Shown here one piece after another: positions 1 to 64,000 of a DNA stretch of 64,000 bases. This DNA comes from Limimaricola sp. G21655-S1 (GTDB taxonomy: Bacteria; Pseudomonadota; Alphaproteobacteria; Rhodobacterales; Rhodobacteraceae). The notes beneath the pieces were generated by a model. That model was given only the letters and a program-made list of their open reading frames with translations. It did no database searches and had not been told where the DNA came from. Location: NCBI RefSeq assembly GCF_027213785.1, contig NZ_JAPWGO010000010.1, forward strand, positions 1 to 64,000, in the 5' to 3' direction. Both the position numbers and the translations under genes were made by a program. Each line of letters begins with the position of its first letter. Position 1 is the first letter of the stretch.

Positions 1-94
1 CCCCACGGAGCTGCTGCGCCACACCCCGCCCCCGCCCCCCGCCGAGACGGGGGCGCTGCCCGCCCAAGGCGGCGGCGCGGAGCGGCATAGAAAC

Positions 95-127
95 GGGGCC
101 CGGCGCGGTGACGCGCCGGCCCCTTTC
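95..127 (+). terminator. Probable terminator of a gene lying left of the window
   Basis: A GC-rich hairpin (left arm 95-107, right arm 112-123, one bulged C) is followed by TTTC. Its place just before mtgA suggests it ends transcription of an upstream plus-strand gene whose end is at or before the window edge. I could not assign a reading frame to bases 1-90. Confidence 0.4.
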
Positions 128-180
128 GCATGGGCGAGCTTCGGCTTGACCCGGCCCCGGCGGGCAGGGTCTATGGCGGC

Positions 181-951
181 ATGGCCAAGCCCGTGAACAC
201 CTCGAAAACCGGCCCCGCGGCCCGTCGCAGCCGAAAGGGCGCCCGCGGGCGCGGCACCTCGTCCGACCCTGCGGAGCGCGGATCGGCGGCGCGGCGCGTC
301 CTTCACGTGGCGCTCTGGATCGGCGTGGCGCTGATCGGCCTTGCCGGGGTGCTGGTCCTGCTGTTCTCGACCCTCAACCCGCCGACCACCCCCTACATGA
401 TGTCCGAGCGCGCCCGGCTGGGCGAGATCGCCCATGACTGGGTGCCGATGGAGGAGATCGCCCCGGTGATGGCTCGCGCCGCCGTCGCGGCCGAGGACGC
501 GAATTTCTGCCTGCATTGGGGGCTCGATCTCAAGGCGATCCGCATCGCGATGGCCTCTGGCGGCAATCGCGGCGCCTCGACAATCAGCCAGCAGGTGGTG
601 AAGAACGTCTATCTCTGGCAGGGGCGCAGCTGGTTTCGCAAGGCGCTCGAGGCGGGCATGACGCCCGCGGTCGAGGCGGTCTGGACCAAGCGGCGAATTC
701 TCGAGGTCTATCTCAACGTCGCCGAGTTCGACGAGGGCGTGTTCGGCATCGGCCGCGCCGCGCCGCATTACTTCGGCGTTGCGGCGGCCGATCTGACGGA
801 TGTGCAGGCCGCGCGCCTTGCCGCGATCCTGCCCGACCCCAAGGGGCGCTCGGCCGCGAACCCCTCCGATTTCGTGCGCCGCCGCGCCGCCGCGATCCTC
901 GACGGCGCCGCAACGATCCGCCGCGACGGGCGAGACGACTGCTTCGAGTGA
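181..951 (+). CDS. mtgA: Monofunctional biosynthetic peptidoglycan transglycosylase
   Basis: Inner-membrane glycosyltransferase (GT51) that polymerises lipid II into glycan strands. At 256 aa it has the usual MtgA length. A basic N-terminus is followed by one membrane segment at about residues 42-64. The GT51 motif with catalytic Glu (E105-D106-x-x-F) and the motif GASTISQQ (131-138) are present, and there is no transpeptidase domain. I chose the ATG at 181; an in-frame ATG at 130 would begin right after a terminator-like hairpin and adds a sequence not typical of MtgA. The next gene is fzlA, so two envelope/division functions sit side by side. Confidence 0.92.
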   Translation: MAKPVNTSKTGPAARRSRKGARGRGTSSDPAERGSAARRVLHVALWIGVALIGLAGVLVLLFSTLNPPTTPYMMSERARLGEIAHDWVPMEEIAPVMARAAVAAEDANFCLHWGLDLKAIRIAMASGGNRGASTISQQVVKNVYLWQGRSWFRKALEAGMTPAVEAVWTKRRILEVYLNVAEFDEGVFGIGRAAPHYFGVAAADLTDVQAARLAAILPDPKGRSAANPSDFVRRRAAAILDGAATIRRDGRDDCFE

Positions 952-997
952 CGCGCGCGGGATTGAAGCGGCGCCGCGCTTGCGGCAGATAGGGGGC

Positions 998-1684
998 ATG
1001 CAGAACAGCCGTCCCGCCACACACCGCCTCTATCATTTCCCGCTCTCGCCGTTCTCGCGGAAGGTGAGGCTCTCGCTCGCCGAGAAACGCATCGAGGTGG
1101 AGCTGGTCGAAGAGCGCTACTGGGAGCAGGATCCCGAATTCATGCGCCGCAACCCGGCCGGCAAGGTGCCCGTGCTCAAGCTGGGCAACCGCATGATGTC
1201 GGAAAGCACCGCGATCTGCGAATATCTCGAAGAGGTGCAGCCCGATCCGCCGCTGCTGCCGCAATCGGTGGATGCGCGCTACGAGGTGCGCCGGCTCGTC
1301 GGCTGGTTCGACGACAAGTTCAACCGCGAGGTGACCTCGAAGCTCTTGGGCGAGCGCGTCTTCAAGAAGGTCATGGGCGGCGGCTATCCCGACAGCTCCA
1401 ACGTCAAGGCCGGCGCGCGGGCGATCAAGTATCACCTCGACTACATGGCGTGGCTCCTGGATCAGCGCCGCTGGCTCGCGGGCAACGAACTCAGCCTCGC
1501 CGATTTCGCCGCTGCCGCGCATCTGTCCTGCCTCGACTACATCTCGGACGTGGACTGGAACCGCTCCGAGACGGTCAAGGACTGGTACGCCAAGATCAAG
1601 TCGCGCCCGGCCTTCCGCTCGCTTCTGGCCGATCAGCTGCCGGGCTTTCCGCAGCCCGCGCATTACGCCGATCTCGATTTCTGA
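998..1684 (+). CDS. fzlA: FtsZ-binding GST-fold division protein FzlA
   Basis: A 228-aa glutathione S-transferase fold protein with an N-terminal thioredoxin-like half (PLSPFSRKVRLSLAEK, about 15-30) and an all-helical C-terminal half. The end, HYADLDF, together with the PLSPFSRKVRL and VTSKLL regions matches my memory of FzlA of Caulobacter and other alphaproteobacteria. FzlA binds FtsZ filaments and is needed for constriction; it is not a detoxifying enzyme. The start follows the mtgA stop by 46 bases. The alternative is a generic GST-family protein, but the conserved C-terminal tail favours FzlA. Confidence 0.8.
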   Translation: MQNSRPATHRLYHFPLSPFSRKVRLSLAEKRIEVELVEERYWEQDPEFMRRNPAGKVPVLKLGNRMMSESTAICEYLEEVQPDPPLLPQSVDARYEVRRLVGWFDDKFNREVTSKLLGERVFKKVMGGGYPDSSNVKAGARAIKYHLDYMAWLLDQRRWLAGNELSLADFAAAAHLSCLDYISDVDWNRSETVKDWYAKIKSRPAFRSLLADQLPGFPQPAHYADLDF

Positions 1685-1713
1685 GGCCGCGCGCTTGGGG
1701 CCGGCGGCCCGAA

Positions 1714-1740
1714 TGCGTATTTGGTGAAAGATGAACCAGG
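1714..1740 (+). repeat. Dispersed intergenic motif, copy 1
   Basis: This is a copy of the motif TGCGTATTTG-x-x-GAAAGATGAA found at five other places in the window. Here its ATG is the start codon of queG, so the motif also supplies the purine-rich stretch in front of that start. Confidence 0.6.
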
Positions 1741-2795
1741 GGGCCGCCCTCAAGACCCGGCTGCGCGAGGCCGCGCTCGGCGAGGGATTCGCCGAGATGG
1801 GAATCTGTCGCCCCGACGCCATCCCGGAGGCCGCCGGACGGCTCGCCACCTATGTCGGCGAGGGACGTCATGGCCAGATGGGCTGGATGGAGGAGCGCAT
1901 GGGCTGGCGCGGCAACCCCGCCGCGCTCTGGCCCGAGGCGCGCTCGGTGATCATGCTCGCCGAAGCCTATACGCCGCGCCACGACCCGCTGGAGGTGCTG
2001 GAACAGCGCGACCGCGCCGCGATCAGCGTCTATGCCCATGGCCGCGACTACCACGACCTCGTCAAGAAGCGGCTGAAGCGGGTCGGACGCTGGCTCTTGG
2101 AGCAATGTCCCGACGAACAGATCAAGGTCTTCGTCGACACCGCGCCGGTGATGGAAAAGCCGCTGGCGCAGGCCGCCGGCTTGGGCTGGCAGGGCAAGCA
2201 TACCAACCTCTTGGGCCGCTCGGTCGGCAACTGGGTCTTCCTCGGGGCGATCTTCACCACCGTGGAGTTGCCCGCCGATGCGCCCGCGGCCGAGAAATGC
2301 GGCTCCTGCACGCGCTGCCTCGATATCTGTCCGACGAATGCCTTTCCGGCACCGTTCCAGCTCGATGCGCGGCGCTGCATTTCCTACCTCACCATCGAGC
2401 ACAAGGGGCCGGTGCCAGAGGAATTCCGCGAGGCGCTGGGCAACCGCATCTATGGCTGCGACGACTGCCTCGCGGTCTGTCCGTGGAACAAGTTCGCGCG
2501 AGAGGCCACCGAGATGCGCTATTTCGGCAAGGTCGACGCGCCGCCGCTGGCCGATCTGGCCCGGCTCGATGACGCGGCCTTCCGCGAGATGTTCTCGGGC
2601 AGCCCGATCAAGCGGATCGGGCGCGACAGGTTCCTGCGCAACGTAGCCTATGCCATCGGCAATTCCGGCGATCCGAGCCTGCTGCCCGTGGCCCGCGATC
2701 TCGCGGCGGAGCCGGATCCGGTGCTGGCCGAGGCGGGTCAATGGGCCGTGAGGCGTCTGGATGGTAAGGTGGGCGGGGCTAGCTCTCTCCCCTGA
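1731..2795 (+). CDS. queG: Epoxyqueuosine reductase
   Basis: Carries out the last step of queuosine synthesis, reducing epoxyqueuosine to queuosine in tRNA with cobalamin and two [4Fe-4S] clusters. The protein is 354 aa, the family's common length. The catalytic Asp is in VDTAP (D136). Cluster cysteines are seen as C190-x2-C193-x2-C196-x3-C200-P and C243-x2-C246-x3-C250-P, with C216 between them. A HEAT-like C-terminal part follows. The start codon lies inside a dispersed motif, 46 bases after fzlA, so the two genes could be co-transcribed. Confidence 0.95.
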
Positions 2796-2816
2796 CAATC
2801 AGGAGAGGAGATCGAG

Positions 2817-4019
2817 ATGAGAACGCTATCCCCGATCGTGCTGGCGGCGCTGCTGCCCGGCGCGGCCTTCGCCGAACAGCACACCGAGGCCAAGCCGGTC
2901 GATCGCGGCCCGCCCAACGCCGAATACGAGCCTGCCTTTCCCGAGCAGGAGATGGCGCCGCAGATGGAGGCGACCGAGGTTGCCATCGAGACATTCGCCG
3001 AGAACCTCGAGCGCCCCTGGGGCATCGCGCCGCTGCCCGATGGCAGCTATCTCGTCACCGAGCGGCCGGGCCGGCTGCGCCATGTCTCCGCCCAAGGCGA
3101 GGTGCACGAGCCGATCTCCGGCCTGCCCGAGATCGACGCGCGCGAGCAGGGCGGCCTGCTGGACGTGACGCTCTCTCCCGATTTCGGCTCCGACCGCATG
3201 GTCTATTTCACCTATGCCAAGCCCGTCGATGGCGGCGTCGCCACGGCGGCCGCGCGCGGCACGCTGAGCGAGGACATGACCGCGCTGGAGAATGTCGAGG
3301 ACATCTTCGTGCAGGGCCCGCCCTCTGACGCGCCGATGCATTACGGCTCGCGCATCACCTTCGACGGCGACGGCCATGTCTTCATCACCACCGGCGAGCA
3401 TTTCACCGACGCGTACCGCAAGATGGCGCAGGAACTCGACAACACCTATGGCAAGGTGGTGCGGCTCAACCCCGACGGTTCGGTGCCCGAGGACAACCCC
3501 TTCGTGGGGCAGGAGGGCGAGGACGCGATCTGGTCCTACGGCCATCGCAACATCCAGGGCGCGGCGATCCAGCCCGCGACCGGCGACTACTGGACCATCG
3601 AGCACGGTCCGGCGGGTGGCGACGAGTTGAACCGCCCCGAGGCGGGCAAGAACTACGGCTGGCCAGAGGTGAGCTACGGCATCCGCTATGACGGCGCCCC
3701 GATCGGCACGGGCGAGCCGCGCGCCGAGGGCATGGAGGAGCCGGTCTATTACTGGGATCCGGTGATCGCGCCGGGCGGCATGGCCTTCTACGAGGGCGAC
3801 GCCTTCGAGGGCTGGGAGGGCGACCTGATCATCGCTTCGCTCTCACCCGGCGAGGTCGTGCGGCTCGACCTCGACGAAGAGGGCCTCGTGGTCGGCGAGG
3901 AGGCGCTGGCGGGCGGCAACGGCCGGGTGCGCGACGTCGAGATCGCCGCGGACGGCACGGTGCTGTTCCTGATCGACAGCGAGGCGGGTGCGATCCTGCG
4001 CATGTCGCCGAAATCCTGA
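2817..4019 (+). CDS. Secreted PQQ-dependent aldose sugar dehydrogenase family protein
   Basis: A 400-aa member of the soluble glucose/sorbosone dehydrogenase six-bladed beta-propeller family. A signal peptide covers about residues 1-19 (cut after AAFA), a Glu/Pro-rich spacer follows, and the propeller runs from about 50 to 395. Family hallmarks include RPWGIAPLPDG, EQGGLLDVTLSPDFG, YGSRITFDGDGHVFITTGE and a GHRNIQGAA motif. It would oxidise aldoses in the periplasm using PQQ and pass electrons to the respiratory chain. An AGGAG-type ribosome site sits before the ATG. No PQQ synthesis genes lie in the window, so the cofactor supply is unknown. Confidence 0.85.
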   Translation: MRTLSPIVLAALLPGAAFAEQHTEAKPVDRGPPNAEYEPAFPEQEMAPQMEATEVAIETFAENLERPWGIAPLPDGSYLVTERPGRLRHVSAQGEVHEPISGLPEIDAREQGGLLDVTLSPDFGSDRMVYFTYAKPVDGGVATAAARGTLSEDMTALENVEDIFVQGPPSDAPMHYGSRITFDGDGHVFITTGEHFTDAYRKMAQELDNTYGKVVRLNPDGSVPEDNPFVGQEGEDAIWSYGHRNIQGAAIQPATGDYWTIEHGPAGGDELNRPEAGKNYGWPEVSYGIRYDGAPIGTGEPRAEGMEEPVYYWDPVIAPGGMAFYEGDAFEGWEGDLIIASLSPGEVVRLDLDEEGLVVGEEALAGGNGRVRDVEIAADGTVLFLIDSEAGAILRMSPKS

Positions 4020-4147
4020 CACGCGGCCGTATCCCGGTCTGCGTCGGCAAATGGCTCCGGCCCGGGGGCCCGATCGAAAGATGCAGACCGAATCGCGCCG
4101 ATCGGTTAGGTTGCAGACCCGCGATATCCCCAAGGGAGGACATATCG

Positions 4148-4333
4148 ATGACCAAGCACGTGATCGACAAGCCCAAGGACCGCTCCGATATCAAAGCCCG
4201 CGAATACATGCGGCTCGAGCGCGAGGAGGGCCCGCACCGCGCGGTACGACGGCTCCACGCCCGCAGCCTCGGCGCCCGTGGCGCCACCCGGCTGCGCCAG
4301 TTCCTGCGCATCGAGCGCGGTCACGAAGCCTGA
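4148..4333 (+). CDS. Small basic protein of unknown function, 61 aa
   Basis: I do not recognise this protein. It has a strong ribosome site (AAGGGAGG, 8 bases before ATG) and is charged throughout, with many Arg and Lys residues and a possible short helix around residues 15-35. There is no signal peptide or membrane segment. It stands alone between the sugar dehydrogenase and the EamA permease. The good start signal is the main reason to call it real. Confidence 0.6.
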   Translation: MTKHVIDKPKDRSDIKAREYMRLEREEGPHRAVRRLHARSLGARGATRLRQFLRIERGHEA

Positions 4334-4344
4334 GGACAACCGGC

Positions 4345-4362
4345 CGGGGGGTGAGACCCCCT
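4345..4362. terminator. Hairpin after the 61-aa gene
   Basis: GGGGG-TGAGA-CCCCC lies just past the small gene's stop codon. There is no T-run, so it is a weak terminator candidate. Confidence 0.3.
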
Positions 4363-4457
4363 CGGTCGCATGAGAGATCCGGCCGGTAGCGCCAAGCCGC
4401 TGCCGGCCGCTTGCTCTTGCCGCGCGCGGGGCTAGGGTCGGGGCGAAAGGATCCCTC

Positions 4458-5441
4458 ATGCCCCGCCCCGAAACGCCCGCCATCTCCACGGCGCCCGCCG
4501 CGCCGCGACCGGCTCCGGTCCAGCAGCCGATGCGCGGTATCCTGTTCAAGACCGCCTCGGTCTGCGTCTTCGTCGCCATGGCCGCGATCATCAAGGCAAC
4601 CTCGAACGACGTGCCGCCGGGCGAGGCGGTGTTCTTTCGCTCCTTCTTCGCGCTTCCCGTGATCATCGTCTGGCTGCTGTGGCGCGGCGAGTTGCGCCAC
4701 GGGCTCGAGACCCCCAACCCGATGGGTCATCTGTGGCGCGGCGTCGTCGGCACCGCCGCGATGGGGCTGGGCTTCACCGCGCTGGGGCTGCTGCCCTTTC
4801 CCGAGGTGACGGCGATCGGCTACGCGGCACCGCTGATGGTGGTGATCCTCGCCGCGATGTTTCTGGGCGAGGAAGTGCGGCTGTTCCGGCTCTCGGCGGT
4901 GGGGGCGGGGCTCGCGGGGGTGCTGATCGTGATGTCGCCCCGGCTTTCGGTCACCTCGGACCCGCTCAGCCTCGCCGAGACGCTGGGCGCGGTGGTGGCG
5001 CTGGGCGGCGCGCTCTGCGCGGCGCTGGCGCAGGTCTTCGTGCGCAAGCTCACCCGGACCGAGGGCACGGCGGCGATCGTGTTCTGGTTCTCGACCACGG
5101 CGAGCCTCCTGGCGCTCCTGACCCTTCCCTTCGGCTGGGTACTGCCCGGGGCGGGCACATTCGCGCTGCTGATCCTGGCCGGGCTGCTGGGCGGGGTGGG
5201 GCAGATCCTGCTCACCTCCAGCTACCGCTACGCCGACGCCTCGCTGATCGCGCCGTTCGAATACGCCTCGATGCTGCTGGCGCTGGGCGTCGGCTATTTC
5301 CTGTTCGACGAGGTGCCGACCTGGACGATGATGCTGGGCGCGGCGATCATCGTCGCGGCGGGCATCGCGATCATCTGGCGCGAACGCAAGCTCGGGCTGG
5401 AGCGTGGTCGCGGTCGCCGCGCGATGAGCCCGAACGGCTAG
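4458..5441 (+). CDS. EamA/DMT-family permease
   Basis: A 327-aa inner-membrane protein with about ten hydrophobic segments in two EamA repeats (about 30-160 and 175-310). The N-terminal 25 residues are Pro/Ala-rich and cytoplasmic. Residues such as FFRSFFALP and LGEEVRLFR are typical of S-adenosylmethionine or amino-acid exporters of the drug/metabolite transporter group, but the substrate cannot be read from sequence. The DUF1294 gene begins nine bases after its stop, so the two probably share a transcript. Confidence 0.85.
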   Translation: MPRPETPAISTAPAAPRPAPVQQPMRGILFKTASVCVFVAMAAIIKATSNDVPPGEAVFFRSFFALPVIIVWLLWRGELRHGLETPNPMGHLWRGVVGTAAMGLGFTALGLLPFPEVTAIGYAAPLMVVILAAMFLGEEVRLFRLSAVGAGLAGVLIVMSPRLSVTSDPLSLAETLGAVVALGGALCAALAQVFVRKLTRTEGTAAIVFWFSTTASLLALLTLPFGWVLPGAGTFALLILAGLLGGVGQILLTSSYRYADASLIAPFEYASMLLALGVGYFLFDEVPTWTMMLGAAIIVAAGIAIIWRERKLGLERGRGRRAMSPNG

Positions 5442-5450
5442 GGCGGGATC

Positions 5451-5909
5451 ATGGCGCTACACGAGACGACGGGCACGGAGTGGATCGCGGGCGCGCTCGG
5501 ATTGGCCGCCCTGTTGGCGCTGATGAACCTTGCAGGCTTCGCCGCCATGGCACAGGACAAGCGGCGCGCCGAACGCAGGCTGTGGCGCTGGCCCGAGCGG
5601 CGGCTGTTGCGGATCGCCTTCTGGGGTGGCGGTCTGGGCACGGTGCTGGCGCAGCGCTACCTGCGCCACAAGACGCGCAAGCAGCCCTTCGCGCGGCATT
5701 TGAAGATGATCGTCTGGACGCAGGCGGTGCTGGTGCTGGCGCTCACCCTCGCGCTGGCGAGCCAGGCGCATCTGCGCCTTCAGGCCAAGCAGGCGCTCGG
5801 TGCCGTCGCCATGGCGGTGGCGGGTGCCGCCGAAGCCTGGCCCCGGGCGGAGCCGGCCGCGCCCGAACCCGCGCCGGGCAATGCGGTGAAGATCAACCGC
5901 GGCCTGTGA
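5451..5909 (+). CDS. DUF1294 membrane protein
   Basis: A 152-aa protein with a membrane segment near residues 14-32, then the DUF1294 signature: D-K-x-x-A (about 36-40), R-x-P-E-R-x-L-L-R-I-A-F, a GGG turn, and RHKTRKQPF near 79-87, followed by a second membrane helix. The tail is Ala/Pro-rich. The function of the family is unknown. It follows the EamA permease by nine bases. Confidence 0.8.
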   Translation: MALHETTGTEWIAGALGLAALLALMNLAGFAAMAQDKRRAERRLWRWPERRLLRIAFWGGGLGTVLAQRYLRHKTRKQPFARHLKMIVWTQAVLVLALTLALASQAHLRLQAKQALGAVAMAVAGAAEAWPRAEPAAPEPAPGNAVKINRGL

Positions 5910-5919
5910 GGGCAACGCA

Positions 5920-5950
5920 AAAGGGGCGGCGCCTTGCGGCACCGCCCCTG
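5920..5950 (-). terminator. Rho-independent terminator of ilvE
   Basis: Read on the minus strand, a 12-bp GC-rich stem with one G-U pair and a short loop is followed by TTTT. It lies just past the ilvE stop and between two convergent genes. Confidence 0.75.
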
Positions 5951-5972
5951 CTATCTTCGCCTGCGGTCCGGT

Positions 5973-6842
5973 TCAGGCGCGGACGAGCTTCTCGTAGCTC
6001 TCGGCCACGTCGCGGGTCAGCGCGCCGACCTCGAAATTGTAGTCGCCGATCTGCCCCACCGGGGTGACCTCGGCCGCGGTGCCGGTGAGCCAGCACTGCT
6101 CGAAGCCCTCGAGCTCCTCGGGCATGATGTGCCGCTCATGCACGGTGATGCCCTTCTCCTTCAGCATCGAGATCACGGTCTGGCGGGTGATGCCGTTCAG
6201 GAAGCAGTCGGCCAGCGGCGTGTGGACCTCGCCATCCTTCACGAAGAACATGTTGGCGCCCGTGGCCTCGGCCACGTAGCCGCGATAGTCGAACATCAGC
6301 GCGTCCGAGCAGCCCTTGGCCTCGGCGGCATGCTTGGACATGGTGCAGATCATGTAGAGACCGGCCGCCTTGGCCTGGCTCGGCGCGGTTTCGGGGCTCG
6401 GGCGCTTCCACTTGGCGATGTCGAGCTTGGCGCCCTTCATCTTGGCGTCGCCGTAATAGCTGCCCCATTCCCAGGCCGCGATCGCCATGCGGACCGGGTT
6501 GCGCAAGCTCGCCACGCCCATGTCGGGACCCGCGCCGCGCCAAGCCAGCGCCCGCACATAGGCGTTGGACCAGCCATTGGCCTCGAGCACCGCGTATTTC
6601 GCCGCCTCGATTTCCTCGACCGAATAGGGGATCTCGAAATCCAGAAGCTCGGCCGATTTGCGCAGCCGCTGCGAATGCTCGACCCCCTTGAAGATCTTGC
6701 CGTCATAGCAGCGCTCGCCCTCGAACACCGAAGAGGCGTAGTGCAGCGCGTGGGTCAGGATGTGCACATTCGCGTCGCGCCATTCCACAAGCTGGCCGTC
6801 GAGCCAGATCTTCCCGTCGCGATCGTCGTAGCCGCCCGCCAT
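5973..6842 (-). CDS. ilvE: Branched-chain amino acid aminotransferase
   Basis: A 289-aa class IV PLP aminotransferase that makes Val, Leu and Ile from their 2-oxo acids with glutamate. The PLP lysine is K158 (SQAKAAGLYM). The GYVAEATGANMFF region that holds the phosphate side and the ITRQTVISML and GTAAEVTPV motifs are intact. I chose the ATG at 6842 because GGGAGG sits eight bases upstream; an earlier in-frame ATG at 6884 lacks such a site. It is divergent from petP-petR. Confidence 0.95.
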   Translation of the reverse strand: MAGGYDDRDGKIWLDGQLVEWRDANVHILTHALHYASSVFEGERCYDGKIFKGVEHSQRLRKSAELLDFEIPYSVEEIEAAKYAVLEANGWSNAYVRALAWRGAGPDMGVASLRNPVRMAIAAWEWGSYYGDAKMKGAKLDIAKWKRPSPETAPSQAKAAGLYMICTMSKHAAEAKGCSDALMFDYRGYVAEATGANMFFVKDGEVHTPLADCFLNGITRQTVISMLKEKGITVHERHIMPEELEGFEQCWLTGTAAEVTPVGQIGDYNFEVGALTRDVAESYEKLVRA

Positions 6843-6998
6843 GGCGTGCCTCCCTGTCAAGATGTCGCGCGCGAATTCGGCCATCCGGGACCGAAAATTG
6901 CGCCCTATGGGGCAGATCGCTACCGCTTCGCCCTTGGAATGTCAACAAGGCTGACGTATTGTGACCCGAAGCCGAACGACCGAAGGGGACGAGACCGC

Positions 6999-7508
6999 AT
7001 GGCCGAGGCACCGGCGCCGCAGGGGGGATCGAGCCTTCTCTTCCTGACCGACGAACAACTCAGGAAGGGCATCGAGGCGATGTTCTTCGCCTATCGCGGC
7101 TTCACCGCCGATCCCGACCGCATCCTCGAGGGGCGGGAGATGGGCCGCGCCCATCACCGGGCGATCCATTTCATCCACCGCTCTCCCGGCACCACCGTGT
7201 CGAACCTGATGGCGCTTCTGGGCGTGACCAAGCAGTCGCTGAACCGGGTGCTGCGGGCGCTGATCGCGGCGGGACTGGTCGAGGCGCGGGTCGGGCGGCG
7301 CGACCGGCGCGAAAGGCATCTCTACCTGACGCGCGAAGGCGCGGCGCTGGAGCGCGAGCTCTCGGATGCCCAGCGCGAGCGGATGCGCGCTGCCTACCGC
7401 ACCGCCGGCCCCGTGGCGGTGGCGGGTTTCCGGCAGGTGCTGGAGGCGATGATGGACGAGGAAAGCCGGCGCCAATACGAGGCGCTGGCGGGAAGGGGTG
7501 GCCAATGA
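6999..7508 (+). CDS. petP: MarR-family regulator, PetP-like
   Basis: A 169-aa MarR protein with a winged helix at about residues 60-125 (TVSNLMALLGVTKQSLNRVL as the helix-turn-helix, then the RRDRRERHLYLT wing). Its stop overlaps the start of an OmpR-type response regulator by four bases (ATGA), the arrangement described for petP-petR of Rhodobacter capsulatus, where the pair is needed for cytochrome bc1/c2 synthesis. That role is carried over by homology and context. The start at 6999 has AAGGGG ten bases upstream. Confidence 0.7.
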   Translation: MAEAPAPQGGSSLLFLTDEQLRKGIEAMFFAYRGFTADPDRILEGREMGRAHHRAIHFIHRSPGTTVSNLMALLGVTKQSLNRVLRALIAAGLVEARVGRRDRRERHLYLTREGAALERELSDAQRERMRAAYRTAGPVAVAGFRQVLEAMMDEESRRQYEALAGRGGQ

Positions 7509-8206
7509 GCACCGAGCTCGCGCATCTGCTGGTGGTCGATGACGACGCGCGGCTGCGGGCGTTGTTGCAGAAGTTCCTTGCCCGGCACGGCTACCTTGTC
7601 ACCGGCGCCCGCGATGCGGGCCATGCCCGTCGCCTGCTCACCGGGCTCGATTTCGACCTGATCGTGCTCGACGTGATGATGCCCGGCGAGGACGGCATCT
7701 CGCTGTGCCGGGCGCTGCGCGAGGATTTGCCGGTGCCGATCCTGCTGCTGACCGCGCGCGGCGATACCGAGGATCGCATCATCGGGCTCGAAGCCGGGGC
7801 GGACGACTATCTCGCCAAGCCCTTCGATCCGAAGGAACTGCTGTTGCGGATCAACGCCGTGCTGCGCCGCCAGCCTGCGCCCGACCCGGTGCCGGAGCGG
7901 CCCGCGACGCTGGAGCTGGGCCCGGTGCGCTACGACGTGGCCCGTGGCGAGATGTGGGAGGGCGAAAGCCGGATCCGGCTCACGGCCACCGAATCGCAGC
8001 TCATGCGGATCTTTGCCGCGCGTCCGGGCGAAGCGGTGAGCCGGGCGCGGCTGGTCGAGGAGCTGGGCCGCGGCGGCGGCCAGAGCCAGGAGCGCGCGGT
8101 CGACGTGCAGATCACCCGGCTGCGGCGCAAGTTCGAGGCCGATCCGCGCCAGCCGCGCTACCTGCAGACTGTGCGCGGCGAAGGATACATGCTGGCGCCC
8201 GACTGA
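7505..8206 (+). CDS. petR: OmpR-family response regulator, PetR-like
   Basis: A 233-aa protein with a receiver domain (1-115; acidic pocket D12-D14, phosphoacceptor D56, T83, K105) and a C-terminal OmpR winged helix (about 135-230, ending in LQTVRGEGYML). No histidine kinase lies next to it; the partner overlapped by four bases is the MarR protein, as in petPR. In Rhodobacter these regulators sit next to petABC. Here the bc1 operon lies about 16 kb away. Confidence 0.72.
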   Translation: MSTELAHLLVVDDDARLRALLQKFLARHGYLVTGARDAGHARRLLTGLDFDLIVLDVMMPGEDGISLCRALREDLPVPILLLTARGDTEDRIIGLEAGADDYLAKPFDPKELLLRINAVLRRQPAPDPVPERPATLELGPVRYDVARGEMWEGESRIRLTATESQLMRIFAARPGEAVSRARLVEELGRGGGQSQERAVDVQITRLRRKFEADPRQPRYLQTVRGEGYMLAPD

Positions 8207-8218
8207 AGCGGCGGGATC

Positions 8219-8247
8219 TGCGTATTTCGGGAAAGATGAAGCAGGGG
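8219..8247 (+). repeat. Dispersed intergenic motif, copy 2
   Basis: TGCGTATTTCGGGAAAGATG plus a following AAGCAGGGG lies 13 bases after petR. It matches the copy at queG at almost every position. Confidence 0.6.
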
Positions 8248-8351
8248 CGTGCGGCCCCTTTGATCTCGTCCCCCGAGCCACACTCTGCCGCACGCGCGAC
8301 GGTGATCGCGATGCGCTTGCGCCCGCCCGTGATCTGCGCTTGCCTGCGGGG

Positions 8352-9278
8352 ATGACTACCGCGCTGATCACCCATCCCGATGGATTCAACCATTCCACGC
8401 CGCCCGGCCACCCCGAGCAGGTGGCGCGGCTCGACGCGGTGCTGGGTGCCTTGGAGGGCATGGACCTGCTGCGGCTCAAGGCGCCGATGGCGGCCGAGGC
8501 CGACCTTCTGAGAGTGCATCCGAAATCCTATCTCGACGGGCTGCACGAGGACGTACCCGAGCATGGCCGCCGCCAGCTCGACGCCGATACCTGGCTGTCG
8601 CCCGGCAGCCTCGGGGCGGCGTGGCGCGCCGCCGGGGCGGCGATCCGCGCCGTGGATGCGGTGCTGGGGGGCGAGGCGGCCAACGCCTTTTGCGCGATGC
8701 GCCCGCCCGGCCACCACGCCGAAACCGAGACCGCGATGGGGTTCTGCCTGTTGGGCAACGTCGCGGCGGCGGCGAAACACGCGCTCGACCATCACGGGCT
8801 GAGCCGCGTGGCGATCATCGATTTCGACGTGCATCACGGCAATGGCACGCAGGACCTCGTGGAGGACGATCCCCGCATCCTGTTCTGCTCGACCCACGAG
8901 ATGCCGCTCTACCCGGGCACAGGCGATCCATCGGACACCGGCCCGCATGGCACGGTGGTCAACGTGGCGCTGCGCGCGGGCTGTGACGGGGCGGGGATGC
9001 TGGCGGCGCTGGAGGAGAAGGTGTTCCCGCGCGTCGTGGCGCACCGACCCGAGCTGATCCTCGTCTCGGCCGGGTTCGACGCGCATCGCGACGATCCGCT
9101 GGCGGGGCTGATGCTCAAGGCGGAGGATTTCGCGAAGGTCACGGCGCGGATCTGCGATCTGGCGGCGGATCTGTGCTCGGGGCACGTGGTCTCCGCGCTC
9201 GAAGGCGGTTATGACCTCGAGGCGCTGGGCGCCTCTGCGGCTGCCCATGTCAGGATATTGGAGGAACGTGGGCGATGA
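8352..9278 (+). CDS. Histone deacetylase-like zinc amidohydrolase
   Basis: A 308-aa member of the HDAC/acetoin utilisation/acetylpolyamine amidohydrolase superfamily. It has RPPGHHAE (H121-H122 pair), DFDVHHGNGTQ (zinc ligands D159 and H161) and a late EGGYDLEALG motif. It should remove acetyl groups from small amines or protein lysines; the substrate is unknown. Its stop overlaps the xseB start (ATGA), so it is the first gene of an operon with xseB, ispA and dxs. The in-frame TTG at 8340 is a less likely start. Confidence 0.85.
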   Translation: MTTALITHPDGFNHSTPPGHPEQVARLDAVLGALEGMDLLRLKAPMAAEADLLRVHPKSYLDGLHEDVPEHGRRQLDADTWLSPGSLGAAWRAAGAAIRAVDAVLGGEAANAFCAMRPPGHHAETETAMGFCLLGNVAAAAKHALDHHGLSRVAIIDFDVHHGNGTQDLVEDDPRILFCSTHEMPLYPGTGDPSDTGPHGTVVNVALRAGCDGAGMLAALEEKVFPRVVAHRPELILVSAGFDAHRDDPLAGLMLKAEDFAKVTARICDLAADLCSGHVVSALEGGYDLEALGASAAAHVRILEERGR

Positions 9279-9517
9279 CCGACGCGACACCCGTGAACGA
9301 AATGAGCTTCGAGGCGGCGATCCGCGAGCTGGAGCAGGTGGTGGGCAAGCTGGAGCGCGGCGATGTCGCGCTCGACGAATCCATCGCGCTCTACCAGCGC
9401 GGCGCCGAGCTGAAGGCGCGCTGCGAGAAGCAGCTCGCCGAGGCCGAGGAGAAGGTCGCGAAGATCACCCAAGGCCCCGACGGCCAGGCGCAGGGCACCG
9501 CGCCGCTCGATGGCTGA
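9275..9517 (+). CDS. xseB: Exodeoxyribonuclease VII small subunit
   Basis: An 80-aa protein with the XseB core SFEAAIRELEQVVGKLERGD and LDESIALYQRG. It is the regulatory subunit of the exonuclease that degrades single-stranded DNA. It overlaps the HDAC-like gene by four bases and ispA by eight, which implies coupled translation. XseB just upstream of ispA is a common arrangement in proteobacteria. Confidence 0.95.
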   Translation: MTDATPVNEMSFEAAIRELEQVVGKLERGDVALDESIALYQRGAELKARCEKQLAEAEEKVAKITQGPDGQAQGTAPLDG

Positions 9518-10376
9518 GGGCTTTGCCGCCGCGCTGGCACAGGCCGGGCGCGAGACCCAAGGACTGCTCCGCGAAAGGCTCTCCGGGTACGACCTGCCCG
9601 TGGCCCGCGCGATGGAACACGCGGTCGCGGGCGGCAAGGGTCTGCGCGGGTTCCTCGTGCTCGAAGGCGCGCGGCTGCACGGCGTAACACGCGCGGCGGC
9701 GTTGCTGCCCGCCGCCGGGATCGAGGCGCTGCACGCCTACAGCCTCGTGCATGACGACCTGCCCGCGATGGATGACGACGATCTGCGCCGGGGACAGCCC
9801 ACCGTGCATGTCGCCTGGGACGAGGCGACCGCGATCCTCGCGGGCGACGCCTTGCAGACGCTGGCCTTCGAGCTTTGCGCCGACCCGGATGTCGGGCCGC
9901 ATCGCGCCGATCTGTGCCTGTCGCTGGCGCGGGCCGCCGGCATCGCCGGCATGGTCGGGGGGCAGGCCCGCGACATCATGGCCGAGACCGCGGCCATGCC
10001 GCTCGACATCGACCAGATCACCGTGCTGCAGCAGGGCAAGACCGGGGCGCTGATCCGCTGGTCGGCCGAGGCCGGCGCGGTGATGGCCGGCGCCGACCCG
10101 CGCCCGCTGGGGCGCTACGCCGCGGCGCTGGGCCTTGCCTTCCAGATCGCCGACGACATTCTCGACGTGGAGGGGGATGCCGCGAAGCTGGGCAAGGCCG
10201 TGCGCAAGGATGCCGGCGCCGGCAAGGCGACCTTCGTCTCGCTGCTCGGGCTCGACGCGGCGAAGACCCGCGCCGCCGAGCTCGTCGACGGTGCCTGCGA
10301 TGCCCTGTCGCCCTATGGCGCCGAGGCGGCAACCTTGCGCGACGCCGCCCGCTTCGTTATCGCGCGCGACAACTGA
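9510..10376 (+). CDS. ispA: Farnesyl diphosphate synthase (polyprenyl synthetase)
   Basis: A 288-aa class I prenyltransferase that condenses IPP with DMAPP and GPP to farnesyl diphosphate. The first Asp-rich motif is [15 protein letters not shown] (D82, D83, D88), with the two-residue insertion usual for bacterial short-chain enzymes. The second is FQIADDILD. It lies between xseB and dxs in one operon and feeds quinone, carotenoid and undecaprenyl synthesis. Confidence 0.95.
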
Positions 10377-10392
10377 TCAGAGGGGGCCCGCC

Positions 10393-12333
10393 ATGACCCA
10401 GACGCCGAACCGCCCCGTCACACCGATCCTCGACCGGGTGCAGATCCCCGCCGACATGAAGCGGCTGAGCGATGCCGAGCTGCGGCGGCTCGCCGACGAG
10501 CTGCGCGCCGAGACGATCTCGGCGGTGAGCGAGACCGGCGGCCATCTCGGCGCGGGCCTCGGCGTGGTCGAGATGACCGTGGCGCTGCACGCGGTGTTCG
10601 ACACGCCGCGCGACCGGCTGATCTGGGATGTCAGCCACCAGTCCTACCCGCACAAGATCCTCACCGGTCGGCGCGACCGGATCCGCACCCTGCGCCAGAA
10701 GGACGGGCTGTCGGGATTCACCAAGCGCTCCGAAAGCCCCTACGACCCGTTCGGCGCGGCGCACAGCTCGACCTCGATCTCGGCGGCGCTGGGCCTTGCG
10801 GTGGCGCGCGATCTCGGCGGGCGCGGTCTCGAGGGCGAGAGCGTCGGCGACTGCATCGCGGTGATCGGCGACGGCGCGATGAGCGCCGGCATGGCCTATG
10901 AGGCGATGAACAACGCGGGCCATCTGGGCAAGCGGCTGATCGTCATCCTCAACGACAACGAGATGTCGATCGCGCCACCGGTGGGCGCGATGTCCTCCTA
11001 CCTGTCGCGGCTCTATGCCGGGGCGCCGTTCCAGGAGTTCAAGGCGCTGGCCAAGGGCGCGGTGAGCTTCCTGCCGCCGCCGTTCCAGGAGGGGGCGAAG
11101 CGGGCCAAGGACGTGTTCAAGCACATGACCGTCGGCGGCACGCTGTTCGAGGAGCTGGGCTTTTCCTATATCGGCCCGATCGACGGTCACGACATGGACC
11201 AGCTCCTGTCGGTGTTGCGCACCGTCAAGTCGCGCGCCGACGGGCCGATCCTGATCCATGCGATCACGAAGAAGGGCAAGGGCTACGGCCCGGCCGAAGC
11301 GGCCTCGGACAAGGGGCACGCGACGGCCAAGTTCGACGTGGTCTCGGGCGCGCAGGCCAAGGCCAAGAGCAACGCGCCATCCTATACCTCGGTGTTCTCG
11401 GACACGCTCGTCAAGCTGGCCGAGAACGACCAGAAGATCGTCGCGGTCACCGCGGCGATGCCCGACGGCACCGGGCTGGCGCGGTTCATGGATCGTTATG
11501 CCAGCCGCTGCTTCGATGTCGGCATCGCCGAGCAGCACGCGGTGACCTTTGCGGCGGGCCTCGCGGCGGGCGGGATGAAGCCGTTCTGCGCGATCTACTC
11601 GACCTTCCTGCAGCGCGGCTACGACCAAGTGGTGCACGACGTGGCAATCCAGCGGCTGCCGGTGCGCTTCGCGATCGACCGCGCGGGTCTCGTCGGCGCC
11701 GATGGCGCCACCCATGCCGGCAGCTTCGACGTGGGCTTCATGGCCAACCTGCCGGGCATGGTGGTGATGGCCGCCGCCGACGAGGCGGAGCTGGTGCGCA
11801 TGGTGGTGACGGCGGCGGCGCATGACGACGGGCCGATCGCCTTCCGTTTTCCGCGCGGCGAAGGCGTCGGCGTCGAGATCCCGGCCGAGGCAGAGCCGTT
11901 GGAGATCGGCCGGGGCCGGATCGTGCAGGAGGGCAGTCGCGTCGCGCTCCTGTCCTTCGGTACGCGGTTGTCGGAGGCGGTGAAGGCCGCCGAGGCGCTG
12001 TCGGCGCGTGGCATCACGCCCACCATCGCCGATGCGCGTTTTGCCAAGCCGCTGGATCGGGAGATGATCCTGACACTGGCGCGGGAGCACGAGGCGCTGA
12101 TCACCATCGAGGAGGGGGCCGTCGGCGGTTTCGGCAGCCACGTGGCGCAGCTTCTTTCCGATGAGGGCGTGTTCGATGCTGGGCTGAAGTTCCGCTCGAT
12201 GGTGCTGCCCGACATCTTCATCGATCAGGCCAGCCCCTCGGACATGTACGAGACCGCCGGTCTTTCGGCCCGGCATATCGAGGAAAAGGTGCTGTCGGTT
12301 CTGGGCGTCGAGGTCATCGGCAAGCGGGCCTGA
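10393..12333 (+). CDS. dxs: 1-deoxy-D-xylulose-5-phosphate synthase
   Basis: A 646-aa thiamine-diphosphate enzyme that joins pyruvate and glyceraldehyde-3-phosphate in the first step of the MEP pathway. The ThDP motif begins at GDGAMSAG (159-166); the conserved GGHLG (49-53), the transketolase-like Glu in GIAEQHAV and the C-terminal transketolase domain are present. It starts 16 bases after ispA, with AGAGGGGG upstream. Since ThDP is its cofactor, it depends on the thiamine supply served by thiBPQ elsewhere in the window. Confidence 0.97.
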
Positions 12334-12339
12334 GGGGTG

Positions 12340-12374
12340 CCGCCGCGCGGGGGCATCGAGCCCCCTTGCGGCGG
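12340..12374. terminator. Hairpin between dxs and the convergent gene
   Basis: A two-part stem (7 bp, a 2-nt internal mismatch, then 6 bp, loop ATCGA) lies between the stop codons of convergent genes. It has no T-run in either direction but could serve as a bidirectional barrier. Confidence 0.45.
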
Positions 12375-12385
12375 GCTGCCGCGGA

Positions 12386-13243
12386 TCAGCTGCCGGTTTC
12401 GGCGCGCAGCAGCGCCGCCAGCCCCGAGCGGTAATCGGGGTGGATCAGCTCCACACCCAGCTCGTTCTTGATCCGGTCGTTCCGGACCTTCTTTGATTCG
12501 GCGTAGAAGCTGCGCGCCATCGGCGTCATCTCGGCCTGTTCGAACGGCACTTCGGGCGGCACCGGCAGGCCGAGCAGCTCGGCCGCATGGGCGATGACGT
12601 CCTGCGGCGGCGCCGGATCGTCGTCGCACAGGTTGTAGATCGCGCCGGGGTTCGGGCGGTCGATGCTGGCCTTCAGCACCTGCGCGATGTCGTCGACATG
12701 GATGCGGCTGAACAGCTGCCCCTGCTTGACGATGCGCCGCGCCGTGCCCTGCCGCACCTTTTCGAACGGGCCGCGACCGGGCCCGTAGATGCCGGCGAGG
12801 CGGAAGATGTGCAGCGGCAGGCCGGGAACGGCGCGCCACGCCGCCTCGGCCTCGACCCTCGCCCGGCCGCGCGCCGTCGCGGGGCGCAGATCGCTGTCCT
12901 CGTCGACCCAATCGCCGTCGCGGTCGCCATAGACGCCGGTGGTCGAAAGATAGCCCACCCATGCGAAGCGGCTTGCGCGCGCGGCGATGGCGCCGCGCCA
13001 TTCGCGCAGCACCGGGTCGCCATCGGCATCGGGCGCCGCGGAGACGAGAAGATGCGTGGCCGCGTCGAGCGCCCCGGTGAGATCGGTGCCGGGCCAGATC
13101 GTGGGCTCGACGCCCTCGGCGCGCAAGTCTTCGGCCTTCTCGGCCGAGCGGGTGGTCCCGACGATCCGCCACGTATCGCGCGGCAACAGGCGGGCAAGGG
13201 CGCGGGCCGAATAGCCATGGCCGAAGGAAAGGAGCGTCTTCAT
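12386..13243 (-). CDS. NAD(P)-dependent epimerase-like protein, YeeZ type
   Basis: A 285-aa extended SDR-like protein. The N-terminal nucleotide-binding region is LSFGHGYSARALAR (a G-x-G-x-x-A form), followed by STTGVYGDRDGDWVDE and a C-terminal substrate-binding half. The family is annotated as SDR or NAD(P)-binding protein similar to E. coli YeeZ; the substrate is unknown. I used the ATG at 13243; a TTG six bases upstream is also in frame. No clear ribosome site is visible. Confidence 0.8.
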   Translation of the reverse strand: MKTLLSFGHGYSARALARLLPRDTWRIVGTTRSAEKAEDLRAEGVEPTIWPGTDLTGALDAATHLLVSAAPDADGDPVLREWRGAIAARASRFAWVGYLSTTGVYGDRDGDWVDEDSDLRPATARGRARVEAEAAWRAVPGLPLHIFRLAGIYGPGRGPFEKVRQGTARRIVKQGQLFSRIHVDDIAQVLKASIDRPNPGAIYNLCDDDPAPPQDVIAHAAELLGLPVPPEVPFEQAEMTPMARSFYAESKKVRNDRIKNELGVELIHPDYRSGLAALLRAETGS

Positions 13244-13267
13244 GGGCAATATGTGCCCGATGCGGCG

Positions 13268-13678
13268 CTAGCGGTCCAGCAGCGCGAGGGTCCGGCCGTC
13301 GGGCCCGTCATAGAAGGTCTCCAGTATCTCTCCGAAGACCGGGTCGGCACCGGGCTGCGCCGCGAAGAGCGTGGCCGAACTCCTGAGCTTCAACGCGTCG
13401 ATGCCGCCGAGGATGTCCTCGGGCGCGCGGCCACGATGCGCCAGCATGGCGCGGGAGATCTCGACCAGCCGGGAGCCGAGGGTCGGGTGGGCGAGGTAGG
13501 CGCGCGCCTCTGCCGCGTCCGCGATCCCGTAATGCTGCGCCATCGGCGAATGGCCGAGACCGCGGATCTGCGGCCAGATGTACCACATCCAATGGCTGCG
13601 CTTCTGCCCGGTCTCGATCTCGGACAGGGCGGTGGCGTAGCTGTCCCGCTGCGCCTCGATAAATCGATCGAGGCTCAT
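13268..13678 (-). CDS. DUF1810 family protein
   Basis: A 136-aa protein with the DUF1810 signature (F-I-x-A-Q near the start, SHWMWYIWPQIRGLGHS at about 28-44, and a Y-x-I region). The fold is calpastatin-like and the function is unknown. Its ATG overlaps the last bases of the topoisomerase IB gene (ATGA), so it is translated behind that gene. Confidence 0.88.
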   Translation of the reverse strand: MSLDRFIEAQRDSYATALSEIETGQKRSHWMWYIWPQIRGLGHSPMAQHYGIADAAEARAYLAHPTLGSRLVEISRAMLAHRGRAPEDILGGIDALKLRSSATLFAAQPGADPVFGEILETFYDGPDGRTLALLDR

Positions 13679-14655
13679 GACAGCAGCCTCAGCAGCGCCC
13701 GCTCGGCCTGTCGCAGCCCGTCGGTCTCGGGGAGGTCCTGGAGCAGCGCGGCGCGGTCTTCGGGCGCGGCTTCGTGCAGCGCGATGACCTTCGGGTGGAT
13801 ATAGCTGTTGCGCGCGATGGTCGGGGTGTTGTGCAGCCGCTCGGCGGCGGCCTCGCTCATGCTCTTGATGGAGAGCGCCTCATCCGAGAGCGCACAGGCC
13901 AAGGCCGCCTCCGAGCCCGCCCATGTACGGAAGGTCTTGGCGGTGACATGATCGGAGCCGGTGATCTCGGCCAGCCGGTCGTTCACCTGCCCCGAGGAAA
14001 CGCCATGCGGCGCGCCCTCCTCGTCGATCCAGCCGATGAGCTGCTTCCCGGGCAGGTCGTGCAGTTTGCCCAGCACCTTCATCAGCGACTTGTCCTTGAG
14101 TTTGCGGTCGACCTTCTTGTTGCCCTTGGCCATGTAGCGCAGCCGCATCTCGCCGTCATCGAGCCGGATGTGCCGGCCCGTCAGGGTGGTGGCGCCATAG
14201 GTGCGGTTCTCGGCCGCATAGGCCGGGTTGCCCACGCGGATCGAGACCCGGTCGATCAGGGCCAGAACCGCGGCGATGGCGAAATCAAGCTCGCCCGCCT
14301 CGCCGGAGAGGTCGCGGCGGATGCGGCGCCGGATCGCGGGCAGGGCCGCCCCGAACTCGTACAGGTGGTCGAACTTGTGCGACTCGCGCCAGGCGCGCCA
14401 TTCGGGGTGATAGCGGTATTGCTTGCGGGTGCGGGCATCGAGACCCGTTGCCTGAAGGTGGCCATGCGGCTTGGGACAGATCCAGACCTTCTCGTAGGCA
14501 GGCGGTACCGCCAGCGCCTCGATCCGCCGGCGCTCGGCCCCGCGCTCGATGGTGGTGCCGTCAGGCGCGGTATAGGAGAAACCGCGCCCGCAGCGGCGGC
14601 GCGCGATTCCCGGCTCTGAATCGGGATAGTAGACGAGCTTGGCGGGGGGCGGCAT
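13675..14655 (-). CDS. DNA topoisomerase IB (poxvirus-like)
   Basis: A 326-aa type IB topoisomerase that relaxes supercoils through a 3'-phosphotyrosyl link. Catalytic residues can be placed: R140 (SIRVGN), a Lys in KGNKK (about 178-182), R243 (TFRTWAG) and the nucleophile Y285 (NSYIHP). Start at 14655 is set by GAGGAG nine bases upstream. An extension to 14808 would run through the dispersed motif and is not typical. It overlaps DUF1810 by four bases. Confidence 0.9.
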   Translation of the reverse strand: MPPPAKLVYYPDSEPGIARRRCGRGFSYTAPDGTTIERGAERRRIEALAVPPAYEKVWICPKPHGHLQATGLDARTRKQYRYHPEWRAWRESHKFDHLYEFGAALPAIRRRIRRDLSGEAGELDFAIAAVLALIDRVSIRVGNPAYAAENRTYGATTLTGRHIRLDDGEMRLRYMAKGNKKVDRKLKDKSLMKVLGKLHDLPGKQLIGWIDEEGAPHGVSSGQVNDRLAEITGSDHVTAKTFRTWAGSEAALACALSDEALSIKSMSEAAAERLHNTPTIARNSYIHPKVIALHEAAPEDRAALLQDLPETDGLRQAERALLRLLS

Positions 14656-14730
14656 CGGCGGATCTCCTCGGCCGTGCAACGCCGGGCGCGCGGCGCCCGT
14701 TCCCGGCACGACGATCACGCTCGCGCGCGT

Positions 14731-14759
14731 CGCTCGTTCATCTTTCCTCAAATACGCAT
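14731..14759 (-). repeat. Dispersed intergenic motif, copy 3
   Basis: On the minus strand the sequence reads ATGCGTATTTGAGGAAAGAT followed by GAACG. It sits between the divergent topoisomerase IB and adenine deaminase genes. Confidence 0.6.
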
Positions 14760-14852
14760 GCGCGGCGGTGCCGCAGGGCGCTCGCCCGGGGCCTCTCGCG
14801 CCCAGCATCCGGCGGGGTTGCGGCGGCTCGCCCGTTGGTATGAAATCCGAAG

Positions 14853-16652
14853 ATGGAACATGCCATCAGCTCCTGGGCCGAAGCTGCCCCCCGTCTCGTC
14901 GCCGTGGCCGCAGGCCGCGAGGCCGCCGATCTCGTGATCCGCGGCGGTCGTCTCGTCAACGTGCAGAGCCGCGAAATCCTCGATGGCTGGGAGGTGGCGG
15001 TGGCCGCGGGCCGCTTCGCCTATGTCGGCCCCGATGCGAGCCATTGCATCGGCGAGGGCACCGAGGTGGTGGATGCCGCCGACCGCTACCTGATCCCCGG
15101 GTTGATCGACGCGCATATGCATGTCGAGAGCGGCATGCTGACCCCGGCCGAGTTCGCCGCCGCGGTGATCCCGCATGGCACCACGACGATGTTCACCGAC
15201 CCGCACGAGATCGCCAACGTGCTGGGGCTCGAGGGCGTCAGGATGATGCATGACGAGGCGTTGATGCAGCCCGTCAACATGTTCACCCAGATGCCCAGCT
15301 GCGCGCCCTCGGCGCCGGGGCTCGAGACCACCGGCCACGAGATATCCCCCGAGGACGTGGCCGAGGCGATGTCATGGCCCGGCATCGTGGGTCTGGGCGA
15401 GATGATGAACTACCCGGGCGTGGTCGCGGGCGATCCGAAGATGCTGGCCGAGATCGCAGCCACCATGCGCGCGGGCAAGACCGTGGGCGGGCATTACGCG
15501 AGCCCCGACCGGGGCGTGCCGTTCCACGCCTATGTCGCGGGCGGTCCCGCCGACGATCACGAGGGCACGCGCGAGCAGGACGCGATCGACCGGGTCCGGC
15601 AGGGCATGCGCTCGATGCTGCGGCTGGGCAGCGCGTGGTACGACGTGGAGAGCCAGATCACCGCCGTCACCGAGCGCGGTCTCGACCCGCGCAATTTCGT
15701 GCTGTGCACCGATGACTGCCATTCCGGCACGCTGGTGAATGACGGCCACATGGACCGGGTGGTACGCCACGCCATCGAATGCGGCTGCGACCCGGTGGTG
15801 GCGCTGCAGATGGCGACGATCAACTCGGCCACGCATTTCGGCATGGAGCGCGAGCTGGGCAGCATCGCGCCGGGGCGGCGCGCCGACGTGATCCTGACCT
15901 CGGATCTCGCCACCCTGCCGATCGAGACCGTCTTCGCGCGGGGCCAGCTGGTTGCCGAAAGCGGTGACCTGCGTGTCACATGCCCGCATTACGATTGGCC
16001 CGAAAGCGCACGGAACACCGTGCATCTGGGCCGGGAACTGGTGGCGGATGATTTCAAGGTCGCGGCGCCCGAAGGGGTGGAGACGGTCCGTGCCAAGGTG
16101 ATCGGCGTGGTCGAGAACCAGGCGCCGACCAGGGCGCTGGTGCGCGAGCTTCCCGTCGAGGGTGGCTGCGTGATGCCCGACGGCCCGGTAGCGCGGATCG
16201 CGCTGGTGGAACGGCACCGCGGCACGGGGGGCGTGGTGAACGGCTTCGTCGAGGGCTTCGGCTACGAGGGCCGCATGGCGATCGCCTCCACCGTCGCGCA
16301 TGACAGCCATCACATGATCGTCGTCGGCACCGATGCCGAGATGATGGCAGCCGCCGCGAACCGCCTGGGCGAAGTCGGCGGCGGCATCACGGTCTGGCGC
16401 GACGGCGCCGAGCGGGCGCTGGTGCGGCTGCCGATCGCCGGGCTGATGTCGGATGCGCCGGCGCGCGACGTGGCCGCGGCCGCCGATGACATGGTCGCGG
16501 CGATGCGCGACGCTGGCTGCACGCTCAACAACGCCTACATGCAGCATTCGCTGCTCGCGCTCGTGGTGATCCCCGAGCTGCGCATATCGGATCTCGGGCT
16601 GGTGGACGTCACCCGGTTCGAGATCACGACACCATTCGAGGGACAGGACTGA
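14853..16652 (+). CDS. ade: Adenine deaminase
   Basis: A 599-aa amidohydrolase that converts adenine to hypoxanthine and ammonia with a two-metal site. The metal motif is DAHMHVESGM (about 87-96), with TDPHEIANVLG and DDCHSGTLV downstream, and the C-terminal adenine deaminase domain is full length. It lies five bases before amn, and together they turn AMP into hypoxanthine and ribose-5-phosphate. Confidence 0.95.
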   Translation: MEHAISSWAEAAPRLVAVAAGREAADLVIRGGRLVNVQSREILDGWEVAVAAGRFAYVGPDASHCIGEGTEVVDAADRYLIPGLIDAHMHVESGMLTPAEFAAAVIPHGTTTMFTDPHEIANVLGLEGVRMMHDEALMQPVNMFTQMPSCAPSAPGLETTGHEISPEDVAEAMSWPGIVGLGEMMNYPGVVAGDPKMLAEIAATMRAGKTVGGHYASPDRGVPFHAYVAGGPADDHEGTREQDAIDRVRQGMRSMLRLGSAWYDVESQITAVTERGLDPRNFVLCTDDCHSGTLVNDGHMDRVVRHAIECGCDPVVALQMATINSATHFGMERELGSIAPGRRADVILTSDLATLPIETVFARGQLVAESGDLRVTCPHYDWPESARNTVHLGRELVADDFKVAAPEGVETVRAKVIGVVENQAPTRALVRELPVEGGCVMPDGPVARIALVERHRGTGGVVNGFVEGFGYEGRMAIASTVAHDSHHMIVVGTDAEMMAAAANRLGEVGGGITVWRDGAERALVRLPIAGLMSDAPARDVAAAADDMVAAMRDAGCTLNNAYMQHSLLALVVIPELRISDLGLVDVTRFEITTPFEGQD

Positions 16653-16657
16653 CCAAT

Positions 16658-18133
16658 ATGGAGAGAACGCTGAAGATCCAGACGCCCCCCAGCCCCGCCG
16701 CCGAGGCCTTTACCGATCCCGAGGCGGCGCTGGCGCGTCTCAAGGAGATCTACGAGACGGCCACGCGCTTCCTGTGCGAAAGATTCACCGAGACGTTGCG
16801 GGGCGGCGTGCCCGAAACCCGGTTCCGCGCCTTCTATCCGGAGATCCGCTTCTCGACCGCGACCTTCGCGCAGGCCGACAGCCGGTTGAGCTTCGGCCAC
16901 GTGGCCGAGCCCGGCACCTATGCCACGACCGTCACCCGGCCGGAGCTGTTCGGAAACTACCTGATGCAGCAGATGCGGCTCCTGATCGAGAACCACGGCG
17001 TGCCGGTGGTGATCGGTGCCTCCGAGACGCCGATGCCGGTGCATTTCGCGGTCGCCAATGACGCGAGCGTGACGGTGCCGCAGGACGGGGCGATGGATTT
17101 CCACCTGCGCGACGTGTTCGACGTGCCGGATCTCTCGACCACCCATGACGACATCGTCAATGGCAACGGCTTCACCTATCCCGACGGGGCGCGGCCGCTG
17201 TCGCCTTTCACGGCGCAGCGGATCGACTATTCGCTGGCCCGTCTGGCGCATTACACCGCGACCGATCCGACGCATTTCCAGAACCACGTGCTGTTCACGA
17301 ACTACCAGTTCTACGTCGAGGAATTCGAGGCCTATGCCCGCCACGTGCTGGCCGATCCCGAGAGCGGCTACACCAGCTTCGTCGGCCCGAACAACCAGGT
17401 GATCCGCGACCCCGAGGGGGCGATGCACATCCCGGCGAAGATGCCGCAGATGCCGACCTATCACCTCAAGCGCGCCAACGGGCAGGGGATCACGCTGGTC
17501 AACATCGGCGTTGGCCCCTCGAATGCCAAGACCGCCACCGACCACATCGCGGTGCTGCGGCCGCATGCCTGGCTGATGGTCGGGCATTGCGCCGGGCTCA
17601 GGAACAGCCAGAGGTTGGGCGATTTCGTTCTGGCGCATGGATATCTGCGCGAGGATCACGTGCTCGACGACGACCTGCCGGTCTGGGTGCCGATCCCGGC
17701 GCTGGCCGAGATCCAGATCGCGCTCGAGGACGCGGTGGCGCAGGTCACCGCGCTAGAGGGCTATGAACTCAAGCGGATCATGCGCACCGGCACCGTCGCC
17801 ACCATCGATAACCGCAACTGGGAACTGCGCGACCAGTCCGGTCCGGTGCAGCGTCTGAGCCAGTCGCGCGCCGTGGCGCTCGACATGGAAAGCGCGACCA
17901 TCGCGGCCAACGGCTTTCGCTTCCGGGTGCCCTACGGCACGCTGCTCTGCGTCTCGGACAAGCCGCTGCATGGCGAATTGAAGCTGCCGGGCATGGCTTC
18001 GGATTTCTATAAGACACAGGTGGCGCGCCACCTGATGATCGGGATCCGGGCGATGGAACGGCTGCGCGAGATGCCGCTGGAGCGCATCCATAGTCGCAAG
18101 CTGCGTAGCTTCGAAGAGACGGCTTTCCTCTGA
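16658..18133 (+). CDS. amn: AMP nucleosidase
   Basis: A 491-aa cytoplasmic enzyme that hydrolyses AMP to adenine and ribose-5-phosphate. The N-terminal regulatory domain covers about 1-185 and the nucleoside-phosphorylase-like catalytic domain about 200-490 (VGHCAGLR, and the acidic region ALDMESATIAANGFRFRVPYG typical of Amn). It follows ade by five bases. A high cellular AMP level would be drained by this pair. Confidence 0.95.
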   Translation: MERTLKIQTPPSPAAEAFTDPEAALARLKEIYETATRFLCERFTETLRGGVPETRFRAFYPEIRFSTATFAQADSRLSFGHVAEPGTYATTVTRPELFGNYLMQQMRLLIENHGVPVVIGASETPMPVHFAVANDASVTVPQDGAMDFHLRDVFDVPDLSTTHDDIVNGNGFTYPDGARPLSPFTAQRIDYSLARLAHYTATDPTHFQNHVLFTNYQFYVEEFEAYARHVLADPESGYTSFVGPNNQVIRDPEGAMHIPAKMPQMPTYHLKRANGQGITLVNIGVGPSNAKTATDHIAVLRPHAWLMVGHCAGLRNSQRLGDFVLAHGYLREDHVLDDDLPVWVPIPALAEIQIALEDAVAQVTALEGYELKRIMRTGTVATIDNRNWELRDQSGPVQRLSQSRAVALDMESATIAANGFRFRVPYGTLLCVSDKPLHGELKLPGMASDFYKTQVARHLMIGIRAMERLREMPLERIHSRKLRSFEETAFL

Positions 18134-18265
18134 AACCCGCCGATACCGCAAGGAAACAGCGGTTTTTGCTTGCAATGACGCTTGTTTCATTGTGGGTCTA
18201 GGCAACACGCCGCGCCAAGCGGTGCAAGGACAAGCCCCGAGCGGGCTGTGGCAAGGAGACCTCGA

Positions 18266-18556
18266 ATGGCCAAACCGATGACCAAGGCGCAGCTCGTCAG
18301 CGCCATCGCCGACGAGACCGGCGGCGACAAGAAGACCGCCGGCGCCCATCTGGACGCGCTGGTCGCCATCATCACCCGTGAAGTGTCGCAGGGCGGCGCC
18401 GTGACCCTGCCGAACGTCGGCAAGATCTACTGCCGCGAGCGCCCCGAGCGCATGGTCCGCAACCCGGCCACGGGCGAGCAGATCAAGAAGGACGCCGACA
18501 AGGTGGTCAAGATGACCATCGCCAAGGCGCTCAAGGACAGCGTCAACGAGGAGTGA
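18266..18556 (+). CDS. HU-family nucleoid protein
   Basis: A 96-aa HU/IHF-fold DNA-binding protein. The helical part (1-45) and the beta arm with R-N-P-A-T-G (about 69-74) are clear, and the basic C-terminus fits HU. The start is set by AAGGAG seven bases upstream. It stands alone with its own terminator, which suits a strongly expressed gene. Confidence 0.92.
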   Translation: MAKPMTKAQLVSAIADETGGDKKTAGAHLDALVAIITREVSQGGAVTLPNVGKIYCRERPERMVRNPATGEQIKKDADKVVKMTIAKALKDSVNEE

Positions 18557-18593
18557 TCGCCTCTCGCGCCCGCACGGTGCGGAGCGGATCAGG

Positions 18594-18625
18594 AAAGGGT
18601 CGCCCTCGTGGCGGCCCTTTTTCTT
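18594..18625 (+). terminator. Rho-independent terminator of the HU-family gene
   Basis: An 11-bp stem, AAAGGGTCGCC with GGCGGCCCTTT (one G-U pair), loop CTCGT, is followed by TTCTTT. It begins 38 bases after the stop. Confidence 0.85.
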
Positions 18626-18763
18626 TGCGTGCCAATCGTGTCGATAAATGCAAAACGGGATGGGTGCGGGCGCATCTTGCGAGCGAAAACCGGCGCATCG
18701 ATGCAGCCTGTGGAACAGCCGAGCGGCGCTGTCGGTTTTACCGGCACAGCACAGGAGGACATC

Positions 18764-19120
18764 ATGTTCGACTACAGCGACAGTCATTCCACGATCTCGT
18801 CCGACCGGGTCAACGGTACCGAGGTCTACGGCGCCGGTGGCGAGAAGATCGGCCATATCGACCATCTCGTGATCGACAAGAAGTCCGGCAAGATCACTTA
18901 CGCCGTGATGGGTTTCGGCGGCTTTCTCGGCATGGGCGAGGAGCATCACCCGATCCCCTGGGCCAAGCTCGAATACGACACCGGGCTGAACGGCTACCGC
19001 ACGGACATCACTGAAAGCCAGCTCAAGGGGGCGCCGGAACGGCCCGAACGCTGGTATGAGGACCGCCGCTGGGAAGAGGCGACCTATGCCCATTACGGCG
19101 CGCCCTACTACTGGATCTAA
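18764..19120 (+). CDS. PRC-barrel domain protein
   Basis: A 118-aa soluble protein with a PRC-barrel fold (about 12-85; V-N-G-T-E-V-Y, G-x-K-I-G-H-I-D-H-L-V-I-D, and HHPIPWAKLEY). Such proteins are often stress-induced in alphaproteobacteria, but the binding partner is unknown. An AGGAGG site lies six bases before the ATG at 18764. Confidence 0.87.
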   Translation: MFDYSDSHSTISSDRVNGTEVYGAGGEKIGHIDHLVIDKKSGKITYAVMGFGGFLGMGEEHHPIPWAKLEYDTGLNGYRTDITESQLKGAPERPERWYEDRRWEEATYAHYGAPYYWI

Positions 19121-19145
19121 GCCCCTCGCGACCGGGACGCGACGA

Positions 19146-19175
19146 GGCCGCCGGCACAGCCTCGGCGGCCTGTTT
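19146..19175 (+). terminator. Hairpin after the PRC-barrel gene
   Basis: A 9-bp stem AGGCCGCCG/CGGCGGCCT is followed by GTTTCC. It lies about 25 bases after the stop and probably ends this transcript. Confidence 0.5.
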
Positions 19176-19220
19176 CCGATCTCTTCCAAGAGATCGGTCC
19201 GGACCCTTGAAAGGGTCCGG
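19176..19220. repeat. Two consecutive perfect 10-bp inverted repeats
   Basis: CCGATCTCTT-CC-AAGAGATCGG (19176-19197) is followed one base later by CCGGACCCTT-GA-AAGGGTCCGG (19199-19220). Each has perfect 10-bp arms with two central bases. They sit just before the minus-strand end of aroC, which stops at 19223, and may help to end both convergent transcripts. Confidence 0.85.
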
Positions 19221-19222
19221 CT

Positions 19223-20323
19223 CTAGCCGATCCGGCCGCGCGCGCCGCCGGTCTGGCCGCGATCGAGCAGGTAGTGATCGAGCAATACGCAGGCCATCAT
19301 CGCCTCCGCCACGGGCACCGCGCGAATGCCGACGCAGGGATCGTGCCGCCCCTTGGTGACCACCTCGGTGGGACTGCCGTCGATGCGGATCGAGCGGCGC
19401 GGACTCAGGATCGACGAGGTCGGCTTCACCGCGAAGCGCACCACCACATCCTGCCCGGAGCTGATCCCGCCCAGCACGCCGCCCGCATGGTTCGAGCCGA
19501 ATTCCGGCCCGTTCTCGCCCATGAAGATCTCGTCCGCATTGTCGCGCCCGGTCAGGGCGGCGGCGGCCATGCCTTCGCCGATCTCCACCCCCTTCACGGC
19601 GTTGATCGACATCATCGCAGCCGCAAGATCGGTGTCGAGCTTGCCATAGACCGGCGCGCCGAGGCCGGCGGGCACGCCCGAGGCCGTCACCTCGATCATC
19701 GCACCGACGGAGTTGTGGTCCTTGCGCAGCGCATCGAGATAGTCGGCCCATTCGGCCGCCGCAGCCGTATCGGGGCACCAGAAGTCGTTGCGCGCGATCT
19801 CTTCCATGTCGATCTTCGAGCGGTCGATCACCTTCTCGCCCATCTGCACCATGTAGCCGGTGATCTTCAGCTCGGGCAGTAGCGCCGCCAGCGCCGCACG
19901 CGCGACCCCGCCCGCCGCGACCCGCGCCGCCGTCTCCCGGGCGCTCGAACGTCCGCCGCCGCGATAGTCACGCAGCCCGTATTTCAGGTGATAGGCGATG
20001 TCGGCATGGCCGGGCCGGAAGGTTTCGGCGATGTCGCCGTAATCCTTGGACCGCTGGTCGGTGTTGCGGATCATCAGCTGGATCGGCGTGCCGGTGGATT
20101 TACCCTCGAACACGCCCGACAGGATCTCCACCGCGTCCGGCTCGCGGCGCTGGGTGGTGTGCTTGTTCTGTCCCGGGCGCCGCTTGTCGAGCCAGACCTG
20201 AAGGTCTTCCTCGCGGATCTTCACCCCCGGCGGGCAGCCATCGACCATGGCGCCGAGCGCGGGGCCGTGGCTTTCGCCCCATGTGGTGACGCGGAACAGG
20301 TGGCCGAAGCTGTTGAGGGACAT
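19223..20323 (-). CDS. aroC: Chorismate synthase
   Basis: A 366-aa enzyme of the shikimate pathway that makes chorismate from EPSP with reduced FMN. It starts with the usual [19 protein letters not shown] and keeps the FMN and substrate motifs ([36 protein letters not shown], and DPC near the C-terminus). The ATG at 20323 has AAGGAGAG upstream. It is divergent from the TPP riboswitch of thiBPQ. Confidence 0.97.
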
Positions 20324-20423
20324 GGGGCGCTCTCCTTGTGGCGGGGCCGGTGTAGCGCGGGGCGAACGCGGGGGAAAGGGCGGGGGCTTGCGCATGGGCC
20401 GCGATGGCGTAGTGTCGCGGCCA

Positions 20424-20502
20424 CCTCGGGGGGCCCCTGGCTGAGATGCGCATCGCGCGGACCCGTTGAACCTGAACCGGATCACACCGGCGGAGGGAAG
20501 GT
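20424..20502 (+). promoter_or_regulatory. TPP riboswitch (THI element)
   Basis: The leader of thiBPQ holds the conserved parts of a thiamine-pyrophosphate aptamer: GGGGGG-x-CCCTGGCTGAGA on the 5' side, then ACCCGTTGAACCTGAACCGG, ATCACACCGGCGGAGGGAAG. The spacing fits the usual core with a short P3. Bound TPP would lower expression of the transporter. The control mode (terminator or start masking) cannot be decided by eye; only about 47 bases separate the aptamer from the thiB start. Confidence 0.93.
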
Positions 20503-20549
20503 CGCGGACACAGGTCCTCCTTGCTCTTCGCCCGCATCGGAGGATGACC

Positions 20550-21536
20550 ATGCACCATCGCCTGATCGCGGGTCTCGCCCTGTCGCTCGCCGCCCTGCCG
20601 GCGATCGCCCAGGACAAGACCCTTACCGTCTACGCGCCCGACTACTTCGCCTCCGAATGGGGGCCCGGCCCGGCGATCAAGCAGGCCTTCGAGGCGCGTT
20701 GCGGCTGCACGCTCCACTACCAGACCGGCGACCTGCTGCCGCGCCTGCTGCTCGAGGGCGAACGCACCGAGGCCGACGTGGCCATCGGATTCGATTCCAC
20801 CGAGATAAAGAAGGCGCGCGAGACCGGGCTCTTCGCGCCGCACGGGGTCGACACCGCCGCCCTGACGCTGCCGATCGACTGGGACGACGAGGTGTTCCTG
20901 CCCTTCGACTGGTCCTATCTCGCCTTCGTCTACGACAACGAGGCGCTGGAGGATGTGCCGGGCAGCTTCGCCGAGCTGGTCGCGGCGCCCGACGACCTGC
21001 GCATCGCGATCCAGGATCCGCGCAGCTCGGTCTCGGGCCTGTCGCTGGTGCTCTGGGCCGAGGAGGTGTTCGGCGACGAGGCGGAGGCCAAGTGGACCGA
21101 ACTCGCGCCCAAGATCACCACGGTAACGCCCGGCTGGTCCGAAGCCTATGGCCTGTTCACCGAGGGCGAGGTCGACATGGTGCTGAGCTACACCACGTCG
21201 CCCGCCTATCACGCGATTGCCGAGACCGATGACACCGTTTCGGCCGCGATTTTCGACGAGGGGCATTACATGACCATCGAGCTGGCGGCCCAGCTCAAGG
21301 GCACCGATGACGCCGACCTGGCGCAGCAATTCATGGATTTCGTGGTCAGCCCCGATTTCCAGTCATTGATCCCGACCTCCAACTGGTCCTACCCGGCGGC
21401 ATTGCCCGAGGCCGAATGGCCCGAGGGCTTCCGCGAACTCGACATGCCCGAAAAGGCGATCTGGCTGCCCGAGGACGAGGCCGACGCGCTGCGCGCACCG
21501 GCCATCGAGGCCTGGCGGCAGGGGATGTCGCGATAA
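20550..21536 (+). CDS. thiB: Thiamine/TPP ABC transporter substrate-binding protein
   Basis: A periplasmic binding protein of 328 aa with a signal peptide (about 1-20, ending AIAQ). The mature protein opens [18 protein letters not shown], typical of ThiB. It gives thiamine to ThiPQ. I prefer the ATG at 20550, six bases after GGAGG; the ATG at 20544 touches that site. It is the first gene after the TPP riboswitch. Confidence 0.93.
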
Positions 21537-21544
21537 CGCCGGGC

Positions 21545-23089
21545 TTGGGCGCAGCGCCCTCCGCGCAGTGGCGGGGGGACAATCCGACGCGCTGGGCGGG
21601 CGGTCTCGCCGCCGGGCTGGTACTGGCGCTGACGCTGGGCACGCTGGGCGCGGTCGCCTGGCGGGCCGGCTTCGCGCTGGGCCTCGGCCCTGCCGATCTT
21701 TCCGCGATCTGGTTCACCACCTGGCAGGCCGCGCTTTCGGCGGCGCTGTCGGTGGCGCTCGCCGTGCCGGTGGCCCGGGCATTGGCGCGACGGCGCTTCC
21801 CGGGGCGGGGGGCGCTGGTGACGCTGCTGGGCGCGCCCTTCATCCTGCCGGTGATCGTTGCGGTGATCGGGCTGATCGGCGTGTTCGGGCGCGGCGGCAT
21901 CCTCAACGACGCGCTGGCGCTCGTGGGGCTGGGCCCGGTCTCGGTCTATGGCTGGCACGGCGTGGTGCTGGCGCATGTCTTCTTCAACCTGCCGCTGGCG
22001 GTGCGTCTGATCCTGCAGGGCTGGCTCTCGATCCCGGCCGAGCGGTTTCGCCTTGCCGCCTCGCTTGGCGCGCCGGTGGGCCGACTGCTCGAATGGCCGA
22101 TGCTGCGCGCCGTGGCGCCGGGGGCCTTCGCGGTCATCTTCCTGATCTGCCTGACCAGCTTTGCCGTGGCCCTGACCCTGGGCGGCGGGCCGCGCGCCAC
22201 CACCGTGGAGCTGGCAATCTACCAGGCGGTGCGATTCGAATTCGACCTGGGGCGTGCGGCGGTGCTGGCGATGGTGCAATTCGGCCTTTGCGCTGCGGCG
22301 GCGCTGATGGTGCGCGCCGCAGGCGCACCCGACGCCTTGGGCGCCGGGCTCGATCGGGTGGTCGAGCGGTTCGAGCCGGGCGGGCGGCGGCGCGATGCCA
22401 TGGTCGTCGCGCTGGCGGCGCTGTTCCTGATGGCGCCGCTGGCGATGATCGTGGCGCGCGGCGCGCCGGGCCTGCTCGACTTGCCGGCGGGGCTTTGGGG
22501 CGCGGCACTGCGATCGATCGCGGTGGCGCTGGGTGCGACGGCGCTGACCCTCGTCATGGCGCTGGCTCTTGCGCTGCGCGGTGGCGCGCTGGCCCGACTT
22601 GCGATGTTGCTGCCGCTGGCGGCCTCCAGCCTCGTGATGGGCACCGGCCTCTTCGTGCTGCTCTATCCTGTGGTCGCGCCGCGCGACGCGGCGCTGGTGG
22701 TCACCGGGCTGGTCAACGCGACGATGGCGCTGCCCTTCGCGGCGCGGGTGCTGGTTCCCGCGCTGGCGCAGGCCGAGGCCGCGTATGGGCGGCTCGCGAC
22801 CTCGCTCGGGCTTGTCGGCTGGGCCCGGCTGCGCTGGCTGATCCTGCCGCGCCTGCGCCGGCCACTGGGCTTTGCCGCCGGTCTCACGGCGGCGCTGTCG
22901 ATGGGGGATCTGGGCGTGATCGCGTTGTTCGCGGGCGACGGCGAGGCGACGCTGCCGCTCCTGATGGTGCGGCTGATGTCGGCCTACCGAATGGAGCAGG
23001 CGGCGGGTGTCGCGCTGGTGCTTCTGGCGCTCAGCCTCGCGCTGTTCTGGATCTTCGACAGGGGAGGGCGCGTCGATGCTGCGTCTTGA
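21545..23089 (+). CDS. thiP: Thiamine/TPP ABC transporter permease
   Basis: A 514-aa inner-membrane permease with two fused binding-protein-dependent transport domains, about 12 hydrophobic segments in all, as in ThiP. EAA-type loops are seen near RLAASLGAPVGRLLEWPML and RLATSLGLVGWARLRWLILP. No ATG or GTG lies in frame near the end of thiB, so TTG at 21545, nine bases after the thiB stop, is the best start. The exact start is uncertain. Confidence 0.88.
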   Translation: MGAAPSAQWRGDNPTRWAGGLAAGLVLALTLGTLGAVAWRAGFALGLGPADLSAIWFTTWQAALSAALSVALAVPVARALARRRFPGRGALVTLLGAPFILPVIVAVIGLIGVFGRGGILNDALALVGLGPVSVYGWHGVVLAHVFFNLPLAVRLILQGWLSIPAERFRLAASLGAPVGRLLEWPMLRAVAPGAFAVIFLICLTSFAVALTLGGGPRATTVELAIYQAVRFEFDLGRAAVLAMVQFGLCAAAALMVRAAGAPDALGAGLDRVVERFEPGGRRRDAMVVALAALFLMAPLAMIVARGAPGLLDLPAGLWGAALRSIAVALGATALTLVMALALALRGGALARLAMLLPLAASSLVMGTGLFVLLYPVVAPRDAALVVTGLVNATMALPFAARVLVPALAQAEAAYGRLATSLGLVGWARLRWLILPRLRRPLGFAAGLTAALSMGDLGVIALFAGDGEATLPLLMVRLMSAYRMEQAAGVALVLLALSLALFWIFDRGGRVDAAS

Positions 23090-23771
23090 GGGGCTGGAGA
23101 TCCGGCAGGGAGATTTCGAACTGCGGGCGGACTGGGCGCTGCCCGACGGCGCGGTCTGCGCGGTCATGGGGCCCTCGGGCGGCGGCAAGTCGACTCTTCT
23201 GGCGGTGATCGCGGGGTTTCTCGCGCCTACATCGGGGCGGGTCTCCTGGAACGGGCACGACCTGACCGCACTGCCCCCGGCGCGGCGGCCGATCTCGATC
23301 CTGTTTCAGGACAACAACCTGTTCCCGCACCTGACGGTGGAGCGCAATCTCGCGCTCGGGCTCGACCCGCGCGGGCGGCTCGACGCCGGCTCGCGCCAGC
23401 GGATCGCCGAGGTGCTGGACCGGGTAGGGCTTGCCGGCATGGGGGCCCGGAAACCCGCGGCGCTGTCGGGCGGCCAGCAGAGCCGGGCGGCGCTGGCGCG
23501 GGCGCTGTTGATGGACCGCGCGCTGGTTCTGCTCGATGAGCCGTTCGCGGCGTTGGGGCCGGGGCTCAGGATGGAGATGCTCGATTTGGCGCGCGAGGTG
23601 CTGTCGGGGGAGGGGCGGACGCTGCTGATGGTGAGCCACGCGCCCGAGGACGCCGCGCGCATCGCCAGCCATATCATCCTCGTCCACGATGGCGTCGCCG
23701 CCGCGCCCGAGGCGGCAGGGCCGCTTCTGGCCGATCCGCCGCAGGCGCTCAGGAGCTATCTGGGACGCTGA
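23076..23771 (+). CDS. thiQ: Thiamine/TPP ABC transporter ATP-binding protein
   Basis: A 231-aa ABC ATPase: Walker A GPSGGGKST, Q-loop in FQDNNLFPHLTV, signature LSGGQQSRAALARAL, Walker B ALVLLDEP and a His switch in VSHAPEDA. It powers ThiBP. It overlaps the thiP end by 14 bases, so all three genes are translated from one riboswitch-controlled message. Confidence 0.95.
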   Translation: MLRLEGLEIRQGDFELRADWALPDGAVCAVMGPSGGGKSTLLAVIAGFLAPTSGRVSWNGHDLTALPPARRPISILFQDNNLFPHLTVERNLALGLDPRGRLDAGSRQRIAEVLDRVGLAGMGARKPAALSGGQQSRAALARALLMDRALVLLDEPFAALGPGLRMEMLDLAREVLSGEGRTLLMVSHAPEDAARIASHIILVHDGVAAAPEAAGPLLADPPQALRSYLGR

Positions 23772-23893
23772 GACCTCCGCCGCCATCGTGTCGGTGGCAA
23801 TGCTGCGTCATGCGGGTGGTGTGGAAACGCATGAGCGCGAGGGGTGCGCTCTTGCCCGCCTTCGGAGACCGAGAAACTCCCGGTCCCACGCAT

Positions 23894-23923
23894 AAAAAAA
23901 AGGCGCCCCCGAAGGGACGCCCC
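23894..23923 (-). terminator. Rho-independent terminator of petABC
   Basis: On the minus strand an 8-bp stem GGCGTCCC-TTCG-GGGGCGCC (one G-U pair) is followed by eight T residues. This is a strong terminator about 22 bases past the petC stop. The remaining bases between 23772 and 23893 hold nothing I can assign. Confidence 0.93.
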
Positions 23924-23945
23924 GTTTGCCGTCATGGCCCTGCGA

Positions 23946-24791
23946 TCACTCGTCGCGCGGGCCGTACTTGGCGCGGTACCAGATCCGCTTGTTGGTGAAG
24001 TAGAGCAGCACGGCGAGAAGGCCGAGGAACAGCACGCCGGTGAAGCCGGCCTGCTTGCGGGCCATCATCTTCGGCTCGGCCGCCCACATCAGGAAGGCGG
24101 TCACGTCCTTCGATTCCTCGACCACCGAGGCCTCGTGCCCGTCCTCGTAGACGACGTCGTCGCCCAGAAGCGGAGGCGGCATGGCAATCCACGAGCCGGG
24201 CGCCACGTGGTGACCCTCCTCGTCGATGCATTCCTCGGGGTAGCCGCCGGCCGCGAAGGCGACGTTGTAGTAGCCCGGGAAATCCTCGGGGGCGCAGGCC
24301 GGCGCTTCCTCGTAGCCGGTCAGCAGCGAGGCGATGTATTCCGGTCCGCCCATGCCCTTGAAGAGCTGGTTGAGGCCCGAGCCGTAGGGGCCCGAGAAGC
24401 CCGCGCGCGACTTGGCCATCAGCGACAGGTCGGGCGCCTCGGGCATGGCGCTCTTGGCGAAGTTGTCGGCCGGGGTCGCCGGCCGGAAGTCGTCGAGCTC
24501 CTCGTCGAAGGTCTCGAACTGCGCGGCATAGGCCCGCACCTGATCCTCGGGCAGGCCGGGGCCGCCCTCGTCATGCAGGGTGCGGTAGGCCACGTATTGC
24601 AGGCCGTGACAGGCGGCGCAGACCTCGGTGTAGACCTGCAGGCCGCGCTGCAGCTGCATCTGGTCGAAGGCCCCGAAGGGACCCTCATAGGGGAAGTCGT
24701 AGTCCGTGATGTGGGTCTCGGTCTCGGCGGCCATGGCGGTGCCGGCGAGGCCCATCGCCGCGATCGCGGCCAGCGTGACGGTTCTCAGCAT
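23946..24791 (-). CDS. petC: Cytochrome c1 of the bc1 complex
   Basis: A 281-aa heme subunit that passes electrons from the Rieske protein to cytochrome c. The signal peptide ends near residue 21 (TAMAAE). The heme motif is C58-A-A-C61-H62, the likely axial Met is in IAMPPPLL, and a C-terminal membrane anchor (about 252-272) ends [14 protein letters not shown]166 and C188 match the extra disulfide known in Rhodobacter cytochrome c1. It is the last gene of the operon. Confidence 0.97.
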
Positions 24792-24805
24792 CTGTCTTGC
24801 CTCTC

Positions 24806-26149
24806 TCACTCGGCCGGCTTGACGGCGGTGTGGGTGCCGCCGGTCTTGGGGTCGTAATGCGCGTTGAAGTCGTCTTCGATCGTCGCCGGGATCGGCAGCG
24901 GCTTCTCGATCACGCCCAGCAGCGGCAGGACCACGAGGAAGTAGCCGAACCAGTAGGCGGCACCGATCAGCGAGATGTAGGGATAGATCCCCTCGGCCGG
25001 CATCGCACCGACCCACATCAGCACGAAGAAGTCGACGACGAGCAGCGCGAACCACCACTTGAACATCGGCCGGTAGCGGCCCGAGCGGACGCTCGAGGTG
25101 TCGAGCCACGGCGCGAGGGCGATCACCGCGATGGCGCCGAACATCGCCAGCACGCCGAAGAACTTGGCGTCGACGATGCCGAAGGTCACCCAGTTGGCGA
25201 ACATCACGACCCAGACGTCGGCGGTGAAGGCGCGCAGGATCGCGTAGAAGGGCAGGAAGTACCATTCCGGCACGATGTGCGCGGGCGTCGCCAGCGGGTT
25301 CGCCTCGATGTAGTTGTCGGGGTGGCCCAGATAGTTCGGCATGAAGCCGACGATGGCGAAGAAGATCATCAGCACGATCGCCAGCGCGAACAGGTCCTTC
25401 ATCACGAAGTAGGGCCAGAAGGGCAGGGTGTCGCGCTTGGCCTCTTCCTTCGACGTGCGGCGCACCTCGACCCCGGTGGGGTTGTTGTTGCCGGTCGAGT
25501 GGAAGGCCCAGATGTGGACGATGGTCAGGCCCGCCAGGATGAAGGGCATCAGGTAGTGCAGCGAGAAGAAGCGGTTCAGCGCCGGCTGGCCGACGGCCGA
25601 AGCGCCCAAGAGCCAGGTCTGGATCGATTCACCGACGAAGGGGATCGCGCCGAACAGGCCGGTGATCACCGCGGTGCCGTGGAACGACATCTGGCCCCAG
25701 GGCAGCACGTAGCCCATGAAGGCGGTGCCCATCATCAGCAGGTACATCAGGATGCCGATGATCCATGTCACCTCGCGCGGCGACTTGTAGTTGCCGTAAT
25801 AGAGGCTGCGGAAGATGTGCGCATAGACCGCCACGAAGAACAGCGATGCGCCATTGGCGTGGATGTAGCGCAGCATGAAGCCGCCATTCACGTTGCGCAT
25901 GATGTGCTCGACGCTGGCGAAGGCCATGTCGACATGCGGCGTGTAGTGCATCACCAGCACGATGCCGGTGACGATCTGCAGCGCCAGGGTGAAGGTGAGG
26001 ACGATCCCCCAGATCCACATCCAGTTCAGGTTCTTCGGCGTGGGGATCATCAGCGTGTCGTAGAGCAGGCCGAGGACCGGCAGGCGGTTGTTGAGCCAGC
26101 GCTCGCCGCCTGTCTTGGGTTCGTAGTGATCGTGCGGAATACCGGACAT
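24806..26149 (-). CDS. petB: Cytochrome b of the bc1 complex
   Basis: A 447-aa integral membrane subunit with the eight helices of a full-length cytochrome b, including two heme-binding helices ([18 protein letters not shown] area and the [16 protein letters not shown] helix). The quinol-site motif [14 protein letters not shown] is intact. It lies 11 bases after petA and 14 bases before petC. Confidence 0.98.
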
Positions 26150-26160
26150 CAGAGGTCTCC

Positions 26161-26721
26161 TCAGCCGAGCTTGATGGTCGTCTCGTCGACGAATTCGGCG
26201 ACGGGGATGGGCAGGTTCTTCGGCGCGGGCCCTTTGCGGATGCGCCCGGCGGTGTCGTAGTGCGAGCCGTGGCACGGGCAGAACCAGCCGCCGAAATCGC
26301 CCTGTTCGCCCAGCGGCACGCAGCCCAGATGGGTGCAGACACCCATCTGCACGAGCCAGGTGCCGGTCTCGTCGAGGGCGCGGTTCTCATCGGTCGCGGG
26401 CGCGGCACCGGCGAGGTTCTCGTTGCCGGCAACGGGGTCGGGCAGCGAGTCGACATCGACCTCGCGCGCGGCGGCGATCTCCGCCTCGGTGCGGGCGCGG
26501 ATGAACACCGGCTTGCCCTGCCACAGCACGGTCAGCTGGGTGCCCGGCTGGACGCCTGAGACGTCGACCCGGATCGAAGCCAGGGCCAGGACATCGGCCG
26601 AGGGGTTCATCTGGTTGACCAGCGGCCAGACCGCGGCACCGGCGACGACGGCGCCCGCCCCGGCGGTGGCATAGTAGAGAAAATCGCGGCGGGTGCCCTG
26701 ATGATCGTCTGCGTGTGACAC
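26161..26721 (-). CDS. petA: Rieske iron-sulfur protein of the bc1 complex
   Basis: A 186-aa protein that begins with GTG ([14 protein letters not shown]). A Tat-type twin Arg (R11-R12) precedes one membrane segment (about 14-36). The [2Fe-2S] ligands are C129/H131 and C148/H151, with C134 and C150 as the stabilising disulfide. An ATG at 26754 would add eleven residues not usual for the family; GGAG upstream fits the GTG. First gene of petABC. Confidence 0.95.
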
Positions 26722-27050
26722 GGGGGTGGATCTCCGGTATGGCTGGGGCGGCATCGCCCGGACGGCAAAAGACCGCGGGCCGTGACCCGCTTGGCGTTTT
26801 CGCGCTGTTTAGCCATCAATCCCGCGCCCGTCCAGCGGACAATACCGCGCAGCCGGAGGCAGCTATGCCGTGTGATCCGCCCCGACAAGGGGCGGGAAGA
26901 CACGCGTCGCGTTGCGCGAAAGCGACAACGCCGATGTGAATTGCCGTTACGTTGCGGTTTGACTCCGCAGATCCCAAATCCGGGTGATAATGGCGCATCG
27001 CTATTCCCGATTCCGCTCCTCCGCCACCGCCTGTCCGAAAGCCGTATCCG
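26722..27050. other. Intergenic region between petA and the outer-membrane barrel gene
   Basis: About 330 bases hold the leader and promoter of petABC (minus strand) and of the barrel-protein gene (plus strand). One GACTC (GANTC) site lies near 26959. I see no clear gene and no motif that I can name as a PetR site. Confidence 0.5.
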
Positions 27051-27698
27051 ATGTTCCGCCTTGCCGCGCCGCTGCTCCTGATCCTCGCCCCCGCCCTGGC
27101 CAATGCCGAGGTCGAGTTGAGTTTCTATGGCGGTGTCCAGGGCGCGCCGCATTCGGGCGTCGACGTCGATCGGCCCGGTACCGCCAACGACCGCGACTTC
27201 ACCGCCGGCTGGGACGGCAACTCCTTCGACGCGCCGCCCTATTACGGCCTGCGCGCGACCTGGTGGCGCGAGGACAATCTCGGCTTCGGCGTCGATCTGA
27301 ACCACACCAAGGTCTATGCCGACGATGACACCCTCGCCGAGCAGGGGCTCGAGACGCTGGAATTCACCGACGGGCTGAACATCCTGACACTCAACGCCTA
27401 TCGCCGCTTTCCCGATGCCGCCTACGGGCTGACGCCCTATGTCGGCGGCGGTCTCGGCATCGCGGCGCCGCGGGTCGAATATGATGACGGCGAAGGCCGT
27501 ACCGACGAATACCAGATCACCGGTCCGGCGGTGGCGCTGATGGCCGGGGCGAGCTACGAGTTCAGCGACCGGGTCTCGGTGTTCGGCGAGTACAAGGGCA
27601 CCTATTCCCAGAACGAGGCCGACCTGGTCGGCGGCGGCACGCTGGAATCCGACATCGTGACCAACGCGCTCAACCTCGGCGTCAGCTTCAACTTCTGA
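27051..27698 (+). CDS. Outer-membrane beta-barrel protein, LpxQ-like candidate
   Basis: A 215-aa secreted protein with a signal peptide (about 1-19, ANAEV). The mature part alternates polar and hydrophobic residues in strands and ends in Phe (LNLGVSFNF), as outer-membrane barrels do. The start VELSFYGGVQGAPHSGVDVD resembles proteins annotated as lipid A oxidase (LpxQ) in rhodobacters; I recall this rather than prove it. The safe call is an 8-stranded barrel protein. Confidence 0.75.
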   Translation: MFRLAAPLLLILAPALANAEVELSFYGGVQGAPHSGVDVDRPGTANDRDFTAGWDGNSFDAPPYYGLRATWWREDNLGFGVDLNHTKVYADDDTLAEQGLETLEFTDGLNILTLNAYRRFPDAAYGLTPYVGGGLGIAAPRVEYDDGEGRTDEYQITGPAVALMAGASYEFSDRVSVFGEYKGTYSQNEADLVGGGTLESDIVTNALNLGVSFNF

Positions 27699-27720
27699 TA
27701 CGACCCGGCCGGCGCCCGCC

Positions 27721-28329
27721 TCAGGCGGCGGGCGGGGCGGTGGCGATCATGCTCTCGCGGGTGGCGAAGCGCTCGGCCCAGGCGGCGAGCTGCGGGCGCC
27801 CGGCGCGCCAGTCGCGCGCGGCATGGCGCAGGTCGAGATAGCCCAGCGCGCAGGCCACGGCGATCTGGCCCATGTCGACCTGACCTTCGAGATGGCTGAT
27901 CCAGCGCGCCTCGATCGCGTCGAGCGCGCGCTCGATCTTGCGCCATTGCCCGGCGACCCATTTCTCGGAGCGTTGGCCCTCGGGCCGGACGCGGGCCTCC
28001 AGCACCATCGCGAGCGCCGCGTCCATGATGCCGTCCGCCGTCGCCTCGAGCGTCAGCACCTCCCAGATCCGACGCTCGGGGTAGAGCCGCCCCTCGGCGC
28101 GGGCATCGAGATAGCGGGTGATGACCCGACTGTCATAGAGCGCGGGCCCGTCATCGCGCACCAGCGCGGGAATCTTGCCCAGCGGATTGGCATGGATCAC
28201 ATCGACCGGATCGCCGAGAGGATCGGTCGCGGCGGCGATCTCGGTGACCTGTTCGGCCTGCCCGGTCTCGTGCAGGACGACGCGGACCTTGCGCGCGAAG
28301 GGCGAGGCGGGGGAGGTGAGAAGTTTCAT
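27721..28329 (-). CDS. Glutathione S-transferase family protein
   Basis: A 202-aa protein with an N-terminal thioredoxin-like domain (SPASPFARKVRVVLHE, NPLGKIPAL, LYDSRVITRYLD) and a helical C-terminal domain. It resembles the YibF group. The substrate is unknown. It is convergent with the barrel protein, separated by 22 bases. Confidence 0.87.
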   Translation of the reverse strand: MKLLTSPASPFARKVRVVLHETGQAEQVTEIAAATDPLGDPVDVIHANPLGKIPALVRDDGPALYDSRVITRYLDARAEGRLYPERRIWEVLTLEATADGIMDAALAMVLEARVRPEGQRSEKWVAGQWRKIERALDAIEARWISHLEGQVDMGQIAVACALGYLDLRHAARDWRAGRPQLAAWAERFATRESMIATAPPAA

Positions 28330-28406
28330 GTGGAACGCTCCGGTTGGCCCGCGCAGTCAAGCAGCGGCGCCCGCCGGGCGCAAGGCCGACCGGGAGCGCG
28401 CGCCCC

Positions 28407-28433
28407 ATGGTTCATCTTTCCTCAAATACGCAT
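28407..28433 (-). repeat. Dispersed intergenic motif, copy 4
   Basis: Read on the minus strand: ATGCGTATTTGAGGAAAGAT followed by GAACC. It lies 80 bases upstream of the GST start and is nearly identical to copy 3. Confidence 0.6.
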
Positions 28434-28478
28434 GGCACCCCCTCGCGGCATGCGCACCGGTCGAAGGCGGAAGAGATC

Positions 28479-28506
28479 CGCGTATCTGCGAGAAGACGAA
28501 CCAGGC
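28479..28506 (+). repeat. Dispersed intergenic motif, copy 5 (diverged)
   Basis: CGCGTATCTGCGAGAAGACG plus AACCAGG lies 46 bases from copy 4 in the opposite direction, so the two form a loose inverted pair between the GST and mtaB genes. Confidence 0.45.
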
Positions 28507-28513
28507 TCGCCGC

Positions 28514-29785
28514 TCAGGCGGTGAGGCGAGTGCCGGACACCCCGGTGATCGTGGCTTCGACGATGCGCCCTTCCGGCTGGTCGCTGGCAAAATCCACCTC
28601 GGCGAAATGCTCGGTCCGGCCCATGCGCGGGCTTTCCATCAGCACGCGGTGGGTTCTGCCGACCTGCGCGGCCAGATGCGCCTGCGCCGCCAGATCACCT
28701 TTGGCGCGCAGCCGCGCCGCGCGCGCCTTGATCGCCCGGCCGTTCACCTGCGGCATCCGCGCCGCCGGGGTGCCCGGGCGGGGCGAATAAGGAAACACGT
28801 GCAGCCAGGTCAGGTCGCACTCCTCGACCAGCTTCAGCGAGTTCTCGAACATCGCCTCGGTCTCGGTCGGAAAGCCCGCGATGATGTCGGCGCCGAAGGT
28901 CATGTCGGGCCGCAGCCGGCGCGCCTCTTCGGCAAAGCGGATCGCGTCGTCGCGCAGGTGGCGCCGCTTCATCCGCTTGAGGATCAGGTCGTCGCCGTGC
29001 TGCAGCGACAGGTGCAGATGCGGCATCAATCGTGGCTCGGTGGCGATTGCCTGCATCAGATTCTCGTCGACCTCGATCGAATCGATCGAGGAGATGCGCA
29101 GCCGTTTCAGATCCGGCACCAACTTGAGGATGCGCATCACCAGATCGCCCAGCTTCGGCTGCGCGGGCAGGTCGGCGCCCCAGGAGGTCAGGTCGACACC
29201 GGTCAGCACCACCTCCTCGTAGCCGCGATCCACCAGCCGCCTGATCTGTTCGACCACCACGCCCGCCGGGACCGATCGGGAATTGCCCCGACCAAAGGGG
29301 ATGATGCAGAAGGTGCAGCGGTGATCGCAGCCGTTCTGCACCTGCACATAGGCGCGCGAACGGCTGCCGAAGCCGTCGATCAGGTGGCCGGCGGTTTCGG
29401 TCACGCTCATGATGTCGTCGACCTGCACCGGCTCGGTCGCGCCGATCAGGTCGGGCGCCATGCCTTTCCAGGTTTCGGGCTGCATCTTCTCGGTGTTGCC
29501 GATGACCAGATCGACCTCTTCCATGTCGGAAAAGCGCTTGGGATCGGTCTGCGCGGCGCAGCCGGTGACGATGATCTTCGCCGTCGGGTTCTCGCGCCGC
29601 AGGCGGCGGATTTCCTGCCCGGCCTTGCGCACCGCCTCGGCGGTGACGGCGCAGGTGTTGACCACCACCGCATCCTCGACCCCGGCGCGCGCGGCGAGAT
29701 CCTTCATCGCTTCGGTCTCGTAGGCGTTGAGGCGGCAGCCCATGGTGGCGAAGATCGGTGCCTTGGAAGATTCGGGGCGGTCCAT
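28514..29785 (-). CDS. mtaB: tRNA t6A37 methylthiotransferase
   Basis: A 423-aa radical SAM enzyme that converts t6A37 of ANN-decoding tRNAs to ms2t6A. The N-terminal domain has TMGCRLNAYE, NTCAVTAEA and VTGCAAQ (three cluster cysteines). The radical SAM motif is GCDHRCTFCIIP, and a C-terminal TRAM-like part ends the protein. Its start codon overlaps the dapF stop by one base (TGATG). Confidence 0.95.
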   Translation of the reverse strand: MDRPESSKAPIFATMGCRLNAYETEAMKDLAARAGVEDAVVVNTCAVTAEAVRKAGQEIRRLRRENPTAKIIVTGCAAQTDPKRFSDMEEVDLVIGNTEKMQPETWKGMAPDLIGATEPVQVDDIMSVTETAGHLIDGFGSRSRAYVQVQNGCDHRCTFCIIPFGRGNSRSVPAGVVVEQIRRLVDRGYEEVVLTGVDLTSWGADLPAQPKLGDLVMRILKLVPDLKRLRISSIDSIEVDENLMQAIATEPRLMPHLHLSLQHGDDLILKRMKRRHLRDDAIRFAEEARRLRPDMTFGADIIAGFPTETEAMFENSLKLVEECDLTWLHVFPYSPRPGTPAARMPQVNGRAIKARAARLRAKGDLAAQAHLAAQVGRTHRVLMESPRMGRTEHFAEVDFASDQPEGRIVEATITGVSGTRLTA

Positions 29786-30603
29786 CAGAGCCTCCAGACT
29801 CCGTCGAAGACATGCGCGGTCGGGCCGGTCATCCAGACCCCGTCCTCGCGCCAGTCGATGTGAAGCGTGCCGCCGTCGAGATCGATGGTGACGGCGCGCG
29901 AGGTAAGTCCGCGTCGCGCGGCCGCGACGGCCACGGCGCAGGAGGACGAGCCCGAGGCCAGCGTCAGCCCGGCGCCGCGCTCCCAGACCCGCATGCGGAT
30001 CCGGTCGGGGCCGGTGACCTGCGCCACCTGCACGTTGGTGCGCTCGGGGAACAGCGGGTGATGCTCATGCGCCGGGCCGAAACTGTCGAGATCGATCGCC
30101 TCGGCATCCGCGACGAAGAAGCTGCAATGGGGATTGCCCATGCCGGTGGCGGTGGGCGCGCCTTCGATCGGCAGCTCCAGCGTATCCGTCTCCCGTGCCA
30201 GCGGGATCTCGTGCCAATCGAGCTGCGGCTGTCCCATGTTCACCGCGACCAGCCCGTCGCCGGCGTCACGGGCGGCGAGGCGGCCGCGCTCGGTGGTGAG
30301 GTCGAGCGCGGGTTTGCCGCTGCGCGCCATTTCCCATGCCGCGATGCAGCGCGTGGCGTTGCCGCAGGCCGCCGAACGCGAACCATCGGCGTTCCAGAAG
30401 ACGAGATGCAGGTCGGCATCGGCGCTCGCATGGATCGTCGCCAGCTGATCGAAACCGACGCCGCGATGGCGGTCGGCAATGGCGCGCGCAAGATCGGGCG
30501 ACATCTCCGGCACCTCTCGGCGCGCGTCGATGACGACGAAATCATTGCCGAGGCCGTGCATCTTCATGAACGGCAGGCCGGGGAGGGGGCTGTTGTCCTG
30601 CAT
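29785..30603 (-). CDS. dapF: Diaminopimelate epimerase with altered second active-site residue
   Basis: A 272-aa enzyme that makes meso-diaminopimelate from the LL form for lysine and peptidoglycan. The first catalytic Cys is present (C80, in [10 protein letters not shown]). The second, normally in a CGTG/CGSG loop after ERGAG-x-T, is replaced: [15 protein letters not shown] has S217, with a Cys only at 222. N-terminal [10 protein letters not shown] and MGNPHC are normal. The start could be 30603, 30615 or 30567. Confidence 0.88.
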
Positions 30604-30698
30604 GGCGGGGCCCATAGCAAAGCCCGCGAACTTTATCCAGAAAAAGCGTATTTTTGCGGTTGACCCCCCCGGCCACTAACCGTAGTTAGCCGCCCAGT

Positions 30699-30774
30699 GG
30701 GCCGTTAGCTCAGTTGGTAGAGCAACTGACTTTTAATCAGTGGGTCGCAGGTTCGAATCCTGCACGGCTCACCA
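30699..30774 (+). tRNA. tRNA-Lys(TTT)
   Basis: A 76-nt cloverleaf: acceptor GGGCCGT/ACGGCTC, anticodon stem ACTGA/TCAGT around loop CTTTTAA with anticodon TTT, T arm with GGTTCGAATCC, and an encoded CCA end. Confidence 0.97.
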
Positions 30775-30924
30775 CTGATCACTCCAGGATCATCGATCGC
30801 GGACGGGGCGGGAGCGCATGCCTTCCCCAACCGCGGCATCGTGCCTTTCCGATGTGCGGCTCCGCTCTTCGGTCAATCCGCGTCATGCCGCATTGCAGCG
30901 CGCTTCGTCGAAACCCGGCCGGTT

Positions 30925-31926
30925 TCAGCCGTCGAACCGCAATGTCACCGTGGTACCGCCGGGGCCGCTCTCGATCACCGGGGTGGTGCCGAGTTGCGTG
31001 GCGAAGGCATGCACGAGTTGCTGACCGATGCCGCTATCCGAACGCCGATCCGCGCCAAGCCCGCAGCCGTCGTCCTCGACCGTGAGTTGCAATCGTTTAT
31101 CCGGCAGCTCTTCGAGCGCCACGACGACCTTGCCGGTCCCGCCCGGTGCGAAGGCGTATTTGAGGCTGTTCGTCACCAGCTCGTTGACGATCAGCCCCAG
31201 CGGCACCGCGATCCGGGTCGAGAGCTTCATCGGCGCGATCCGGGGTTCGAGCAGGACGCTGTCGCTGCCGATGGATTCGGACAGCCCTTCCACGATCTTG
31301 TCGAGGTAGTCGCGCGAACAGACCGTGTCGATCGAGCCCGAGGCATTGAGCCGGCGATACAGGCTGGCCACGGCCTGCACCCGGGCCCTGATCCGGCGCA
31401 GCGCCTCGCGCCCCTCGCCTTCGGCGCGGGCCCGCGATTCCATCGAGATGATTGAGGAGATCGTACCAAGGCTGTTCATCACCCGGTGGTTCAACTCGGC
31501 CAGCAATTGCTGCGCCTCGGCCAGCGCCGCTTCACGCTCCGCCTCGATACGCTTGGTTTCGGTGATGTCCCTGAACTGGATCGCGAAACGCCCATGCGGC
31601 TCGATCGGCGCGGCGTAGACGTCGAAATAGCGTCCCATGGCGAGCGAGCCCTGCTGGAAGCGCCGCGACTCACCGTTCAGGGCGATCCGGCCATAGGTCT
31701 CGATCCAGAACGGTTCGAGGTTCGGCACCATTTCCAGCGCGGTGCGCCCCTTGGCGCCATAGAGGCCGGTCATCTCCTCGAATTGCTGATTCATCTGGAG
31801 GAACCTGTAATCGACCGGCTGACCCTCGCTGTCGGTGATCATCTCGCAGGTGCAGAAGCCGTCATCGAGAAATCCGATGAACATGTCGACTTCGCGCGCC
31901 GACAACTGCAGCGGCATCTTGGTCAC
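30925..31926 (-). CDS. PAS-containing HWE/HisKA_2 sensor histidine kinase
   Basis: A 333-aa soluble kinase with no membrane segment. A PAS domain covers about 15-122 (ending QFRDITETKR), followed by a short coiled coil and the phosphoacceptor H147 in LAELNHRVMNSLGTI, the HisKA_2/HWE form. The ATPase domain has GLIVNELVTNSLKYAF (N box), VEDDGCGLG and a late GPGGTTVTL. I chose GTG at 31926, nine bases after GGGGGAG. No response regulator is adjacent. Confidence 0.9.
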   Translation of the reverse strand: MTKMPLQLSAREVDMFIGFLDDGFCTCEMITDSEGQPVDYRFLQMNQQFEEMTGLYGAKGRTALEMVPNLEPFWIETYGRIALNGESRRFQQGSLAMGRYFDVYAAPIEPHGRFAIQFRDITETKRIEAEREAALAEAQQLLAELNHRVMNSLGTISSIISMESRARAEGEGREALRRIRARVQAVASLYRRLNASGSIDTVCSRDYLDKIVEGLSESIGSDSVLLEPRIAPMKLSTRIAVPLGLIVNELVTNSLKYAFAPGGTGKVVVALEELPDKRLQLTVEDDGCGLGADRRSDSGIGQQLVHAFATQLGTTPVIESGPGGTTVTLRFDG

Positions 31927-32075
31927 GGCAAACCACTCCCCCGTCCGGGCCGCTCATTCCCGGAAGCGGCCTGTGGAAAACAGGCTATGCCGAATCGCGG
32001 CCTATGCGAAGCAAAGATCGGCCGAACTGCACATAAGTGCCGATTCGTACGTCTGTTTTTGGTCCAAGGGGGCTT

Positions 32076-33101
32076 TCAGTGTCGCCGCAGCGTGTCGCCC
32101 CGGGCGATAAGCGGCGTCAGTTCGACCCGCTCGGCACCGCCCTCGGACGGGTTGGCGCAGCGCGCCGCGATGATCCGCGCCGCCTCGCGACCGATCTCGC
32201 GGCGGCAGGCATCCATGGTGGCCAGTTGACGCGGCAGCCCGTCGAGAAGCTCGACGCCGTTGAACCCGGCGAGACCGATCTGTCCGGGGATGTCGATGCC
32301 CTGTTCGAGCAGCCACAGCAGCCCGCCCGCGCCGATCATGTCGTTGGAGAAATACAGGAAATCGAGATCCGGCGTGCGGGTGAGCAGCGACTCGGTCATC
32401 TCGCGGCCCTTCTTGAGCGCCGAGCCGCCGGAATAGAATTCCTGGTCGGCGATCTCTATGCCGGCGCGGGCGAGATGGCGGGTGAAACCTTCGAAGCGTT
32501 TGCGGGCCCGGTGGTCGGCCGGCATCTTGGTGCCGAGAAAGCCGATCCGACGATAGCCCTCGCGCAGGATCGCCTCGGCCATCTCGCGCCCGGCCCGCCG
32601 GTGGCTGATGCCGACGCAGGCGTCGATCGGCGCGCCGTCGGTATCCATGATCTCGACCACCGGGATCTCGGCGCGCATCAGCATCGCCCGGCTCGCCTCG
32701 GTGTGCTCCAGCCCGGCGATGATCACCCCAGAGGGCCGCCAGGACAGCATCTCGAACAGCACCCGCTCCTCGGTGTCGGGCAGGTAATCCGTCACCCCCA
32801 CCACCGGCTGCAGCCCGGTTCCGGCCAGCGTCTCGGAGATGCCGGACAGAACCTCGGGAAAGACCATGTTGCCCAAGCTCGGGATGATCACCGCGACCAG
32901 ATTGACCCGGCTCGACGCCAGCGATCCGGCGATCCGGTTCGGCACGTAACCGAGCTTCTTGGCGGCGGCGCGCACCTTGGTGCGGGTCGCCTCGCTGACA
33001 TCGCCCTTGTTGCGCAGGACCCGGCTCACGGTCATTTCGCTCACGCCTGACGCCTCCGAGACGTCGCGGAGCGTGAGGGGGCGGCGGGGCGGAATGGTCA
33101 T
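32076..33101 (-). CDS. LacI-family transcriptional regulator
   Basis: A 341-aa regulator with an N-terminal LacI helix-turn-helix (LTLRDVSEASGVSEMTVSRV, about 9-28, then the hinge helix near 50-60) and a periplasmic-binding-protein-like effector domain (about 65-335). The sequence is of the GntR/gluconate-repressor branch of LacI proteins by general feel, but no sugar gene lies near it, so its target and effector are unknown. It faces the PAS kinase gene tail to head. Confidence 0.9.
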   Translation of the reverse strand: MTIPPRRPLTLRDVSEASGVSEMTVSRVLRNKGDVSEATRTKVRAAAKKLGYVPNRIAGSLASSRVNLVAVIIPSLGNMVFPEVLSGISETLAGTGLQPVVGVTDYLPDTEERVLFEMLSWRPSGVIIAGLEHTEASRAMLMRAEIPVVEIMDTDGAPIDACVGISHRRAGREMAEAILREGYRRIGFLGTKMPADHRARKRFEGFTRHLARAGIEIADQEFYSGGSALKKGREMTESLLTRTPDLDFLYFSNDMIGAGGLLWLLEQGIDIPGQIGLAGFNGVELLDGLPRQLATMDACRREIGREAARIIAARCANPSEGGAERVELTPLIARGDTLRRH

Positions 33102-33207
33102 GGCAACGGGTCCGGTGGGGGAGAACGGAACGAGCTATAGGATGCGGCGCCGGGCTTGTCCAAGCGACGTTGACGGGCCCGGCAAAGCCGGGCATGGAAG
33201 GGACCGT

Positions 33208-33284
33208 GGCCCCGTGGCTCAACTGGATAGAGCAATCCCCTCCTAAGGGATAGGTTGCAGGTTCGAGTCCTGCCGGGGTCACCA
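33208..33284 (+). tRNA. tRNA-Arg(CCT)
   Basis: A 77-nt cloverleaf: acceptor GGCCCCG/CGGGGTC, anticodon stem ATCCC/GGGAT around loop CTCCTAA with anticodon CCT, a GGTTCGAGTCC T arm, and an encoded CCA end. Confidence 0.97.
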
Positions 33285-33456
33285 TGGACCGATACGATGT
33301 TCGAACTTTGTGCGGCTCCGCACGGAACCTCTTGGGTTACTGGCGTTTATTATTATGGCGCAGTAGCACAGTACTGCGGTTGCAAGGACGAATACGGGAT
33401 GCATCCGCCGGGGCTGCGACGAACGTCGTGCGACCGCCCGCGACGAGAAGGCGCCG

Positions 33457-34173
33457 ATGAAGGTCGAGGAACAAGGTACACGGGGTGAAGGCAACCAGCT
33501 GCTGGCCCGGATGCCCGCAGCGCTTGCCGACCTCATGTTCGCCCATCTCGAACCCGTCAGCCTGCCGCAGGGGCTCGTGATCGAGCAGCCCAACGAACCG
33601 GTCGAGCACATCTATTTCCCGACGGGCGGCGTCATCTCCATCGTGGCGATGAACGGCGAGGGCAACGCCCAGATCGAGGCGGGGCTGGTTGGCCGCGAGG
33701 GCATGTCGGGCACCATGGTGGTGATGGGCACCGACCGGTCGCCGCATCAGACCACGGTGCAGATCGCCGGGACCGGCTACCGGCTCGAAGCGGACCGGCT
33801 GCGCGACGCGCTCGAGCAGGAGCCGCTGCGCGAGCGGCTGCTGCATTACTGCCATACGCTGTCGGTGCAGACCGCGCATACCGCGCTGGCCAACGCCAAG
33901 CTCAAGCTCGATGCCAGGCTCGCGCGCTGGTTGCTGATGTGTCACGACCGGATCGACGGGGACGAGGTGATGCTGACGCATGATTTCCTGTCGATCATGC
34001 TCGGCGTGCGCCGCGCCGGCGTCACCGTGTCGCTGCACATTCTCGAAGGGCAGGGGCTGGTGCGTGCCACGCGCGGGCAGATCCGCATCCTGAACCGTCG
34101 TGGGCTCGAAGAGATGGTCGGCGGCTGCTACGGCGCGCCCGAGGCGGAATACGCGAGACTGATGCGCGACTGA
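33457..34173 (+). CDS. Crp/Fnr-family transcriptional regulator
   Basis: A 238-aa protein with an N-terminal cyclic-nucleotide-binding-like barrel (about 20-140) and a C-terminal HTH_Crp domain (about 150-225; LTHDFLSIMLGVRRAGVTVS). The N-terminus has no Cys cluster for [4Fe-4S], so it is not a classical FNR. The effector is unknown. A GAGAAGG site precedes the ATG. The 170 bases between tRNA-Arg and this gene contain a short AT-rich patch (around 33345-33358) that could be its promoter. Confidence 0.88.
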   Translation: MKVEEQGTRGEGNQLLARMPAALADLMFAHLEPVSLPQGLVIEQPNEPVEHIYFPTGGVISIVAMNGEGNAQIEAGLVGREGMSGTMVVMGTDRSPHQTTVQIAGTGYRLEADRLRDALEQEPLRERLLHYCHTLSVQTAHTALANAKLKLDARLARWLLMCHDRIDGDEVMLTHDFLSIMLGVRRAGVTVSLHILEGQGLVRATRGQIRILNRRGLEEMVGGCYGAPEAEYARLMRD

Positions 34174-34200
34174 GGCAGGACCGAGGAGCCGGGCCCGGCC

Positions 34201-34905
34201 TCACTGCATCCGGATCACCGATTTGTCGATCGCCAGCACGTAGCCGCGCTTGGCGATGTTCTTCACCAGAAGCTCGCTCACCAGCTGGTTGCCCAGCGTG
34301 TCGCGCAGCCGCTTGATCCGCGTGGCTCCGGCGGCCTCGTCGCAATCGGCGGCGGAGCGGCCCGAGATCACCGCCTCGATCTCCGAACCCGAGAGCACCT
34401 CGTCATCCATCCGCGCCTCGGCCAGCACCGATAGCGTCTCGATCGCCGCCGGTGTCAGCTTGAACTCGAAATCGTTGAGATGCACCGCGTTCTGGTCGCG
34501 GCTGATGACGAGGCTGTTCACCTCGATGCCCTTGCGCTCGATCCGGCCCATGCGGCGGTTGAGCTGGATCAGCATCAGCAGGAACGCCACTGCCGCCACC
34601 AGCATCGCCATCGCGAAGGTCAGCAGCACGAAGATCACGAAGCGGTAGCTCGACAGCACCTCCGAAAAGGCGGTGCCCGACTGCGCGAGGATCTCCAGGA
34701 GCTTGATCTCGGCCTGCGCGGTCAGGTCGTCATTCTCGACGAAGAGCCGTTCGACCCGGGCGTTAAAGGCGTTGGCGTCGGGCAGGTTTACGAAGAGCAG
34801 GATCGCCGCGCCGATCAGCAACAGTGCGATCGCCGCGAGTCCCGCGGTGACGATCTTGTTGCCTGCTTGTCGCGCCTCAGTAGCGGAGGAAGTAATCGCC
34901 TGCAC
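34201..34905 (-). CDS. Membrane protein with C-terminal winged-helix DNA-binding domain
   Basis: A 234-aa protein with two membrane segments (about 18-40 and 88-114), an outside loop of about 47 residues between them (AFNARVERLFVEN), and a cytoplasmic C-terminal domain (about 136-226). That domain reads like an OmpR/PhoB winged helix: FEFKLTPAAIETLSVLAEA for the first part, then TRIKRLRDTLGNQLVSELLV and KRGYVLAI as the recognition helix and wing. ToxR/CadC proteins have these parts in the opposite order. It starts inside the last 29 bases of the secreted-protein gene, so the two are coupled. Confidence 0.75.
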   Translation of the reverse strand: MQAITSSATEARQAGNKIVTAGLAAIALLLIGAAILLFVNLPDANAFNARVERLFVENDDLTAQAEIKLLEILAQSGTAFSEVLSSYRFVIFVLLTFAMAMLVAAVAFLLMLIQLNRRMGRIERKGIEVNSLVISRDQNAVHLNDFEFKLTPAAIETLSVLAEARMDDEVLSGSEIEAVISGRSAADCDEAAGATRIKRLRDTLGNQLVSELLVKNIAKRGYVLAIDKSVIRMQ

Positions 34906-35161
34906 TGTCCCGCCTTTTCTCCAGACCCTCGTCGCCGAACAGGCTCACGATGGCAAGGAGCTTCCAACCATCCGAGCCGAGCCGCGGGCGCAGTTCGTCC
35001 GCGGCGGCGTCGGGTTGGTCGCATGGCGAGGAGATTTCGGCAACGCCGTAATGCAGCCTGAGCGGATCGTCGCGCTTGGCCTTGTAATCGGCGTAACAGG
35101 CCGCCTGCGCCGATGCGGCGCCGACGACGATGAACGAGAGGGTGAGGGCGAGGGTTTTCAT
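34877..35161 (-). CDS. Small secreted protein coupled to the membrane regulator
   Basis: A 94-aa protein with a signal peptide (MKTLALTLSFIVVGAASAQA, cut near residue 20-21). The mature part has two Cys (C22 and C47), so a single periplasmic disulfide is possible. It opens ACYADYKAKRDDPLRLHYGV. I recall similar unnamed proteins in rhodobacters but no function. Its 3' end overlaps the start of the winged-helix membrane gene by 29 bases, which suggests a joint role, for example as a periplasmic partner. Confidence 0.75.
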   Translation of the reverse strand: MKTLALTLSFIVVGAASAQAACYADYKAKRDDPLRLHYGVAEISSPCDQPDAAADELRPRLGSDGWKLLAIVSLFGDEGLEKRRDSAGDYFLRY

Positions 35162-35342
35162 GGGCTTCACCATGCGGCGCGGCCCGGCGCTATTCAATAA
35201 CGCGCCCCGCGGGACGCCGCGTTATTGCCTGACGGAGCAATCGGGCCAACTTTGCCTCACAAGACCTGCCTCCCCCCGGCCCCGCACGATCGGCCGGCAG
35301 CAGGGTATTCGCTCCGCCGGGAGCCGCATGACGGAGACCGAC

Positions 35343-36347
35343 ATGGCACGACGCCTCATCGCCGCAACGCTTTCGCTATCGCTCGGGCTGTCCGGCCTCG
35401 CCCCCGCGCCGGTCATGGCGCAGGACGACAATGCGAGCATGGGCCGGCTGATCGGCGGGCTGGTGGCGCTCGGCGTGATCGGTGCCGCCGCCAAGCAGCA
35501 GCGCGACAAGGACAAGGAGCGCGCCGAGAAAAAGGCCAAGGCCGCCGAGAAGGAGGCCAAGGAGAAGCGCAAGGAGGCCCGCAAGGCCGCGAAGGAAGAG
35601 CGCAAGGAAGCCGAGAAGCGCCTGAAGCGCGAGCTGGAGCGCCGCGAAGAGGAAGAAGAGCGCGAAAGCGAGTCCGATGCCCGCACCCGCGCGGCGCTGG
35701 GCGCCCTGAGCGCGATCATCGCCGGGCAGGGCGCCGGCACCGGGATCGAGGCGATCGCGCGCGAGTTCGGGCTCGACCTGAGCGATCCGCAGGCCGAGGC
35801 CCGGGCCCAAGCCGAGGCGCAGGCCCGCGCCGAGGCAGCCGCGCGCGAGGAGGCCTTGGCGGCCGAACGCGAGCGCGCCGAAACCGAAGCCCGCCGCGCC
35901 GAGATCGTGCGCCAGGCCGAGGAGGCCCGGTTGGCCGAGATCGCCCGCGCCGCCGAAGAGCGGCGCCGCGCCGAGGCACACGCCCGGCTCGAAGCGCAAG
36001 GAAGCCCGGTGGCCCCGGCACCCGAGGCGCTGCCGCCGATACCGCGCGACGAGGTGACCCCGGATCTCCTGCGCGACTGGAAGCCGGCCACGACCTCTGC
36101 GCAGACCCTGCCCGAGACGACCACCCCGGTCGCCACGGGAGAGATTCCCTTCGCCTGCCTGCGCCGGCAGCAGAGCGGCTTCGAATCCGCCTCCCTGGTC
36201 GATGGCGACTGCCTCGACGATTACCCGGTGCTGGCCCGCAGTTTCCCGCTCGATTGCGCCGTGACCGGCCGCGAGGAGGGCCGGATCACCTCCGGCTACG
36301 ATACGCAGTGCCTGCGCGATCGCGGCTACAGAATTGCCGTCCGGTAA
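35343..36347 (+). CDS. Secreted Lys/Glu/Arg-rich coiled-coil protein
   Basis: A 334-aa protein with a signal peptide (about 1-27, ending PVMAQ). A hydrophobic stretch (LIGGLVALGVIGAAAK, about 37-52) is followed by a highly charged K/E/R helix (about 53-115), an A/I-rich patch, then an Ala/Glu/Arg helix (about 145-230), a Pro-rich part, and a C-terminal domain with four Cys (ACLRRQ, GDCLDDYP, LDCAVTG, QCLRDRGY), likely disulfide-bonded. Start at 35343 has ACGGAG six bases upstream. Function unknown. Confidence 0.75.
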   Translation: MARRLIAATLSLSLGLSGLAPAPVMAQDDNASMGRLIGGLVALGVIGAAAKQQRDKDKERAEKKAKAAEKEAKEKRKEARKAAKEERKEAEKRLKRELERREEEEERESESDARTRAALGALSAIIAGQGAGTGIEAIAREFGLDLSDPQAEARAQAEAQARAEAAAREEALAAERERAETEARRAEIVRQAEEARLAEIARAAEERRRAEAHARLEAQGSPVAPAPEALPPIPRDEVTPDLLRDWKPATTSAQTLPETTTPVATGEIPFACLRRQQSGFESASLVDGDCLDDYPVLARSFPLDCAVTGREEGRITSGYDTQCLRDRGYRIAVR

Positions 36348-36396
36348 AACGGTCGAGCAGAGATGCGGCTCTTGCCCCAGTTGCCGCATCGCCCCC

Positions 36397-36434
36397 GGGG
36401 GTGGAAGCCTGGCTTCCACCCCCTAATCATTTTT
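36397..36434 (+). terminator. Terminator of the coiled-coil protein gene
   Basis: GGGGGTGGAAGCC-T-GGCTTCCACCCCC is a perfect 13-bp inverted repeat, followed after TAATCA by TTTTT. A second 7-bp hairpin (36363-36389, ATGCGGC/GCCGCAT) lies just before it. Confidence 0.85.
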
Positions 36435-36543
36435 CCCCGGTGACCCTGGTGACGAGTGGGGGGCGGCGGTGTCCTCATGCCCCGCCCCTGTTTTCCCCGA
36501 CACGGCTCTTGATCGCCGGTCGTCGTCGCGCCAGAACCCCCGC

Positions 36544-37171
36544 ATGCCACCCGATTTCACAGCAGAAACCACCGCCCGCACCCGCGGGCTCGTCCGCATC
36601 TGCGGCGTCGACGAGGTGGGCCGCGGCCCGCTCGCCGGCCCGGTCACCGCCGCCGCGGTGATTCTCGATCCCGAGCGCATTCCGGACGGGCTCGACGATT
36701 CGAAGCGGCTCACCGCGCGCCGCCGTCTCGCTTTGGCCGCCGAGATCGCGGCGGTGGCCGAGGTTTCGATCGCCCATGCCAGCGTCGAGGAAATCGAGAG
36801 CCACAACATCTTGCGCGCCTCGCATCTGGCGATGGTTCGTGCCGTGGCCGGCCTTTCGGCACCGCCCTGCCACGTGCTCGTCGACGGCAACATGGTACCG
36901 CGCGGCTTGGACTACCCCAGCGAAACCATGGTGGGCGGCGATGCGCGGTCTCTGTCGATCGCCGCCGCCTCGATCGTTGCCAAGGTGGCGCGCGACCGGA
37001 TCATGGCGGAGCTGGCCCAGCGTCATCCGGGCTATGGCTGGGAGCGGAATTCCGGCTATGGGACGGCCCAGCACATGGCAGCGCTACTGGATCTGGGGGT
37101 GACGCCTCATCATAGGCGTGGCTTCAAACCCATCCACAACATCTTGTATCAACCCGCAATCGCAACCGACT

Positions 37172-37173
<2 letters not shown>
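36544..37173 (+). CDS. rnhB: Ribonuclease HII
   Basis: A 209-aa enzyme that cuts RNA in RNA-DNA hybrids and single ribonucleotides in DNA. The first active-site motif is [14 protein letters not shown] (D23, E24); [20 protein letters not shown] and a late [11 protein letters not shown] are also present. No good ribosome site precedes the ATG at 36544, and a GTG at 36469 is in frame. Its stop codon overlaps the first GANTC site of the ccrM promoter. Confidence 0.95.
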
Positions 37174-39512
<2,339 letters not shown>

Positions 39513-39522
39513 GCGCGAGAGC

Positions 39523-40599
39523 CTAGCCCGCCGCTCCGGGCCGCTCAACGGCGAGATGCGGCGTCGCCACGTCGTGCACCTTGCGCATCAGCGTCGGCAG
39601 GGCGCCGGGGCGGAACGCCTCGGCTGCCACGAAATGCCCGCGTTCGGGATTGGTGGGCGGCAGTTCCGCCACCATCACGGTCAGGGTCAGCGCGAAATGG
39701 GTAAAGACGTGCACGGCCTCGCCCGCCTCGCGCCAATCGGCTGCGGCCGGCGGCGCGGGCTCGGGCGCCTGCGTCCAGTCCGATCCGGGAAAGCCCAGCA
39801 TGCCCCCCAGAAGCCCCTTGTCGGGCCGGGTTTCCATGAGCCAGGCGCCGTCGGCGCGCCGCCCGACATAGGCATAGCCGCGGCGTTGCGGTTTGGCCTT
39901 CTTCGGCGCCTTCACCGGGCGTTCGCCCTGCGTGCCGCGCTGCCTCGCGAGGCAGGGCTCGCGCAGCGGGCAGATGCCGCAGGCGGGGTTGCGGGGCGTG
40001 CAGATCGTCGCGCCGAGATCCATCACCGCCTGCGCGTGATCGCCGGGGCGGTCGCGCGGCGTCAGCCGGGCGGCATGGACGGTGAGCTCGGGCTTGGCGG
40101 CGGGCAAGGGCGTGGCGACGTCGAAGAGCCGTGACATGACCCGCTCCACATTGCCGTCCACCACCGTCTCGGGCCGGTCGAAGGCGATCGCGGCGATGGC
40201 GGCGGCGGTATAGGGGCCGATGCCCGGAAGCGCGATCAACGCGTCATGCGTGTCGGGAAACCGGCCACCGTGATCGGCCACCACGGCGCGGGCGCATTTC
40301 AGGAGGTTGCGGGCCCGGGCGTAGTAGCCGAGCCCGGCCCATTCGGCCATCACCTCCGAATCCTCGGCCGCCGCGAGATCGGCCACGCTCGGCCACAGCG
40401 CGACGAAGCGGTCGTGGTACTTCTTCACCGCGGCCACTGTGGTCTGCTGCAGCATCACCTCGGACAGCCAGACGCTGTAGGGGTCGGGACGCGCGCCCGC
40501 CAGCTTTTCGGCCGGCCCGGTGCGCCATGGCATGGTCCGGGCGTGGCGGTCGTACCAGTCGCGCAGCGCCTCGGTCATTTCGGTCTCGGTCACGCGCAT
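39523..40599 (-). CDS. mutY: A/G-specific adenine glycosylase
   Basis: A 358-aa base-excision enzyme that removes adenine mispaired with 8-oxoguanine. The catalytic Glu is E47 (LSEVMLQQT); the helix-hairpin-helix LPGIGPYTAAAIAA leads to D148 (VVDGNVERV). The [4Fe-4S] cysteines are C200-x6-C207-x2-C210-x5-C216. A NUDIX-like C-terminal domain follows. It is divergent from dciA, and alkB lies downstream. Confidence 0.96.
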   Translation of the reverse strand: MRVTETEMTEALRDWYDRHARTMPWRTGPAEKLAGARPDPYSVWLSEVMLQQTTVAAVKKYHDRFVALWPSVADLAAAEDSEVMAEWAGLGYYARARNLLKCARAVVADHGGRFPDTHDALIALPGIGPYTAAAIAAIAFDRPETVVDGNVERVMSRLFDVATPLPAAKPELTVHAARLTPRDRPGDHAQAVMDLGATICTPRNPACGICPLREPCLARQRGTQGERPVKAPKKAKPQRRGYAYVGRRADGAWLMETRPDKGLLGGMLGFPGSDWTQAPEPAPPAAADWREAGEAVHVFTHFALTLTVMVAELPPTNPERGHFVAAEAFRPGALPTLMRKVHDVATPHLAVERPGAAG

Positions 40600-40645
40600 C
40601 CCCTCTGGTCCGGCCCCCGCCCGATCTAGTAGGATGGGGGCTGTC

Positions 40646-41155
40646 ATGAAACAGCGACGCGCCTCCACCACACGCGGATTTGCGCAGGCCTCGGGCCTGT
40701 TGCAGTCGCGCATCCGCGGCGCCTCCGAGGCGCGCGGCTTTGCCGTCACGCGGCTTCTGACCCATTGGGCCGAGATCGTCGGCGAGGACACGGCGCGGAT
40801 CGCGCAGCCGGTGAAGATCGGCTATGGCCGCGACGGTCTGGGCGCGACGCTGACGCTTCTGACCACCGGCGCGCAGGCGCCGATGCTGTCGATGCAGGCC
40901 GAGACGATCCGCGAGCGGGTCAATGCCTGCTACGGCTACCGCGCCATCTCCAAGGTGCGGATCACCCAGACCGCGCCGACGGGATTCGCCGATGGCCAGG
41001 CGGCCTTCGCTCCCGCCCCCAAGGCGGCGCCGCGCGCGCCGGATCCCGAGGTGCGGGCACAGGCGGCAAAGACCGCCGAGGGTGTCGGGGACACGGAATT
41101 GCGACTTGCGCTCGAGGCCTTGGCTGCCAATGTCCTGTCCAAACGTCGGAATTAA
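40646..41155 (+). CDS. dciA: DUF721/DciA-family replicative helicase loader
   Basis: A 169-aa protein with the DUF721 domain (about 20-115): LTHWAEIVGEDTARIAQPVK, then a KH-like beta sheet. DciA helps load DnaB in bacteria without DnaC or DnaI. The C-terminal part is Ala/Pro-rich with a final amphipathic helix. Start 40646 is the likely one; ATG at 40634 is in frame. It lies 13 bases before the dsbA-like gene. Confidence 0.82.
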   Translation: MKQRRASTTRGFAQASGLLQSRIRGASEARGFAVTRLLTHWAEIVGEDTARIAQPVKIGYGRDGLGATLTLLTTGAQAPMLSMQAETIRERVNACYGYRAISKVRITQTAPTGFADGQAAFAPAPKAAPRAPDPEVRAQAAKTAEGVGDTELRLALEALAANVLSKRRN

Positions 41156-41168
41156 GACAGGACACCGC

Positions 41169-42047
41169 ATGAAACTCGCAAGCTCCACCATCGCCCTGAC
41201 CGCCGCGCTGGGCTGGATGGCCCTCGCCGCCCCGCTCTCGGCGCAGGAGGCCACCGAGGCCGAGACCGAGACGACCGCCGAGGAGACCGCCGTAGAGGCC
41301 GAGGCCGGAACCGAGGAAGCCGACGCAGCAGCCGAGGCCGAAGCCGAAACGGAGATGGAGGCCGAAACCGAAGCCGAAACGGAGATGGAGGCCGAAGCCG
41401 AAGTCGAACCGGAGATGGAGGCCGAAGCCGAAAGCGCCGAGACCGAAATCGAGGCGGAAGCCGGCGCCGAGGCCGAAACCGGGACGGCCACTGCCTCCGA
41501 CGAGGATGCCACCCCGGCCGAGGACGGCATCGTCGAGATGGTGCAGGGCGCCGAAGACGCGCCGGTGACGGTGATGGAATACGCCTCCTACACCTGCCCG
41601 CATTGCGCGAACTGGCACGAGACCAGCTATCCACAGCTCAAGGACTACATCGACGAGGGCAAGGTGCGCTTCGTCTATCGCGAGGTGTATTTCGACCGTC
41701 CCGGCCTCTGGGCCTCGATGATCGCGCGCTGCGGCGGCGAGCAGAAGTTCTTCGGCATCTCCGACATGCTCTACGAGCAGCAGCGCGACTGGGCCGCCGG
41801 CGGCGACCCGGCGGCGATCGCCGCGAAGCTGCGCGAGATCGGCCTCAAGGCCGGGCTCGAAGAGGCGCAGCTCGAGGCCTGCCTGACCGATGGCGACAAG
41901 GCGCAGGAGCTGGTGAGCTGGTTCGAGGAAAACGCCAAGGCCGACGACATCACCTCGACGCCGACTTTCCTGATCAATGGCGAGAAGCACTCGAACATGG
42001 CTTGGGCCGACATGGCCGAGATCATCGACGGGCTTATCGAGGAGTAA
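41169..42047 (+). CDS. DsbA-family thiol oxidoreductase with long acidic linker
   Basis: A 292-aa periplasmic protein. A signal peptide (1-25, LSAQ) is followed by a disordered segment (about 27-119) built almost wholly of Glu, Ala and Thr in imperfect repeats such as EAETEME and EAEAE. The thioredoxin-like domain (about 120-292) has the active site C143-P-H-C146 and a cis-Pro region [11 protein letters not shown], as in DsbA proteins of alphaproteobacteria. Such proteins introduce disulfides in secreted proteins. Its 3' end overlaps lpxK by 14 bases in the convergent sense. Confidence 0.88.
41334..41440 (+). repeat. Short imperfect tandem repeats in the dsbA-like gene
   Basis: Blocks near GAGGCCGAAACCGAAGCC-GAAACGGAGATG recur with small changes and encode the Glu/Ala/Thr linker. 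Such a tract can change length by slippage. Confidence 0.75.
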
Positions 42048-43035
42048 GCCCCAGCCGGTCCAGCGCGGCATCGAGCGGGGCGGGATCGCCCCATTCGAGC
42101 CGCACCGGCAGGGTCAGCACCTTGGATCTGAAGGACGCGGGCAGGCGCACCGCGTCCTTTTCCGTCGTGACCAGCTGCGCCGGCAAGGCGCGCGCCTCCT
42201 GTTCGAGCCGCGTCATCAGCGCCGGCGTCAGCGGCTGGTGATCGCCCAAGGCCTCGGCCCGGCGCAGATCGGCGCCAAGCCCCTTGAGCGTCGCGAAGAA
42301 CTTTTCCGGGTGACCGATGCCGGCAAAGGCCAGTACCGGCATCCGCTCCCACATCATGCCGGTCATCAGCGGCGCAAGGCGGCCCGTCAGATGCGGCAGA
42401 CCGGCCAGCTGCGCGCCCCAGCGCTCGGAAAAGCGGGCCTGCTGCGCCGCGCCGCCGATCGAGAGCACCATGTCGGCGCGCGCCAGCCCGGCGGGGACCG
42501 GCTCGCGCAGCGGTCCGGCCGGGATGACCCGGCCATTGCCGAAGCCGCGCGCGGCATCCACCACCACGATCGAGAGATCCTTGTCGAGCGCCGGGTTCTG
42601 AAAGCCGTCATCGAGGATCAGCGCCCGTGCGCCGGCGGCCACCGCCGCCCGCGCCCCTGCGGCCCGGTCTCGCGCGACCCAGACCGGGCCGAAGGCCGCG
42701 AGAAGCAGCGGCTCGTCTCCGACCTCATCCGCCGCATGGCGGCGTTCATCGACCCGGATCGGCCCTTCCAGCCGTCCGCCATGGCCCCGGCTCACCACAT
42801 GGGCCTCGATCCCGCGCTCGGCGAGGCGCTGCATCAGCGCGATGGCGGTCGGCGTCTTGCCGGTGCCGCCGGCGTTGAGATTGCCAACGCAGATCACCGG
42901 CACCGGCGCGCGCCAGCCGGGCCGCGCGACCCGCCGCGCGGTGGCCGTGGCATAGAGCGCGGCGAGCGGCGCCAGTGCGCAGGCGCGCGGTCCGGGGCGC
43001 GCGGGGTCGCCATCCCAGAAGGCCGGCGCCCTCAT
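42034..43035 (-). CDS. lpxK: Tetraacyldisaccharide 4'-kinase
   Basis: A 333-aa inner-membrane kinase that phosphorylates the 4' position of lipid IVA precursor. The P-loop-like motif is [12 protein letters not shown] (about 50-61) with a conserved GF-Q-N after LILDDG. The N-terminus opens [10 protein letters not shown]. Start 43035 meets the last base of the kdtA-like gene. It belongs to the block DUF4170, kdtA-like, lpxK. Confidence 0.95.
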
Positions 43036-44180
43036 CAGCGCCGCTCCAGGGCCTGGCGAACCAGTTCCATGGTTCGGTTGGTCGCCTCGGCGCCCTCGGT
43101 CGCCACGTCCCAGGCGGCGCGGGCCAGCATCGCCGCGCGGTCGGGCGCGAGCAGCGCCTCGACCGCCTGTCCGAGATCGGCGGGGCCGCGCACGATGCGG
43201 CAGGCCCCGGCGGCGGCCAGCCTGCCGAATCCGGCGGCATGCAGCGCCTGTCGCGGGCCGTGCAGCACCGCCGAGCCAAGCGCCGCGGGCTCCATCGGGT
43301 CGCGGCAGGGCAGGTCGGAGAGCGTTCCGCCCAGGAAGGTCATCGGTGCGAGTCGGTACCAAAGCCCGATCTCGCCCGGCCCGTCGGCGACGTAGATCTC
43401 GGTCGCCTCGTCCGGCTCGTCGCCTTCCGCCCGTTCGGCCACGATGAAGCCCCGCGCGCGCAGGGCGCGGGCGATCGGCAGCGCGGCGGCCTCGCTCGCG
43501 GGGGCGACGATCATCAGCAGCCGGTGCGCGCGCTTGCTGGCCTGACGTTGGGCCGCGGCGATGGCGTCGATCTCGGCCTCGACCCCGCTCGCCACGAGCC
43601 AGACCGGCCGCGAGCCGATCGCCGCGGCGAGATCGGCCCGATCGCGCTCGTAGCAATCGGGGAGCGGCCGCGTGGCATCGAGGCGTCCGATGATCTCGAT
43701 CCGTGTCGGCTCGACGCCGATGCGGCGCAGCCGTGCCGCGGCGGTGCCGTCGGCCGCGAGCAGCCGCTCGAACTGCTGGTAGGCCGCGCGCTTCGTGCCG
43801 AGCCGCCAGCCACCGCCAGCCACCGCGATCATGTCGGCCTCGGCATCGACCATCAGGGCGGGCAGTCCCGCCTTGGCGGTCTCGAACAGCACGGAGGGCT
43901 GCACCGGGCCACGCATCCAGACCAGAAGGTCGGGCCGCCAGCGCGCTAGGAAGTCCTGCGTGGCGGAACGGCTGTCGGCCAGCGGCGGCCATTGCAGCAG
44001 CTTGCGCGGCGCGTCGCGCAGCCGCGCCGGTGCCGTCAGCAGCAGCGTCAGCGGGTCGCGATCCTCGTCGAAGCGCCGGGCCAGCGCCGCGACCGCGGCA
44101 CTGCGCGCCGGGTCGGGGCAATGGACCCAGACCAGCGGTCCCTCGGGACGCTTCGCGGGATCGGCGGGCGGCTGTCTCAG
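43035..44180 (-). CDS. Divergent Kdo-transferase (KdtA/WaaA-like), apparent CTG start
   Basis: A 381-aa GT-B-like protein related to 3-deoxy-D-manno-octulosonate transferase. The N-terminal half has GPLVWVHC and [10 protein letters not shown]; the C-terminal half has [24 protein letters not shown], a degenerate form of the KdtA motif. The normal membrane anchor and the H-x-x-S-V-G-E box with the catalytic Glu are absent ([12 protein letters not shown] instead). No ATG, GTG or TTG exists in frame near the 5' end. CTG at 44180 overlaps the DUF4170 stop (CTGA) and has GAGGAA eight bases upstream. Confidence 0.75.
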
Positions 44181-44422
44181 TTGCCGAGTTCCTCGGTCGG
44201 GGAGGCGGCGGCCTCCTCGTCGCGCAGCCGGTGGATATGCGCGATGAAGTAGCGCATGTGGGCGTTGTCGACGGTGCGCTGCGCCTCGCTCTTCCAGGCC
44301 GAATAGGCCGAGGCGTAATCGGGGAACATGCCGACGATGTGGATGTCGTCGGTGTTGCGGAACACGTTCTTCGACGGATCGATCAGCTCGCCGCCGAAGA
44401 CGAGATGCAGGCGCTGGGTCAT
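44177..44422 (-). CDS. DUF4170 family protein
   Basis: An 81-aa soluble protein matching DUF4170: [19 protein letters not shown] and a late [15 protein letters not shown]. It is always seen near lipid A/Kdo genes in rhodobacters as far as I recall, but its function is unknown. The stop overlaps the apparent CTG start of the next gene. Confidence 0.9.
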
Positions 44423-44498
44423 GGGAATCCTCGGGGTTGGGGCTTTCGCGGCAAATTACGCGTCGAAGGGCCCGGGTCAAGCCGGGGTCAGGCCGGGG

Positions 44499-45302
44499 TC
44501 AGGCCGGAGGCGGAACGGGGGAGGCGGCGAGCAGCGGCAGCAGCACGCCGTGTAGCGCCCCGCCCGCCAGCACGCCGTCGCTCTGCGGATGCGGCTTGTT
44601 GAAGCCCAGCTCGGCGCCGCGCTGGTCGGTGGCGGTGCCGCCGGCCTCGGTCAGGATCAGGCTGCCCGCCGCGATGTCCCATTCCCAGGTCGGGCGGATC
44701 GTCAGCATCGCGTCGAAGCGGGCCTCTGCCAGCAGGCACAGCCGCCAGGCCAGCGCCGAGCGGAACGCGCGACGCAGGGGCGGCACCTCGCCGCCCAGCC
44801 AGTGCTCGGGGCTCATGGCGAGGCGCGGGCCCAAGAGCGTGGCGCGGGCGGGATCGGTCTCGGCGCTGGCGCGGATCGGCGCGCCGTTGAGAAAGGCGCC
44901 GCCGCCCAGCGTCGCGGTATAGAGCAGATCGCGCTGTGGCAGCAGCACGCAGGCGGCGGTGATCCGGCCGTTCTCGGCCACCGCCAGCGAATGCGCCCAA
45001 TCGCGGCTGCCCTCGAGATAGGCGCGGGTGCCGTCGATCGGGTCGACGATGAAGATCCGATCGGCCTCAAGCCGCTCGGGCGCATCCGCCGTCTCCTCGG
45101 ACAGCCAGCCATAGTCGGGGCGCGCCGCACCGAGCCGTTCGCGCAGCATCGCGTCCACCGCCAGATCGGCCTCGCAGACCGGGCCGCCCTCATCGGGCTT
45201 GTCCCAGACCTGCGGCGCGCGAAAGCCGCAGGCAATGACCGCCGCCTCACGCGCCGCCGCGACAAGCAGCGCCAGATCGTCGCTGGGATCAGTCGCCGGC
45301 AA
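44499..45302 (-). CDS. Inositol-monophosphatase-family phosphatase, CysQ-like
   Basis: A 267-aa Mg-dependent phosphatase. Metal motifs are LSEET (about 67-71), DPIDGTRAYLEG and WEWDIAAGSLI. The family includes CysQ, which hydrolyses 3'-phosphoadenosine 5'-phosphate, and SuhB. I prefer CysQ because of the neighbourhood, but the substrate is not certain. The start is TTG at 45302, overlapping the pmbA end by 14 bases. Confidence 0.85.
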   Translation of the reverse strand: MPATDPSDDLALLVAAAREAAVIACGFRAPQVWDKPDEGGPVCEADLAVDAMLRERLGAARPDYGWLSEETADAPERLEADRIFIVDPIDGTRAYLEGSRDWAHSLAVAENGRITAACVLLPQRDLLYTATLGGGAFLNGAPIRASAETDPARATLLGPRLAMSPEHWLGGEVPPLRRAFRSALAWRLCLLAEARFDAMLTIRPTWEWDIAAGSLILTEAGGTATDQRGAELGFNKPHPQSDGVLAGGALHGVLLPLLAASPVPPPA

Positions 45303-46635
45303 GGGTCATTCCATCCACGAGCAGGGAGGGCACGACGCGGCTCAGATGCTGGCGCGCGTCGTTGGCGGGCAGCAGGGTCATCAGCATCTCGCGCAGGTTG
45401 CCCGCGATGGTGCATTCATTGACCGGATGGACGATCTCGCCCTTCTCGACCCAGAAGCCCGAGGCGCCGCGCGAGTAGTCGCCGGTGTTGGGATTGATGG
45501 TCGAGCCGATCATCGAGGTGACCAGAAGGCCGGTGCCCATCTGCGCGATCAGATCGGCGCGCGTGGCGCTGCCCTCGGTCAGCCGGAGATTGGTGACGGC
45601 GGGGGAGGGCGGCGCCGAGGTGCCGCGCGCGGCGTTGCCGGTGCTTTCCAGCCCCAGCTTGCGCGCGGTGGCGAGGTCGAGCACCCAGCCGGTGAGCACC
45701 CCGTCATCGACCAGCACCCGCTCGGCGGTGGGCAGTCCCTCGCCGTCGAACAGCCGCGAGCCGGAGGCGCGCGGGCGATGCGGCTCCTCGATCACCGAAA
45801 GCCCCCTGGGCAGGACCTGCGACCCGTCGCGGCCCAGGAGCCAGCTCGATCCGCGGGCGATCGCTCCGCCATTGGCGGCGGCCAGCAGATGGCCGATCAG
45901 CGAGGAGGAGATGCGCTCGTCGAACAGAACCGGGTATTTCCCGGTGCGCGGGCGGCGCGGGTTCTGTCGGGCGGCGGCGCGTTCGCCGGCGGTGCGGCCG
46001 ATCTCCTCCGCACTGCGCAGCTCGGACTGGAAGATGCGGCTGTCGCCGTCATAGTCGCGCTCCATGCCGGTGCCGCTGCCGGACACCGCGACGCAGGAGA
46101 TCGCGCGGTCCGAGCGCTCGTAGCCGCCCGAAAAGCCGTTGGTGGCAGCGAGATGGATCCGGCGATGGCCATAGCCGGCGCTGGCGCCCTGCACCTGCGT
46201 CACCCCCTCGACGCCGCGCGCCGCCGCCTCGGCGCGGCGCGCATCCTCCTCGAGCGCGGCCGGGTCCGGCTCCGGCGCGGGGTCGTACATCTCGAGCCGC
46301 GACGAATCGGTGTCGCGGGCCAGCTGCGACGGATCGGCGAGCCCGGCATGCGGGTCCTCGGGCGCCTCGCGCGCCATGGCGACGGCGCGTTCGGCCATGG
46401 TCTCGATGGTGGCGTCGCGCGCATCCGACGAGGAGACCACCGCCTGCCGCCGCCCGATCAGCACCCGCAGGCCGATATCGACCCCCTCGGCGCGCTCGGC
46501 CTGCTCCAGCCGGCCCTCGCGCACGTCGATCGACACCGAGGTGCCGTCCACCGCGACCGCGTCGGCGGCCTCCGCCCCGGCGCGGCGGGCGGCGGCGAGC
46601 ATCCTGTCGGTCAGGTCGGCGAGCGAGACGGTCAT
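45289..46635 (-). CDS. pmbA: TldE/PmbA-type protease subunit
   Basis: A 448-aa member of the TldD/PmbA family. With TldD it forms a metalloprotease that trims modified peptides and antitoxins; TldE itself carries no zinc motif, and none is seen here. Conserved parts include LDLATARKLGLESTGNAARG and the late NPNTGDYSRGASGFWVEKGE. The tldD partner is not in the window. Start 46635 is an ATG. Confidence 0.93.
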   Translation of the reverse strand: MTVSLADLTDRMLAAARRAGAEAADAVAVDGTSVSIDVREGRLEQAERAEGVDIGLRVLIGRRQAVVSSSDARDATIETMAERAVAMAREAPEDPHAGLADPSQLARDTDSSRLEMYDPAPEPDPAALEEDARRAEAAARGVEGVTQVQGASAGYGHRRIHLAATNGFSGGYERSDRAISCVAVSGSGTGMERDYDGDSRIFQSELRSAEEIGRTAGERAAARQNPRRPRTGKYPVLFDERISSSLIGHLLAAANGGAIARGSSWLLGRDGSQVLPRGLSVIEEPHRPRASGSRLFDGEGLPTAERVLVDDGVLTGWVLDLATARKLGLESTGNAARGTSAPPSPAVTNLRLTEGSATRADLIAQMGTGLLVTSMIGSTINPNTGDYSRGASGFWVEKGEIVHPVNECTIAGNLREMLMTLLPANDARQHLSRVVPSLLVDGMTLAGD

Positions 46636-46714
46636 GGCGCATCCTTTCGGGCTGTCGCCCGACCATCTAGCGCGCCCGCGCCGCGCTGGAAAGCGAGGCC
46701 GCGGGCGGTGCGCC

Positions 46715-48226
46715 TCACTTGATCCGCTGGCCGTTGGCGATGACGTGGCCCTCGGCGTTGATCTCGATCTCCGAGCGCAGCTCGTCATTGCCGATCGGGG
46801 TGGTGAACAGCCCCAGCATCATCCGCGCGCCCATCAGCTGCTCGGCCGGGATCACGCCCAGCGTCGAGAGGTTCTCGATCAGCGCGTTCAGGCCGGCGAT
46901 CTTCAGCTCGATTTTGCCCTCGGGACGGGGAAAGCCCTCGAAGGTCTCGAAATCCTCGTTGTCGAAAGTGAAGGCGCCGTCGCCCAGAAGTTCGGCACCG
47001 GCGAGACGCAGCACCAGCCGGTCCAGCATCAGGCTCTCGATCTCGGGCGCGGCCTCGGCCATCGCGGCCTCCTCGCCCACCGCCTCGGCGGTGTCGGGAT
47101 CGGTAAGATCCTGCGGCAGCCGGGCGGTGCCCGACAGCTCGGCGATCAGCGTCGCGGGCTCGCGCGGCAGCACCGCGGCGGGATCGAACAGCATCCAGAC
47201 CGGGTCGCCGAGCGTCAGGCTGTCGAGCGTGACCCGCGCCGAGAAATCCTGCGCCGCCTCGCCCGCCGCCAGCGGCGCGTCGAGGCCGAAGCCGTATTCG
47301 CCGACCGCGATCTCGACCGGGAAGGGCAGCGGCCCGGTGAGCCGCAGGTCGAGCCCCTTGGTCGATGAGGCATAGGCGGCGCGGGCCGGGTCGAGCGTCA
47401 GTTCGACCGCGCTCGAAACGGTGCGCGCGGTGCCGGCGGCACGCCCCTCGGGCCCTTCGCCTTCGAACTCCACCAGCGCCGGGCCGGTGGCGTAGTCGAA
47501 GCCGAGCGCGAATCCCTCGGGCAGCGCCTCGGCTTCTTCCATGCCTTCGGGCAGCGCCAGCGCACCGGACAGGGCGATCTCGGCGACGCTGCCTTTGATC
47601 GAAACGGTGCCCCCCTCCTCGCGGTCCTCGCCCTCGATCGACAGTTCGAGCGTCTCGGCGGCGATGTCGTAATCGGTGCGGCGCAGCCCCTCGGCGCCGG
47701 TCTCGGACAGGTAGCTGCCGCGCAGGACGTTGAGCGCGAGCGTCGCCTCGGCCGGCATCTGCACCCCGTCCTCGCGCAACGCCTCGAGCACCAGCGCGTA
47801 GCGTCGCGCGGCATAGTCGTAGCGCATCGCGCCGGGATCGCCGCTGACCGTCACCTCGAGCCCGTCCTGCCGCACACCGAGGTCGATCTCGGTCTCGACC
47901 CCGTCCTCGTCCATGCCGGTGATGACGACCGGGTAGCTGTCGGGCAGCGACACCGCGACGGTGCCGTCGCCGGCCTCGGTGAAGGTGATCTCGGCCACCC
48001 GCGCCACCAGTTCGCCATCCTCGCCCTGCATGGTCAGCACGAGGTCGGTGACGGTCAGCCCGTCGGCGGAGCGGGTCTCGGCGCCGGTCTCGATCCGGGT
48101 ATCGCCGAGCCGGGCCGCCCCCTCCTGCCAGTCCTGCCAGACCTGCTCGGCGGTGACCTCGGCCTGTGCGGCGCCGGCCAACAGGATCAGCGCGCCGATC
48201 GGCGCGGTTTTGGACAATGCGGCCAT
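46715..48226 (-). CDS. DUF2125 secreted protein
   Basis: A 503-aa protein with a signal peptide (about 1-19, GAAQAEV) followed by a long beta-rich DUF2125 region. It is strongly acidic, which fits a periplasmic or salt-adapted protein. The family has no known function. The ATG at 48226 has GGAGGG eight bases upstream. It is divergent from the SDR gene, with 124 bases between them, and ends 79 bases before pmbA. Confidence 0.85.
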   Translation of the reverse strand: MAALSKTAPIGALILLAGAAQAEVTAEQVWQDWQEGAARLGDTRIETGAETRSADGLTVTDLVLTMQGEDGELVARVAEITFTEAGDGTVAVSLPDSYPVVITGMDEDGVETEIDLGVRQDGLEVTVSGDPGAMRYDYAARRYALVLEALREDGVQMPAEATLALNVLRGSYLSETGAEGLRRTDYDIAAETLELSIEGEDREEGGTVSIKGSVAEIALSGALALPEGMEEAEALPEGFALGFDYATGPALVEFEGEGPEGRAAGTARTVSSAVELTLDPARAAYASSTKGLDLRLTGPLPFPVEIAVGEYGFGLDAPLAAGEAAQDFSARVTLDSLTLGDPVWMLFDPAAVLPREPATLIAELSGTARLPQDLTDPDTAEAVGEEAAMAEAAPEIESLMLDRLVLRLAGAELLGDGAFTFDNEDFETFEGFPRPEGKIELKIAGLNALIENLSTLGVIPAEQLMGARMMLGLFTTPIGNDELRSEIEINAEGHVIANGQRIK

Positions 48227-48350
48227 GTCGGGCCCTCCTCGCATTCGCAGTTCCACGGGCCGGGCCCGTCGCGCCGGTGACCGGGGCGTCTGGACCGGAG
48301 ACTAGGCCCCCGTTACGCTGGACGAAAGGTCAAAGCGCGGGGAGGGCGCG

Positions 48351-49094
48351 ATGCAGGGGAAGACGGTACTGATCACCGGAGCCAGCCGCGGCATCGGAGC
48401 CGCCGCCGCGCGCGCCTTCGCCGGGGCCGGGGCCCGCGTCGCGCTGCTCGCGCGCAGCGCCGAGGCGCTCTCGGACATCGCCAAGGAGCTGGGCGAGGCC
48501 GGTCTCGCCATTCCTTGCGATGTCAGCCGCTACTGGGAGGTCGAGGCGGCGGTCGAGGCCTGCGTCAAGGAATTCGGGCGGCTCGACGTGATGGTCAACA
48601 ACGCGGGCGCGATCGAGCCGATCGGCGCCATGGGCGGGCTCGACCCCGAGGCCTGGGGCAAGGTGATCGACATCAACCTCAAGGGCGTCTTCAACGGCAT
48701 GCGCGCGGCGCTGCCGGTGATGCTCGAGCAGGGCGGCGGCACGATCATCACCGTCTCGTCGGGCGCCGCGCACAACGCGGTCGAGGGCTGGTCGGCCTAT
48801 TGCGCCTCCAAGGCCGGGGCGGCGATGCTGACCCGCTCGCTTGATCTCGAATATCGCGGTCGCGGCATTCGCGCGATGGGGCTGAGCCCCGGCACCGTCG
48901 CCACGCAGATGCAGCGCGAGATCAAGGCATCGGGCATCAACGCGGTGAGCCGGCTCGACTGGTCGGTGCACATCCCGCCGGAATGGCCGGCCCGCGCGCT
49001 GGTCTGGATGTGCTCCGACAAGGCGCAGGACCAGGTCGGTCAGGAGGTCTCGCTGCGCGACGAGGAGATCCGCCGGCGCATCGGGCTGCGCTGA
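48351..49094 (+). CDS. Short-chain dehydrogenase/reductase
   Basis: A 247-aa classical SDR. The NAD(P) motif is TGASRGIG (9-16), followed by NNAGAIEPIG and the catalytic set S-x(n)-Y-C-A-S-K (VSSGAAHNA, YCASKAG). The residues after the second strand (LARSAEAL) suggest NADP. Substrate unknown. The gene begins the plus-strand side of a divergent pair. Confidence 0.9.
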   Translation: MQGKTVLITGASRGIGAAAARAFAGAGARVALLARSAEALSDIAKELGEAGLAIPCDVSRYWEVEAAVEACVKEFGRLDVMVNNAGAIEPIGAMGGLDPEAWGKVIDINLKGVFNGMRAALPVMLEQGGGTIITVSSGAAHNAVEGWSAYCASKAGAAMLTRSLDLEYRGRGIRAMGLSPGTVATQMQREIKASGINAVSRLDWSVHIPPEWPARALVWMCSDKAQDQVGQEVSLRDEEIRRRIGLR

Positions 49095-49100
49095 GAGGGC

Positions 49101-49448
49101 TCAGCGGCCGCGACGCTTGCCCGGCACCTTCGAGGAAAAGCCCGGCGGCCGCTTCGACACCCATGCGATGAACCTCTCCAGCCGGGGATGCGCGCGCAGC
49201 CGCTCCGGCGTGTTGTAGTCGCGCGCCAGCTCCGCTTCGCTCAGCGTCGCGTGGATCTCCTTGTGGCAGATGTGGTGCAGCAGCACCTGCGGCCCATGCG
49301 TGCCGCCCTTGAGCTTCGGCACGAGGTGATGCGCGCTTTGCGGCACCCCGGGGGGGATCGGCCGCCGGCACAGCGCGCAGAGCGGATCGGCGCGCGGTGT
49401 GGCGACGGACAGGGCCTCGGTCTGGCGTTTCTCGCGGCGGCTTGGCAT
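49101..49448 (-). CDS. Small HNH-type endonuclease domain protein
   Basis: A 115-aa basic protein with zinc-like Cys pair CALC (about 24-27), then SAHHLVPKLKGGTHG and HHICHKEIH, the order of an HNH nuclease core. The C-terminus is rich in Lys and Arg (SKVPGKRRGR). It lacks any partner methylase. I cannot tell a restriction, repair or domesticated role. It is convergent with the SDR by seven bases. Confidence 0.75.
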   Translation of the reverse strand: MPSRREKRQTEALSVATPRADPLCALCRRPIPPGVPQSAHHLVPKLKGGTHGPQVLLHHICHKEIHATLSEAELARDYNTPERLRAHPRLERFIAWVSKRPPGFSSKVPGKRRGR

Positions 49449-49542
49449 GGGGAAGAAGATGGGGCGCGGCGATGACGTCCTCAAGCGCGGCCTCGGGCCG
49501 CAGGTACGAAGGCGGTCCGCGGGGGCCGCGGGGAGGCATGGC

Positions 49543-50727
49543 GTGCGGGCACTGGTGATCGGCGGCGGACCGGCGGGGCTGATGGCGGCCGAGGAGCTGG
49601 CGGGCGCGGGTCTCCAAGTGTTGCTGGCCGAGCAGATGCCGACCATGGGGCGCAAGCTGCTGATGGCCGGCAAGTCCGGGCTCAACATGACCAAGGAGGA
49701 GCCGCGCGAGGCGTTCGAGGCGGCCTATGGCGCGGTGCCCGGGGCGCTGCGGGCGGCGCTGGCCGGATTTGGTCCCGAGGCGGTGCAGGCTTGGGCGCGC
49801 GGGCTCGGGCAGGAGGTCTTCACCGGTTCGACGGGCCGCGTCTTTCCCACCGTGATGAAGGCCTCGCCGCTGCTGCGGGCCTGGTTGGCGCGGCTGGCCG
49901 GGGCCGGGGTGGAGCTGCGCACCCGCTGGCGCTTCGTGGGCTGGGAGGAAGGCGGGGCCGCGTTCGAGACCCCGGAGGGGCGGCAGGTCGCGCAAGCCGA
50001 CGTCACGGTGCTGGCGCTGGGCGGGGCAAGCTGGTCGCGGCTGGGCTCCGACGGGGCCTGGGCCACCTTGCTGCCGAACCACGTCGCGCCGTTCCGTCCC
50101 GCCAATATGGGCTTCGGCATCGACTGGTCGATGCATATGCGGCCGCATTTCGGCGCACCGGTCAAGCCGGTGGCGCTGATCGCCGGGGCGCGCCGGGTGC
50201 GGGGCGAATGCGTGATCTCGGCGCGCGGGCTCGAGGGCGGCGGCCTCTATGCGGTCTCGGCCGATCTGCGCGACGGCGCGGCGCTGGCGCTCGACCTGCT
50301 GCCGGATCTCGACGCCGAGGCGGTGACGCGAAAGCTGGCGCGGCCGCGCGGCAAGACGAGCCTCGGCAACCATCTGCGCAAGGCGCTGAAGCTCGACCCT
50401 GTACGGCTGGCGCTGCTGCAGGAATTCGCGCGGCCCCTGCCGAACAATCCCGACACCTTGGCGGCGCTGGTCAAGGCGCTTCCGGTGCCGCTCACCGGGC
50501 CGCACCCGCTCGACGAGGCGATCTCGACCGCGGGCGGGCTGCGTTTCGACGCGCTCGACGCGGGCCTGATGCTGCGCGACCGGCCCGGCGTTTTCGCCGC
50601 GGGCGAGATGCTCGACTGGGAGGCGCCGACGGGCGGATACCTGCTCACCGCCTGTCTGGCCACCGGACGCCATGCCGGGCGCGCGGCGGCGGCCTGGGCC
50701 GGGGCGGGACCCCGCGCCGAGGGCTAA
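49543..50727 (+). CDS. HI0933/TIGR03862-type flavoprotein
   Basis: A 394-aa FAD protein with the N-terminal Rossmann motif VIGGGPAGLMAAEELAGAG (4-22), the family box GRKLLMAGKSGLNMTKEEP and a second FAD contact late (GVFAAGEMLDWEAPTGGYLL). Reaction unknown. The start is GTG at 49543, six bases after GGGAGG. It is divergent from the HNH gene. Confidence 0.9.
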   Translation: MRALVIGGGPAGLMAAEELAGAGLQVLLAEQMPTMGRKLLMAGKSGLNMTKEEPREAFEAAYGAVPGALRAALAGFGPEAVQAWARGLGQEVFTGSTGRVFPTVMKASPLLRAWLARLAGAGVELRTRWRFVGWEEGGAAFETPEGRQVAQADVTVLALGGASWSRLGSDGAWATLLPNHVAPFRPANMGFGIDWSMHMRPHFGAPVKPVALIAGARRVRGECVISARGLEGGGLYAVSADLRDGAALALDLLPDLDAEAVTRKLARPRGKTSLGNHLRKALKLDPVRLALLQEFARPLPNNPDTLAALVKALPVPLTGPHPLDEAISTAGGLRFDALDAGLMLRDRPGVFAAGEMLDWEAPTGGYLLTACLATGRHAGRAAAAWAGAGPRAEG

Positions 50728-50815
50728 GGCACGGCCGCGCGCCCGGTCGGCCCGGCTTTCAATTGCACCGACGCGCGGCTAGGGTGCGGCGAGCGAGCAG
50801 GGAGTGCAGCACGAC

Positions 50816-52963
50816 ATGACGATCCGAGCGATGCGCCGGGGCGGGGCGGCCAGCCTTGCGGCCCTTCTGGCGGCCGGGGCGGTGAACGCCCAGACGGTGT
50901 CCGACAGGGGCCTGAGCTACACGCTTTATGGCACGCCGGGGCTGATCGAGATGCCCTCGGCGCTGAGCGCCAAGGATGGCCAGATCGCCGCGACGATCGG
51001 CAATTTCGACGGCCAGACCCGCACCACATTCACCTTCCAGCTGTTGCCGCGCCTCTCGGGCAGCTTCCGCTACAGCCGGATCGAGGATTACAGCCTGCCG
51101 GGGCAGCGGGGGCAGGAAGACACCTATTTCGACCGCAGCTTCGACCTGCGCTATCGCTTCAACGACGAGACGGCGGTGATGCCCGCCTTTGCCATCGGCC
51201 TGCAGGATTTCCTCGGGACCGGTGCCTATGGGGCGGAGTATCTCGTCGCGACCAAGACCTTCGGCGATACGCTGCGGGTTTCGGCGGGTCTCGGCTGGGG
51301 TCGCTTCGGCTCCCATAACGGTTTCGACAACCCGCTGGGCGTGCTTGCCTCGGATTTCGACGAACGTCCGGATCTCGATTTCGAGGAAGGCGGCACGCTG
51401 GCCTTCGACCAGCTGTTCAGGGGCGACGCGGCGCTGTTCGCGGGGCTCGAATACGCCCCGACCGAAAAGCTCACGCTCAAGGCCGAATACTCCTCGGACG
51501 CCTATGAGCGCGAGACCGAGCTGGGGCTGATCGATCGCGATTCCCCGCTTAATTTCGGGGCGGTCTACCGGCCGTTGCCGGGGGTGCAGCTCGGCGCGTC
51601 CTGGCTCTACGGCTCGGAGCTGGCGCTGACCGGCACCTTCCTGATCGATCCGAGCGAGCGGCCCTATGGGCCCGGTCTCGACCCCGCTCCGGCACCGGTG
51701 AAGATCCGCCAGGGCGACGCCCGCGCGGCCCAGAGCTGGAATCGCGCGGCGCTGCCCGAAGCGACGATCGGCACGGCGCTGCAGCAGGCGCTGGCTGCCG
51801 AAGGGGTCGAATTGTCCTCGATCCAGCTGTCGGACCGCGCCGTGCGGCTGCGCTATACCAACACCCGCTACCGCGCCGAGGCGCAGGCGATGGGGCGGAT
51901 CGCGCGGATGCTGAGCATCGGCCTGCCCGATTCGATCGAGAGCTTCACGCTCGAGCCGATGCAGCGCGGCGTGCCGCTCTCCGCCGTGACGCTGAGCCGG
52001 TCGGACATCGAGGCCTTCGCCGACACCGCCGGCGGCACCGAGGCGCTGTCCCGGCGCCTCGTGCTCGACGATGCGGGCCCGTCGGTGGGGCTGAAGCCGC
52101 TGCCGCGCGTCGATGACCGGTTCTCCTGGGGGCTCGCGCCCTATGCCCGTATCACCGTCTTCGACGGCGACGCGCCGTTCCAGGTCGAGCTCGGCGCGCA
52201 GGTCACCGCCAGCTACGAGATCACCGACAGCCTCGTCGCCTCGGGCACGCTGCGCCAGCAGCTCTATACCAACCGCGAGGATCCCGAGCTGATCGTGGCC
52301 GAGGGCGACGAGCCCTATCCGGTGCGCCGCAACGCCGCGCTCTACGCCAAGGAAGGCACCACCGGCTTCCGCGACCTGACGCTGGCGCAATACGGACGCC
52401 TCGCGCCGGACGTCTACGCCCGCACCACTCTGGGCTATCTCGAGGAGATGTATGGCGGCGTCTCGACCGAGGTGCTGTGGAAGCCCGCCGACAGCCGTCT
52501 CGGCCTCGGCGCGGAGGTCAACTACGCGCGGCAGCGCGATTTCGACCTCGGCTTCGGCTTTCAGGATTACGACGTCGTGACGGGCCATGCCTCGGCCTAT
52601 TACGACTTCGACAACCGCTTCTACGGCCAGATCGATGTCGGCCGCTATCTCGCCGGGGATTGGGGTGCCACCTTCACGCTCGACCGCGAATTCGAGAACG
52701 GCTGGAGCGTCGGGGGCTATTTCACCCTGACCGACGTGCCGTTCGAGGATTACGGCGAAGGCTCCTTCGACAAGGGCATCCGGGTGACGATTCCGCTCGA
52801 TTACGTGGTCGGCCAGCCGACGCGCCGCGAGGCGTCGAGCGCGCTCGCCTCTCTGCAGCGCGATGGCGGCGCCAAGCTGCGCGTGGACGGGCGGCTCTAC
52901 GAGGTGGTCCGCGACGGCCACCTGAACGATCTCGACGATGGCTGGGGACGGTTCTGGAAATGA
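50816..52963 (+). CDS. YjbH-type outer-membrane exopolysaccharide protein
   Basis: A 715-aa protein of the YjbH/GfcD family, thought to form an outer-membrane part of exopolysaccharide or capsule export. A signal peptide covers about 1-25 (GAVNAQ). Family motifs include YGTPGLIEMPSALSAKDGQI and TFQLLPRLSGSFRYSRI, with a long beta-rich body. The ATG at 50816 fits GGGAG spacing of about 11; a GTG at 50804 is in frame. The stop overlaps the yjbF-like start (ATGA). Confidence 0.88.
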   Translation: MTIRAMRRGGAASLAALLAAGAVNAQTVSDRGLSYTLYGTPGLIEMPSALSAKDGQIAATIGNFDGQTRTTFTFQLLPRLSGSFRYSRIEDYSLPGQRGQEDTYFDRSFDLRYRFNDETAVMPAFAIGLQDFLGTGAYGAEYLVATKTFGDTLRVSAGLGWGRFGSHNGFDNPLGVLASDFDERPDLDFEEGGTLAFDQLFRGDAALFAGLEYAPTEKLTLKAEYSSDAYERETELGLIDRDSPLNFGAVYRPLPGVQLGASWLYGSELALTGTFLIDPSERPYGPGLDPAPAPVKIRQGDARAAQSWNRAALPEATIGTALQQALAAEGVELSSIQLSDRAVRLRYTNTRYRAEAQAMGRIARMLSIGLPDSIESFTLEPMQRGVPLSAVTLSRSDIEAFADTAGGTEALSRRLVLDDAGPSVGLKPLPRVDDRFSWGLAPYARITVFDGDAPFQVELGAQVTASYEITDSLVASGTLRQQLYTNREDPELIVAEGDEPYPVRRNAALYAKEGTTGFRDLTLAQYGRLAPDVYARTTLGYLEEMYGGVSTEVLWKPADSRLGLGAEVNYARQRDFDLGFGFQDYDVVTGHASAYYDFDNRFYGQIDVGRYLAGDWGATFTLDREFENGWSVGGYFTLTDVPFEDYGEGSFDKGIRVTIPLDYVVGQPTRREASSALASLQRDGGAKLRVDGRLYEVVRDGHLNDLDDGWGRFWK

Positions 52964-53601
52964 CGATGCGGATCAGGATGACGGGCGCTCTCACGGCTCT
53001 GGCGCTGCTGGCGGGTTGCGGTGGCGGCGCGGGGGTCACCGCGGCGCTGCAAGGTGCGATCGCGCCGCTGGTCGGCACGCAGGCGGCCCCGGCGGGGGCC
53101 GCGGCCGCCGCTGCCCCTGCGGATCCCGCGACCTCGCGCCGGGTCGAGATCGCGGCGCTCGGCCTGTCGGGCACGGCGCGGCAGGTGATCGACAACGGTG
53201 TCTCGAAGAGCTTTTCGGGACCGGCCGGCTTCACCTACACGCTGCGTGACGGGATGCTGGTCTCGACCCGCGGCCTCGGCCCCGACCTGATGGCCGCCGA
53301 TGCCCGCCAGAGCCGCGCCGCGCTGCGCGCCGGCGGCGGGCAGGCATTGCGGGTGCACGAGACGCTCGACGGGCTGGATCGAATCGAGCGGGCCGAGTTC
53401 AACTGCACCGTGAGCTTGCAAGGGGCCGAGGCCGTTAATCTCGGCAATCGTCAGGTGACCGCCCGGCGCTTCGACGAGGAATGCCAAGGCACGGGCCTGA
53501 TCTTCACGAACTATTATTGGCTTGACGCTGCGGGGGAGATCATTTCGTCACGTCAGTTCATCAGCCAAAGTGTTGCATATTTGCGCAGCAGCGATCTTTA
53601 G
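52960..53601 (+). CDS. YjbF/GfcB-type lipoprotein
   Basis: A 213-aa lipoprotein: LTALALLAGC gives lipobox Cys 20, and the following residues are Gly/Ala/Pro-rich. The YjbF domain spans about 58-210 (SRRVEIAALGL, FTYTLRDGMLVSTRG, ARRFDEECQG). It is translated with the YjbH gene (4-base overlap), unlike the E. coli order yjbEFGH; no YjbG is seen here. Confidence 0.87.
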   Translation: MTMRIRMTGALTALALLAGCGGGAGVTAALQGAIAPLVGTQAAPAGAAAAAAPADPATSRRVEIAALGLSGTARQVIDNGVSKSFSGPAGFTYTLRDGMLVSTRGLGPDLMAADARQSRAALRAGGGQALRVHETLDGLDRIERAEFNCTVSLQGAEAVNLGNRQVTARRFDEECQGTGLIFTNYYWLDAAGEIISSRQFISQSVAYLRSSDL

Positions 53602-53701
53602 TTTCGCATTCGGGCCGCGCCACACTGGTCATCCAGCTTGTGTGATACACCTATCTTGGCTATAGCCGACCTAACGCTTTGTTATCAACTGGAGTAGAGA
53701 C

Positions 53702-53923
53702 ATGCGCCTCACCAAGACCCTCGTCGCCGCCGCCCTCGCCGGCACCATGACCGCCTCTTCGGCTTTCGCCGGTGGCCTGGCCGTCGAGATCGTCGAGCCC
53801 CCGGTCGTCGTGGTCGAGCCCGAAGCCGAGCCCCGCGGCACCCTGGCTGGCCCGCTCGGCTTCCTGCTGCCGCTGGCCGCTGTCGCCGGTCTGGTCGCTC
53901 TGGCCGCTTCGGACGACTCCTGA
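53702..53923 (+). CDS. Small secreted/membrane protein after yjbF (YjbE-like position)
   Basis: A 73-aa protein with a signal peptide (about 1-23, SSAFAGG), a VVVVEPEAEP segment and a hydrophobic C-terminal helix (about 49-68). It lies 100 bases after yjbF. By place and size it could be a YjbE/GfcA-like partner, though the sequence shows no clear identity. TGGAGTAGAG is its ribosome site. It has its own double hairpin terminator and so is probably strongly expressed. Confidence 0.75.
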   Translation: MRLTKTLVAAALAGTMTASSAFAGGLAVEIVEPPVVVVEPEAEPRGTLAGPLGFLLPLAAVAGLVALAASDDS

Positions 53924-53933
53924 TTTCAGGACC

Positions 53934-53953
53934 ATCCGGCCTTCGGGCCGGAT
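53934..53953 (+). terminator. Hairpin after the small secreted protein gene
   Basis: ATCCGGCC-TTCG-GGCCGGAT is a perfect 8-bp stem with a stable TTCG loop, starting 11 bases after the stop. Confidence 0.75.
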
Positions 53954-53960
53954 GCTTGAG

Positions 53961-53990
53961 ACGGCGGGCCTTCGGGTCCGCCGTTTTTCG
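53961..53990 (+). terminator. Rho-independent terminator, second hairpin
   Basis: ACGGCGGGCC-TTCG-GGTCCGCCGT (one G-U pair) is followed by TTTTT. It follows the first hairpin by seven bases. Confidence 0.88.
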
Positions 53991-54088
53991 TTTGGGGTAC
54001 CCGCCTTCGCTGCCGAACGGCGGGCCTGTCGAAGCGGCATTCGCCTGCGCAGCGGGGAATTGATTCCGATCAGGGCCCGAAATCGGGA

Positions 54089-55111
54089 TCAGCGCCGCGC
54101 CATCATCGCCAGCCGGATCAGCGCCCGCTCGACCAGCGCCTGCGCCGGCGCCCGGCTTGCCGAGCGCAGCTGCAGGTCGGTCTCGATCAGCAGGCTTACC
54201 GCCCGCTCCAGCCGATCACGGCCCCAGCCCGAGGCCTGACGGGTCATCGCGTCGCGGCGTGGCCCCCAGACCGGCGGCCTGAGCCGCGCGATTCCCTGGC
54301 CCGGCCCGCCCGGATCGCTGGCCACGGCGTGCAGCTGCCGGAAATGCCGGAGCGCCATGATGCATAGCGACACCGGCGTGGTGCCCTGCGCGTAGAGGCG
54401 GCGCAGCAAGGCCGCGATCTGCTGCGCCCGTCCCTCGGCCACCACCGCGAGCAGGGCGTCGGTCTCGGCCTCGGTGGAGCGGGGTGCGACGGCGGCGATG
54501 TCGGCGGCCGTGGTCGGCGTGGCGTCGCCATGCTTGTAGAGGCCGAGCTTTTCCACCGTTTGCCGGAAGGCGCCGGGATCGAGTGCGCGCGACAGTTCCG
54601 CGAGCAGCGCCCGCCCGTCGGAATCGGGGTCTGACACACCGGCCGCCCCGAGCATCGCGGCGATCTCCTCCGCGCCCGGCGGATCGTCGTAGATCCCGAT
54701 CGAGACGGCGATGGGCTGCGCCTCGAACAGCTTGCGCAGCGCCGATTTCGACGGCAGCTGCCCGGCGGTGGCGATGATCTGCGCGTCTCCGGGGCGCCAG
54801 TCCTTCAGCGCCGCGTCGAACAGGCCCGAGAGTCCGTCCGTCGCGCCTTCGACGAAGACCACGCGCGGGCCGGGAAAGAAGCCTTGCGCCTTCACCGCGT
54901 CGATCAGGAGCGCGCCCTCGCGGCGCAGATCGGCGGCGGGCAGGCGGGTCAGCCGCATCTCGGCCTCGGCATCGGGCCCGGCGAGACCGGCGATAACCTC
55001 GGCCCGGCGCTGCGCCACGCGCATCGCGTCCTCGCCCCAGATCAGCGCGGCAGCGACCTTGGGGTCGGGCTTGCGGAAGAAGGCCGCAGCGTCGCGCGCC
55101 GAGAGCTTCAT
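54089..55111 (-). CDS. holA: DNA polymerase III subunit delta
   Basis: A 340-aa clamp-loader subunit. The N-terminal AAA+-like half is without a working P-loop, as is normal for HolA (ALIWGEDAMRVAQRR, GFFPGPRVVFVEGATD), and the C-terminal helical collar has the LQLRSASRAPAQALVERALI region. It overlaps the lptE gene end by four bases; the order leuS-lptE-holA is common in proteobacteria. Confidence 0.94.
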   Translation of the reverse strand: MKLSARDAAAFFRKPDPKVAAALIWGEDAMRVAQRRAEVIAGLAGPDAEAEMRLTRLPAADLRREGALLIDAVKAQGFFPGPRVVFVEGATDGLSGLFDAALKDWRPGDAQIIATAGQLPSKSALRKLFEAQPIAVSIGIYDDPPGAEEIAAMLGAAGVSDPDSDGRALLAELSRALDPGAFRQTVEKLGLYKHGDATPTTAADIAAVAPRSTEAETDALLAVVAEGRAQQIAALLRRLYAQGTTPVSLCIMALRHFRQLHAVASDPGGPGQGIARLRPPVWGPRRDAMTRQASGWGRDRLERAVSLLIETDLQLRSASRAPAQALVERALIRLAMMARR

Positions 55112-55596
55112 GGCAGCGCCGGGAGGACCAGCAGCCGGGTCACGATCTGGTCGGCGAGCAGCACCGACAGCCGCTCGCGCGCATCGCGCTCGGCCGCGTC
55201 GGAGGCGACGGTGCCGAGAGTGGCGGAGTAACCCGCGAACTCCTCGACCGCGCCCTCGGCCAAGGCCGGGCCACCCGCGACCGGGCGCAGCGCGTAGCTC
55301 GCGCGTCCCAGCAACCGGTAGCGCAGCACCGCGCCATCGGCGCTGATCGCGGCCTGCTCGACCTCTTCGGAGGTCTCGACATCGAGCTCGTAGAGCGGCT
55401 CGACCGGCGCGCCGAGCCGGTCCAGCAGCCGGGCACGCAGCAGGTAGCCCGGAAAGCTCGCCGGCGCCTCGACCGCGACCTTGCCACGCAGCCGCGCGGC
55501 GTCGTTGCCCGGCCCGTAGGCCGGGGCGAAGCCGCAGCCGCCGAGCGCCAGCGCCCCCAGCAGCAGGGTGCGGCGGCCGGGCTCAGAGAACCACAT
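55108..55596 (-). CDS. lptE: LPS-assembly lipoprotein LptE
   Basis: A 162-aa outer-membrane lipoprotein that plugs LptD. The lipobox is LALGGC with Cys 21, followed by FAPAYG, the usual start. The beta-sandwich region ([20 protein letters not shown]) is typical. It overlaps leuS by 14 bases and holA by four. Confidence 0.93.
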
Positions 55597-58141
55597 TGAC
55601 GATCCGGCCGGGCACCACGATCAGCTTCTTCGGCGCGGACCCGTCGAGCGCCTTCGCCACCGCCTCGTCGGCCAGCACCAGCGCCTCGATCTCGTCCTTG
55701 GGCATCGCCTTGGGCACGGTGATCTCGGAGCGGCGCTTGCCGTTGATCTGGATCGGCAGGGTCACGCTGTCCTCGACGAGAAAGCGCTCCTCCGCCACCG
55801 GCCAGGGGGCCCGCGCCACGAAGCCTTCGCCGCCGAGCCGGGCCCAGATCTCTTCCGAGAGATGCGGGGTCATCGGCGACATCAGCTGCGCCAGCACCCG
55901 GGCCGCGCCGCGCCGGGCCTCGGCCGAGGCGGTGGATTTCGACAGCACCGAGGTGAAGGCGTAGAGCTTGGCGATGGCGGCGTTGAAGCCGAAGCTCTCG
56001 AGCCCCAGCGTCACGTCGCGGATCGTGCGGTGCAGCTGGCGCATGAGGTCCTCGTCCTGCGCCGCATCTCCATCGCCCGCCTCCGCGATCTCGTCGGCGA
56101 TGCGCCAGACCCGGGCGAGGTGCTTGTGCGCGGCCTCGGCGCCGGCGGCGGTCCATTCGACATCGCGCTCGGGCGGGCTGTCGGACAGCACGAACCAGCG
56201 CGCGGTATCGGCGCCGTACTGCGCGAGGATCGCATCCGGGTCCACCACGTTCTTCTTCGACTTCGACATCTTGGCCGAGGGGATGATCTCGACCTTCTCG
56301 CCGGTCGCCTTCAGCGCGCCGTTCTCGACCGTCTCGGGCAGGTGGTAGACCGGTCGGCCATTGGCGTCGCGGGTCTGGTAGATCTCGTGCGTGACCATGC
56401 CTTGGGTAAAGAGCGCGTTGAACGGCTCGATCGCCTTTTCCGGCAGGTGCCCCGTCACATGCATCGCCCGTGCGAAGAAGCGCGAATAGAGCAGGTGCAG
56501 GATCGCGTGCTCGATGCCGCCGATATACTGATCGACATTCATCCAGTACTCGGCCTCGGCCAGATCGGTCGGCGTCCCGGCGCGCGGGCTGGTGAAGCGG
56601 GCGTAGTACCACGAGCTGTCCACAAAGGTGTCCATCGTGTCGGTCTCGCGGCGCGCATCCTTGCCGCAGCGCGGGCAGGGGACGTCGCGCCACGTGGCAT
56701 GGCGATCGAGCGGGTTGCCCGGCACGTCGAAGCTCACGTCGTCGGGCAGGCGGACCGGCAGGTTCTCCTTCTTCTCGGGCACCGCGCCGCAATCGGCGCA
56801 ATGCACGATCGGAATCGGGCAACCCCAGTAACGCTGGCGGCTCAGGCCCCAGTCGCGCAGGCGGAAGCGCGTCACGCCGCGGCCGACGCCGTGCTCTTCG
56901 CAAAACGCGATGGCCGCGTCGATCGCCTGCTCGCCGGTCTGCTCGGTCTCGCCGGCGAAACCCTTGATGTAGATCACCGGCTCGGTCTTGGGCGGCACGA
57001 AGGCCGGGCCACCATCCTCGGCCAGCGCCTGTCCGTCATCCTTGACCGGGGCGAAGGTCGAGATCACCGGCAGGTCGTATTTGCGCGCGAAGTCGAGGTC
57101 GCGCTGGTCGTGGCCGGGGCAGCCGAAGATCGCGCCGGTGCCGTAATCCATCAGCACGAAATTGGCGATCCACACGGGAAGCTCGCGGCCCTGATCGAAC
57201 GGGTGCCGCGCCATGAGCCCGGTGTCGAAGCCCAGCTTCTCGCCGGTCTCCAGCGCCTCCTCGGTGGTGCCGCCCTTGCGCGCCTCGGCACAGAAGGTCG
57301 CCACGTCCTCGCGGTCGCGCTCCAGCGCCCGCGCCAGCGGGTGGTCGGGCGAGATGCCGATGAAGCTCGCGCCCAGAAGCGTGTCGGGGCGGGTGGTGTA
57401 GACCTCGATCCGGTCATGGCCATGCGTGGGCTCGGTCAGGCCGAAGGCCATCTCGAGGCCGCGCGAGCGGCCGATCCAGTTGGCCTGCATCAGCTTGACC
57501 TTGGCGGGCCAGTCGTCGAGCCCGTCCAGCGCCGCCAGCAGCTCGTCGGAATATTCGGAGATCTTGAAGAACCACTGGGTCAGCTCGCGCCGCTCGACCT
57601 CGGCGCCCGAGCGCCAGCCCTTGCCGTCGATCACCTGCTCGTTCGCCAGAACGGTCATGTCGACCGGGTCCCAGTTCACCACCGCGTTCTTGCGGTAGAC
57701 GAGGCCTTTTTCGAGCATGTCGATGAACAGCGCCTGCTGCTGGCCGTAATATTCCGGGTCGCAGGTCGCGAATTCGCGGCTCCAGTCGATCGACAGACCC
57801 AGCGGCTTCATCTGCGCGCGCATGTCGGCGATATTGTTGTAGGTCCATTCCTTCGGGTGCCCGCCCGAGGCCATGGCGGCGTTCTCGGCGGGCATGCCGA
57901 AGGCATCCCAGCCCATCGGGTGCAGCACGTTGTGGCCCGTCGCCACCTTGTGGCGCGCGATCACGTCGCCCATCGTGTAGTTGCGCACATGGCCCATGTG
58001 GATCCGCCCCGAGGGGTAGGGGAACATCTCGAGCACGTAGTATTTCGGACGGCTCTCGTCGCGCCGCGCGGTGAAGAGGCCGGCCTCGTCCCAGGCGGCC
58101 TGCCATTTGGCTTCGATCTCGGCGGCGGTGTAGCGCGACAT
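55583..58141 (-). CDS. leuS: Leucyl-tRNA synthetase
   Basis: An 852-aa class I synthetase. The HIGH form is HMGH (in [15 protein letters not shown]), the KMSKS form is [11 protein letters not shown], and the CP1 editing domain with [11 protein letters not shown] is present. The C-terminal anticodon and ARS-C parts are full length. First gene of leuS-lptE-holA. Confidence 0.98.
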
Positions 58142-58285
58142 GTTGGGTGTCCCTCGGATGGTCTGGCACGTCTTGGGTGCGGGTCTGCAAGGGGGCGTTC
58201 CGGCCCGCTGGCGGTGATACTGCACATCGCGCGGACGTGCCACTCCCACGAGCTCCCGATTGCTCCCGCAGAATGCGGCCCCCGC

Positions 58286-58319
58286 AAAAGCGAAGGGCGG
58301 CTCCGATGGAGCCGCCCTT
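58286..58319 (-). terminator. Rho-independent terminator of the porin gene
   Basis: On the minus strand a perfect 12-bp stem AAGGGCGGCTCC-ATC-GGAGCCGCCCTT is followed by CGCTTTTGC. It lies 24 bases past the porin stop. Confidence 0.88.
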
Positions 58320-58343
58320 GCCTGAGAATGTGATCCGGTCGGA

Positions 58344-59465
58344 TCAGAACTCGAAGGAGACCTCGACGGTCGTGCCTTCCTGGTACTCGGGATCGCCGAT
58401 CTCGTCCTCGGAGTCGTCGTTGTCGTCTTCGCCGTAGGAGACGAGCAGCTGGGCGCCTTCGGCCAGCTCGTAGGTACCGGCGACGTAGTAGTCGTCACCC
58501 GCGTCAGAGACGCCGGCGTAGAAGTTCAGGCCCTGGCCCAGGTCGTAGCCAGCTTCGATCGCCCAGTCTTCGTCGCCGTCGACTTCTTCCCAAGCGGTCG
58601 AGACGGTGAGGGCGCCCGAGACGTAGTCCACGGCGACGCCGTAGCCGTCATCCTGAGCCGACTCGGCCACGTAGAAGGCGCCGAGCGTGACGGGGCCGAT
58701 CGGGAAAGCGACCTCGATGCCGGCCGAGTCTTCGTCGGTGGTCATGTCACGGGCATAGGCCACGTCGACATCGGCGCCGGCGAAGGCGGTGCCGACCGAG
58801 ATGCCGAAGATCTCGTTCGGGTTGAAGTCGCCGTTGTCGATCTCGTCGGGCTCACCGTCGAAGGGGGGCTCGAGATCGAGAGCCGGGGAATAGTCGAACT
58901 CTTCCGCCTGATAGGCAGCGCTCATCTCGAACGCACCGAAGGTGCCGGCGACGCCGATCGAGTACTGGTCGATGGAGTCGTCTTCCGGGGTGACGTTGCC
59001 GTCGAAGGTGTCGTCAACCAGACCCGACATCGAGATGTCGAGGCCATAGGCCATGAAGTCACCGCGCAGCACGGTCTCGCCGTCGGTCTCGGAGAAGCCG
59101 TCCTGGGCCATTTCCGAAACGCCGTCCCAGCGCAGGTTGGCAGCCATGTCGGTGTCGCCGAAGAACAGGCCGGCGGTCTCGGAGGTCAGCGACAGCACGT
59201 AGCCTTCGGCGAAGATGTCGCCTTCGAGCTGGTTGTCGACGACGTCGGAGGTGACGGTCGCGGCGGCGACGAGGCCGTTGTCGAGCTCCTGGGTGAAGGT
59301 GATGCCGAGCTCGGCATCCCAGTAGAAGCCCTGATCTTCGTCGGCTTCGGAGATTGCGTCGGTGTCGTTGTAGCCGAGAGCGGCTTCACCGTTGAAGCTG
59401 ATTTCAGCGGCGGCGGCGCCGGCAAAGGCCACGATCGAGGCCGAGGCGAGCAGGATGCGTTTCAT
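58344..59465 (-). CDS. Acidic outer-membrane porin
   Basis: A 373-aa gram-negative porin of the rhodobacter type. A signal peptide (about 1-20, AAAAEI) is followed by a body rich in Asp and Glu with alternating strands, ending in the outer-membrane Phe (VEVSFEF). It should form a trimeric diffusion channel. Start 59465 has GGAA in front of the ATG. The very acidic character and strong terminator suggest an abundant protein of a marine or saline organism. Confidence 0.93.
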
Positions 59466-59645
59466 GGATTTCCCTCGTGTTTGCATTCCCGAGAATGCCA
59501 GTCGAGCCAGCATTGGAGGTTTCATTGCGCACCAGACCCTTCACACTCAAGGAGTTTGGCCCCCCCTCCCGGTGCTGCCCGAAAATTGATGCAACGGGGT
59601 CACACACATGTCAGACCACCTCTCGGAACCAAGCAGGAGATGCCC

Positions 59646-60293
59646 ATGTCGCTCGACCGGATCCGTCGAAGCATCGCCGAGGCGGCCCGCGCGGCCGGTC
59701 GTGACCCCGCTGACGTCACCCTCGTCGCGGTCTCCAAGATGCAGCCCGAGTCGCGGGTGCTGCCGGTGCTCGAGGCCGGGCAGAGGGTCTTCGGCGAGAA
59801 CCGGGTGCAGGAGGCACAGTCGCGCTGGGGGGCGCTGGCGCCGCGCTTTCCGGGAACCGAGCTGCACATCATCGGCCCGCTGCAGACCAACAAGGCGCGC
59901 GCCGCGATGGAGATCGCCCATGCGATCCACTCGCTCGACCGGCCCCGGCTCGCCGAGACGCTGGCACGGCTCGCGCAGGAATTGGGCCGCTGTCCCCAGC
60001 TCTTCGTGCAGGTCAACACCGGCGAGGAGCCGCAGAAGGCCGGGGTGCTGCCCGCCGAGACCGACGGGTTCGTGGCACGCTGCCGCGACCTCGACCTGCC
60101 GGTGGTCGGGCTGATGTGCATTCCGCCCGCCGAGGAGGACCCCGCGCCGCATTTCGACATGCTGCGCGAGATGGCCGCGCGCAACGGTCTCGCAGGGCTG
60201 TCGATGGGGATGAGCGGCGACTTCGAGGCCGCGATCGCGAGGGGCGCCACCCATGTGCGGGTGGGCTCGGCGATCTTCGGCGCGCGCGACTAG
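59646..60293 (+). CDS. YggS-type PLP homeostasis protein
   Basis: A 215-aa single-domain alanine-racemase-fold PLP protein. The PLP Lys is K31 (AVSKMQPE), and the motifs VFGENRVQEAQSRW, HIIGPLQTNKA and SMGMSGDFEAAI are intact. It controls free PLP and the amino acid pools linked to it. Start 59646 is six bases after AGGAG; an ATG at 59640 touches that site. It is divergent from the porin. Confidence 0.95.
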   Translation: MSLDRIRRSIAEAARAAGRDPADVTLVAVSKMQPESRVLPVLEAGQRVFGENRVQEAQSRWGALAPRFPGTELHIIGPLQTNKARAAMEIAHAIHSLDRPRLAETLARLAQELGRCPQLFVQVNTGEEPQKAGVLPAETDGFVARCRDLDLPVVGLMCIPPAEEDPAPHFDMLREMAARNGLAGLSMGMSGDFEAAIARGATHVRVGSAIFGARD

Positions 60294-60321
60294 GGGCGAC
60301 CAGGGCGGGCTCTGCCCGGGT

Positions 60322-61560
60322 TTAGGCGGGGGCGGCGATCGGGGCCCGGGCCTCGCGGATCGGCAGGTGCACGATCGCCGAGAGCGCTCCGACGCCGACG
60401 CCGACCCACCACACCGCCTCGTAATTGCCGTAGATGTCGTACATCCGCCCGCCGAGCCAGACGCCCAAGAAGCTGCCCAGCTGGTGGCTGAAGAACACGA
60501 TGCCGTAGAGCGTGCCCATGTAGCGCAGCCCGTAGAGATGCGCGACGAGGCCGGAGGTGAGCGGCACCGTGGCGAGCCACAGGCTGCCCATCACGCCCGA
60601 GAAGATCAGCACCGTCGCCGGCGTCATCGGCGTCAGGATGAACCACGCCGCCGCCAGCGTCCGACCGGTATAGATCCCGGCCAGCAGGTACTTGCGGCTG
60701 TAGCGCTTGCCGGCCCAGCCCGCCGCGATGGTGCCCGCGATGTTGGCCAGCCCGATCAGCGAGATCGCCACCGCGCCGAGGCCCGCGGTCGTGGTGATGC
60801 CCAGCGAGGCCAGCACGCCGCCGGCAGCGATCGGCGCGCAGATCTCGGTCACGAAGGCCGGGAAATGCGCGGTGATGAAGGCCAGCTGGTAGCCGCAGGA
60901 GAAGAAGCCGATGAAGATCAACGCATAGGAAGGGTCCCGCGCGGCGCGGCCCAGCACGCGGGCCATGCTCTCCTGCAGCTCCGCCGTAGAGGCGGGGGCG
61001 GGAGAGCGCATCATCGGCAGGGTCAGCAAGCTGGCGAGAATCAGCCCGGCGAAGACGAGGAAGACCGATTGCCAGGTCATGTAGCCCAGCAGGATCTCGG
61101 CCATCGGCGCCCCGAATACCTGCCCCGCCGATCCCGCCGCCGTCGCCACCGCGAGCGCCATCGAGCGATTCTCGTCCGATGCGGCGCGGCCCACCACGGC
61201 GAGGATCACCCCGAAGCCGGTGCCGGCGATACCGAAGCCCACCAGGATCTCCAGAAGCTGGTGCTGGATCGGCAGGGTCGCGCCCGCCGACAGGATCAGG
61301 CCGGCGGCATAGGCCAGAGCGCCCAGCACGATCGCCTTGCGGTCGCCGACCTTCTCGGCCATCGCCGCGAAGAGCGGCTGGCCGATTCCCCAGGCAAGGT
61401 TCTGGATCGCGATGGCGAGCGAAAACTCGGCCCGCGGCCAGCCGAACTCCTCGGCGATGGGGATCTGAAACACGCCGAAGCTCGCACGGATGGCGAAGCC
61501 CGCCATCACGATGATGCAACCGGCGATCAGGACGGGGGAGAAGAGCGGCTGACGTGTCAT
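60322..61560 (-). CDS. MFS transporter
   Basis: A 412-aa major-facilitator permease with about 12 membrane segments. The start opens QPLFSPVLIAGCIIVMAGFA. The helix 2-3 loop (about 65-75, AEKVGDRKAIVLG) matches the MFS motif A region. It resembles the monocarboxylate/oxalate-formate antiporter branch by general feel, but the substrate is unknown. The start at 61560 is an ATG; an upstream start would run through a dispersed motif. Confidence 0.87.
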   Translation of the reverse strand: MTRQPLFSPVLIAGCIIVMAGFAIRASFGVFQIPIAEEFGWPRAEFSLAIAIQNLAWGIGQPLFAAMAEKVGDRKAIVLGALAYAAGLILSAGATLPIQHQLLEILVGFGIAGTGFGVILAVVGRAASDENRSMALAVATAAGSAGQVFGAPMAEILLGYMTWQSVFLVFAGLILASLLTLPMMRSPAPASTAELQESMARVLGRAARDPSYALIFIGFFSCGYQLAFITAHFPAFVTEICAPIAAGGVLASLGITTTAGLGAVAISLIGLANIAGTIAAGWAGKRYSRKYLLAGIYTGRTLAAAWFILTPMTPATVLIFSGVMGSLWLATVPLTSGLVAHLYGLRYMGTLYGIVFFSHQLGSFLGVWLGGRMYDIYGNYEAVWWVGVGVGALSAIVHLPIREARAPIAAPA

Positions 61561-61629
61561 GCGCGATCTAGGCGCCGCCGACGCCGCGGTGTCAATCTCT
61601 GGCGTTTCGCGGGCGGCAGCGCCGGGTTT

Positions 61630-61652
61630 TGCGTATTTGGGGAACAAAGTTG
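61630..61652 (+). repeat. Dispersed intergenic motif, copy 6 (diverged)
   Basis: TTGCGTATTTGGGGAACAAA lies between the MFS start and the GNAT stop. The second half has AACAAAG in place of GAAAGATG. Confidence 0.5.
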
Positions 61653-61659
61653 CCCAAGA

Positions 61660-62154
61660 TCAGGGGCGGGGGGCGGCGTCCCACAAATAGAGCAGGTCGG
61701 TGATCTCCGCGGCCCCGATCCGCTCGGGCCGGCGCTCGGCCAGTCGCGCGCCCGTGGCCTCGTAGAATCGGCTGGCGCGGTCATTGCCGCCCAACACCAG
61801 CGCGGATAGCCGCCCCGGCGCGGGGCCGAGTGCCGCGGCAAGGAGTGCGCGACCGAGGCCCCGGCCCTGCGCGGCGCGGGTGATGTAGAGGGCATGAAGC
61901 TCGTCTGGATAGCCGCGCGCCGCGAGCGCCGCCTCGCGCTGCGGGCCGATCTGCGCGAAGCCCGCCCCCGGCGCGATCACGATGCGGCTGCCGCCTCGGG
62001 CGATCTGCCCATGCCATTGCCGCAGCCGAAAGTCGCGGTCGAAGCGCGCGATCTCTTCCGCGGGCAGCAGCCCGGGATAGGTTTCGGCCCAGCAGGTCAC
62101 GTGCAGGTCGGCCAGTTCGGGCGCGTCGCTGGGTCGGGCGGGGCGGATCTCCAT
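61660..62154 (-). CDS. GNAT-family N-acetyltransferase
   Basis: A 164-aa acetyltransferase. The acetyl-CoA motif is TRAAQGRGLGRALLAAA (about 98-114), preceded by ELHALYI and followed by GNDRASRFYEATGARLA, the C-terminal GNAT helix. The acceptor is unknown. The ATG at 62154 is preferred over 62190. It is divergent from zapE. Confidence 0.9.
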   Translation of the reverse strand: MEIRPARPSDAPELADLHVTCWAETYPGLLPAEEIARFDRDFRLRQWHGQIARGGSRIVIAPGAGFAQIGPQREAALAARGYPDELHALYITRAAQGRGLGRALLAAALGPAPGRLSALVLGGNDRASRFYEATGARLAERRPERIGAAEITDLLYLWDAAPRP

Positions 62155-62220
62155 GGCCGCGACCCTCGCGCGCGCGGCGCCGCTTTGCAATGCGCCGGGC
62201 GGCAGCTATGTCGCCATCCC

Positions 62221-63294
62221 ATGAGCATCGAAGACGCCTACCGCGCCCGCATCGAGCAGGGCGCGCTGAAACCCGACCCGGCGCAAGAAGCCGTGCTGCC
62301 CGCGCTCGACCGCGTGGCCCGCGACCTCGCGCGCCAGCCCGAGCCGCAGCGCGGCGGCTGGTTCCGAAAGCCCAAACCCCCGGAGCCGGTGAAGGGGCTG
62401 TACCTCTGGGGCGGGGTCGGGCGCGGCAAGTCGATGCTGATGGACCTGCTCTACGAGGAGATCGACCTGCCCAAGGCGCGCTGGCACTTCCACGCCTTCA
62501 TGCAGCGGGTCCACGCCGACATGAACAAGGCCCGCGCGCAGGGCGTCGACGACGCCATCGCGCCGGTGGCCGAGGGGCTGGCGGGCGAGCTGCGGTTCCT
62601 CGCCTTCGACGAGATGCAGATCACCGACATCACCGATGCGATGATCGTCGGTCGACTGTTCGAGAAGCTGTTCGAGCAGGGCGTCACCATCGTCACCACC
62701 TCGAACCGGGTGCCGGACGACCTCTACAAGGACGGGCTGAACCGCCAGCTGTTCCTGCCGTTCATCGACAAGTTGAAGAAGCGGATGGAGGTGCTGGAAC
62801 TGGAAAGCCCCGTCGATCATCGGCAGGGGCGGCTCAAGGGCTCGGAAAGCTGGATCATGCCCAATGATTCGAGCGCGCGCGCGAAGCTCGACGCGATCTG
62901 GGCGGATCTGGCGGGCGCGCCGGGGGGCGAGCCGCTCGTCCTGCGCGTGTCAGGGCGCGAGGTGACCGTGCCGGAATACCGCAACGGCATCGCGCGGGCG
63001 GGATTTCACGAGCTGTGCGGCCGGCCTCTCGGCGCGGCCGACTACCTCGCGCTCGCCGAAGCGGTGAAGATGCTGATGATCGACGGCGTCCCTCGGCTGT
63101 CGCGCTCGAACTTCAACGAGGCGAAGCGATTCGTGACGCTGATCGACGCGCTCTACGAGGCGAAGACCCGGCTCGTGGCCTCGGCAGCGGCGGCGCCCGC
63201 CTATCTCTATGTCGAGGGCGAGGGCAGCTTCGAATTCGAACGCACCGCGAGCCGGCTCGAAGAAATGCAGGGCGAGGATTGGGGGCGCGTCTGA
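62221..63294 (+). CDS. zapE: AFG1-family ATPase ZapE
   Basis: A 357-aa P-loop ATPase. Walker A is GGVGRGKS (64-71), Walker B is LAFDEMQITDI, and TTSNRVPDDLYKDGLNRQLF holds the sensor region. ZapE in E. coli acts at the FtsZ ring; the mitochondrial relative AFG1 handles membrane proteins. The start at 62221 is an ATG. Confidence 0.93.
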   Translation: MSIEDAYRARIEQGALKPDPAQEAVLPALDRVARDLARQPEPQRGGWFRKPKPPEPVKGLYLWGGVGRGKSMLMDLLYEEIDLPKARWHFHAFMQRVHADMNKARAQGVDDAIAPVAEGLAGELRFLAFDEMQITDITDAMIVGRLFEKLFEQGVTIVTTSNRVPDDLYKDGLNRQLFLPFIDKLKKRMEVLELESPVDHRQGRLKGSESWIMPNDSSARAKLDAIWADLAGAPGGEPLVLRVSGREVTVPEYRNGIARAGFHELCGRPLGAADYLALAEAVKMLMIDGVPRLSRSNFNEAKRFVTLIDALYEAKTRLVASAAAAPAYLYVEGEGSFEFERTASRLEEMQGEDWGRV

Positions 63295-63302
63295 TGCAGT
63301 AT

Positions 63303-63330
63303 GAAGGGGGCCGTTTCCCCTGACCCCCTT
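63303..63330. terminator. Weak hairpin after zapE
   Basis: AAGGGGG and CCCCCTT can pair across a 14-nt loop nine bases after the zapE stop. There is no T-run. Confidence 0.3.
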
Positions 63331-63545
63331 CCTCACTGCCCGTAAACCTGCCAAAGTCTCGATCTTTCCTGCCGAGATCTTCGGTTCGTTCCCCTGCATT
63401 CAAAATCCTGAATTGACCGGGGCGGGTCAACCGAAGGGCGTAGTTTCGTAACGTCGTTAACTTTTTGCGGGATGATGATCGCGGCTCGCATATTGGCGCA
63501 AATCGGCAGGTTCGCTGTGCCATCCTTGGGCGCAATTGCCTGTAT
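63331..63545. other. Intergenic region between zapE and the edge gene
   Basis: About 215 bases separate zapE from the stop of the minus-strand edge gene. A partly symmetric patch GTAACGTCGTTAAC lies near 63449. I see no gene or clear promoter; the GTTAAC does not match a full CtrA site. Confidence 0.4.
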
Positions 63546-64000
63546 TCATGGCAAAGCTGGCTCTCGCTGGCGCATAGACAGCACCATCGGCGCGTCGCAG
63601 TCGGGCGAGACCGGCGCGGTTGAGGCGATGAGCGGCGTCCACCATGGAATCGTCGATTCGGACACGAATCGGTTGTCGACGCAGATATCCTGCCCTGCAT
63701 TGCCGGCATTGAAGCCGAAGCCCGGATCGCCGCAATTCGCGACGCCGCCATCGGCGTTCCAGGCCTGGAACACGCCGATCCCCGGCATCGGAAAGCGCAT
63801 GTCGCGGGGGTCGAAGCTCAGCAGCCAAGTGGTCTCGGGCGTGAGCGCGTCGAGGCTCCAGCCGCCGATTCGCACGCCGCCTTGCCAGCCGGTGATCTCG
63901 AAATGGGTTAGATCGGATTCGATGACGCGCGCTGCCTGCAACAGGGCGTCCGGAAAGCGCATGGTGCCGGTCATGCTGTAGCCCGAGGCACCGCGCCAGC
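63546..64000 (-). CDS. Probable secreted protein, cut by the window edge (5' part missing)
   Basis: The 3' part of a minus-strand gene that runs past position 64000; 151 codons are visible here. The reading frame stays open to the edge (WRGASGYSMTGTMRFPDA), so an ATG at 63974 is probably internal. The visible part has four Cys (NCGDPG, DICVDN, SPDCDAP) spread as in disulfide-bonded proteins, no membrane segment, and ends REPALP. I recall similar PEP-CTERM-like or surface proteins in rhodobacters but cannot name the family. Confidence 0.6.
   Translation of the reverse strand, partial: WRGASGYSMTGTMRFPDALLQAARVIESDLTHFEITGWQGGVRIGGWSLDALTPETTWLLSFDPRDMRFPMPGIGVFQAWNADGGVANCGDPGFGFNAGNAGQDICVDNRFVSESTIPWWTPLIASTAPVSPDCDAPMVLSMRQREPALP

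Follow-up and report, generated by a model that had tools for sequence, protein, structure and literature searches.

Membrane-bound regulators of the ToxR/CadC type consist of an N-terminal OmpR-type winged helix, a single membrane helix and a C-terminal periplasmic domain, and several of them work in pairs, such as ToxR-ToxS, TcpP-TcpH, VtrA-VtrC and PsaE-PsaF. A broader class, the transmembrane transcription regulators (TTRs), comprises proteins that join a DNA-binding domain to one or more membrane segments in a single chain. According to the excerpts available of a survey of this class, TTRs with two segments make up 17% of it and some TTRs have co-components (PMC10269533). In Rhodobacter sphaeroides, the envelope regulator CenR recognises the motif TGA-N8-TGA, and its sites are associated with repression when they overlap the promoter and with activation when they lie upstream, as given in excerpts of PMC9275681. 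The protein described here, REG, belongs to the broad TTR class, since a DNA-binding domain and transmembrane segments are predicted to be joined in one protein; the excerpted main text of PMC10269533 holds no description of its family in Rhodobacterales. In the open-licence literature, searches by domain order, by gene neighbourhood and for Rhodobacterales envelope regulators returned no recognised description of REG.

Similar to the ToxR/CadC type, REG carries an OmpR-type winged helix, is predicted to be held in the inner membrane with a periplasmic part, and a small candidate partner gene, SEC, adjoins and co-occurs with it, as in the paired members. Unlike that type, its membrane part comes first, with two membrane segments and an outside loop of just 47 residues, and its winged helix (residues 128-228) comes last, so that REG lacks the order and topology that define the ToxR/CadC family. 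SEC also differs from the known partners in being exported, in having two invariant cysteines and in lacking a membrane helix beyond the signal peptide, and the predicted DNA site of REG is a palindrome, GTTAT-N3-ATAAC. With OmpR/PhoB response regulators, including CenR as excerpted, REG shares the DNA-binding fold and predicted envelope targets, among them an L,D-transpeptidase; it differs from them in being membrane-bound without a receiver domain and in a predicted site that is not TGA-N8-TGA.

Both genes, labelled hypothetical protein in two annotated records, lie in the window (the whole 64,000-nucleotide stretch of DNA that was analysed), at the coordinates already given for them in a preliminary description of this DNA:

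34201..34905, minus strand: REG, membrane-anchored OmpR-type winged-helix regulator of 234 aa, GTG start
34786..34854, minus strand: TM1 of REG, residues 18-40 (hydropathy; long helix 7-40 in the model)
34645..34785, minus strand: periplasmic loop of REG, residues 41-87, predicted helical
34564..34644, minus strand: TM2 of REG, residues 88-114, with a basic linker after it
34222..34524, minus strand: winged helix of REG, residues 128-228 (Trans_reg_C matches and fold matches)
34291..34338, minus strand: recognition helix of REG, residues 190-205, EAAGATRIKRLRDTLG, mean identity 0.93
34877..35161, minus strand: SEC, small secreted protein of 94 aa, ATG start, signal peptide read from sequence
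34877..34905, minus strand: overlap of the SEC stop and the REG start, 29 nt

Hydropathy places the hydrophobic segments of REG at about residues 18-40 and 88-114. The net charge is +1 before TM1, -5 in the loop and +4 after TM2, where a basic stretch (LNRRMGRIERKG) follows the second segment, hence both ends of the protein are predicted to be cytoplasmic. These predictions agree with the preliminary description, which had read two membrane segments and a 47-residue outside loop from the sequence and had placed an OmpR/PhoB winged helix at the C-terminus. The latter assignment is confirmed by both profile and structure comparisons. Pfam Trans_reg_C matches residues 148-224 of the window's REG with an E-value of 1.7e-4 and 22 bits, just missing the cut-off of 26.2, and at E up to 0.1 it is found in every one of the 48 aligned homologues, the best E being 2.9e-6. 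The AlphaFold model (mean pLDDT 76.9, pTM 0.46) matches OmpR-family DNA-binding domains, including those of RpaA, CadC (5ju7), ToxR (8b4b) and ArlR, with a Foldseek probability of 1.00, and VIA gives Z scores of 9.7-11.8 over about residues 129-229 among the 50 matches listed; within the winged helix, pLDDT is 85-87 for residues 151-200 and just 58-64 for the wing (201-220). Against solved structures, a sequence search with REG returned nothing useful (one RstA match, E 0.79) and a profile search returned no match. Neither the Pfam matches of the window's REG (E up to 1) nor the list of 24 families matched by its homologues includes a receiver domain.

Of the REG regions compared, none is more conserved than the recognition helix; mean identity is 0.83 for the periplasmic loop and 0.64 for TM1. 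The outside loop, itself conserved, is the likely sensing surface of the protein. The sole cysteine of REG, residue 188 (window 34342-34344), immediately precedes the recognition helix, and 47 of the 48 aligned homologues retain it; a redox role for it is possible.

REG and SEC were found in the same 51 genomes out of 101 (the window's genome and its relatives), and these 51 all belong to the window's family (51 of 61 genomes inside, none of 40 outside). REG was matched in five of 385 genomes of a class-wide sample, all five in that family, and in 179 of 196 genomes of an order-wide sample of Rhodobacterales, with one match each among the matches listed. Among named relatives, Limimaricola is the nearest. 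The SEC profile had no match in 26 REG-lacking genomes, in a search run without a positive control; a separate search, which found SEC in 51 genomes, found it absent from ten of these 26. The REG gene had been noted to start inside the last 29 bases of the SEC gene, and an overlap of exactly this length, measured at the aligned REG start, recurs in 117 of 124 loci (several of these 124, and of the 123 upstream regions considered below, are the same contigs counted twice and hence not all independent). Because of this overlap and of the presence of REG in most of the order-wide sample, the arrangement is not attributed to chance. The gene pair is conserved across Rhodobacterales, and the neighbourhood largely keeps the two genes together; the exceptions are two of the 51 genomes with REG (G047 and G048), in which SEC and REG lie on different contigs, and one (G043) with a spacer between them. 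All three retain the operator at SEC.

On the divergent side of the pair, rnhB and ccrM are both present in 39 of 51 loci, a count that includes two SEC-only fragments and one locus in which SEC was unmatched. In Parasedimentitalea, a ccrM-rnhB-hypothetical-SEC-REG block is located on the plasmids pQS-2 (L061) and pW43D (L062), which are 92-111 kb long and typed as non-mobilizable; in these cases, therefore, plasmids carry the genes for a CcrM-like methyltransferase and RNase HII. In the window, the divergent gene (35340-36347, plus strand) encodes an exported, Ala/Arg/Glu-rich coiled-coil protein that matches no Pfam family (E up to 0.001), with long matches in the window's genus only and short ones in two other loci. 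A Crp/FNR-like regulator (33457-34173, plus strand), whose cyclic-nucleotide domain is below the Pfam cut-off, is convergent with REG and adjoins it in the loci of the window's genus and in one other (L068). For the alignments, L108, which is near-identical to the window, was left out of A1 and A2, L089 (aberrant SEC end) out of A2 and A4, and the two plasmid loci out of A3 and A4.

SEC had been described as a secreted protein of 94 aa with two cysteines. This reading holds, and both cysteines (C22 and C47) are invariant in 47 of 47 homologues, in an alignment without the aberrant SEC of L089 and one near-duplicate. In L089 (10277-10561), the C-terminal part of SEC is swapped for a Gly/Asn/Ser-rich tail and REG is intact. 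The model of SEC shows a beta-beta-alpha-beta-alpha order with a core pLDDT of about 97. Foldseek returns no match for it at E up to 0.001, and VIA gives Z of at most 5.9, which may reflect a common arrangement only; the missing structural match is no evidence for a new fold. A sequence search of solved structures with SEC gave nothing useful, and NCBIfam Sp36 matches five of the 47 homologues with a best E of 1.1e-4, too weak to use. A presumed resemblance of SEC to DUF4177 was rejected, since the 13 Pfam families to which the 47 homologues have matches (E up to 1) do not include it and the window's genome has no match to it either.

The conserved footprint upstream of SEC across loci is the palindrome GTTAT-N3-ATAAC. 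At 7 or more of its 10 positions, it is matched 334 times in 123 SEC upstream regions, against 57 times in Markov shuffles, and every one of the 123 regions has at least one such match. Many loci hold three sites, of which site 1 is half-degenerate; the distance from site 1 to site 2 is 21 bp in 84 of 102 loci, and site 3 follows a further 32-33 bp downstream in 90 of 103 (loci not dereplicated in either count). The window holds two copies, 32 bp apart:

35189..35201, minus strand: operator site 3, GTTATTGAATAGC, which holds the -35 TTGAAT
35221..35233, minus strand: second operator copy, GTCAGGCAATAAC, half-degenerate, 32 bp from site 3
35169..35174, minus strand: putative -10 hexamer CATGGT, 17 nt after the -35 (position logo and sequence)

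Dereplication of the 114 loci that have both a match to site 3 and sufficient DNA upstream left 96 sequences, in which site 3 is nearly invariant (G-W-TATTGAATA-N-C) and a CANNNT -10 sits 17 nt after its TTGAAT. The central TTG is present in 111 of 112 sites 3 and in just 6 of 103 sites 2, hence it is best read as a -35 element inside the operator. In 85 of 123 loci, site 3 begins 39 or 40 nt before the SEC ATG. The gap between the putative -10 and this ATG, 7 nt in the window, suggests a leaderless mRNA. Furthermore, Shine-Dalgarno-like tetramers upstream of SEC are about as frequent as in shuffled sequence (34 of 123 compared with 26), so the SEC transcript is likely to be leaderless. The logo of the footprint is not the CenR direct repeat, which places the operator outside the CenR regulon.

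The window's genome has 46 matches to a looser pattern on both strands, against 14 for the reversed pattern. Regions around sites of a stricter pattern (GHTATYSVATADC) were taken from 13 and then 7 genomes with REG, giving 91 loci, including the earlier ones, that were grouped by their flanking genes. Ten groups cover at least two genera. The site precedes a DUF5333 exported protein in nine genera, a glycine-zipper OmpA-type lipoprotein in six and, in three, a small lipoprotein whose gene is divergent from hemF. Further exported targets are LolA (G056 and G610), the pair L280/L383 and, in two genera, a protein with a peptidoglycan-binding domain (L262 and L273); a third locus of the latter group, L352, has the flanking gene in common with them and not the target. 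Other groups are less uniform: L265/L275 is mixed, L288/L378 has no clear exported target, and L282 (G045) lacks the L,D-transpeptidase promoter of its group. One site in the window's genus is flanked by divergent genes for an L,D-transpeptidase (YkuD) and a DUF882 protein. A simple heuristic scored the ORF as exported-looking at 30 of 41 TTG-orientation sites with an ORF 20-170 nt downstream, compared with 21 of 52 for other orientations and 64 of 442 for random positions in the same loci, the three genomes of the window's genus being near-replicates in these counts. Of the 91 site loci, 43 were seen once only, and some of these are probably due to chance.

The motif is co-inherited with REG, and its main recurrent targets are exported. 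Genome-wide on both strands, the 179 genomes with REG have a mean of 9.5 matches, none of them zero (reversed-pattern control 1.5), while the 17 genomes lacking REG have a mean of 2.0, eight of them zero (control 1.0). The difference has a Mann-Whitney p of 4.9e-9 (196 genomes), with the reservations that relatedness inflates the p values, that ten of the 17 REG-lacking genomes are of one genus (g24) and that the counts for genomes with REG include SEC's own sites, which are by definition absent from the others. A promoter test was made on 30 genomes not used for finding the target groups, with a site threshold of 8.5/10 (about 1.3% chance expectation) and without the second matches L323, L324 and L347. 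At DUF5333, a site was found in 14 of 15 genomes with REG and in none of the seven REG-lacking genomes (of 15) in which the gene was found (Fisher 4.7e-5); the former figure may be inflated because these 15 genomes were hand-picked after the match counts were known and are site-rich, with at least six forward matches each. At the OmpA-type lipoprotein, the figures are 8 of 15 and 1 of 13 (gene found in 13 of 15; Fisher 0.016), so that 7 of the 15 promoters in genomes with REG have no site at this threshold. In 13 genomes with REG that were chosen before the counts, a strict site is present at DUF5333 in nine and at the OmpA-type lipoprotein in seven. In the two genomes with a relocated REG, G047 and G048, the sites remain at SEC and none is found upstream of REG.

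Two REG-lacking genomes are exceptions, G499 with four matches and G511 with seven, and in neither does a TTG-orientation match precede an exported ORF. One match in these exceptions (L388) lies before a cytochrome-like exported protein and another (L394) before a gene like the target of L379. In G511, both promoters of the test are below threshold, and its three other sampled congeners have REG. The site group L372/L379 was rejected as a target, since in G511 a like site precedes a like gene; the GATATCGGATATC site precedes genes of similar N-terminus with REG (L379) and without it (L394), and in L372, L379 and L394 it is probably that of another regulator.

REG is probably a ToxR-like one-component regulator of reversed domain order, in control of a small set of envelope genes and of its own operon. 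A two-helix hairpin would keep it in the inner membrane, with its winged helix facing the cytoplasm, and REG would bind GTTAT-N3-ATAAC palindromes directly from the membrane and thereby control the SEC-REG operon and the genes for the DUF5333 exported protein, the glycine-zipper OmpA-type lipoprotein and the small lipoprotein next to hemF; in fewer genera, control would extend to LolA and to peptidoglycan-binding or cross-linking proteins. REG would mostly act by blocking the -35, until an envelope signal at the conserved periplasmic loop brings about its release. SEC, which is more heavily marked than any other target, would be exported and would then report on or damp the response at the loop. 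CpxP and ToxS act this way on their partners. By analogy with them, such a role of SEC is a fair way short of established but worth entertaining, and we infer that SEC may be the periplasmic partner of REG on the grounds that the two genes co-occur and that the sites stay at SEC after unlinking.

The reading that competes most closely with a feedback role is that SEC is a co-transcribed effector of the regulon, makes no contact with REG and is paired with it by the operon only; we give this reading slightly less than an even chance. The retention of the operator at SEC when the genes are unlinked fits such an effector, and so does the divergence of SEC, which follows that of the winged helix no less closely than that of the loop: a mirror-tree analysis gives no specific SEC-loop signal, the partial correlation of SEC with the REG loop being 0.11, a value reached by 37 of 500 permutations, and that of SEC with the winged helix given the loop 0.27. 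Of the preliminary interpretation, the ToxR-like parts in reverse order and the conserved gene pair are retained, and the proposed role of SEC as a periplasmic sensor paired with REG gains no specific signal from this analysis. Against a mere operon pairing stand the occurrence of both genes in the same 51 genomes, the absence of any SEC match from the 26 REG-lacking ones, the fixed overlap and the keeping of both genes even where they are unlinked.

As to the sign of control, repression is favoured because the site overlies the -35 at the main promoters and the TTG is kept, and we lean towards REG being mostly a repressor, with an activating or dual role carrying the smaller share of our confidence. 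ToxR, CadC and PhoB, its relatives, are activators. An activator REG, bound over the -35, would recruit RNA polymerase through its alpha2-alpha3 loop, and the upstream copies would add cooperativity; spaced at 21 and 32-33 bp, these copies share one face of the helix, and in the window's genus the site is well upstream of two divergent cell-wall genes and not over a -35 TTG. This model is tentative, since the nearly constant TTG inside site 3 indicates that sigma itself seems to read this DNA, and since, in the excerpts of PMC9275681, repression is associated with those CenR sites that overlap promoter elements.

It is unlikely that REG is instead cut in or at the membrane on a signal and releases a soluble winged helix. 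TcpP and ToxR are known to undergo regulated proteolysis, and the two-segment anchor of REG with its short linker to the winged helix would suit such a mechanism, but no protease was recognised among the recurrent neighbours, of which not all clusters are identified, and no cleavage site is readable from the REG sequence.

The Zur box is also GTTAT...ATAAC-like, and palindromes are typical of other families, OmpR-family factors often binding direct repeats according to excerpts of published work. It is nevertheless improbable that the palindrome upstream of SEC-REG belongs to another regulator, such as a Zur/Fur-type protein or CenR, and that REG does something else: the REG-lacking G511 has as many matches as many genomes with REG, but both test promoters are below threshold there, genomes without REG lose the promoter sites and, on average, the motif load, the identified targets include no zinc genes, and CenR reads TGA-N8-TGA (PMC9275681, as excerpted).

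Taken as a whole, the repressor reading with SEC as a feedback partner would describe an envelope stress response of Rhodobacterales' own, in which a reversed ToxR-like membrane repressor acts on the -35 of a leaderless autoregulated operon and on envelope genes (the OmpA-type lipoprotein, DUF5333 and, in some genera, LolA and wall proteins) and receives feedback from an exported disulfide protein dedicated to it, in place of or beside systems of the Cpx, Rcs or sigma-E type. We regard this complete scheme as speculative. The open-licence literature searched holds little on envelope monitoring in roseobacters and their relatives apart from CenKR, and nothing was found there on DUF5333 or on the palindrome string GTTATTGAATAAC.

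Roseobacters and their relatives are abundant. REG and SEC are inherited together in a large, mostly marine bacterial family, and both a DNA site and a regulon have now been predicted for a widespread "hypothetical protein". If the proposed mechanism is true, ToxR-like signalling can work with its parts in reverse order.
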